A model generated the notes under the pieces. That model made no database searches and was not told where the DNA came from. It saw nothing but the letters and a program-made list of their open reading frames with translations. Of a DNA stretch of 34,848 nt, positions 1-34,848 are shown one piece after another. Source of the DNA: Candidatus Omnitrophota bacterium (GTDB lineage Bacteria; Ratteibacteria; UBA8468; B48-G9; JAFGKM01); contig JAMWCJ010000006.1 of assembly GCA_023818645.1 (NCBI GenBank), forward strand, positions 1-34,848. Reading direction: 5' to 3'. Position 1 is the stretch's first letter. Each line of letters opens with the position of its first letter. Both the position numbers and the translations under genes were made by a program.

Positions 1-1
1 A

Positions 2-616
2 GAAATGTGTAGGATAGAATTAAAAATATACAATGTAAATGATTTTGGTATTGACTATGAAAAAATAGCAAAATTGAATAGACCTATATGCAGTAGTTGC
101 GGAACTATAAAAAGATATTTAATGAATAAAATATCAAGGGAAGAAGGAGCAACAAAATTATGTACAGGACATCATGGTGACGATTTTATAGTTTTTTTTA
201 TGAAAAATATAATTGGAAAAAATATTGAATGGATTTCTAAGTTTACTCCATATTTGAAAGGGGAAGGTAAACAGTTATCAAAAATTAGACCTTTATTTTT
301 TGTCGGTGGAGATGAAAATAAAAATTTCTGTGATGAAATTGGGTTTCCTTACATTAATGAAGATATATGTCCTCATAAGTTTTTAAAACAAAAAATAGAT
401 AAAAGAAGAGAAAAGTGGTATCAAACAATAAGAGAGATTTCAAAATGGCAACCAAATTTTAGAGAATATTTTTTGGAAGGCATAATTGAAATCGCTAAAA
501 ATATTTCATTTAATCTGTCTCAACCCAATCAATGTAAAATATGTGGAGAACCAACAAATACTGAAATATGCAGTTATTGTAGATTATTAAAACTACATTC
601 AACTATCAAAACTTAA
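2..616 (+). CDS. tRNA 2-thiolation protein, TtuA/TtcA type (N-terminus cut by window edge)
   Basis: C-terminal part of a PP-loop enzyme that inserts sulfur into a tRNA base. The frame is open to the left edge, so the SGGxDS PP-loop and the N-terminal zinc finger should lie outside the window. Counting from the first in-window Met (position 5), it shows a CxxC pair (C29, C32), a GHHGDD motif at 55-60 that matches the GHNxDD motif of this family, and a third cysteine (C122, in ICPH). The three cysteines fit the Fe-S cluster ligands of TtuA/TtcA. A C-terminal CxxC-CxxC zinc finger (C177, C180, C189, C192) favours TtuA/Ncs6-like over TtcA. It converges on the PFK gene with 4 nt between them. Which tRNA base is modified cannot be told here. 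Confidence 0.8.
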   Translation, partial: EMCRIELKIYNVNDFGIDYEKIAKLNRPICSSCGTIKRYLMNKISREEGATKLCTGHHGDDFIVFFMKNIIGKNIEWISKFTPYLKGEGKQLSKIRPLFFVGGDENKNFCDEIGFPYINEDICPHKFLKQKIDKRREKWYQTIREISKWQPNFREYFLEGIIEIAKNISFNLSQPNQCKICGEPTNTEICSYCRLLKLHSTIKT

Positions 617-620
617 AAAT

Positions 621-1823
621 TTAAAAAACCCTATACTTTTTAAAAACTCCAATTTCAGGTAATTTGCCAACGAGCGGCTTTGCATATTCAATAAATTTTT
701 CTGTAACCCAGTTTGCATTTTCATTTATAAACTCATCCGGCATACATCTTGTTTCTTTTGCCACATTCTCAAGAGGAACAAGTTCATAATAAACCTTATA
801 TTTTTTCCCTCTTTCTCTTTTTATTGTAACAGAACCATTTTCATATTTTCCAACAGCATATTTTACTGCAAGTTCACCAACTTTATATGCTTCTTTTGCA
901 TCAACTTCTGAATAAATCCCAGGAAAAGACCTCTGTAAATAACCAAAAGTATCAGCCCTTACTCTGTCCACTTTTAATTCTCTTTTCACAATGTCTGCAA
1001 GTAAGTCACCAAGAAACCCAGTACCACTCAATTGTACATTGCCGTGAGAATCAACTTCTTTCGTAAATTTTGCTGCTATTGGTTCACCTTTTTCATCAGT
1101 AATACCCTCTGAAACAGCAATTAAACACCTATTATATTTTTTATAAACCTCTTCCACATCCTTCAAAAATTTATCAATTATAAAAGGTCTCTCTGGAAAA
1201 TATATCAGATGGGGAGCATCGTCTTCATAAATTTTTGCCAGAGAACTTGCAGCAGTTAAAAATCCAGCATGTCTCCCCATAATAACATCTATTTTTATCC
1301 CTGGAAGTGATTTATTATCAAGATTATCGCCAATAATGGCCATTGCTACAAATTTTGCAGCAGAACCATAACCAGGAGTATGGTCATTTTCTTTTAGATC
1401 ATTATCTATTGTCTTTGGGATATGAAAACATTTAAATTCATAGTTAACTTTTTTTGCATTTTCATTTAAAATATAAGCGGTTTCTGCTGAATCATTTCCG
1501 CCTATATAGAAAAAGTACCTTATATTATATTTCTGCATATTTTTAAAAATCTCTTCACATTCTTCATCTTTTGGTTTTTTTCTTACACTTCCTAAAGCAG
1601 CACATGGTGTTTGAGCAACTTTTTTTAAATTAGAAATTTTTTCTTTCTTTAGGTCAACTAAATTTCCTTCAAGAATTCCTTTAATTCCAAATAATGAACC
1701 ATAAATATTTTCTATTTCTTTATGTTTTTTACCTTCAATAATAGCACCTACTAAACTCTGATTTATTACAACTGTCGGACCACCACTTTGAGCAATTAAC
1801 ATATTTCCTTTTATCTTACTCAT
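621..1823 (-). CDS. pfp: Pyrophosphate-dependent 6-phosphofructokinase
   Basis: Cytoplasmic glycolytic enzyme that phosphorylates fructose 6-phosphate, most likely with PPi. The 400-residue protein has GGPT at 14-17, GGNDSA at 108-113 in place of the GGDGS of ATP enzymes, the PKTIDND motif at 136-142 and GRH at 183-185. In this family an Asp replacing the second Gly of GGDGS and the Lys of PKTIDND block ATP and favour PPi; both are seen. Length and motifs resemble the PPi-PFK of Thermotoga-type bacteria. A GGAGG ribosome site lies just before the ATG, and a TATAAT box lies about 31 nt upstream inside a palindrome. The gene is monocistronic and divergent from the GGDEF gene. PPi use is inferred from the motifs. 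Confidence 0.9.
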   Translation of the reverse strand: MSKIKGNMLIAQSGGPTVVINQSLVGAIIEGKKHKEIENIYGSLFGIKGILEGNLVDLKKEKISNLKKVAQTPCAALGSVRKKPKDEECEEIFKNMQKYNIRYFFYIGGNDSAETAYILNENAKKVNYEFKCFHIPKTIDNDLKENDHTPGYGSAAKFVAMAIIGDNLDNKSLPGIKIDVIMGRHAGFLTAASSLAKIYEDDAPHLIYFPERPFIIDKFLKDVEEVYKKYNRCLIAVSEGITDEKGEPIAAKFTKEVDSHGNVQLSGTGFLGDLLADIVKRELKVDRVRADTFGYLQRSFPGIYSEVDAKEAYKVGELAVKYAVGKYENGSVTIKRERGKKYKVYYELVPLENVAKETRCMPDEFINENANWVTEKFIEYAKPLVGKLPEIGVFKKYRVF

Positions 1824-1847
1824 AAAAACCTCCTTTTATCAGATTGT

Positions 1848-1870
1848 AAATTTGATTATACATCAAATTT
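1848..1870. repeat. Inverted repeat, possible operator
   Basis: AAATTTGA - 7 nt - TCAAATTT is a perfect inverted repeat with 8-bp arms. It surrounds the TATAAT of the PFK promoter and lies upstream of the GGDEF -35 box. Because it overlaps the -10 region and is mostly not transcribed, a repressor site is more plausible than an RNA hairpin. It is AT-rich, so chance occurrence is possible. Confidence 0.35.
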
Positions 1871-1883
1871 TTAAAAATTGAAA
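1855..1883 (-). promoter_or_regulatory. Promoter of the PPi-PFK gene
   Basis: On the minus strand a perfect TATAAT (+ strand 1855-1860) is preceded, with a 17-nt spacer, by a weak -35 TTTCAA (1878-1883). Transcription would start near 1848, giving a leader of about 25 nt that contains the GGAGG. The -10 box sits in the centre of an 8+8 bp inverted repeat. Confidence 0.5.
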
Positions 1884-1906
1884 GATTTTTTAAAAAATAG
1901 TAAAAT
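1878..1906 (+). promoter_or_regulatory. Promoter of the GGDEF gene (leaderless type)
   Basis: TTGAAA (1878-1883), a 17-nt spacer and TAAAAT (1901-1906) each match the sigma70 consensus at 5 of 6 positions. The expected start of transcription coincides with the ATG at 1913. No ribosome site is present before that ATG, so the mRNA would be leaderless. The -35 overlaps that of the divergent PFK promoter. Confidence 0.5.
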
Positions 1907-1912
1907 TTTTTT

Positions 1913-3136
1913 ATGGAAGGGAGAAGGTTAATATTATTGACTGAAGTTTTGTTGTTTTCTGTCTTTATAACTATTTTAACTTTAACCTCTGCTTACTTTG
2001 AACCATTAACTCCTCTAAAAGTTATTATAAGAAAAATATTTCCCTCATTTGTAATAATATTATTTTTCCTTGTATTATGTTTTAAAATAATTGAATATTA
2101 CCATTCTCAAATTTTATATCAAAAAAAACTTATGGAAGATTTAAATAATTCATTATTTAAGTTAAGTTCTGAACTAAAAATAGAAAAAATGCTATATAAT
2201 TGTTTGGAAATTTTAATTGATTTTTATAAGGGAGATATTGGAATGTTAATTATATTAAATGATAGGTTAAAAAATTTTGTTTCTACAGATATTATAACAA
2301 TAAATTTAAGTCCAATTGTTGAGGTAAATAAAGTAGAAAACTATATTTATACTTCTCTTTCGCCAGATAAAATCACATTTCGTGAGGAACAAAAAATTAA
2401 AGAATTGATTAAAAAATACGATTTTAATAAGTGTTCTGGGATTATAACTCTTCCTGTCTATAGTGAACAAGAAACAAAAGCAATTGCAATAGTAGGAATA
2501 AGTAGGAAAAGTAAAAGAGAGTTTATAAAAGATCTTGATTCAAGCAGGTCAGTAATTGAGGTTTTTTTAAAACATTTAAATTTAGAACTTGAAAATGCAA
2601 TACTCCACGAAGATATAAATATTGCATCCATAACAGATCCACTGACAGACGTTTATAATAGAAGGTATTTTAATATAAGGTTAAAAGAAGAATTTGCAAA
2701 AGCCAAAAGAGAAGGATATCCATTTTCTATTATGATATCTGACCTTGATAATTTCAAGAAATATGTGGATAAATATGGCCATCCAATGGGTGACATTATT
2801 TTAAAAGAAGTTGCTCTTTTATTAAAAAATTCTTTGAGGGAAACAGATATTATATGTAGATTTGGAGGAGATGAGTTTGCATATTTACTTCCATTTTCTT
2901 TAGGTGAAGAGGCAAAAATTGTAGCGGAAAGAATTAAAAAAAATGTTCAAAATTATAAATTTCTGTCTGATAAATTAAACGAGGATGTTCACATTACCTT
3001 AAGCATTGGAATTGCCTGTTTTCCAGAACATGCAAAATCAGAAGAAGAAATTTTATCAAAAGCAGATAATGCTCTTTTTATAGCAAAAAATTCTGGAAAA
3101 AATACAATAGTTGTTTATGGTGAAAAAGGGGGATAA
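1913..3136 (+). CDS. Membrane-bound GGDEF diguanylate cyclase
   Basis: Makes cyclic di-GMP from two GTP at the inner membrane. Two hydrophobic segments (about 6-27 and 43-61) anchor the 407-residue protein. A short coiled stretch and a GAF-like domain (about 80-230) follow; the GAF assignment is by layout and weak. The GGDEF domain (about 238-405) has the DPLTDVYNRRYF opening, an intact GGDEF at 318-322 and an RxxD inhibitory site (R309-D312) five residues before it. Enzymatic activity with product inhibition is therefore expected. No Shine-Dalgarno precedes the ATG; see the leaderless promoter. It is the first gene of the run to tRNA-Leu. The signal it senses is unknown. Confidence 0.88.
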   Translation: MEGRRLILLTEVLLFSVFITILTLTSAYFEPLTPLKVIIRKIFPSFVIILFFLVLCFKIIEYYHSQILYQKKLMEDLNNSLFKLSSELKIEKMLYNCLEILIDFYKGDIGMLIILNDRLKNFVSTDIITINLSPIVEVNKVENYIYTSLSPDKITFREEQKIKELIKKYDFNKCSGIITLPVYSEQETKAIAIVGISRKSKREFIKDLDSSRSVIEVFLKHLNLELENAILHEDINIASITDPLTDVYNRRYFNIRLKEEFAKAKREGYPFSIMISDLDNFKKYVDKYGHPMGDIILKEVALLLKNSLRETDIICRFGGDEFAYLLPFSLGEEAKIVAERIKKNVQNYKFLSDKLNEDVHITLSIGIACFPEHAKSEEEILSKADNALFIAKNSGKNTIVVYGEKGG

Positions 3137-3137
3137 A

Positions 3138-3707
3138 ATGATTAAAGAAGTTAACATTGGTCTTTTTCTTATATCTCTTGTTATTCTTATGTTTATTCTA
3201 ACATGGTTTTTATTCTTGATAAAAAAGAAAAAGGGAATAATTTCTTTGTGTTTTACTTTAACATTTACTTTTTTTGCAGGTTATTATGTGTATCTTATTC
3301 TTTATTTGAAACCTATAACAAAAAAGTTCGAGAAATATAGTTCAATAGAAAAGATAATAATAACTCCAAAGGTAGAAAAACCAATGATAAAAAATGATAT
3401 TTTTCTTGTCCTAAATTTAAATGGACAAATTATAAAAGTTTCATTAAATGACGAGGTTGAAATTAAAAAAGATGTAACATTTATAATCAGTGATATAGAA
3501 GGTATTGAAAAAGAAAACCTGAAGGTGAATTTTATTGGATTTGTTGGTAATCCCAAATTTAATGATGGACAGGATATCGGTTATAGAATTAGTTATAAGG
3601 ATATTATGAAAAGTAAAGCATTGAACTCAACAAATCAGAAATACGAAATAGAAATAAAAAAAGAAGGTAAAAAAATCGGTTCTATATATATTAAATTTAT
3701 AGATTAA
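3138..3707 (+). CDS. Small membrane protein of unknown function
   Basis: The start is set at 3138, one base after the GGDEF stop codon, because a GGGGG-type ribosome site lies just before it; an in-frame ATG at 3111 would overlap the upstream gene. The 189-residue product has two N-terminal hydrophobic helices (about 7-28 and 35-56) followed by a soluble domain of about 130 residues rich in alternating hydrophobic residues, which looks like beta sheet. I recognise no family. Its tight spacing suggests co-translation with the diguanylate cyclase, perhaps as a membrane partner, which is inference only. Confidence 0.7.
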   Translation: MIKEVNIGLFLISLVILMFILTWFLFLIKKKKGIISLCFTLTFTFFAGYYVYLILYLKPITKKFEKYSSIEKIIITPKVEKPMIKNDIFLVLNLNGQIIKVSLNDEVEIKKDVTFIISDIEGIEKENLKVNFIGFVGNPKFNDGQDIGYRISYKDIMKSKALNSTNQKYEIEIKKEGKKIGSIYIKFID

Positions 3708-3721
3708 AAGAAATTTTATTT

Positions 3722-4384
3722 ATGAAAAAAGGGATTATTGTAAGTTTTGAAGGAATTGATGGTTGTGGGAAAACTACTCTTGTTAGAAAATTTTATAATT
3801 ACTTAAAATCTCAAAATTTACCAGTTATTATTTTACATGAACCTGGTGGAACTTTAATAGGAGAAAAAATAAGAAAACTACTTCTTTCAAAAAATTTAAA
3901 TATTACAAAGTTCTGTGAACTTTTTTTGTATTTAGCAAGCAGAGTTCAATTAGTAGAAGAAAAAATTAAAAAAAATTTAGAAGAAGGTAAAATTATTATT
4001 CTTGATAGATATATTGATTCAACCTATGCTTACCAAGGATATGGCAGAAGAATACCTTTAGTTTTTATTGAAAAAGTCCATCAATTGGTAATTGGAAAAA
4101 AATTCTTCCCAGATATTACATTTCTTATAGACGAAAAGCCAGAAAATCTGGTAGAAATATTAAAAAGAAAGGGAAAAGATAGAATAGAAAAAGAATCAAT
4201 TGAGTTTCAAAAAAAAGTTAGAAATGGATATCTTCAATTAGTGAAAAAAAATAAAAAAATAAAGATAATAAAAAGACAAAACGAACAAGATACATTTTCA
4301 AAAGTTTTAGAACTCTGGGAACAATTTATAAATGAAAATAGAAGAAATAAAAAATTTATTATTAAAATTAAAGGAAAAAAATAA
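3722..4384 (+). CDS. tmk: Thymidylate kinase
   Basis: Phosphorylates dTMP to dTDP for DNA synthesis. The 220-residue protein shows the FEGIDGCGKTT P-loop (GxxxxGKT at 11-18), the DRY motif at 95-97 followed by STYAYQGYGR, and the KDRIE...F..KVR.GYL LID region typical of bacterial enzymes. The C-terminus carries a basic tail (about residues 204-220, rich in Lys/Arg) encoded in the 53 nt shared with holB, which looks like a read-through extension. No clear ribosome site precedes the ATG. The tmk-holB pairing is common in bacteria and supports both calls. Confidence 0.95.
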   Translation: MKKGIIVSFEGIDGCGKTTLVRKFYNYLKSQNLPVIILHEPGGTLIGEKIRKLLLSKNLNITKFCELFLYLASRVQLVEEKIKKNLEEGKIIILDRYIDSTYAYQGYGRRIPLVFIEKVHQLVIGKKFFPDITFLIDEKPENLVEILKRKGKDRIEKESIEFQKKVRNGYLQLVKKNKKIKIIKRQNEQDTFSKVLELWEQFINENRRNKKFIIKIKGKK

Positions 4385-5231
4385 ATTACAGAATGCTTAT
4401 ATAGTTTATGGAGGAAATCTGAAGTTAAGAAAGGAAATTGCTTTATTTTTAAGTGGAATTTTAAATTGCACAGAAAGTATTTTTTGTGGAAAATGTGATA
4501 ATTGTAGAAGAATTAAAGAGGAAATTCATCCTGATATTAAATTGATAATACCTGAAAAAAATATCTTATCAATTGATGAAGTTAGAAATGTTAAAAATGA
4601 TATATTTATTAAACCATATTTCGGGAAATATAAAATATATATATTTCAAATTGAATATTTAAAAGAAGAAGCATCAAGTGCTTTTTTAAAAATTATTGAA
4701 GAACCCCCTGAATATGGTATTATCATAATTTTATGTCCTAATATAAATTTTTTACTTCCAACAATTACTTCAAGATGTTTTAAGATATATATTAATTACG
4801 AATTGCCAGAATTAAATGAAGAAGGTATAAAAAATATAGATGAATTTTTGGAACTGTTAAATATGGTAATAAATAAGAACTTTCTAAATTTCTTCAAAGT
4901 AGTGGACATAATTAATAAAAGAGATGAAAGAGAAAAAATTGAAAAGTGGTTTGAAAATGTATTAATTTTTATGAGAGACAGTTTTTTATTTTATAAAAAT
5001 TTTAGTTCTGAATTTTTTATTAGTAGAAACTTCAAACCATCTAAAATTTTTTCACATATTGAACCAGATTTGATTGAAAAATTTTGGGAGATAAAAGAGA
5101 GAATAAAATATAATATAAACTTAAAACTTGCAATAGAAAATTTAATTTTTCAAACATATTTATTTTTTAAAAAAAATAGCCGAAGTGGCGGAACGGCAGA
5201 CGCGCCAGGTTCAGGACCTGGTGAGGGATAA
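4332..5231 (+). CDS. holB: DNA polymerase III delta' subunit; 3' end overlaps tRNA-Leu
   Basis: Clamp-loader subunit. The 299-residue frame has the zinc-binding cysteines (C46, C52, C55, C58), the EASSAFLKIIEEPP motif at 113-126 and the SRC arginine-finger motif at 147-149. The Walker A region is degenerate (GGNLKLRKE), as is usual for delta'. The start overlaps tmk by 53 nt; a later start would remove the first helix. There is no stop before the tRNA: the last residues (SRSGGTADAPGSGPGEG) are read from tRNA-Leu sequence and the TAA lies in its variable arm. RNase P cleavage of the tRNA would therefore cut the holB mRNA before its stop. A frameshift or assembly error near 5160-5178 is an alternative. 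Confidence 0.88.
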   Translation: MKIEEIKNLLLKLKEKNKLQNAYIVYGGNLKLRKEIALFLSGILNCTESIFCGKCDNCRRIKEEIHPDIKLIIPEKNILSIDEVRNVKNDIFIKPYFGKYKIYIFQIEYLKEEASSAFLKIIEEPPEYGIIIILCPNINFLLPTITSRCFKIYINYELPELNEEGIKNIDEFLELLNMVINKNFLNFFKVVDIINKRDEREKIEKWFENVLIFMRDSFLFYKNFSSEFFISRNFKPSKIFSHIEPDLIEKFWEIKERIKYNINLKLAIENLIFQTYLFFKKNSRSGGTADAPGSGPGEG

Positions 5232-5262
5232 CCTCGTAGGGGTTCAAATCCCCTCTTCGGCA
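5179..5262 (+). tRNA. tRNA-Leu (anticodon CAG)
   Basis: Class II tRNA of 84 nt. The acceptor stem GCCGAAG/CTTCGGC is perfect, with discriminator A at 5262. The anticodon stem CCAGG/CCTGG holds the loop TTCAGGA with anticodon CAG at 5212-5214. A long variable arm has a GAGG/CCTC stem, and the T arm is AGGGG-TTCAAAT-CCCCT. CCA is not encoded. The first 53 nt are also the end of the holB reading frame. Confidence 0.96.
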
Positions 5263-5264
5263 TC

Positions 5265-5344
5265 TTTAAAACCCACATCCCTCAACGATTCCCAGCGGAC
5301 ACCTCGTAGGTGGGAAAAGGTGTGGGAAAAGGGGATGGTTTAAA
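5265..5344. other. GC-rich, foldable intergenic element (candidate structured RNA or bidirectional terminator)
   Basis: The 83-nt gap between tRNA-Leu and the HD-GYP gene is far richer in G+C than its surroundings. Ends pair: 5265-5273 with 5337-5344 (one bulge), then 5277-5282 with 5331-5336 after a 3-nt bulge. Inside, CCCA 5291-5294 can pair with TGGG 5323-5326, and ACACC 5299-5303 with GGTGT 5319-5323 (or CACC 5300-5303 with GGTG 5309-5312). A 12-nt unit GTGGGAAAAGG(T/G) is repeated in tandem at 5310-5333. No T-tract follows on either strand, so a classical Rho-independent terminator is not supported. No family recognised. Confidence 0.4.
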
Positions 5345-5345
5345 A

Positions 5346-6737
5346 TTAACAATCTTCAAAATTAAAGCCCTTTTCAAATATTTTTAAAACTACATTTACT
5401 ACTTCAGGTTCATAAAGTTTTCCACTTTTGTTTTCTATTTCTTCCAACGCTTCTTTTAATGATTTTTTTTCTTTATATGGTCTATGAAAGATCATTGATT
5501 CTATAGAATCAGCAACACTTATAATTTTTGCTTCAAGTAATATATTTTCTCCTTTAATCTTTTTTGGATAACCAGAACCATCTATTCTTTCATGATGTTG
5601 TAATATAATTTTCTCTATTTCATAAGGAAACTCTATATTTTTTACAATTTTTGCACCGAATTCTGGATGTAATTTAATAAATTCCCATTCAATATCTGTT
5701 AATTTACCTGGTTTTGAAAGTATATCAGAAGGAATATAAATTTTCCCTATATCATGAATCAAACCTGAAATTTTTATACCTTCAATTAAATCACCTTTAA
5801 AACCCATTCCTTTAGCAATAGCAACTGAAAGTTTAGCAACCCTTTTTTGATGAATAGCAGTATAAGGATCTTTTTGACCTACCATTTCAGATAAAGCAAT
5901 TACTGTCTGGTCTAAAATTCTTTTATTCTTCTCAATCGCTTTTTTGAGATTTTCTATCATAATTTTTCTATCAGTAATATCTCTAAATGAAATTAAAAAT
6001 CCTTCTTCATCTTGATAATTTGTTTTTCTACCTATGGTTTCAATTGATAACTTTAATCCTCTGGTATCTATTATTTCATGTTCTATAAAATAACCACTTT
6101 TGCCTTGTTCAATAACCTTTAAATCATTTTCAAATTTTTCTCTATCTATTAAAAAATCAAAAAAATTTTTCCCTATTAAATCTTTGCCTTTATTAAAACC
6201 TAAGATATTCGCGGAAATATCATTTGCAAAAATAAATCGTCCTTTTTTATCTAAAATAATTACTCCATCAAGAAGTGTTTCAGATAAAATTTTATAATTT
6301 TCTTCAAAGTCCTTTATTTTCTTTATATTAAGTTTTTCATTTGTAACATCATTCAATATAATAAATTTTAATATAAAATCTTTATATCTTATACATTTAA
6401 TATTAATTCTAACAAAAATTTCTGAACCATCTTTTTTTAAACATCCACATTCAAAAGTCAAATCAGATTTTTCAATTATCCTCTTTTCCCATATTTCCCT
6501 TTGTTCAGGTACAATAAAATCAAAAAAATTTTCCCCAATTATTTCGTCTCTCTCATAACCTAATATTTCTGCATATTTCTCATTACAAAAAATTATCTTC
6601 TTCTCATAGACAATAGAAAATCCAAATTCATAAATTGACAAAATTGCATTGGAGAAGAACTTTTCTTTTTTGATTAGTTTATTAATTTCTTTTTTGATTT
6701 TTATCAAATTTCTGTTGTTTTTGTTAATATCGTTCAT
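5346..6737 (-). CDS. PAS-PAS-HD-GYP protein (probable c-di-GMP phosphodiesterase)
   Basis: A 463-residue soluble signalling protein. A basic N-terminal helix (1-25) leads to two PAS domains (about 27-135 and 145-258), a coiled linker (258-280) and an HD-GYP domain (about 280-455). The HD-GYP motifs are complete: HDIGK with HD at 328-329, HPEFG at 357-361, HHERIDGSGYP at 381-391 with GYP at 389-391, and VADSIESM after it. These are the metal ligands of phosphodiesterases that break c-di-GMP to pGpG or GMP. The PAS ligand is not evident and there is no membrane segment. It is the last gene of the speB-clp1-like-HD-GYP run but has its own promoter at 6747-6774. Confidence 0.9.
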   Translation of the reverse strand: MNDINKNNRNLIKIKKEINKLIKKEKFFSNAILSIYEFGFSIVYEKKIIFCNEKYAEILGYERDEIIGENFFDFIVPEQREIWEKRIIEKSDLTFECGCLKKDGSEIFVRINIKCIRYKDFILKFIILNDVTNEKLNIKKIKDFEENYKILSETLLDGVIILDKKGRFIFANDISANILGFNKGKDLIGKNFFDFLIDREKFENDLKVIEQGKSGYFIEHEIIDTRGLKLSIETIGRKTNYQDEEGFLISFRDITDRKIMIENLKKAIEKNKRILDQTVIALSEMVGQKDPYTAIHQKRVAKLSVAIAKGMGFKGDLIEGIKISGLIHDIGKIYIPSDILSKPGKLTDIEWEFIKLHPEFGAKIVKNIEFPYEIEKIILQHHERIDGSGYPKKIKGENILLEAKIISVADSIESMIFHRPYKEKKSLKEALEEIENKSGKLYEPEVVNVVLKIFEKGFNFEDC

Positions 6738-6746
6738 TTTGTTAAT

Positions 6747-6774
6747 ATTTTAAAATAAGAAAGGGATTTGTCAA
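6747..6774 (-). promoter_or_regulatory. Promoter of the PAS-HD-GYP gene (leaderless type)
   Basis: On the minus strand a perfect TTGACA (+ strand 6769-6774), a 16-nt spacer and TAAAAT (6747-6752) form a strong sigma70-like promoter. Transcription should start about 3 nt before the ATG at 6737, and no ribosome site is visible, so translation may be leaderless. Confidence 0.55.
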
Positions 6775-6792
6775 GTCCAATTTGGTTTTTTA

Positions 6793-7674
6793 TTAAAAAT
6801 TAATATATTCCTGAATGTTAAAACTGCTTATATTTATCCCTTTTATCTTATCTATAGGGAAAGAAATTTTGGGAATAACTATTTCAATCTTTTTGTCTTT
6901 TATTTCTTTTATAATTCCAAGGCATATATCGTTGAAAAATTCATCTCTTAAACTGCATATTTTCCCTTTTAAATCTAATTTTTCAATGTTATCAAAAGAG
7001 GTAAAAGTAGGTAATAAAGTAGTTTTAATTGAAATTTTTTTTAAATCAATAAAAATTAATGTTAAATTTCTAAAATACTGTAAAAACCTTGTTTTTCTAT
7101 AAAGAAATCTTTCTTCTATTGACTTTAAAGGAATATTTTCAACCTTTATTTTTCTGAATTTTATAGATAAATTATTTAAGTAGTTTTCAATTTCAGAGAG
7201 TTCTCTTTCTTTTTCAAGTAAAAAAATAAAATCTGGTTTTAAAATTTCAATTTTATAAATTTTTAAAGAAATAGCAAGTTTATCATTTATATATCCAGTT
7301 GTATCTATTAAAATTTTAGATTCTTCCTTATCTAAAAATTGATTAATCTTTGCAATTCCGGTTAAAAACTCAACAACTGCAAAAGAAGGAGAAATAGAAC
7401 CAACAAAATAAAATTTATCAGGTTCAAAATAAAAATCTTCAATCTTTTGTTTTAGTTTTGCATAGCCAATAGTTGTTGGTGGTCCTATGTGGGATTGTCC
7501 AATATCACAGTCAAAAATTATGACATCTTGATTAGTTTCAATCAGATAATTTGCTACTTTCTTTATTAATGTTGTTTTTCCTGTATCGCTTGCCCCTATA
7601 AAAATTATTTTTTTTATTTCCTGTGATTTAAAAATTTCAAAGTCATCTTTTTTCAATAATTCATACTTTTCCAC
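6793..7674 (-). CDS. Clp1/Grc3-type polynucleotide 5'-kinase-like P-loop protein
   Basis: P-loop protein of 293 residues resembling the Clp1/Grc3/NOL9 family, whose known members phosphorylate RNA or DNA 5'-OH ends. Walker A is GASDTGKT (27-34). The diagnostic DCDIGQSHIGPPTTIG block starts at residue 55 and matches the DxDxGQ motif of the family. A C-terminal beta-rich part (about 210-293) follows. It overlaps the agmatinase gene by 22 nt, so the two are probably co-translated. The family is best known from eukaryotes and archaea, and bacterial members are little studied. A non-kinase ATP/GTP-binding role is possible. Confidence 0.75.
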   Translation of the reverse strand: MEKYELLKKDDFEIFKSQEIKKIIFIGASDTGKTTLIKKVANYLIETNQDVIIFDCDIGQSHIGPPTTIGYAKLKQKIEDFYFEPDKFYFVGSISPSFAVVEFLTGIAKINQFLDKEESKILIDTTGYINDKLAISLKIYKIEILKPDFIFLLEKERELSEIENYLNNLSIKFRKIKVENIPLKSIEERFLYRKTRFLQYFRNLTLIFIDLKKISIKTTLLPTFTSFDNIEKLDLKGKICSLRDEFFNDICLGIIKEIKDKKIEIVIPKISFPIDKIKGINISSFNIQEYINF

Positions 7675-8543
7675 TTTAATACAAGATATCCGATTATCTT
7701 ATAGATTAATTTAGCACAGATTAATGAACTTGAAGTAAATATTTTTGTAGGTGCAAGTTCTACTAAATCAAATCCACAAATTTCAATGTCTTTTCTTAAA
7801 ATTAATTTTTTTAAAAATTCAACTGTTTCATTCCAGAAAAAACCACCAGGTTCAGGAGTCCCTGTTTCTGGTATTAAAGAAGGATCAAAAAAATCTATAT
7901 CAATTGATAAATAATATTTACCAGGTTGAATCTCTTTCACTATTTTTTCATCCCATTTTCCTCTTTTCATCTGATAAGCATAGTAAACTTTAATTTTCTG
8001 CCGATCCTTCAAGAAATCAACTTCTTGCTTGCTTATGCTTCTTACTCCTAAAATATAAACATTACTTCCTTCTTCATAAATTCTTCTATTAACACAAGCG
8101 TGAGAAAACTTTGTATAATTATATTTTTCTCTTAAATCAGAATGAGCGTCAAGGCAAATATAATTTAAATCGTCAAAATATTTTTTATGTGCCTTAAATA
8201 AACCAACTGTAATACTATGCTCCCCTCCAATTCCAATAATAAACTTTTTGTTTTTTAAATAATATAAAGTTATTTTTTCTATCTTCTTCATCATTTTTTC
8301 AGGAGAGGAAAAGTCTGATTCAATTTCTTCGTTTGTTTTTACCCCAATTTCATATGGTTCAAATCCATGTTCTTCATCATAAAGTTCAAAATTCCTTGAT
8401 GAATAAATGATGCTTAAAGGTCCAAATTTTGTTCCTGAATCTCCTGTAACAGTCCCTTCATATCCAATAGGTAAAACTATAAATCTTGCCTTTTTTAAAC
8501 TAATAGGTGGAATTGACAAAAAATTAAAATAACTCTTATCCAT
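7653..8543 (-). CDS. speB: Agmatinase / ureohydrolase family
   Basis: Arginase-family enzyme (296 residues) that most likely hydrolyses agmatine to putrescine and urea. All binuclear Mn ligands are present: GGEH (H109), DAHSD (D132, H134, D136) and SIDIDFFDP (D215, D217). EtGTPEPGG (residues 226-234) is the loop typical of agmatinase rather than arginase or formiminoglutamase. No arginine decarboxylase is visible in the window, so the source of agmatine is unknown. It is first in a minus-strand run, divergent from pilB with only 59 bp between. A TATAAT on the minus strand at 8587-8592 is a likely -10 box. Confidence 0.88.
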   Translation of the reverse strand: MDKSYFNFLSIPPISLKKARFIVLPIGYEGTVTGDSGTKFGPLSIIYSSRNFELYDEEHGFEPYEIGVKTNEEIESDFSSPEKMMKKIEKITLYYLKNKKFIIGIGGEHSITVGLFKAHKKYFDDLNYICLDAHSDLREKYNYTKFSHACVNRRIYEEGSNVYILGVRSISKQEVDFLKDRQKIKVYYAYQMKRGKWDEKIVKEIQPGKYYLSIDIDFFDPSLIPETGTPEPGGFFWNETVEFLKKLILRKDIEICGFDLVELAPTKIFTSSSLICAKLIYKIIGYLVLKWKSMNY

Positions 8544-8565
8544 TTTTCATCTTTTTCAAAATTTG

Positions 8566-8594
8566 TTTTCATTTTTTTTATGATATATTATACT
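8566..8594 (+). promoter_or_regulatory. Promoter of the pilB operon (leaderless type)
   Basis: TTTTCA (8566-8571; 4 of 6), a 17-nt spacer and TATACT (8589-8594; 5 of 6) place the transcription start at about 8601, 2 nt before the pilB ATG. No Shine-Dalgarno is present. It overlaps the speB -10 box, so the two genes may compete for polymerase. Confidence 0.45.
8587..8592 (-). promoter_or_regulatory. -10 box for the speB operon
   Basis: A perfect TATAAT on the minus strand, overlapping the pilB -10 box on the plus strand. No convincing -35 is seen at the expected place. The leader to the speB ATG would be about 36 nt. Confidence 0.35.
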
Positions 8595-8602
8595 ATATAA
8601 AT

Positions 8603-10273
8603 ATGGAAAGAAAAGAACTTGGTCAAATTTTGATTGAAAAAGGTCTAATTACACCTGCTCAACTGGAAGAAATATTAGAATTACAAAAACAAACAAAAAA
8701 ATTTATTGGAGAATTATTGATAGAAAAGGGATATGTCAAAAAAGAAGACATTTTAATGGCATTAACAGAACAAAAAAAAGCAGATTATATTGATTTATCA
8801 AAAGTTAGAGGAATAAAACCAGAAGTCGTAAAGTTAATTGATGAAAATATTGCAAGAAGATTTATCTGTATTCCTATTGCAAAAAGTGAAGATACAATTG
8901 TTGTAGCAATAAAAGATCCATTAGATATAGTTGCAATTGATAATTTGAGAAGATTAACTGGATTAAAAATCAAATTGGTTCAGGCAGATGAATCCAAAAT
9001 AATTGACTTAATTGATAGATTTTTTTCTGGATTTAACAATATCCCTCAAGCAATTTCAGAACTTGAAGAAGAAGTTGAAGAAAAAGAAGAAATTGATGTA
9101 AATCAGTTGAGAGTTGCTGCTGAGGATGCTCCAATTGTAAAGTTCGTAAATTCTCTTTTTGTAAATGCAATTGAAAAAAGAGCAACAGATATTCATCTTG
9201 AACCAAGAGAAAAAGATATTTCTGTTAGATTTAGAATTGATGGTATTCTTCATAATTTTCCATCTCCCCCTAAGAATGCCTATCCTGGTATAGTGACAAG
9301 AATTAAAATATTATCTAATCTTGATATAGGAGAAAGGAGATTACCACAAGATGGAAGATTAAAGGTAAAGATCGGAGCAAAAGAAGTGGATGTTAGAACT
9401 TCAACTCTTCCGACAATATATGGAGAAAAAATAGTTATGAGATTGCTTGACAAAGAGAAACTCGTTTTAAATATGGAAGAACTTGGTTTTGAAAAAGAAG
9501 AACTTGAAAAATTTAAAAATTCTTTAAAAAGACCCTATGGAATGATAATAGTTACAGGACCAACAGGAAGTGGAAAAACAACTACTTTATATTCTGGATT
9601 AACATACATAAATACTCCAGAAAAAAACATAGTTACCATAGAAGACCCTGTTGAATATCAACTTAAAGGGATAAATCAAGTTCAGGTTAAACCAAAAATT
9701 GGTTTAACATTTGCAAATGTTTTAAGAAATTTATTAAGACAGGATCCTGATGTAATAATGGTTGGAGAGATCAGAGATATTGAAACAGCACAGATAGCAA
9801 TCCAAGCATCTTTAACAGGACACCTTGTAATATCAACTTTACATACAAATGATACTGTTTCTACTATTTCTCGTCTTTATTATATGGGAGTTGAACCTTA
9901 TTTAATTGCAGATGCTATAAATTTAGTTTTGGCACAAAGGTTGGTACGCAAAATATGTCCTGAATGTAAAATTGTGGATGAGGAAGCTATTGAGTTGTTT
10001 AAAAATTATAATTTAAAAGAAAAAAATCCAGTTGCTTATAAAGGGAAGGGATGTTCTTTATGTAATTTTACTGGCTACTATGGAAGAATTGCGATATATG
10101 AAGTTTTAGAATTTACTAAGGAAATAAGAGAAATGGTTTTAAAGAAAAAAAGTGATGATGAGATAAGAGATTTTGCAATAAAAAATGGGATGAAGACATT
10201 AAGGGAATCTGCGATTAAAAAAGTTATTGATGGAATAACAACTCTTTCTGAAGCATTAACAGTAACAATATGA
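8603..10273 (+). CDS. pilB: Type IV pilus extension ATPase PilB
   Basis: Cytoplasmic hexameric motor that drives pilus extension (556 residues). The N-terminus holds two MshEN-type repeats (ELGQILIEKG near 5-14 and IGELLIEKG near 35-43), the kind known to bind c-di-GMP in MshE; the first Arg of the usual RLGxxL is Glu here. The ATPase core has Walker A GPTGSGKT (319-326), RQDPDVIMVGEIRD (379-392) as Asp box/Walker B, and GHLVISTLHTND (406-417). Four zinc ligands (C452, C455, C484, C487) are typical of PilB/GspE. It overlaps pilT by 4 nt (ATGA). The extensive pilus context favours PilB over GspE. Confidence 0.95.
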   Translation: MERKELGQILIEKGLITPAQLEEILELQKQTKKFIGELLIEKGYVKKEDILMALTEQKKADYIDLSKVRGIKPEVVKLIDENIARRFICIPIAKSEDTIVVAIKDPLDIVAIDNLRRLTGLKIKLVQADESKIIDLIDRFFSGFNNIPQAISELEEEVEEKEEIDVNQLRVAAEDAPIVKFVNSLFVNAIEKRATDIHLEPREKDISVRFRIDGILHNFPSPPKNAYPGIVTRIKILSNLDIGERRLPQDGRLKVKIGAKEVDVRTSTLPTIYGEKIVMRLLDKEKLVLNMEELGFEKEELEKFKNSLKRPYGMIIVTGPTGSGKTTTLYSGLTYINTPEKNIVTIEDPVEYQLKGINQVQVKPKIGLTFANVLRNLLRQDPDVIMVGEIRDIETAQIAIQASLTGHLVISTLHTNDTVSTISRLYYMGVEPYLIADAINLVLAQRLVRKICPECKIVDEEAIELFKNYNLKEKNPVAYKGKGCSLCNFTGYYGRIAIYEVLEFTKEIREMVLKKKSDDEIRDFAIKNGMKTLRESAIKKVIDGITTLSEALTVTI

Positions 10274-11340
10274 ATAATTTTACAATTGATGATTTATTAA
10301 AATATGCTGTTGAAAAACAAGCATCTGATTTACATATATTAGCAAAATTACCACCTTATATTAGAATAAATGGAGTCCTTTATCCTACTCCTTTCCCTCC
10401 TTTTTCAAACGAAGAATGCAAAAAAATAATATATTCAATTTTAAACAATGAACAAATAAAAACATTTGAAAATACAAAAGAACTTGATTTTTCATATGGA
10501 ATTGATGGTATTGGAAGATTTAGAATAAATTTACACTATCAAAGAGGAACAATTGGAATTGCGATAAGGGCCATTAAAGATAAAATACCAAATTTTGAGG
10601 AACTTGGATTACCCTCTGAAGTTTTAAAGAAAATGTTATCAAATCCTTATGGTTTAATTTTAATATGTGGTCCAACAGGAAGTGGAAAATCAACAACTCT
10701 TGCCTCCATGATTGATTATTTGAATGAAACTAAATCCTTACATATTATAACTATTGAAGACCCTATTGAGTATCTTTTTAAATATAAAAAATCAATTGTA
10801 GAACAAAGAGAAATAGGTCAAGATACTTATTCATTTAATGAAGCATTAAAGAGAGTTTTGAGACAGGACCCTAATGTTGTTTTAATTGGAGAAATGAGAG
10901 ATAAAGAAACGATAGAAAGTGCTTTAAGAATAGCAGAAACAGGACACCTGGTATTATCAACTCTACATACAGGAGAAACTGTTCAGGCAATGGGAAGAAT
11001 TGTAAATGCATTTCCTGGAGAACAACAACCTACAATCAGAACTCAACTTTCACTTGTACTCATAGGGATAATTGTCCAACAGTTAATACCAAAGAAAGAT
11101 AATCAGGATAGAGTTCTTGCAACTGAAATTATGATTGCAACTCCAGCAATAAAAAGTTTAATAAGAGAAGGGAATTTTGCTCAAATTTATTCACAGATAC
11201 AACTTGGAGGAGAAATTGGAATGAAAACGATGAATGCGTCTTTAATCTCTCTATATAAAAAAGGACTTATCTCTAAGGAAGAAATGTATGCAAGAAGTCC
11301 AAATTTAAAAGAATTGAAATCACTATTAGGAGAAAGATAA
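10270..11340 (+). CDS. pilT: Type IV pilus retraction ATPase PilT
   Basis: Retraction motor of 356 residues. It opens with the PilT N-domain (ASDLHI near 18-23), then the AIRAI strand (98-102), Walker A GPTGSGKS (134-141), RQDPNVVLIGEMRD and GHLVLSTLHTGE. C-terminal ATEIMIATPAIKSLIREG and the SLISLYKKGLIS region match PilT, and there is no zinc module, unlike PilB. It overlaps pilB by 4 nt and pilC by 1 nt. The presence of a retraction motor means this locus encodes a dynamic pilus rather than a type II secretion pseudopilus. Confidence 0.95.
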   Translation: MNNFTIDDLLKYAVEKQASDLHILAKLPPYIRINGVLYPTPFPPFSNEECKKIIYSILNNEQIKTFENTKELDFSYGIDGIGRFRINLHYQRGTIGIAIRAIKDKIPNFEELGLPSEVLKKMLSNPYGLILICGPTGSGKSTTLASMIDYLNETKSLHIITIEDPIEYLFKYKKSIVEQREIGQDTYSFNEALKRVLRQDPNVVLIGEMRDKETIESALRIAETGHLVLSTLHTGETVQAMGRIVNAFPGEQQPTIRTQLSLVLIGIIVQQLIPKKDNQDRVLATEIMIATPAIKSLIREGNFAQIYSQIQLGGEIGMKTMNASLISLYKKGLISKEEMYARSPNLKELKSLLGER

Positions 11341-12566
11341 TGGCAAAATTTTTCTATATAGCAAGGGATTTTTCAGGAAATAAAAAAGAAGGAGTGATTG
11401 AAGGTGATTCTACAAATAAAATTATTACTATTTTAAGAAACCAAAATTTATTTCCTGTTGAAATTAAATTAATTGGACAAAAAGGTCTTGATGAAGTTAT
11501 AGAAAAAAAGAAAAAATTAGAAAAAAGAAGAAGAGTATCTCTTGGTGAAATTTCTATATTTTCAAGACAACTTGCAGTTATGCTTGATGCTGGAGTACCA
11601 ATAATTGACGCAATTTCTGATTTGAAAGAACAATCAATTAATAAGTATTTTGCTTATATTCTTGACAATATAATCAAGGACATACAGACAGGAAGTTCTT
11701 TTTCAAATGCAATAAGTAAATATCCTAAAATTTTTTCTCCATTATATGTTGCTCTTGTAAGAAGCGGAGAAGAAAGTGGCAATCTATCACAAATTATGAC
11801 AGAACTTTCATCTTATATAGAAGACCAAATAATTTTATTAAGAAAATTAAGACAGGCATTAAGTTACCCAACTGTAATATTTATATTTTTTATAGGTGTT
11901 ATTTCTTTTGTATTTTTATTTTTAATTCCTAAGTTTGAATCAATTTTTTCTTCCTTTGGAGCAAAATTACCATTTTTAACATTGATTATATTTAAAATAA
12001 GTGGTTTGTTTATAAAATTGTTCCCTTTTATAATTCTCGGATTAATTTTATTTGGAATTTTTTTATATTTTTACAAAAACACAAAAATTGGGAGATATCA
12101 AATAGATAAAGTAAAATTAATGTTTCCTTTTATTGGTAAAATTATGGTAAAAATATCTCTTGCAAGATTTTCTCGCTCTCTTTCAACATTACTTTCAGGA
12201 GGTGTAAGCATAACAAATGCTCTTGAAATAGTTGCAAAAACAAGTGGAAATGTTATAATAGAAAATAATATAAACAAAATAAGAAAAGGTGTCATTGAAG
12301 GTAAAATTTTAAATGAAGAAATGAAAAAACATAAAATTTTCCCGTCAATCTTAGTGAGAATGGTAAGAGTTGGAGAAGAAACAGGAAGATTGGAAGATAT
12401 GTTAAATAGAGTATCAAAATTTTTTAAAGATGAAGTAGATGCAACTATGAATATCTTAACAACTATTATTGAACCAATTTTAATAATAGGACTTGGAATT
12501 GTTGTAGGAATTGTTGTCCTTGCAATATACTTACCAATATTTAAACTTGCAGGGACTTTAAGATGA
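11340..12566 (+). CDS. pilC: Type IV pilus inner-membrane platform protein PilC
   Basis: A 408-residue GspF/PilC-family protein that couples the ATPases to pilin assembly. It has two tandem T2SSF repeats, beginning with the FSRQLAVMLDAGVPIIDAI pattern in the first half and the SRSLSTLLSGGVSITNALEI pattern in the second. Membrane segments lie at about 176-198, 216-238 and near 380-400. VRMVRVGEETGRLEDML is the conserved motif of the second repeat. The start codon overlaps the pilT stop (TAATG). Confidence 0.95.
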   Translation: MAKFFYIARDFSGNKKEGVIEGDSTNKIITILRNQNLFPVEIKLIGQKGLDEVIEKKKKLEKRRRVSLGEISIFSRQLAVMLDAGVPIIDAISDLKEQSINKYFAYILDNIIKDIQTGSSFSNAISKYPKIFSPLYVALVRSGEESGNLSQIMTELSSYIEDQIILLRKLRQALSYPTVIFIFFIGVISFVFLFLIPKFESIFSSFGAKLPFLTLIIFKISGLFIKLFPFIILGLILFGIFLYFYKNTKIGRYQIDKVKLMFPFIGKIMVKISLARFSRSLSTLLSGGVSITNALEIVAKTSGNVIIENNINKIRKGVIEGKILNEEMKKHKIFPSILVRMVRVGEETGRLEDMLNRVSKFFKDEVDATMNILTTIIEPILIIGLGIVVGIVVLAIYLPIFKLAGTLR

Positions 12567-12583
12567 TGGTAAAATAATTAAAG

Positions 12584-12595
12584 AAAGGAGGTGAT
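12584..12595 (+). promoter_or_regulatory. Strong Shine-Dalgarno of the first pilin gene
   Basis: AAAGGAGGTGAT is a near-full-length match to the 16S rRNA 3' end, the best ribosome site seen in the window. It places the pilin start at ATG 12603 and rules out the in-frame GTG at 12591, which lies inside it. It fits high expression of a major pilin. Confidence 0.75.
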
Positions 12596-12602
12596 AAAAA
12601 AA

Positions 12603-12977
12603 ATGAGAAGAAATAGAAAAAAAGGGTTTACATTAATTGAGTTGATGACAGTAGTTATTATTGTTGGAATTCTTGCTTCAGTTGCTGTTCCTTTGTATAG
12701 AGGACAGGTAAAAAGAGCAATGGCATCAGAAGGAGCAGCACTTTTGGGCTCAGTAAGAACTGCTGAAAGAGTTTATTTTGCAGAACATAATAAATATACA
12801 GATGATAAAACAAAACTTGGAATTGATACAACAGGAAATAAATATTTTACGGATTATACAATAAATCTTATTGGTGGAGGAACTGGTTTTACTGCTACTA
12901 CAACTGGAACTGGTGATGCAGCAGGAATTACTGTAACAATTGACCAGGATGGAAATTTAACTTATTCCGGTTTATAA
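12603..12977 (+). CDS. pilA: Type IV major pilin, copy 1
   Basis: A 124-residue prepilin. A basic leader (MRRNRKKG) is followed by the prepilin peptidase site G/FTLIEL with Glu at mature position 5, then the hydrophobic assembly helix. The head domain is small and rich in Thr and Gly (TGFTATTTGTGDAAG) and ends with TVTIDQDGNLTYSG. It has no cysteines, so no disulfide D-loop. The strong ribosome site suggests it is abundant. It is almost identical to the next gene over the last two-thirds of its length. The prepilin peptidase PilD is not in the window. Confidence 0.92.
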   Translation: MRRNRKKGFTLIELMTVVIIVGILASVAVPLYRGQVKRAMASEGAALLGSVRTAERVYFAEHNKYTDDKTKLGIDTTGNKYFTDYTINLIGGGTGFTATTTGTGDAAGITVTIDQDGNLTYSGL

Positions 12978-13010
12978 ATTGTTAATCTTTAAAAATAAAA
13001 AGGGGGTAAA

Positions 13011-13385
13011 ATGAGAAAATATAAGAAAAAAGGATTTACATTAATTGAGTTGATGACAGTAGTTATTATAGTTGGAATTCTTGCTGCTATTGCTATTCCT
13101 TTATATAGAGGACAGGTAAAAAGGTCTATGGCAGCAGAAGGAGCAGCACTTTTGGGCTCAGTAAGAACTGCTGAAAGAGTTTATTTTGCAGAACATAATA
13201 AATATACAGACGATAAAACAAAACTTGGAATTGATACAACAGGAAATAAATATTTTACGGATTATACAATAAATCTTATTGGTGGAGGAACTGGTTTTAC
13301 TGCTACTACAACTGGAACTGGTGATGCAGCAGGAATTACTGTAACAATTGACCAGGATGGAAATTTAACTTATTCCGGGATTTAA
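13011..13385 (+). CDS. pilA: Type IV major pilin, copy 2 (tandem duplicate)
   Basis: A 124-residue prepilin with leader MRKYKKKG, cleavage site G/FTLIEL and the same head domain as copy 1. From 13135 to 13378 the DNA matches copy 1 with one change (C at 13211 for T at 12803), while the first 124 nt differ at 15 positions. The proteins therefore differ mainly in the leader and the helix (AAIAIP for ASVAVP; RSMAAE for RAMASE) and in the last residue. A GGGGG ribosome site precedes the ATG. The two may form mixed filaments or be expression variants. Confidence 0.92.
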   Translation: MRKYKKKGFTLIELMTVVIIVGILAAIAIPLYRGQVKRSMAAEGAALLGSVRTAERVYFAEHNKYTDDKTKLGIDTTGNKYFTDYTINLIGGGTGFTATTTGTGDAAGITVTIDQDGNLTYSGI

Positions 13386-13421
13386 TTTTAAGAAGTTTAA
13401 AAATAAATATTTGGTAATTTT

Positions 13422-14342
13422 ATGAATTTAAAAATCTGTATTGATATAAGTGAAGAATTTATTAAAATTATAGAAGGCTGGGAGAAAAAAGGAAAAATCT
13501 ACATAACAAATATTGAGAAAATTAAAAATCCAATTGATAATCTTGAAAAAATAATAGAAGAAGATGCAGAAAAATTAGGGAATTTTCTAAGAGATTTTTT
13601 GAAGAAAAATAAATTTAAAGGTAAAAAGACAATTTTGAGTATAAACGATAAAGATATTTATTACCATATCTTTGAATTACCAAATTTATCAAAAGAAGAA
13701 TTTGAAAATGCAATAAAACTTGAAGGAATTCAGGTTATTCCTGATTTTATAGAAAATTATGAATATGATTATATCTGTTTTAATACAAATAATAAAAAAA
13801 ATGTGATTCTTCTCATAGCATATCCTAAAAATAAAATCGCCCTTTTAACCAAAATTTTAGAAAAGGCACAGTTAAAACCAATTATTATGGATGTAAATGG
13901 AATTGCTGCTTTAAACAGCTTTTTATATTTTAATCAACAAGAAAATCCAGTAGGGATTTTAAACTTTGAATTTACAATTTCAAACTTATGTATTTATTTA
14001 AGAAGAAAATTTTTACTTATACGAGATATACAGTTAGGAATTAAAAATATAGGAGAAATTACAGATTTGGACGAAAAGATATCCGAATTTCTGAATGAAT
14101 TAAAAATATCTTTACAATATTTTCAAAATAAAACAGGTAAAAGTGTTAACAAAATTTATTTAACAGGAGAGGCAAAAAGAATTATATCATTAAAAGAAAT
14201 AATGGTAGAAAACCTAAATTTATCTGTTGACTATTATAACCCGCTTTTAAATTTTCCAGATACTCTAATTTCTCTTGACAAAACACAAGATGGAATTTCA
14301 TATGCAGTTTGTGTAGGGTTATTGATAAGAAAAACAATATGA
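13422..14342 (+). CDS. pilM: Pilus assembly protein PilM
   Basis: Actin-fold cytoplasmic protein that binds the PilN N-terminus and links the inner-membrane ring to the cytoplasmic side. The 306 residues are somewhat short for the family (about 350). It opens with MNLKICIDISEEFIKIIEG, the phosphate-1-like strand of the fold, with FELPNLSKEEFENAIKLEG near 84-102, a motif found in PilM, and an IYLTGEAKRI strand near 245-254. It overlaps pilN by 4 nt. Sequence similarity is moderate, and gene order makes the call firm. Confidence 0.85.
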   Translation: MNLKICIDISEEFIKIIEGWEKKGKIYITNIEKIKNPIDNLEKIIEEDAEKLGNFLRDFLKKNKFKGKKTILSINDKDIYYHIFELPNLSKEEFENAIKLEGIQVIPDFIENYEYDYICFNTNNKKNVILLIAYPKNKIALLTKILEKAQLKPIIMDVNGIAALNSFLYFNQQENPVGILNFEFTISNLCIYLRRKFLLIRDIQLGIKNIGEITDLDEKISEFLNELKISLQYFQNKTGKSVNKIYLTGEAKRIISLKEIMVENLNLSVDYYNPLLNFPDTLISLDKTQDGISYAVCVGLLIRKTI

Positions 14343-14938
14343 TTGAAATTATTGAAATTAATATTTTTAAAAAAAGATTAGAGAAATATATAAAAAGGAT
14401 TTTAATTTTAAGAGCTCTAATTACTTATCTTTTTGGTCTTTTCATTGTTTTTTTTCTAAGTTATCTGATATTTTTTTCAAACAAGATAATAATTGAAAGA
14501 ATAAAAAAAGAAATTGCTGATCTTGAAAAAAAAATAATGTTAGAAAAAATTGTCTTTGAAAATTTAAAACAAAGTGATGAAAAATTAAGAATTTTATGTC
14601 AGAAATGTTCTCTTTATAAAGACGAACATCAAAATAGAATATTATGGAGTAAAAATCTTTCTGTAATCTCTGCATCTCTTCCAGACGGAATGTGGATTAG
14701 TAAACTTTCTTATAAAAAAGAATATAGTAATAAAAGTAAAGATTTTATAATAATAATTGAGGGTTATATTTCTCCTTTTTTTATTAGACCTGAAAGAGGA
14801 TGCTCTATCTTTGCACAAAATTTAAAAGAAATTGGAAAAAATCTTTTTGAAAATGTATCACTTTCAGAAATTGCAAAGGGGAAATTTGAAGATAATGATG
14901 TTTATTATTTTAAATTTTTAATAAAACTCAAAAAATGA
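14339..14938 (+). CDS. pilN: Pilus assembly protein PilN
   Basis: Bitopic inner-membrane protein of 199 residues. The start is at the ATGA overlap with pilM (14339), since the earlier in-frame codon at 14309 lies inside pilM. A short cytoplasmic part (MIEIIEINIFKKRLEKYIK), which in this family binds PilM, precedes one membrane helix (about 22-44), then a coiled coil (about 47-75) and a periplasmic ferredoxin-like domain containing WSKNLSVISASLPDGMWISKLSY, the PilN/GspL-type motif. Overlaps pilO by 4 nt. Confidence 0.82.
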   Translation: MIEIIEINIFKKRLEKYIKRILILRALITYLFGLFIVFFLSYLIFFSNKIIIERIKKEIADLEKKIMLEKIVFENLKQSDEKLRILCQKCSLYKDEHQNRILWSKNLSVISASLPDGMWISKLSYKKEYSNKSKDFIIIIEGYISPFFIRPERGCSIFAQNLKEIGKNLFENVSLSEIAKGKFEDNDVYYFKFLIKLKK

Positions 14939-15465
14939 AAGAAATATTTAACATTATTAAAAGAAAAATTTTATGGATATTGATGAGTTATGCATTTGTA
15001 GTGATTTTATTTTCAGTCATAGTTCTTATACCACAGAAAAATCAGATTATTAAATATAAAGTTGAAAAGGACTTACTTGAATATAATTACTTAAGAATAA
15101 AAAATAATCCATCATTTTTTAAATCTATAGAAAATACAGTTGAAACAGCTGAAAATCTTATAATAAATTTTGAATGGCTTAATTATTCCGATGACCCAAA
15201 CCTTTTAATTTTTCAGCATCTTGAGAATCTATCTAAAAAATCGGGAATAGAAATAATTTCAGTTAAAAATGTAGATGTAGAGAATGAACTGTATTATATC
15301 TGGGATATTAAATTAGTTAGTGATTTTAAAAGTTTTGTTGACTTTATCTATCTTCTTGAAACAGATGAAAAATTTTTGAAAGTTGAAGAAATTGAAGTTT
15401 TTCCAAGTGAAGAAAAAGATAAATTTTTTAATTTAAAAATTGCTGGGATAAAAAAGGTAAAATAA
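14935..15465 (+). CDS. pilO: Pilus assembly protein PilO
   Basis: Bitopic inner-membrane partner of PilN, 176 residues. One membrane helix (about 13-32), a short coiled linker and a periplasmic domain with LLIFQHLENLSKKSGIEI and a final ferredoxin-like fold, the PilO layout. It is coupled to pilN by an ATGA overlap. Primary sequence similarity is low as usual for PilO; order and topology support the call. Confidence 0.8.
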   Translation: MKEIFNIIKRKILWILMSYAFVVILFSVIVLIPQKNQIIKYKVEKDLLEYNYLRIKNNPSFFKSIENTVETAENLIINFEWLNYSDDPNLLIFQHLENLSKKSGIEIISVKNVDVENELYYIWDIKLVSDFKSFVDFIYLLETDEKFLKVEEIEVFPSEEKDKFFNLKIAGIKKVK

Positions 15466-15469
15466 AAGT

Positions 15470-15985
15470 ATGGAAAAGAAAAAAATTACTCTGGCAATTC
15501 TGATATTATTTTTTGTTTTTACATGGGGATGGCAATTAAAACCAAAAAGAGGAAAAATTTCTAAAAAAATAGATGACCAAAATGTAATTGTAGAGAAAGA
15601 AACTATTGGTGGAATTGATTTAAGAGAGATTGAAAATAATTTTTCTGAAATAAAGAAAAAAATTGACGAATTTAAATTAAGTAAACTTGAAAAAATTAAA
15701 ATAACTAAAGATCCTCTAAAAGAATGGGTAATTAAAAAAGGACCAGAAATAATTGTTAAAGAAATAGAAAAAAAGGAACCAATAAAACCTGACTTTAAAA
15801 TATCAGGCATTGTATATGACAAAAAAAATCCATATGTAATAATAAATAATGAAATTAAAGAAGAAGGAGAAAAAATCTCAAATTTTATTATTCAAAAAAT
15901 TTATCCAGAAAAAATAATATTGAAAGATGAAATGGAAAATTTTTTTATTTTAGATTTTGAATTTGAAAAAGGAGAGAAAAAATGA
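15470..15985 (+). CDS. PilP/GspC-like alignment protein
   Basis: A 171-residue protein with one N-terminal hydrophobic segment (about 6-22), a charged linker with helical stretches (about 40-110) and a small C-terminal beta domain (about 113-165: FKISGIVYDKKNPYVIINNE...IIQKIYPEKIIL). This resembles the homology-region domain of PilP/GspC/GspB proteins, which docks the PilMNO platform to the secretin N0 domain. No lipobox is present, unlike classical PilP, so it is probably anchored by its helix. It sits between pilO and pilQ and overlaps the secretin by 4 nt. The family call is by fold pattern and position. Confidence 0.65.
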   Translation: MEKKKITLAILILFFVFTWGWQLKPKRGKISKKIDDQNVIVEKETIGGIDLREIENNFSEIKKKIDEFKLSKLEKIKITKDPLKEWVIKKGPEIIVKEIEKKEPIKPDFKISGIVYDKKNPYVIINNEIKEEGEKISNFIIQKIYPEKIILKDEMENFFILDFEFEKGEKK

Positions 15986-17289
15986 AAACAAAATTTCTAA
16001 AAATTCTAATATTCTTTTTTATATCTACAATTTTTATTTTTTCAGAAGAAAAATTAACAATTACATTTTATCAAACAAAACTTTCACAAGTTCTTCAGTT
16101 ATTAAGTAAAAAAACTGGAATTAAACTGATAACAAGTAGTGAACTTGCAGAAAGACCTATAAGTGCTTATCTTGAAAATGTTACAGGAGAAGAGGCAATT
16201 GATTCTATTTTAAAAGCAAATGGAATGTATAGAGAAAAATTACCTGATAGCGATATTTATGTTGTAAAAGAATTTAAAGAAAAACCACAACTTATTTCTG
16301 AGGTCATATTTTTGCAGTATGCAAAAGCAGAAGATCTGGGGAAGGTTTTAATGCCACTTTTAAGCAAAAGTGGTAAAATTATAATAGATATAAGAACAAA
16401 CAGTTTGACAATTCAGGACACAGAGGAAAACTTACAGGATTTAAAAAAAATAATCAGTTTACTTGATAGAAGCATTCCATCCATTCAAATAGAAGCAGTA
16501 CTTGTTGAACTTACAGAAGATGGATTAAAAGATTTAGGGATAAAATGGAATCTTGAGGCAAGCTTTTTTGGTCCAGCAGAAGATGTCCCCTACCCTTATA
16601 ATATGAAAGTTGATAGAGAAGTAGTTGGTCCAGGAACTACAACAACTGGTGCAGGTGCTGCAGTAGGTCCACAATTTATACTTGGAAGAATATCTTTCCA
16701 GGCATTAACAGCAACTTTAAAATTACTTGAAGCAAAAGGACAAGCAAATATTCTTGCAAATCCAAGAGTAACTACTTTAAATGATTCACCAGCAACAATT
16801 AAAATAACAAAAAATATGGCGATTGCAGAAAAAACAACCTATACAGTTGGAACAACAGGGACAATAGCACCAATTACAAAAGAACCAATATTTGCAGAAG
16901 TTGGAGTTACACTTATTGCAACTCCACATATAAATGAAAAAGGGGATATAACTCTTGAAGTTGAACCTGTTGTTTCATCTGCAGAACCATCTCCTTTTAT
17001 TGCTGAAGCAGTTGATACAAATATAAGGACAGCAAAAACAAAAGTTATGGTAAAAAATGGTGAAACAATTGTAATAGGTGGCCTTTTGAGAACAGAAAGA
17101 ACTGAGAGAAGTACTAAAGTCCCTCTACTTGGAGATATTCTCCCATTCCTTTTTAAAAATAAATCACAAACAGCAAAGAAAACAGATCTTATAATATTTT
17201 TAACTCCAAAAATAATGACTGAGAAAGAGGTAAAAGAAATAACAGAAAAAGAAAAACAAAGATTTGAAGAAAAAGATGAAAAAAAATAA
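15982..17289 (+). CDS. pilQ: Type IV pilus secretin PilQ
   Basis: Outer-membrane pore for the pilus, 435 residues. A signal peptide (about 1-21) is followed by an STN/N0 domain (about 24-80), one N1-like domain (about 104-163, VIFLQYAKAEDLGKVLMPLL) and the secretin core (about 168-412). Core motifs: VEAVLVELTEDGLKDLGIKWN, GQANILANPRVTTLNDSPA, GVTLIATPHIN, NGETIVIGGLLRTE, VPLLGDILPFLF and TDLIIFLTPKIM. It is short for PilQ, lacking the AMIN domains that bind peptidoglycan. It is the strongest evidence that the cell has an outer membrane. The 3' end overlaps the next minor pilin gene. Confidence 0.93.
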   Translation: MKTKFLKILIFFFISTIFIFSEEKLTITFYQTKLSQVLQLLSKKTGIKLITSSELAERPISAYLENVTGEEAIDSILKANGMYREKLPDSDIYVVKEFKEKPQLISEVIFLQYAKAEDLGKVLMPLLSKSGKIIIDIRTNSLTIQDTEENLQDLKKIISLLDRSIPSIQIEAVLVELTEDGLKDLGIKWNLEASFFGPAEDVPYPYNMKVDREVVGPGTTTTGAGAAVGPQFILGRISFQALTATLKLLEAKGQANILANPRVTTLNDSPATIKITKNMAIAEKTTYTVGTTGTIAPITKEPIFAEVGVTLIATPHINEKGDITLEVEPVVSSAEPSPFIAEAVDTNIRTAKTKVMVKNGETIVIGGLLRTERTERSTKVPLLGDILPFLFKNKSQTAKKTDLIIFLTPKIMTEKEVKEITEKEKQRFEEKDEKK

Positions 17290-17668
17290 GGGTTTTTCAC
17301 TTATTGAAATTATAGTTTCAATTTTAATAATTTTAATTGGAGTTTTTGGAACGCTCACTTACTTCTTTTATTCTCAAATAAATTTAAATCTTGAAAGACA
17401 TAAAAGAACTGCTTTACAAATTGCTCAATCAAGAATTGAATTTTTAAAAACAGTAAATTATAATAATCTTGAAAATTATATTGAAAATGGAACAAATGTT
17501 AATATAGATGAAATTACTGGAAAGAGAATAACTTTAATTGAAAATATAATTGACACAGAAGATGGAGATAATGTTCCAGATTATAAGAAAATAACTGTTA
17601 AAGTTATATGGCATGAGAACAAAAGAAATAATGAAGTTAATTTACAAACAATAATAGCGCCATGGTAA
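17276..17668 (+). CDS. Minor pilin, PilV-like
   Basis: A 130-residue prepilin whose start at ATG 17276 lies inside the end of pilQ; a TTG at 17264 is in frame but gives no better leader. Leader MKKNKG, cleavage site G/FSLIEI with Glu5, then a helix (VSILIILIGVFGTLTYFF) typical of PilV/GspI-like pilins, and AQSRIEFLKTVNYNNLENY, the usual next motif. The head contains EDGDNVPDYKKITVKV. Probably part of the pilus priming tip complex. Overlaps the next gene by 7 nt. Confidence 0.8.
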   Translation: MKKNKGFSLIEIIVSILIILIGVFGTLTYFFYSQINLNLERHKRTALQIAQSRIEFLKTVNYNNLENYIENGTNVNIDEITGKRITLIENIIDTEDGDNVPDYKKITVKVIWHENKRNNEVNLQTIIAPW

Positions 17669-17913
17669 AAAATAGGAATGGATTAACAGTTGTAGAAATG
17701 ATAATTTCTTTGGTTAGTGGAATAATAATTCTAATAACAATTGGTTATATTCTTTATTATAGTAAAAAAACATATATTAGAGAAGAAAAAATAATGGAAC
17801 TTAAAAGAGAAGGAATATCTGGAGTTAGATTTATAGAGAAAAAATTGAGGGATAAAAATCCTGATAAGATTGAAATTCAAGAAGGTGGGAAAAAACTGAT
17901 AATAAAAAAATAA
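17662..17913 (+). CDS. Short PilW-like minor pilin (N-terminal half only)
   Basis: An 83-residue prepilin with leader MVKNRNG and cleavage site G/LTVVEM (Glu5), a hydrophobic helix (about 12-29) and the PilW/GspJ-like EGISGVRFIEKKLRDKNPDKIEI stretch. It stops at residue 83 after KKLIIKK, whereas PilW-type proteins normally continue for 100 or more residues with a beta-rich head. The missing head module seems to be present in the lipoprotein encoded 56 nt downstream in another frame. It may be a real split protein or a broken gene. See the finding. Confidence 0.65.
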   Translation: MVKNRNGLTVVEMIISLVSGIIILITIGYILYYSKKTYIREEKIMELKREGISGVRFIEKKLRDKNPDKIEIQEGGKKLIIKK

Positions 17914-17920
17914 TGAAGTA

Positions 17921-17949
17921 TTGACAAAAAAAATTTTAAAAGGTAGTAT
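17921..17949 (+). promoter_or_regulatory. Internal promoter before the lipoprotein gene
   Basis: TTGACA (17921-17926), a 17-nt spacer and TAGTAT (17944-17949; 5 of 6) form one of the best sigma70-like promoters in the window, in the only real gap of the minor-pilin group. It would start transcription near 17956, about 14 nt before the ATG at 17970. Confidence 0.6.
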
Positions 17950-17969
17950 TTTATTAAGTGGAGAGGAAA

Positions 17970-18464
17970 ATGAGAAAATATTATATAATATTAACAGAAA
18001 TATTATTATTAGGTTTTATACTTGCTGGATGTGAATGTGGTCCTGGAATACCTGGAGAACCAATAGAAAGACCTGAACCAGAATTACCACCGCCTCCTCC
18101 TCCAACTACTCCTCCTCCAACAACTCAAAATGAATATTTTCAAATAGAAGGTAATAATTTAGTATATTTTGATGGAACAAAAAAATACTATTTGATAAAG
18201 AATAAAGTTGAAAATTTAAAATTTGAAAAGGTTAAAGGTGATGGTAATGCTTATTATGTTAGTGTAAATTTGAAACTTAAAGATGGGCAGATTATAACAA
18301 ATCTTGATTCAATTATTGCTTTAAGAAATATAAATAGAAGTATAACTTCTGCTGCTTCAGGGACATCTTCAGGTAGTTCTGGAAGTGGGTCAGGTGGGTC
18401 TACTCCACCACAATTTCAACCAATAGAACCACCTGAAGTTGGACCAGTGCAACCACCTTATTAA
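17970..18464 (+). CDS. Lipoprotein with Pro-rich linker and PilW-head-like domain
   Basis: A 164-residue lipoprotein. The start at 17970 follows a GGAGAGG ribosome site; a GTG at 17958 is in frame but lies inside it. The signal peptide ends in the lipobox LAGC (C21). A proline-rich linker (about 25-52, with a run of seven prolines) leads to a module at 56-120 (NLVYFDGTKKYYLIKNKVEN, then VSVNLKLKDGQIITNLDSII ending ALRN), which reads like the C-terminal part of a PilW-type minor pilin. A Ser/Gly-rich and Pro-rich tail (130-164) follows. It is probably anchored in the inner or outer membrane near the pilus base. Function unknown; the pilin similarity is by eye. Confidence 0.7.
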   Translation: MRKYYIILTEILLLGFILAGCECGPGIPGEPIERPEPELPPPPPPTTPPPTTQNEYFQIEGNNLVYFDGTKKYYLIKNKVENLKFEKVKGDGNAYYVSVNLKLKDGQIITNLDSIIALRNINRSITSAASGTSSGSSGSGSGGSTPPQFQPIEPPEVGPVQPPY

Positions 18465-18465
18465 A

Positions 18466-19464
18466 ATGAAAAAAGGAATTACAATTGTCGCTGTTGTTAT
18501 GGTGGTTATGATACTCTCAATAATAGGCCTTACTTTTTTAAATATGTCTGGCATTGAAGGAATTCTTGCAAAAAGACAGATTTTCTATTTTAAAGCACTT
18601 AATATTGCTGAAGCAGGTCTTGAAAGAGCAATGTGGAAACTTACAAAACAACCTAACTGGAGAGATGGATGGAATAATGTAAATTTTGGAGATGGATATT
18701 ATAATGTAAATTTAACAAATCAATCTGATGGAACAATTTTAATTTCTTCAACAGGTTATTGTAAAACAATAAATAAAACAGTTAAAGCAAAAGTTCGTGT
18801 TTCTTCATTAAATACATCCCCATCTATTTCTTTTACATTAGGAACTGCGTCTGGCAATTTAGGTAATTTCCCAGGCAGTTATGGAGATATTGGACAAAGT
18901 TTCATTACTGGCTCTTCTCCTATTAAAGTTGCAAGAGTTGAAATGCAGATTAAAAAAGATAATCCAAATGTAAGCAGTATATATATGACAATAAGAAGCG
19001 GAAGTACGGTTGGCTCAATCTTAGGGACAAGTAATACTATACCAAATTCACAGATACCATCAGGTGCTGCTGTCTGGATTGGTTTTGAATTTAACCCACC
19101 TGTTTTATTGCAACCAAATAAAAAATATTATTTAAGATTATCTTCAATACCTCCTTCTACAAATCCATATTCTGGTGCACAAGGCAAAATACATCTTACT
19201 TATGCAAATCCAACCCATAGAAGAATTGGTGGAGGACATTCAAGAAGTGATTTAGGAGATGGATTACCAAGTTATGAAGGTCCTGATTTTATTGAAGTAA
19301 GTCCATACCAATATGGAGAAGCATATAGATATATAGGAAGAAATAACAATACCTCCTATCAAGGAGAAGTTTTAAATCATGACTTTAACTTCAGGATTTT
19401 TGCTCCATCCAGTGGAACAGTAAATGTTTTAAACTGGTCAGAAGAGCCATATAGAAATTTCTAA
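18466..19464 (+). CDS. PilX-like minor pilin fused to a beta-sandwich domain
   Basis: Start at 18466, one base after the lipoprotein stop; the in-frame upstream codon at 18439 lies inside that gene. The 332-residue protein has a very short leader MKKG, then ITIVAVVMVVMILSIIGLTF, in which mature position 5 is Ala and not Glu. AEAGLERAMWKL (about residues 46-57) is the PilX/GspK-type motif. The first about 110 residues are pilin-like. From about 120 an extracellular beta-sandwich domain follows (SPIKVARVEMQIKK...PPVLLQPNKKYYLRLSS), resembling the domain often annotated choice-of-anchor R in secreted proteins. It may be the pilus-tip adhesin. The 5' neighbour is translationally coupled. Confidence 0.75.
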   Translation: MKKGITIVAVVMVVMILSIIGLTFLNMSGIEGILAKRQIFYFKALNIAEAGLERAMWKLTKQPNWRDGWNNVNFGDGYYNVNLTNQSDGTILISSTGYCKTINKTVKAKVRVSSLNTSPSISFTLGTASGNLGNFPGSYGDIGQSFITGSSPIKVARVEMQIKKDNPNVSSIYMTIRSGSTVGSILGTSNTIPNSQIPSGAAVWIGFEFNPPVLLQPNKKYYLRLSSIPPSTNPYSGAQGKIHLTYANPTHRRIGGGHSRSDLGDGLPSYEGPDFIEVSPYQYGEAYRYIGRNNNTSYQGEVLNHDFNFRIFAPSSGTVNVLNWSEEPYRNF

Positions 19465-19465
19465 T

Positions 19466-20602
19466 ATGGTAACCATTTTTGTTCCTTATAGAATATGTCC
19501 TTTAGGTGCACATATTGACCATCAAAAAGGAAAAGTTTTAGGAATTACTATTGATAAAGGAACTATTTTGAAATTTGAAAAAATTGAAGGGAAAGTGAGA
19601 ATGAGAAGTATAAATTTTAATGAAGAAATTGAATTTGATATAAATGAAATATCTGAAAAAAATGGTAAATGGTATGACTTATTGAAAGGTTGCGTTTATG
19701 TTTTAAAAAAATATTTCAATATTAAATATGGAATAGAAGGAGAAATTTTTGGACAACTACCAAGTGGAGGGATTGGTTCTTCTGCTTCCAGTGGTCTTTC
19801 TTATTTACTTTCATTAGAATATGTAAATAACATCAAAATTTCAGAACAGGAAAATATTTTTTTATTTCAGAAGGTTGAAAATGATTATCTTGGAGTTAAA
19901 AGCGGAATTTTAGACCAATCAACAATTCTTTTAAGTAACGATGATAAAAACTCAATTCTTTATCTTGATTGCAAAAATTTAGAATATGAAAATATTAAAT
20001 CAAATAAAAAATTTGATTATTCAATTGTTATGGTATATTCAGGAATAGAAAGGGTTTTGTATGAGACATCTTACAATAAAAGAGTTGAAGAATGTAAAAA
20101 TGCAGGAGAAAAAATGTTTGAATTTTCTAAAAAAAAATTTAGTAAAGAAATTTTCTTAAGAGATATTCCTAAAGAAATTTACATAAAATATAAAGATAGA
20201 TTACCTGAAAATTTAAGAAAAAGGTGCCAACATTTTTATGATGAAATGGAAAGAGTTGAAAAAGGAATTGAACTATGGAAAAAAGGCGACATTGAGGAAT
20301 TCGGGAAATTAATTAAGGCATCAGGAGAAAGTTCTATAAAAAATTATGAATGTGGTGCAGAAGAATTGATTAAAATATTTGAAAATTTAAATTCTATTGA
20401 AGGAGTTTATGGAGCAAGGTTTTCAGGTGCTGGATTTCGTGGCTGGTGTTTTGGATTTATTAAAAATGATAAAAAAATTAAGATGAATGCAAAAGAAATA
20501 CTGAAAAATGAATATCTAAAAATTTATCCACAATATGCATCTAATTTCAAAGTAATATTTGTGGATAAAAAGAAAGAACTTAAGTTTAATTTATCTACTT
20601 AA
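19466..20602 (+). CDS. GHMP-family sugar kinase, galacturonokinase-like
   Basis: A 378-residue GHMP kinase that likely makes a sugar 1-phosphate. The N-terminal motif is PYRICPLGAHIDHQ (7-20); this differs from the GEHTDY of galactokinase and matches what I recall of plant galacturonokinase. The ATP loop is LPSGGIGSSAS (98-108), the probable catalytic Asp is D150 (GVKSGILDQ) and motif III is GARFSGAGFRG (316-326). The substrate could be galacturonate or another uronic acid or sugar; this is inferred. It starts 1 nt after the last minor pilin, so it is probably co-transcribed with the pilus genes, and its end overlaps the dehydrogenase gene on the other strand by 12 nt. Confidence 0.75.
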   Translation: MVTIFVPYRICPLGAHIDHQKGKVLGITIDKGTILKFEKIEGKVRMRSINFNEEIEFDINEISEKNGKWYDLLKGCVYVLKKYFNIKYGIEGEIFGQLPSGGIGSSASSGLSYLLSLEYVNNIKISEQENIFLFQKVENDYLGVKSGILDQSTILLSNDDKNSILYLDCKNLEYENIKSNKKFDYSIVMVYSGIERVLYETSYNKRVEECKNAGEKMFEFSKKKFSKEIFLRDIPKEIYIKYKDRLPENLRKRCQHFYDEMERVEKGIELWKKGDIEEFGKLIKASGESSIKNYECGAEELIKIFENLNSIEGVYGARFSGAGFRGWCFGFIKNDKKIKMNAKEILKNEYLKIYPQYASNFKVIFVDKKKELKFNLST

Positions 20603-21601
20603 TGGAACTTTAGGAACAATATCCATATTTTCAACCCAATCTGGAAACTTTTTCTCAACAAAAATTCTTTTTAAATTTTCAACTGTAAAATCGCCCATTT
20701 TTTTTATCGTTTCATATGTATATCTTCCAAGATGAGGCATAATTACAACATTTTTAAACTTTAAAAGAGGATTTTCTTTTAGTATGTATCTTCTTTCTAT
20801 TGCATCTTCTGCATAACCACCAATTTTCCCTGATTTCAGATATTTTATAAGCGCTTTTTCATCTATCAAATCTCTGTGAGATGTATTAACAATAATAATT
20901 CCATCTTTCATTAAATTAAATTCCTCTTCTTTTATTATATTATATGTTTTTTCATTTAAAGGACAGTGAAAAGAAATAATATCGCAATTTTTACAAATTT
21001 CTTCTATATTAGAAGGTATTGCTCCTTTCCTTTTAATCTCTTCAGGACTGATTAATGGGTCATAGGCATAGACATTCATACCAAAACCATATTTTAAAAT
21101 TTCACAGACCCTTGTTCCTACATTCCCAATTCCAAAAAGTCCTGCATTTTTCCCTTTTAACTCTATCCCAACAAGTTCTATTCTCTTTCCCCATATCTCA
21201 TTTTTCATAAATTCATAGTTTTGGTTAAGTTTTCTTGCCATCAAAATTATTAAACCTACTGTATATTCAGCCATTGCATCTTTTTGAATCTCTAAAGGAA
21301 ATCTACAAACAATTATATTGCTTTCTGTTGCACCTTTTATATCAATATTTGAATCTGCAATACCATGTCTTGAGATAACAATAAGTTTTTTTAAATTTTT
21401 AAGAACATTTTTTGAATAGTAAGGAGTAAGCCCCACAATCAATCCATCAAAATCAGAAAGTTGTTCTATTATTTTCTTTTCAAGTACATCTGCAGGCAAA
21501 TTAACTCTTTCAACTTCAGAAAATTCTTTTAATTTTTCAATATGTTCCGGATAAATTATTCCAAAACTTGTAGAATTAACAATCGCTATTTTATATTTCA
21601 T
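20591..21601 (-). CDS. D-isomer-specific 2-hydroxyacid dehydrogenase
   Basis: NAD(P)-dependent oxidoreductase of 336 residues, of the phosphoglycerate/glycerate/lactate dehydrogenase family. The Rossmann motif GIGNVG is at 157-162, with D181 (YAYDP) as the likely NAD-ribose ligand. Catalytic residues are R243 (VNTSHRDLID), E269 and H290 (MPHLGRYT). The usual NTARG is NTSHR here, a small departure around the active-site Arg. Lacks an ACT domain, so it is not a classical regulated SerA. Overlaps the LarA gene by 11 nt, which suggests that it acts on the hydroxyacid made or used by that racemase. Substrate unknown. Confidence 0.85.
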   Translation of the reverse strand: MKYKIAIVNSTSFGIIYPEHIEKLKEFSEVERVNLPADVLEKKIIEQLSDFDGLIVGLTPYYSKNVLKNLKKLIVISRHGIADSNIDIKGATESNIIVCRFPLEIQKDAMAEYTVGLIILMARKLNQNYEFMKNEIWGKRIELVGIELKGKNAGLFGIGNVGTRVCEILKYGFGMNVYAYDPLISPEEIKRKGAIPSNIEEICKNCDIISFHCPLNEKTYNIIKEEEFNLMKDGIIIVNTSHRDLIDEKALIKYLKSGKIGGYAEDAIERRYILKENPLLKFKNVVIMPHLGRYTYETIKKMGDFTVENLKRIFVEKKFPDWVENMDIVPKVPLSR

Positions 21602-22850
21602 TTTTTTCTTCCTTATAAAGTTTGTCTATATCTGGAATATAATCATCTTTTCTTCTGTATAAAACTTCTCCAGCATTTTTTACCACTAAAATCCCTTCCT
21701 TTTCCCTATTCTCAAACTCTTCTATTTTTATTTTATTATAATCAATATACCCCAAATTAACCTTTTCGCAAATTTCTTCTGGAATTGATGTAGCAAGTAT
21801 AACTTCTATTCTTGGTTTTTCAATTCCATTTATATATGTTCCAATCCCTTTTACATGAGTTGAATGAGCAAGAATACAACCAGGATATTTTTTAAATTTT
21901 CTCCATTGTTTTAAAAAATAATCTCTTGTATGATATCCAACCTCTAAAAGATATTTTCCATGAGTATATGAAATTTCATTAACATGTGGTGCATAAATTA
22001 TTAATTTCCCATCATTATTAACAACAGGTTCAAGTTTATACATACACTTTCCTGCTGTCCAAATATCTTCGTACATTTCCGGTGCAATAGAAATAACTAA
22101 ATCATAAGATTTATCTACATATTCTATATTAATTTGGCTTGATAAATCTGCTGCCTTTTCCCATGCCTCTACTCCACCAATAAAAAGTCCATAAACCTTT
22201 TTGTCTTTTATAACACTACAAATTAAAGTTTTTGGCAATTTTATAAAATCAGTAGCAATATTCAGTAGTTTCCTAACCGGTGTATTTTTAAAACCATTTA
22301 TTTTAGGATTTGTAATTAAAGCACCAAGCCAGTGAAATTTATTCAAAAATTCTGGTCCTGATATCCCTGGAAAGAAATATTTATAGCCACCTGAAAAACC
22401 AACTACTTCATGAGGAAATACAGGCCCATAAATTATTATCTCATCGTAATTAAAAATTAAAGAATTAACTTTAATCTCTATATCTTCTTCCATTAATCCT
22501 TTACTTATTTCTTTTACTATTTCTTTTTTTATAATTCCTATTGATTTTAAATCTTCAGGGTTATCCCATTGATGTTGATATATCTTTACATATCTTTCTT
22601 CTCCTTTTAAATCAAGAAAATTTCTTAATTTTTCCTTTTCCATTAAAGGATGAGTTCCAAGAGCAATCAAAAAATCCAACTTTTTAACTTTTGAAAGTAA
22701 GATATCCATTAAAATTTTAAAGAATAAACTTGTAGGACCTGAGCGAGTTGTATCAGGAATTATAACTATTACTTTTTTATTTTTAAATTCTTTTTTTTCT
22801 AACTCTTCTTTACATTTAGAATAAATCTGTTCTTCTCTTAAATATTCCAT
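21591..22850 (-). CDS. larA: LarA-family nickel-dependent hydroxyacid racemase/epimerase
   Basis: A 419-residue member of the LarA superfamily (lactate racemase and relatives), which use a covalently bound nickel-pincer nucleotide to move a hydride and invert a hydroxyacid centre. The key residues are all present: DTTR (D33, R36), GTHPLM (H67), PHEVVGFSGGYK (H147 and K157) and H173. The H-K-H spacing of 10 and 16 residues equals that of Lactobacillus plantarum LarA (H174, K184, H200). The cofactor genes larB, larC and larE are not in the window. The family includes racemases for malate, phenyllactate, hydroxyglutarate and sugar acids. The overlapping dehydrogenase suggests a joint pathway. 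Confidence 0.88.
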   Translation of the reverse strand: MEYLREEQIYSKCKEELEKKEFKNKKVIVIIPDTTRSGPTSLFFKILMDILLSKVKKLDFLIALGTHPLMEKEKLRNFLDLKGEERYVKIYQHQWDNPEDLKSIGIIKKEIVKEISKGLMEEDIEIKVNSLIFNYDEIIIYGPVFPHEVVGFSGGYKYFFPGISGPEFLNKFHWLGALITNPKINGFKNTPVRKLLNIATDFIKLPKTLICSVIKDKKVYGLFIGGVEAWEKAADLSSQINIEYVDKSYDLVISIAPEMYEDIWTAGKCMYKLEPVVNNDGKLIIYAPHVNEISYTHGKYLLEVGYHTRDYFLKQWRKFKKYPGCILAHSTHVKGIGTYINGIEKPRIEVILATSIPEEICEKVNLGYIDYNKIKIEEFENREKEGILVVKNAGEVLYRRKDDYIPDIDKLYKEEKNEI

Positions 22851-22883
22851 TTCGCTTTTCCCTATATTTTATCTTATTTAATT

Positions 22884-23279
22884 TTATAAATCCATAATCT
22901 CATTAACCAATTTTAATATCTTCTCAATTAAAGGATCCAAATAATTTTCAAAACTCTTTGGAACATCACCATATTTTCTAAGTTTTTCACCCTTAATATC
23001 ATTTAAAATTTCCCATATCTTGGCACATCTTGAACCTATAATTGCTTTATCTAAAATTATCTCTTCTCTTAAATTCAAATCTTCTTTTATTTTTTTTAAT
23101 ACCATTTTAATTCTTCTTATCTTCTCTTCAATTTCTTCTTTTTTCTCTATATTTTTCTTAATTTTACTAAAAATCCTATCTTTGTTATTAAAAGCATTTT
23201 CAATCTCATTTATCAACTCTTCTACAATTAAAAAAGAGGAAGTAAGTGCATTCTGGATAGATAGTGATATTTTTTTCAT
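22884..23279 (-). CDS. Small coiled-coil protein of unknown function
   Basis: A 131-residue, mostly helical, highly charged protein. Residues about 30-75 form a Lys/Glu-rich coiled coil; the C-terminal part (GSRCAKIWEILNDIKGEKLRKYGDVPKSFENYLDPLI) is more compact. It overlaps the end of the membrane glycosyltransferase gene by 4 nt (ATGA), so it is co-translated with it. No family recognised. The real length and coding pattern are supported by the overlap. Confidence 0.65.
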   Translation of the reverse strand: MKKISLSIQNALTSSFLIVEELINEIENAFNNKDRIFSKIKKNIEKKEEIEEKIRRIKMVLKKIKEDLNLREEIILDKAIIGSRCAKIWEILNDIKGEKLRKYGDVPKSFENYLDPLIEKILKLVNEIMDL

Positions 23280-24832
23280 TTTTTATTTATTATATCTTTT
23301 AAAAATTCTTCTGCCAATTTAAATTCTGGATTAATTTCAAGTGCCTTTTGAAGATATAATATTGCTGTATCTTTATATTCCATTTCATAATAAACAACTG
23401 CCATCAAAAAATTACTTTTTGGGTCATCTGGTAAAATCCTTAAAAAATCTTTTGCTTTTTTAAATGCTTTATTGATTTCTTTTGCCTCAAGGTCCTTAGT
23501 TATTCCTTTAGAACTCAAATATCCAAAAATTTTTTTGCTTTCTTCTGGTAAAAGTTCGTTTGGTGCATAATTAAACATATATGCAAAAATTGAAGTTAAA
23601 AGTATTAAAATAAATGGTCTTAAAATCCTTTTATTTCTAAATATTTCTTTTAAACACCATAAAATCAAATATGATGAAGAAATTGAAAAACAACAAACAG
23701 CAGGCAATCTATATCTATCTGTTATAAAAAATAAAACAACCCATAAGACATTAGAGAGAGTAAAACTTATAAACAAAAAATTCTTTTTAAAATCTTTAAA
23801 AAATAAAATCAAACCGAAAAGACCTGTAGGAACTAAGAATCCAAATCTTATAAAGGCAAATTTTAAAGATGGAATTAATCTATCCATTAAATAAACATTC
23901 ATATTTTGAGGCCATTCATAACTCACAAAAAAAAGATTCATTTTTTTTATAAATAATCTCCAGAAAGCGATAGAAAAAGGAGAAAGAAGGGGACCTTTTG
24001 GATAGTAAAAAAGTCCTATTGAATCAGCACTATTTCCAATTCTCCAGTTAATAGGCCCATTTGAACATATAGGGATAAACACTTTCCCAACATACCAATT
24101 CCTTATTGTTACTGGCAAAATTGTAAGACCGCTTATAAAAACAAGAATAAAAAAAACTAAAAATTTTTGTTTAAAGGTAGATATTTTTAAAGGGATGATG
24201 TTTTTTTCGGGATAAAGAATTAGACCTATAAGTAAAAATGGTAGAAAAATACTAATTGTTGGTTTTGCCAAAGCAGAAAATCCAAGTAAAATTCCAGTTA
24301 TTGTCCACCATTTAAGATTAGTTTTTTTTAATGCTATATATAAACAAGTTACAAAAGCAAAGTAGAGAAATGAAATTATACTATCACTTAAAATAGAAAT
24401 AGAATATACAACAAATGTCTTATAAAAAGCATAAAAAAAACAAGATAAAACTCCTACCCATTCATCAACAAGCATTTTTCCAAGAAGGTATATTAAATAA
24501 CACAAAAAAACATCAAATAAAATCTGAATAATATAAATACCAAATAAATTTCCACCAGTAATAAAATATAAAAGGGCAAGAAAATAAGGATAAAATGGAG
24601 CCATATAAAAAACATTTCCGTCAACATAAAATGGATGTTTTAAAATTTGTTCTGCCCACAATATGAAAGTTTTCTGGTCATGTTTGTCCATTATATAAGG
24701 ATCGTAGAAGACAGTATCTTTTAGAAAAAATAAATAACTAATTCTAACAAAAAATGCCAATACCAATATCAACCAAACCATCTTTCTCTTGTCTTTTACC
24801 TTTCCTTCTCTCCCCTTTTTAAATTTTACCAT
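23276..24832 (-). CDS. Polytopic membrane glycosyltransferase (GT39/ArnT-like) with C-terminal TPR
   Basis: A 518-residue protein with about ten hydrophobic segments. After the first helix (about 18-37) comes an acidic loop (YDPYIMDKHDQKTF) and AEQIL...YMAPFYPYFLALLYFITG, the pattern of the dolichyl-phosphate-mannose mannosyltransferase-like PMT_2 family, which moves a sugar from a lipid carrier to protein or lipid on the outside of the membrane. The last about 65 residues form a tetratricopeptide-like repeat (AKDFLRILPDDPKSNFLMAVVYYEMEY...AILYLQKALEINPEF). It may glycosylate a surface protein. Its neighbour is a nucleotide-sugar epimerase. Confidence 0.8.
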   Translation of the reverse strand: MVKFKKGREGKVKDKRKMVWLILVLAFFVRISYLFFLKDTVFYDPYIMDKHDQKTFILWAEQILKHPFYVDGNVFYMAPFYPYFLALLYFITGGNLFGIYIIQILFDVFLCYLIYLLGKMLVDEWVGVLSCFFYAFYKTFVVYSISILSDSIISFLYFAFVTCLYIALKKTNLKWWTITGILLGFSALAKPTISIFLPFLLIGLILYPEKNIIPLKISTFKQKFLVFFILVFISGLTILPVTIRNWYVGKVFIPICSNGPINWRIGNSADSIGLFYYPKGPLLSPFSIAFWRLFIKKMNLFFVSYEWPQNMNVYLMDRLIPSLKFAFIRFGFLVPTGLFGLILFFKDFKKNFLFISFTLSNVLWVVLFFITDRYRLPAVCCFSISSSYLILWCLKEIFRNKRILRPFILILLTSIFAYMFNYAPNELLPEESKKIFGYLSSKGITKDLEAKEINKAFKKAKDFLRILPDDPKSNFLMAVVYYEMEYKDTAILYLQKALEINPEFKLAEEFLKDIINKK

Positions 24833-24857
24833 TTGGTCAATTACTCAATTGATTAAT

Positions 24858-25847
24858 TCAATAAAAATAAGGGAGTAAATCAGATTGTTTTTTGTAATAT
24901 TCAACTACATCATTTATTATATCTTTTATTGAATAAGATAGTTGGAAATTAATTATTTTTTTTAGTTTGTTTAAATCAGGGATTCTCCTTGTCATATCTT
25001 CAAAACCTTTATTGTAAACTTCTTCTGGATTTATAAATTTAATTTCTGAATCACTCTTTGTAATTTCTTTCACAAAAAAAGCCAAGTTTTTTATCTTAAT
25101 TTCTTCATTACTCCCAATATTAAAAACATCTCCATAGCTTTCCTCTTTTTCAATTAATTTTAGCAAAGTTGAAATTACATCTTTCACATGAATAAAACAT
25201 CTTGTTTGTTCTCCATTGCCAAAAATAGTTATCGGATTACCTGAAAGTGCTTGTTTTACAAATCTTGGAATTACCATTCCATATCTTTCTGTTTGTCTTG
25301 GTCCAACTGTATTAAACAATCTGACAACTATAATAGGTAAATTATATTCTTCATAAAAGGCAAAAGACAGAAATTCATCTATTGCTTTAGAACAGGCATA
25401 GGACCACCTTTTCTTTTTTGTTGAACCTATAACTATATCAGCAGATTCAGAAAAAGGAACATTTGTATTTTTACCATAGATTTCAGATGTTGAAGTTATC
25501 AAAACCTTCTTTTTATATTTAGCACATCCTTTTAAAACATTATATGTTCCTTCTATATTAGTAACTATTGATTGGATAGGATCTTCCATAACTTTTTTAA
25601 CACCAACTACTGCTGCAAGATGAAAAACAAAGTCAACATTTTTAATAAGTTGTTCCAAAATATCTTTATTTAATATTGTATCAATAAAAAGTGTAAAATT
25701 TGAATGATTCAAGATACAAGAAATATTTTTTATACTTCCTGTTGAAAGATCATCAATAACGACAACTTTTTTATTTTGGTTTATAAGCTCTTCTGCTAAA
25801 AATGAACCAATAAAACCACATCCACCTGTTATTAAGAATTTTTCCAT
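24858..25847 (-). CDS. NAD-dependent nucleotide-sugar epimerase/dehydratase
   Basis: Extended short-chain dehydrogenase of 329 residues. It has GGCGFIGSFLAE (8-19) as the NAD-binding glycine motif, D32 in VVIDDLSTGS, the YACSK catalytic motif (Y149, K153) and RLFNTVGPRQ...YGMVIPRF. The last two are typical of UDP-glucose 4-epimerase and UDP-glucuronate decarboxylase relatives. The exact substrate is uncertain. It follows hisF after 7 nt and precedes the membrane glycosyltransferase, so it probably supplies an activated sugar for glycan synthesis. Confidence 0.82.
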   Translation of the reverse strand: MEKFLITGGCGFIGSFLAEELINQNKKVVVIDDLSTGSIKNISCILNHSNFTLFIDTILNKDILEQLIKNVDFVFHLAAVVGVKKVMEDPIQSIVTNIEGTYNVLKGCAKYKKKVLITSTSEIYGKNTNVPFSESADIVIGSTKKKRWSYACSKAIDEFLSFAFYEEYNLPIIVVRLFNTVGPRQTERYGMVIPRFVKQALSGNPITIFGNGEQTRCFIHVKDVISTLLKLIEKEESYGDVFNIGSNEEIKIKNLAFFVKEITKSDSEIKFINPEEVYNKGFEDMTRRIPDLNKLKKIINFQLSYSIKDIINDVVEYYKKQSDLLPYFY

Positions 25848-25854
25848 TTATTTA

Positions 25855-26619
25855 TCATTTACTTTCTCTTACTTCAATGCCATTTTCTTTAAGATATTTT
25901 TTTATTTGAGGGATTGTTAAAATTCTAAAATGTAAAAGAGATGCAATAAGAACTGCACTTGCTTTACCATTAACAATTACTTCATATAAATGTTCAAGTT
26001 TTCCTGCTCCACCAGAAGCAATAATAGGAATGTTAACATTCTCACTTACAGTTTTTGTTAATTCAACATCATATCCTTCCTGTGTTCCATCCCTGTCAAT
26101 ACTTGTTAATAAAATCTCACCTGCTCCTAAATCTACTACCCTTTTTGCCCATTCTACTACATCCAATCGTGTTGGAGTCTTACCACTTTCAATAAAAACT
26201 TCCCATTTATTATCTCCTACCCTCTTTGCATCTATTGCAACTACTATAGATTGACTCCCAAATTTTTTTGCTGATTGTTCAATCAAATTAGGATTTTTCA
26301 CAGCAGCAGTATTAATTGAAACTTTATCAGCACCATTTGACAACAATTTTTCAATATCATCTATAGAAGAAATGCCCCCACCAACTGTAAAAGGTATAAA
26401 AATAACATCTGCAACTTTTTTCACAATATCTACCATTGTTTTTCTACCTTCTATAGTTGCACTGATATCAAGAAAAACAATTTCATCTGCTCCTTCTTTA
26501 TAGTAAAAAGAGGCATTTTCAACAGGGTCTCCAGCAACTCTTATATCTTCAAAATGAATACCTTTTACAACTTTTCCATCTTTTACATCAAGACATGGAA
26601 TGATCCTTATTGCAACCAT
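25855..26619 (-). CDS. hisF: Imidazole glycerol phosphate synthase subunit HisF
   Basis: Cyclase subunit in histidine biosynthesis; it joins ammonia from HisH to PRFAR, giving IGP and AICAR. The 254-residue TIM barrel has both catalytic aspartates, D11 (IPCLDVKDG) and D130 (VVAIDAKR), and the phosphate-binding loops GGGIS (80-84) and SIDRDGTQEGYD. All are canonical, so a role in histidine synthesis is more likely than the divergent surface-sugar amidation paralogues. A GGAGGG ribosome site precedes the ATG, and it overlaps hisH by 13 nt. No other his gene is visible nearby. Confidence 0.95.
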   Translation of the reverse strand: MVAIRIIPCLDVKDGKVVKGIHFEDIRVAGDPVENASFYYKEGADEIVFLDISATIEGRKTMVDIVKKVADVIFIPFTVGGGISSIDDIEKLLSNGADKVSINTAAVKNPNLIEQSAKKFGSQSIVVAIDAKRVGDNKWEVFIESGKTPTRLDVVEWAKRVVDLGAGEILLTSIDRDGTQEGYDVELTKTVSENVNIPIIASGGAGKLEHLYEVIVNGKASAVLIASLLHFRILTIPQIKKYLKENGIEVRESK

Positions 26620-27215
26620 TTTCCCTCCAGAAAATTTTTTAAAAATAAAAGTCCTATTTCACCGCTTTTTTCAGGATGAAATTGTGTACCAACTATATTT
26701 TCTTTAACTATAATAGAAGGAAAATCAACTTTATAATTTGTTTTCCCGATAATAAATTTTTTTTGCGTTTTTACATAATAAGAATGCGCAAAATAAAAAT
26801 ATGAATTATCCATAATATCTTTAAAAAGTAAACTATCTTTCAAAACTTTTACTTTATTCCATCCCATATGAGGAATTTTTATGTTTTTATTTTTAAATTT
26901 TACCACCTTTCCTTTTAAAATTCCAAAACCCTCAATTTTACCTTCTTCGCTCCAATCAAAAAGAAGTTGAAGGCCTAAACAAATACCAAGAAATGGAACT
27001 CCATCTTCTAATTTATATACTATTTTTTCTAAAAGACCTATCTTTTCCAAATTTTCCATACTTGAAGCAAAACTTCCAACACCAGGAAGAATCAAATAAT
27101 TTACTTTATCTAACATTTTCAAATTTTCAATAAAAACTACTTCTTTACCCAAAAATTTAAGTGCAGAAAAAACACTATATATATTTCCACTTCCATACTT
27201 TATAATTCCGACCAC
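26607..27215 (-). CDS. hisH: Imidazole glycerol phosphate synthase glutaminase subunit HisH
   Basis: Class I glutamine amidotransferase of 202 residues that feeds ammonia to HisF. Catalytic triad: C79 (LGICLGLQLL), H180 and E182 (GTQFHPEKS). PGVGSFASSM (45-53) is the oxyanion-strand region, and PHMGWN (115-120) is canonical HisH. The start codon is GTG at 27215, following a GGGAA ribosome site. It lies 28 nt after the guaA ATPase-subunit gene. Confidence 0.95.
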   Translation of the reverse strand: MVGIIKYGSGNIYSVFSALKFLGKEVVFIENLKMLDKVNYLILPGVGSFASSMENLEKIGLLEKIVYKLEDGVPFLGICLGLQLLFDWSEEGKIEGFGILKGKVVKFKNKNIKIPHMGWNKVKVLKDSLLFKDIMDNSYFYFAHSYYVKTQKKFIIGKTNYKVDFPSIIVKENIVGTQFHPEKSGEIGLLFLKNFLEGKWLQ

Positions 27216-27243
27216 TTATTGTTCCCTTTTATCTTTGAAAGGT

Positions 27244-28182
27244 TTAAATATATTCAATTGTACTCGGTGGTTTAGGGGTTATATCATACAGAACCTTCAC
27301 AACACCGGGAACTTCTTTTAAAATTCTGTCTCGTATTTTATATAATCTCTTCCATAAGATTTTTACTGGTTGAGCAGTTAAAGCATCTTCTGACTTAACA
27401 GCCCTGATTGCAACTATATCTCCTAATAATCTTTTACCTCCAACTATACCTGTTGCTTTATCCGAAAATAAAACAGGAAATGCTTGAAAGATATTTTTTT
27501 CTTTAAGTTCTTCCTCTACTATTTTTGTAGCAATTCTTATTTTTTCAACTCTGTCCCTTGTAACTTCTCCAATAATTCTTGTTGCCAACCCAGGACCAGG
27601 AAATGGTTTTCTATCATATACTTTTTTAGGTAATCCAAGTGCTTTAGCAACCTGTCTTACCTGATGTTTGTAAAGTTCTTTTAATGGTTCAAGTATTGTT
27701 AATCCATAAAAAGCAGGATTGACTCCAATTTGAGAAAGGACATTATGTTGCGTTTTTATGCCTTTTTGTGTTTCAATAATATCTGCTGCTATAGTACCTT
27801 GAATTAAAAAATCTACAGAATAACTTCTTACTGCCTGACTTAATACTTTATAAAAAGCATCTCTGAATGCTTTTCTTTTTTCCTCAGGGTCTATTTTACC
27901 TTTTAATGCTTCAAAAAATGTATCCTCAACATTCCATATTTCTAAATCTATTCCTCTCTTTGCAAACAAATCTCTAACTTGCTCTGGCTCTTTGTCTCTC
28001 ATTAATCCATCATCAATAAAAAAGACAATTAATTTGTTTCCAATTGCCATTTTCGCAAGAATAGCACAAACAGTACTATCAACCCCACCAGAAGTTGCAA
28101 CTAATGCTTTTTTATCTTTTATTTTTTTAGTCAACTCATTAATACTTTCTTTTATAAATTTTTTAGCACTGAATTTAGCCAT
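27244..28182 (-). CDS. guaA: GMP synthase, ATP-pyrophosphatase subunit (no glutaminase domain)
   Basis: Amidates XMP to GMP. The start at 28182 follows an AGGAGG site; an in-frame ATG 13 codons earlier lacks one. The 312-residue protein has the PP-loop SGGVDS (31-36), FIDDGLMRDKE, the KTQHNV and DRKPFPGPGLATR motifs and the C-terminal dimerization domain ending TPKPPSTIEYI. The N-terminal glutaminase domain of ordinary GuaA is missing, as in the two-subunit archaeal enzymes, so a separate glutaminase (GuaAa) must be elsewhere or free ammonia is used. Promoter at 28206-28235. Confidence 0.92.
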   Translation of the reverse strand: MAKFSAKKFIKESINELTKKIKDKKALVATSGGVDSTVCAILAKMAIGNKLIVFFIDDGLMRDKEPEQVRDLFAKRGIDLEIWNVEDTFFEALKGKIDPEEKRKAFRDAFYKVLSQAVRSYSVDFLIQGTIAADIIETQKGIKTQHNVLSQIGVNPAFYGLTILEPLKELYKHQVRQVAKALGLPKKVYDRKPFPGPGLATRIIGEVTRDRVEKIRIATKIVEEELKEKNIFQAFPVLFSDKATGIVGGKRLLGDIVAIRAVKSEDALTAQPVKILWKRLYKIRDRILKEVPGVVKVLYDITPKPPSTIEYI

Positions 28183-28205
28183 TTTAAGCCTCCTATTTTT
28201 GTTAT

Positions 28206-28235
28206 ATTTTAACTTTTTCAACTTAGATATGTCAA
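28206..28235 (-). promoter_or_regulatory. Promoter of the guaA-hisH-hisF run
   Basis: On the minus strand a perfect TTGACA (+ strand 28230-28235), an 18-nt spacer and TAAAAT (28206-28211; 5 of 6). Transcription would begin near 28199, leaving a 17-nt leader that holds the AGGAGG site. Confidence 0.5.
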
Positions 28236-28241
28236 TTTGCT

Positions 28242-29468
28242 TTAAATTTTATTTTTATATAATCCTTTCATATAAGGATCTAAAAATTGGGCTTTTATAT
28301 ATAAAGCCGTTTTTTTAGCCGCTCCTTTTTGCCCCACTCTTTCAATCCCAATCTTTTTAACTTTTTCTTCAATTGAAGTATCACCAAGTATAGAAAAAAT
28401 CTTTTCTATGATTAATTTTTTATCAAAAGGTAAAGTAAAAACAAAATTCCCCAATAATTTTCTTTGTTTTCTAACAAAATATTCCCACGGATAAAGATTA
28501 TTTTTTACAGGAAAAGTGATTACAGGTTTGCCAAGACCTATTGCCTGTTCATTTGATACACCAGAAAAACTGATTACAAGATTTGACTTTTTAATAACAT
28601 CTCCAAATCTGTCTGAAACAATAACTTTATTTAGATTTTTTATTAAATATCCAATAATACCATGTTGTTCATCTTCTTTTTTCCCTTTTTCCAATTTCCA
28701 GCCAAATTTATTAGTGATTCTACTTAATTTATCCAAACTAAGAGCATGGGAAATAGAAATAATAAAAATAGGTATTTCATAATTCTTTTTTTCTGATTCA
28801 ATTATTGTCTCATCTATAATTTTTATCAAACACTCAATTTTTTCATAAGCATCTTTTCTTCTTCCTGGCAACATTCCTATAACTTTCTTTTTTTCGGGCA
28901 AATTAAAATTTTCATCAGTAATTTCAACACAATCCATCGCTAAACTTCCAAAATAAATTGCAGGAATATTAAATTTTTTAAAGAAATCAGTAGTTGCTTG
29001 GTCCCGTGGAAAAACAATTTTTGCAAAATGTTTTGTTAACCATAAATTTAACTTATCTATTTTTCTTATATAAACTGATTGAGCAGTAGCAGCAAAAATA
29101 ATTTTCTTTCCTGAAAAAAAACCACATAGGGCACAAAGAAAAATATCGCCAACTACAATTATAAAATCAGATTTTCTTCCCTCTTTTATTATCACTTCTA
29201 TCTGCTTAATTAAAGAATTAATTAAACCACTTTTAATATCTTTTATTAGATATTTAATACTGAAATGAACTAACCCCTCGCTCGGTAAATTCTTACACGG
29301 ACCTAAAACTTCTATATTTTCTGAAATATAGGGTCTCCCTTCTCCTACTATTGGAAGTGCTTTAAATTCTATTGAAGCATCTATTTCTCTTAAATTTTTT
29401 ATAATCTGGCAAGCCATCATATCTTCAATATAACCATTGCTAACCACAAGGATTTTCAAATTTTTCAT
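28242..29468 (-). CDS. Lipid-A-disaccharide synthase-related protein (TIGR03492-like)
   Basis: A 408-residue GT-B-fold protein, distantly related to LpxB and to the cyanobacterial/Deinococcus family TIGR03492. It starts KILVVSNGYIEDMMACQII and has the VGEGRPY segment, DFIIVVGD, VFPRDQATTDFF, MLPGRRKDAYEK and a sugar-nucleotide site region (VISFSGVSNEQAIGLGKPVITFP, about 306-328). LpxB itself has HVWA/PGSR motifs that are not seen here in the same form. The product is unknown. It begins 8 nt after the endonuclease Q-like gene, so it belongs to that operon. Confidence 0.7.
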   Translation of the reverse strand: MKNLKILVVSNGYIEDMMACQIIKNLREIDASIEFKALPIVGEGRPYISENIEVLGPCKNLPSEGLVHFSIKYLIKDIKSGLINSLIKQIEVIIKEGRKSDFIIVVGDIFLCALCGFFSGKKIIFAATAQSVYIRKIDKLNLWLTKHFAKIVFPRDQATTDFFKKFNIPAIYFGSLAMDCVEITDENFNLPEKKKVIGMLPGRRKDAYEKIECLIKIIDETIIESEKKNYEIPIFIISISHALSLDKLSRITNKFGWKLEKGKKEDEQHGIIGYLIKNLNKVIVSDRFGDVIKKSNLVISFSGVSNEQAIGLGKPVITFPVKNNLYPWEYFVRKQRKLLGNFVFTLPFDKKLIIEKIFSILGDTSIEEKVKKIGIERVGQKGAAKKTALYIKAQFLDPYMKGLYKNKI

Positions 29469-29476
29469 TATAATTT

Positions 29477-30697
29477 TTAAAAGAGGGTTTGCTGTTCTTC
29501 AGAAATATTAGATTCTAATTGTATTTCAACTTTACCAAATTCTCCATCATAACCAGGTCTTATATTTACTTGGCCTTTTCTTACTTTTTTTATCCCTTCA
29601 CAAATTTTAGTTTCTACCTTCTGTTCAATTTCTTTTTCATTCGCATATAAGAGTATATAAAACTCTGAACCAATTTTATTTATAATTTCAAAATATATCT
29701 TTTGAACTATTTGAGAAGAAACTTCTTTATTCAATACACTCCCTATTATCTGGTCAAGAGGAACTATTTTTTTAAAAGGAACATATTTTTTAGGTTTTTC
29801 ATCTGGTCTTCTGTCTGCAAGGTCTTCTACCCTATGCATTACTCCAACAGTTACCTTTCTATTACATACAGGACAAATATAATTATTTTTTCTTGTTTCT
29901 TCTGGAGAAAAACAAATTCCACAATTTCTATGTCCATCATAATGATATTTCCCTTCTTCAGGAAAATATTCAATAGTCATACTAAAATTTTTGTTTTTTA
30001 GAATATTTATAAGTTGTTTAAAATCAAATCTATCAAAAAATATATTAGCCTCTCTTCCAATTTTTGATGGAGAATGAGCATCTGAATTTGAAATTAAAGA
30101 AAATCTATCAAGTTTTGAAAGTCGCCAATTCATCTCAGGGTCACTACTTAAACCAGTTTCAAGAGCAAATATCTCATTTGTCATTTCTTCAAAACATTCC
30201 TCAATATCGTCAAAACCAGAATTAGAACCAAAAAGAGAAAAATGAGGGGTCCAGATATGAGCAGGCACTATAAATCCAAATTCGTCCACATCTTTAAGTA
30301 TTTTTAAAAGTTCTTTTGCTTCAACTTGCAAAATAGGTCTTCCATCAGAATTTAAATCTCCATATCTTTCAAGATTTTTATTAAATTTTTCTACTTTTTC
30401 CAAAGAAGAAATAAAAACTATATTATGAATCTTTTTTGTAATACCATTTTTGTCAAAGATATTACATACTTCACCTGTTAATATAAAATCAATTCCACCA
30501 TAATTATAAATCCCAAATCTTTCAGATTCTTTTAAATTTCTTTTTAATTCATAAAACCAGTAAAAGTGTGTTACATCTCCTGTTCCTAAAAGATTTATCC
30601 CTTTATATTTAGCCCATTTTACAAGTCCATCAAGTTGCATATCTTTACTTGTTGCTCTGCTATATTTTGAATGTATATGAAAGTCAGCTATATACAT
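29477..30697 (-). CDS. Endonuclease Q-like PHP-domain protein
   Basis: A 406-residue protein of the TIGR00375 family; characterised archaeal members (EndoQ) cut DNA 5' to uracil, hypoxanthine and abasic sites. PHP metal ligands: H7 and H9 (FHIHS), D41, E76, H91, H147, D206 and H208 (NSDAHS). A zinc finger at C259, C262, C275 and C278 (CGIC...CPVC) matches the EndoQ C-terminal finger. HRVEDLADRRPDEKP is also typical. Repair of deaminated bases would suit a hot or AT-rich genome. It follows the HIT gene after 2 nt. Bacterial EndoQ is known but uncommon. Confidence 0.85.
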   Translation of the reverse strand: MYIADFHIHSKYSRATSKDMQLDGLVKWAKYKGINLLGTGDVTHFYWFYELKRNLKESERFGIYNYGGIDFILTGEVCNIFDKNGITKKIHNIVFISSLEKVEKFNKNLERYGDLNSDGRPILQVEAKELLKILKDVDEFGFIVPAHIWTPHFSLFGSNSGFDDIEECFEEMTNEIFALETGLSSDPEMNWRLSKLDRFSLISNSDAHSPSKIGREANIFFDRFDFKQLINILKNKNFSMTIEYFPEEGKYHYDGHRNCGICFSPEETRKNNYICPVCNRKVTVGVMHRVEDLADRRPDEKPKKYVPFKKIVPLDQIIGSVLNKEVSSQIVQKIYFEIINKIGSEFYILLYANEKEIEQKVETKICEGIKKVRKGQVNIRPGYDGEFGKVEIQLESNISEEQQTLF

Positions 30698-30699
30698 TT

Positions 30700-31188
30700 T
30701 TATATCTTCTTTTTAAATTCCTTTTTTAAAATTTTTGCAAGTTCGTTCAATGACTGAGGAATAATTTTGGTATTTGAGATAACTGGCATAAAATTTGTAT
30801 CTCCCTGCCACCTTGGAACTATATGAATATGTAAATGGTCCTTAATTCCTGCTCCAGAAATCTTACCAAGATTAAGTCCTATATTAAATCCTTCTGGTTT
30901 TAAATTTTTTTTTAAAATTTTGACAGAAATCTTAATTAAATTATAAATCTCATCTATTTCTCTTTTTCTCAATTCTTCTATATCCTTTATATGTCTTAAA
31001 GGAGCAACCATTATATGACCATTATTGTAAGGATAAATATTCATTATCACAAAACTATATTTCCCTTTGTAAATTACATAATTATTTGTCTTTGGATCAA
31101 TATCATCGCATAGAAAACATTTATCCTTTTTAATTCCGAGTATATATCCAATCCTCCATGGTGCCCATATTATGTCTTTTGAACTCAT
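30700..31188 (-). CDS. HIT-family nucleotide hydrolase/phosphorylase
   Basis: A 162-residue histidine-triad protein with the catalytic HLHIHIVPRW motif (H119, H121, H123 approximately) and the upstream HIMVAPLRHIKDIEEL. The N-terminal WAPWRIGYILG...CFLCD pattern is typical of the Ap4A phosphorylase/hydrolase-like branch with a zinc site. Likely splits dinucleoside polyphosphates or adenylated products. It overlaps nothing but lies only 2 nt before the endonuclease Q-like gene. Confidence 0.88.
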   Translation of the reverse strand: MSSKDIIWAPWRIGYILGIKKDKCFLCDDIDPKTNNYVIYKGKYSFVIMNIYPYNNGHIMVAPLRHIKDIEELRKREIDEIYNLIKISVKILKKNLKPEGFNIGLNLGKISGAGIKDHLHIHIVPRWQGDTNFMPVISNTKIIPQSLNELAKILKKEFKKKI

Positions 31189-31219
31189 AATGAAATTTTA
31201 AATCCTATTTTAACATTTT

Positions 31220-32365
31220 TCAAATTTGTGCAATCTTTTTGTATATCCCAATTGTTTCTTTCGCTGTCTTTTCCCAAGAAAACAATTTTGCTCTTTCTAA
31301 ACCTTTTCTTGATAATGTTTTCTTTAAATCCTCGCTATTTAATACAGATAATATTGCTTCAACTATTTCCTCTTTATTTTCAGGATTTATTAATATACCA
31401 GCATCTCCTACAACTTCTGGTAAAGAAGAAACATTGGATGTTATAACAGGAACTCCACATCTCATTGCTTCAAGTACAGGTAATCCAAAACCTTCATATA
31501 AAGATGGATATACAAAAACTTCACATCTATTATAAAGATAAGGTAAATCAGAAAGAGGAACATAACCGGTTAAAATTATATCTTTTTTTATTTTTTCAGG
31601 GACTTCTCTTATTTTCCTATAAAAAAAATCTGATTTCCAACCAATTTTACCACATAAGACAAGTTTATATTCAGGAAATTTTTCTTTTACAATAACAAAT
31701 GCATCTATCAATCTTGGTATATTTTTTCTTGGTTCTATTGTTCCTACATAAAGAATGTATCTATCATCAACTCCATATCTCTTTTTAATATAATCTATTA
31801 CTTTTTCATCTTCAATAGGTCTATAAATCTCATCTGCTGCTAAGTGAATTACTTCTATCATTTCAGGACTAATATTAAAGAATTTAATTATATCCTTTTT
31901 TGTTGAATATGAAACAGTAATAATCTTATCCGCTCTTTTTATTACTTTCGTAATATTAAATTTAAACTCTTGAAAAGACAGAGGTTCGGTCAAATAAGGA
32001 TAAATTAAAGGAATTAAGTCATGAACAGTTACTATCTGTTTACCATACAAATTAAAAGTTGAAAAAGGATAAAGATTATGAATTATATTAAACTTTCCAT
32101 ATAAAAACTCAATGGGTAAAAACCTTTGTAAGATAAAATTATAAATTAAACAGGGAAAAGGTTTTACACATATATAAAAATTCTCTGATTTAAAAAATTT
32201 TTTAATTTCATTTTTTTTAAAATATTTTAAAAGAGAAGAACCATATAAAACATAGATATTTTCTTTATCAATTTTTCTTATATTTTTGATTAAATTAAAA
32301 GCATACCATCCAACTCCTGTTTTTTTCCCTCTTAATAAAGGTGTTAAATCAATACCAATCTTCAT
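31220..32365 (-). CDS. Glycosyltransferase family 4
   Basis: GT-B-fold retaining glycosyltransferase of 381 residues. The N-terminal part has LTPLLRGKKTGVGWYAFNLI, a glycine-rich acceptor-side motif, and TVHDLIPLIYP. The donor half has ILYVGTIEPRKNIPRLIDAF and the E-x7-E motif in YEGFGLPVLEAMRCGVPVITSN, diagnostic of GT4. These enzymes build surface polysaccharide or LPS chains using nucleotide sugars. Precedes the HIT gene by 31 nt. Confidence 0.9.
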   Translation of the reverse strand: MKIGIDLTPLLRGKKTGVGWYAFNLIKNIRKIDKENIYVLYGSSLLKYFKKNEIKKFFKSENFYICVKPFPCLIYNFILQRFLPIEFLYGKFNIIHNLYPFSTFNLYGKQIVTVHDLIPLIYPYLTEPLSFQEFKFNITKVIKRADKIITVSYSTKKDIIKFFNISPEMIEVIHLAADEIYRPIEDEKVIDYIKKRYGVDDRYILYVGTIEPRKNIPRLIDAFVIVKEKFPEYKLVLCGKIGWKSDFFYRKIREVPEKIKKDIILTGYVPLSDLPYLYNRCEVFVYPSLYEGFGLPVLEAMRCGVPVITSNVSSLPEVVGDAGILINPENKEEIVEAILSVLNSEDLKKTLSRKGLERAKLFSWEKTAKETIGIYKKIAQI

Positions 32366-32394
32366 TTTCTTATTTAAATTTTCATTTGTTTTTT

Positions 32395-33231
32395 TTAAGT
32401 TTTAAAAATCTCCCTCAACAATATTTTCATATAACTATACCAGTCTACACCTGGTGCAAGAAATTTTTCTTCCATATGTGTTGCAATAGATGGTTGTGGA
32501 GCGTATAAAGTATACCTCTTCCCAAACAGAAGTTGTTTCAATCCAAAAGTCCATATAAAAAAATTAAATTCTAAAAACTTTGGTGCAAAAAATTGTCTTT
32601 TTTTTGTTAAGATAAACCACATTGGAGCATCAGAGATAAATTTATATTTTTCTAATGTAGAACGGGTTTCTTGTAATGTTTTAACAGTTGTGAGAAAAGT
32701 ACAACATGTGGAACCTACAGACCGCCATACATAGTTTCCATATTCATATTGAATAACTTCTTTTTTATATTTATGTAAGTTTAAAGTATAATAATCAGGA
32801 TGGTCGTAAGGTGTAACAAAATCTACTTTTGTCTTATGGAAAAAATCTAAAAGCGTAATTAGTCCATTAGGAATATACAAATAATCATCCTCAGCAAAAT
32901 AAACATTTTCAGAGAATTGTTGATTAACTAAAATTTCTATCTGTTTTAAGAATGTAAAAGCATTATTGCCAAAATATTTATCCATTATTCTTTCAATATG
33001 TATAAATTCTAACTCTTCTGGTCTAAATCTCTGTAAAAAAATTTTTTCATATGATAAAGGGCATCTATCAAAAATTACTATAAGTTTAAATTTTAAATCT
33101 CCTAAAGATCTTTTAAATGATTCCAAAGAGAGTGTAGCTAATTTAAACTTATCATTTTGAAATACTGGACGCTTTTTCCGTGAATTCTGTGCATTTATTC
33201 TATATGCAATACATAAATCATATTTTTTCAT
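32395..33231 (-). CDS. Probable GT-A-type glycosyltransferase
   Basis: A 278-residue protein that begins KKYDLCIAYRINAQNS, contains KLIVIFDRCPLSYEKIF and a metal-binding-like FAEDDYLYIP (about 121-130), followed by DFVTPYDHPDYY. The layout looks like a GT-A fold glycosyltransferase with an ED-D motif, but similarity to a known family is weak to my eye. It lies between a GT2 and a GT4 gene, so a role in glycan assembly is likely. No membrane segment is clear. Confidence 0.6.
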   Translation of the reverse strand: MKKYDLCIAYRINAQNSRKKRPVFQNDKFKLATLSLESFKRSLGDLKFKLIVIFDRCPLSYEKIFLQRFRPEELEFIHIERIMDKYFGNNAFTFLKQIEILVNQQFSENVYFAEDDYLYIPNGLITLLDFFHKTKVDFVTPYDHPDYYTLNLHKYKKEVIQYEYGNYVWRSVGSTCCTFLTTVKTLQETRSTLEKYKFISDAPMWFILTKKRQFFAPKFLEFNFFIWTFGLKQLLFGKRYTLYAPQPSIATHMEEKFLAPGVDWYSYMKILLREIFKT

Positions 33232-33247
33232 TTTTTATTTTTAGACT

Positions 33248-34387
33248 TTATAATATACAAAACTTTCTTAACATATAATCTCTAAATCCAAGTATTTTCA
33301 TTTTGATTTTTAAAACCCTATGTTTTACTTTTTCTACTATAAATGTAAAACTTTCTTTAGAACTCTTTTGAAATATTATGCATTTTAAAAGTTTAAAAAG
33401 AGATATCAAAAGAACTATTGGAAATTCAAGTAAAATAACTAAAAAAGACCATAAAAGGTCAAGTGTAAATACTAAAAAAAGCCATATTTTCCAGAAGATA
33501 TTTAAATTTTTTTTTACCCACAGAAATCTACTTCTTGTGTAAAAATAAACAATATTTGCTTTATTTTTATTAAAAGAGGAAGAAACTTTATGATAAATTA
33601 TAGCAGTGGGAACTAAAATAATTTTATATCCTTTCTTTTTTATTCTACAACATAAATCGTTTTCCTCAAAAAGTAAAAGTCTTTCATCAAATAGACCAAT
33701 TTCTTCAAAAATACTACATGGCAAGAAGAACCCTGCTCCATAAGCATAAAAAATCTCTTTAAAATTATTCACATTAAAACAAGAATTATAAAAATTCATT
33801 CTTAAAAAATCAAATATTACACCACTAAACTGAATTTTTTTAGGATTAGAATAATAATAAAACTTCGCTCCATAACAAGCAGGACCAAATATCTCATATG
33901 CTGATAAAAACTCCTTTAAAATGTTTTTATCAACCACAGTGTCATTATTTAAAATAAAAGTAAAATCTGCTTTATTTTTTAAAGCAAACTGAATTCCAAT
34001 ATTGTTTCCTCCTGAATATCCTGCATTTTTTTTATTTTTTATAAAAGTAATAAGAGAATCTTCAGGGATAAAAGAAACATAACCTTGCCACTCTATTAAA
34101 CTAAATTTTATTGGTTTTTTAAAAGGTAAAGTTATAAATTTACTCTCTATGTTTATATTACCTTTTGTCCAATCAATCATATACTTTAAAGAATCATCAG
34201 ACGAACCGTTATCAACCACAATTATTTTATAATTTGGATATTCAATAGAAAGTAACGACTCAAGACACTCAATAGTGTCTTTCCATCCATTCCAATTGAC
34301 AACAATAATATAAATTTTTGGAAATCTTTTGTCTTTCTGTAAAAATTCCATCTTTCTTATTATAGTTTGAAAATTTAATTTTATCAT
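33248..34387 (-). CDS. Glycosyltransferase family 2 (rhamnosyltransferase-like)
   Basis: A 379-residue GT2 enzyme. IIVVNWNGWKDTIECLESLL and KIIVVDNGSSDDSLKYM form the nucleotide site, NAGYSGGNNIGIQ is the motif of rhamnosyltransferase-type GT2 proteins, LNNDTVVD is the DxD equivalent, and ENDLCCRIKKKGYKI precedes a C-terminal hydrophobic region (about 295-335) that ties it to the membrane. The start is uncertain: the first ATG is at 34387, and a second, nearer the domain, is at 34351. Confidence 0.88.
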   Translation of the reverse strand: MIKLNFQTIIRKMEFLQKDKRFPKIYIIVVNWNGWKDTIECLESLLSIEYPNYKIIVVDNGSSDDSLKYMIDWTKGNINIESKFITLPFKKPIKFSLIEWQGYVSFIPEDSLITFIKNKKNAGYSGGNNIGIQFALKNKADFTFILNNDTVVDKNILKEFLSAYEIFGPACYGAKFYYYSNPKKIQFSGVIFDFLRMNFYNSCFNVNNFKEIFYAYGAGFFLPCSIFEEIGLFDERLLLFEENDLCCRIKKKGYKIILVPTAIIYHKVSSSFNKNKANIVYFYTRSRFLWVKKNLNIFWKIWLFLVFTLDLLWSFLVILLEFPIVLLISLFKLLKCIIFQKSSKESFTFIVEKVKHRVLKIKMKILGFRDYMLRKFCIL

Positions 34388-34464
34388 ATACTATTCAAAT
34401 TTTAAATTTTCAGTTTAAAAAGTGTTTCTATGAAAATAATTGTTAACTCACTATTGCAAAGGTC

Positions 34465-34490
34465 AGACCTCGTAGAAAAAAGAAGGGTCT
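34465..34490. other. Hairpin sharing a 9-nt motif with the element at 5301
   Basis: AGACC (34465-34469) pairs with GGTCT (34486-34490) around a 16-nt loop that begins TCGTAG. The 9-mer ACCTCGTAG (34467-34475) is the same as at 5301-5309. It lies in the 129-nt gap between two minus-strand genes. The rest of that gap (34388-34516) holds nothing else I can identify. Confidence 0.3.
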
Positions 34491-34516
34491 AAATAAATTT
34501 GAAGTATGATTTTTTA

Positions 34517-34848
34517 TTATTTTTCTTTAATACACAAAATCTGAAATGCTTTTTCTGGATGATTTTTTGTAAAAAACTGGGTAATATCTAAAATTAAATA
34601 CCAAAACCATTTTGGTTTAAGTTTTATTTCTGCACGCTCGCCCCTTAAAAATTTCCATAAAGATTTCCAGCCAGAAATTCCTATAACTTTATAACCCATT
34701 TTTTTCATTTCTTCGGCAGTCCACCCTGACCTATGAACTTCCCAAGGGTTATTTTCATACTCTTTTTGTGGTAAAAATCCATTTGGGGTAAAAATAATAA
34801 CCTTTTTTTTAGCAATTTTTTCCATTTTTTCAATTAGTTCTAATCCTT
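34517..34848 (-). CDS. SAM-dependent methyltransferase, C-terminal part (cut by right edge)
   Basis: The frame is open to the right edge, so only the C-terminal part is present (102 residues from the internal Met at 34825, with LELIEK before it). KVIIFTPNGFLPQKEYENNPWEVHRSGWTAEEMKKMGYKV fits the late strands of a class I SAM-dependent methyltransferase: the FTPNGF strand and the WT..EM..MGY helix are characteristic. The SAM-binding motif would be outside the window. It lies at the head of the glycan gene run. Confidence 0.7.
   Translation of the reverse strand, partial: GLELIEKMEKIAKKKVIIFTPNGFLPQKEYENNPWEVHRSGWTAEEMKKMGYKVIGISGWKSLWKFLRGERAEIKLKPKWFWYLILDITQFFTKNHPEKAFQILCIKEK

Follow-up and report, generated by a model that had tools for sequence, protein, structure and literature searches.

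Split pilins and the type IVa pilus operon

Minor pilins prime the pilus and are located at its tip. PilF, Tgl and the Neisseria protein named PilW are TPR proteins that stabilise the secretin. To our knowledge, no PilW/GspJ minor pilin is lipidated. Among the closest described systems is PilA-N/PilA-C of Geobacter, a two-chain pilin whose parts form a non-covalent heterodimer (PMC11046646) and for which gene fission has been argued (PMC5174107); the relevance of the PilA-N/PilA-C filament in the wild type is disputed (PMC9207759). As in the locus described here, a short helical pilin is followed by an adjacent gene for the beta-sheet head, which has a separate signal (Geopilin domain 1 and 2, PDB 6VK9), and full-length forms exist in relatives. 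In Geobacter, however, the major pilin is split, whereas here a PilW-type minor pilin is affected and separate major pilins are encoded at 12591 and 13011. Furthermore, the short part retains an apparent first head strand in our case, and the second part is equipped with a lipobox, a linker, a tail and an internal promoter.

PilW/GspJ, the minor pilin of the type IVa priming/tip complex (PMC7541494), occupies the same slot between PilV and PilX and has full-length homologs in sister genera, but it is one protein where we find two. PilF/Tgl/Neisseria PilW (PMC10191384) resembles the second chain in being a lipoprotein (of the outer membrane) that belongs to a type IV pilus machine; in contrast, we find an all-beta domain whose alignment is to the minor pilin PilW. 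The platform proteins TadB/TadC (PMC10191384) are likewise a case of fission in a type IV filament gene that is kept as two genes, but in a different component of the machine. In the open-access literature we found no lipidated split minor pilin. The original prediction had called the arrangement new, which needs narrowing: split pilins as such are already known from Geobacter, and the novelty lies in the split of a minor pilin and in the lipobox on its second half.

The window, i.e. the whole stretch of 34,848 nucleotides analysed, corresponds to contig C150 in a genome of 1.97 Mb (G000). It contains a type IVa pilus operon comprising pilB (8603), a PilT-type ATPase gene, pilC, two major pilin genes, PilM/N/O/P-like genes, pilQ (15982-17289), a pilV-like gene, a short pilW, a lipoprotein gene and a pilX-like gene (Table 1), the names PilB/T/C/M/N/O/P being assigned from gene order and appearance. 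The start of the PilV-like gene was taken as the ATG at 17276, while the list of open reading frames has TTG 17264. A search for PilY1 gave no match, and the control genomes were equally silent. The two major pilin genes lie in tandem (12591-12977 and 13011-13385) and are nearly identical in the C-terminal two thirds of their products; the related genome G001 likewise has two major pilins (locus L074, 5899-6668).

Table 1. Features of the minor pilin region, in window coordinates.
Feature	Position	Strand	Basis
PilV/GspI-like minor pilin, intact	17276..17668	+	N_methyl 8.5e-07; ComGE/GspI profiles; orthologs in 4/4 genomes
Short PilW (PilW-N), 83 aa	17662..17913	+	class III prepilin leader, alpha-1, apparent first head strand KLIIKK
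Sigma-70-type promoter TTGACA-17-TAGTAT, conserved	17921..17949	+	gap between short pilin and lipoprotein
Lipoprotein signal peptide MRKYYIILTEILLLGFILAGC, residues 1-21, lipobox LAGC	17970..18032	+	lipobox pattern 4/4; CECGPG invariant
Lipoprotein proline-rich linker, residues 22-53	18033..18128	+	ortholog alignment
PilW-C, remaining PilW head strands, lipoprotein residues 54-124	18129..18341	+	hhalign, AF2 model, dN/dS
Lipoprotein C-terminal tail, Ser/Gly-rich then Pro-rich, last residue Tyr	18342..18461	+	alignments; not in intact PilW
PilX/GspK-like minor pilin	18466..19464	+	PilX_N 0.015; NF041539 1e-05, under its cut-off

Two genes with complementary homology to PilW

A split of pilW into a short pilin and a lipoprotein had been proposed with coordinates, frames and motifs that proved correct, and three more species of the genus have the same arrangement. 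The short pilin is encoded between pilV and pilX in the pilus operon; its leader NRNG is followed by LTVVE (Gly-1, Glu5), the mature part has 76 residues, and the protein has no cysteine. G7 and E12 are invariant in all four orthologs. The stop at 17913 is separated by 56 nt from the start codon of the lipoprotein gene (ATG 17970), and the reading frames differ. Homology to PilW was assessed with a reference profile of 13 intact PilWs from 13 genomes of other genera (a profile of 5 PilWs gives the same result). The short pilin aligned to columns 13-89 of this profile (hhalign, P 97, E 1.7e-10). It was not reported in the Pfam N_methyl search; the same profile matches 13/13 intact PilWs. The pilin had been described as headless, and it does end after 76 mature residues, but the final ~14 residues correspond to the part of intact PilW that contains the first head strand. 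In this terminal segment 10 of the 14 residues are invariant among the four orthologs (48/83 in the whole protein), and the terminal KLIIKK is invariant though the protein is otherwise truncated.

The lipoprotein has 164 residues (ATG 17970 to 18464) with LAGC at residues 18-21. Its residues 56-120, which had been read as a PilW head, aligned to intact-PilW columns 100-163 (hhalign, P 68, E 4.7e-5), the alignment stopping at a conserved, invariant Arg-Asn. The isolated domain scored 30.5 compared to at most 20.1 in 300 column shuffles, and the PilW profile gave 14-17 bits to all four lipoproteins; single-sequence scores were weak. The alignment is well above the shuffled controls, but the region corresponds to the rest of the head and not to the whole of it. 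When the intact C-half was searched blindly against six-frame translations of the four genomes, the lipoprotein was found in G001 (E 2.4e-4) but not in the other three, and we therefore regard the homology as distant. The two proteins cover complementary PilW columns (13-89 and 100-163), and the fission point falls in the loop behind the first head strand, with KLIIKK on the pilin side and the lipoprotein match beginning at EYFQIEGNNL. A single chain combining alpha-1 with a complete beta head is absent here, the head being divided over two genes. A profile search of the genome did not bring out a further intact copy of this PilW.

AlphaFold2 (AF2) predicted the lipoprotein domain alone as all-beta (pLDDT 82), with strands at domain-model residues 3-7, 10-14, 19-23, 27-36, 42-50 and 53-58 and a less certain C-terminal helix, whereas the model of the whole lipoprotein was poor (pLDDT 55). 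A Foldseek search of the half-domain model against the PDB returned no pilin (best E 0.29; PH-like and other non-significant matches), although a half may not match a whole domain. Searches with the lipoprotein gave no credible match in Pfam and NCBIfam and no match among PDB sequences; TPR repeats had no Pfam match in it, and its domain model is all-beta. The best PDB sequence matches of the intact-PilW profile were to geopilin domain 1 and covered the N-terminal helix only.

Conservation, selection and exchange within the genus

Lipoprotein orthologs (73-93% identity) were found in three of the five other genomes of the genus, and close orthologs of the short pilin (72-76% identical) in the same three; elsewhere among 35 genomes of the phylum the lipoprotein had no convincing match. 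Of the relatives, three in the named collection (SRBZ-1, QZM4_1 Tibet, SKW262) are MAGs and carry the label Candidatus Omnitrophota or simply bacterium. The order pilV, short pilW, lipoprotein, pilX, and with it the two-gene split, is identical in all four genus genomes with an assembled locus, the contig of G004 ending inside pilX. In G002 and G003 the pilB ortholog is fragmentary at an apparent contig end, and we therefore took the locus as unassembled and not as absent. The locus is also unassembled in G006, which belongs to the nearest sister genus. In contrast, the 13 genomes of other genera carry a single intact PilW of 154-181 residues at the same place before pilX. This is a genus-specific, conserved fission of pilW with a second half of lipoprotein type.

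The elements around the junction (signal, linker of ~32 residues, C-terminal tail and promoter) are kept in 4/4 species. The LAGC predicted for the lipoprotein was borne out, the Prosite-type lipobox pattern being present in 4/4 orthologs. Residue +2 is Glu. Identity within the signal peptide falls as low as 43%, yet Cys21 and CECGPG do not vary. The motif CECGPG (18030-18047) places a second cysteine two residues past the lipobox cysteine in all four orthologs. If extended, the linker would span an estimated 10 nm. The idea that the lipoprotein leader arose by duplication of a pilin leader found no support, as 495 of 2000 shuffles scored equally well, and a search for a donor lipoprotein elsewhere in the genome found none.

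A promoter of its own had also been predicted for the lipoprotein gene, and the hexamers are conserved in four genomes: the -35 is invariant, the -10 reads TAGTAT, TAATAT, TATTAT or TAAAAT at a spacing of 17-18, and 10 of 12 hexamer columns are invariant against 15 of 44 in the remaining gap. As a single-sequence match, a TTGACA-type site is unremarkable in this AT-rich window (3 found, 0.61 expected).

The dN/dS values were 0.05-0.21 for the lipoprotein domain, 0.07-0.29 for the short pilin and about 0.4-1.0 for the tail; both halves are under purifying selection and the tail is weakly constrained. DNA identity between G000 and G004 is mostly 65-88% through the short pilin and then 88-99% from the lipoprotein start into pilX (high-identity stretch 17960-18609, against locus L073). 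Either an exchange of the lipoprotein-pilX block between species or a chimeric low-coverage G004 contig may account for this jump. At the protein level the lipoproteins of the two genomes are 92% and the short pilins 76% identical, which suggests that the PilW halves are exchangeable separately.

Candidate roles of the two chains

We lean towards a fission of pilW after which the two products reassemble into a PilW of two chains that works in the priming/tip complex and is tethered through lipid and linker. In favour of this are the two-gene arrangement in 4/4 genomes against one intact PilW in other genera, the complementary profile cover, the invariant KLIIKK, purifying selection on both halves, the conserved promoter, the genome search that brought out no second intact copy, and the Geobacter precedent. 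The ancestral pilW of the type IVa pilus operon would have split in this Omnitrophota genus into a first gene for a short prepilin (membrane helix, long alpha-1 and first head strand) and a second gene, under its own promoter, for the remaining head, preceded by a lipoprotein signal and the proline-rich linker. Export of the short pilin would follow the prepilin route, and that of the second chain the lipoprotein route. Their most likely meeting point is the membrane; there the last strand of the pilin would complete the lipoprotein sheet non-covalently, and the resulting PilW would join the PilV-PilW-PilX priming/tip complex, tethered by lipid and linker. It is difficult to see how a tip with a lipid anchor would pass through PilQ, which counts against this proposal; the Foldseek result, the poor model of the whole lipoprotein, the blind search that recovered the lipoprotein in G001 only, and the separate exchangeability of the halves suggested by G000/G004 also speak against it.

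Tentatively, the lipoprotein half may be permanently membrane-anchored and capture the short PilW by strand complementation; the priming complex would then be held at the membrane, or the tip would leave carrying lipid, and the internal promoter would set the amounts of the two chains separately. The original prediction had named a fixed partner, a priming template or a regulator of pilus assembly as candidate roles for such a lipid-held head. Rather unlikely in our estimate is a lipoprotein that descends from the PilW head but acts on its own as an accessory held at the membrane, perhaps partnering the secretin or PilX or serving as a regulator, while the short pilin works alone. The separate conserved promoter, the additional linker and tail, and the behaviour of lipoprotein and pilX as a single exchangeable block in G000/G004 would fit such a role, but the invariant terminal strand of the pilin would have no obvious reason to persist lacking a partner, and the two genes are adjacent in 4/4 genomes.

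It is less probable still that the lipobox is a mere export signal, lipidation having no role and a two-chain PilW exiting via the secretin like an ordinary PilW. A detached head fragment would need a new export signal anyway, and Geobacter PilA-C carries a signal peptide (PMC5174107); the invariance of Cys21 and CECGPG next to a strongly diverged signal peptide argues against this. We find it very improbable that residues 56-120 are an unrelated small beta domain beside a truncated pilin and resemble PilW by chance or convergence: the structure and family searches and the weak single-sequence scores would agree with this, but the domain outscores all 300 shuffles, the covered columns are exactly complementary and the operon position is the same. 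A simple broken gene, the alternative named in the original prediction, or an assembly error can practically be dismissed. The origin of the data from MAGs and the single intact gene in other genera would agree with it, but the same junction, open frames, dN/dS far under 1 and conserved promoter are kept in four separate genomes. Of the refuting finding named in the original prediction, close relatives with an intact PilW gene and a frameshift at this site, only half applies: the intact gene is seen in other genera, whereas the junction bears no frameshift scar.

With a two-chain PilW as the favoured reading, pilin gene fission would reach beyond the major pilin of Geobacter and include a core minor pilin of a different phylum. 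The conserved natural break inside the PilW head marks where the fold tolerates splitting, and if one half is indeed tethered by lipid, nature would offer a test of whether the priming complex has to leave the membrane.

The neighbouring PilX-like protein shows weak similarity to choice-of-anchor R in its C-terminal part, and its match to the proteins of other genera, which are longer, is mostly confined to the N-terminal ~110 residues. Remodelling of the pilus tip may have taken place on the branch on which pilW was split. Besides the pilus operon, G000 carries a large set of pilin-leader proteins: a profile search gave ~40 additional prepilin-leader matches on many contigs, many of them in frames of 180-320 residues.
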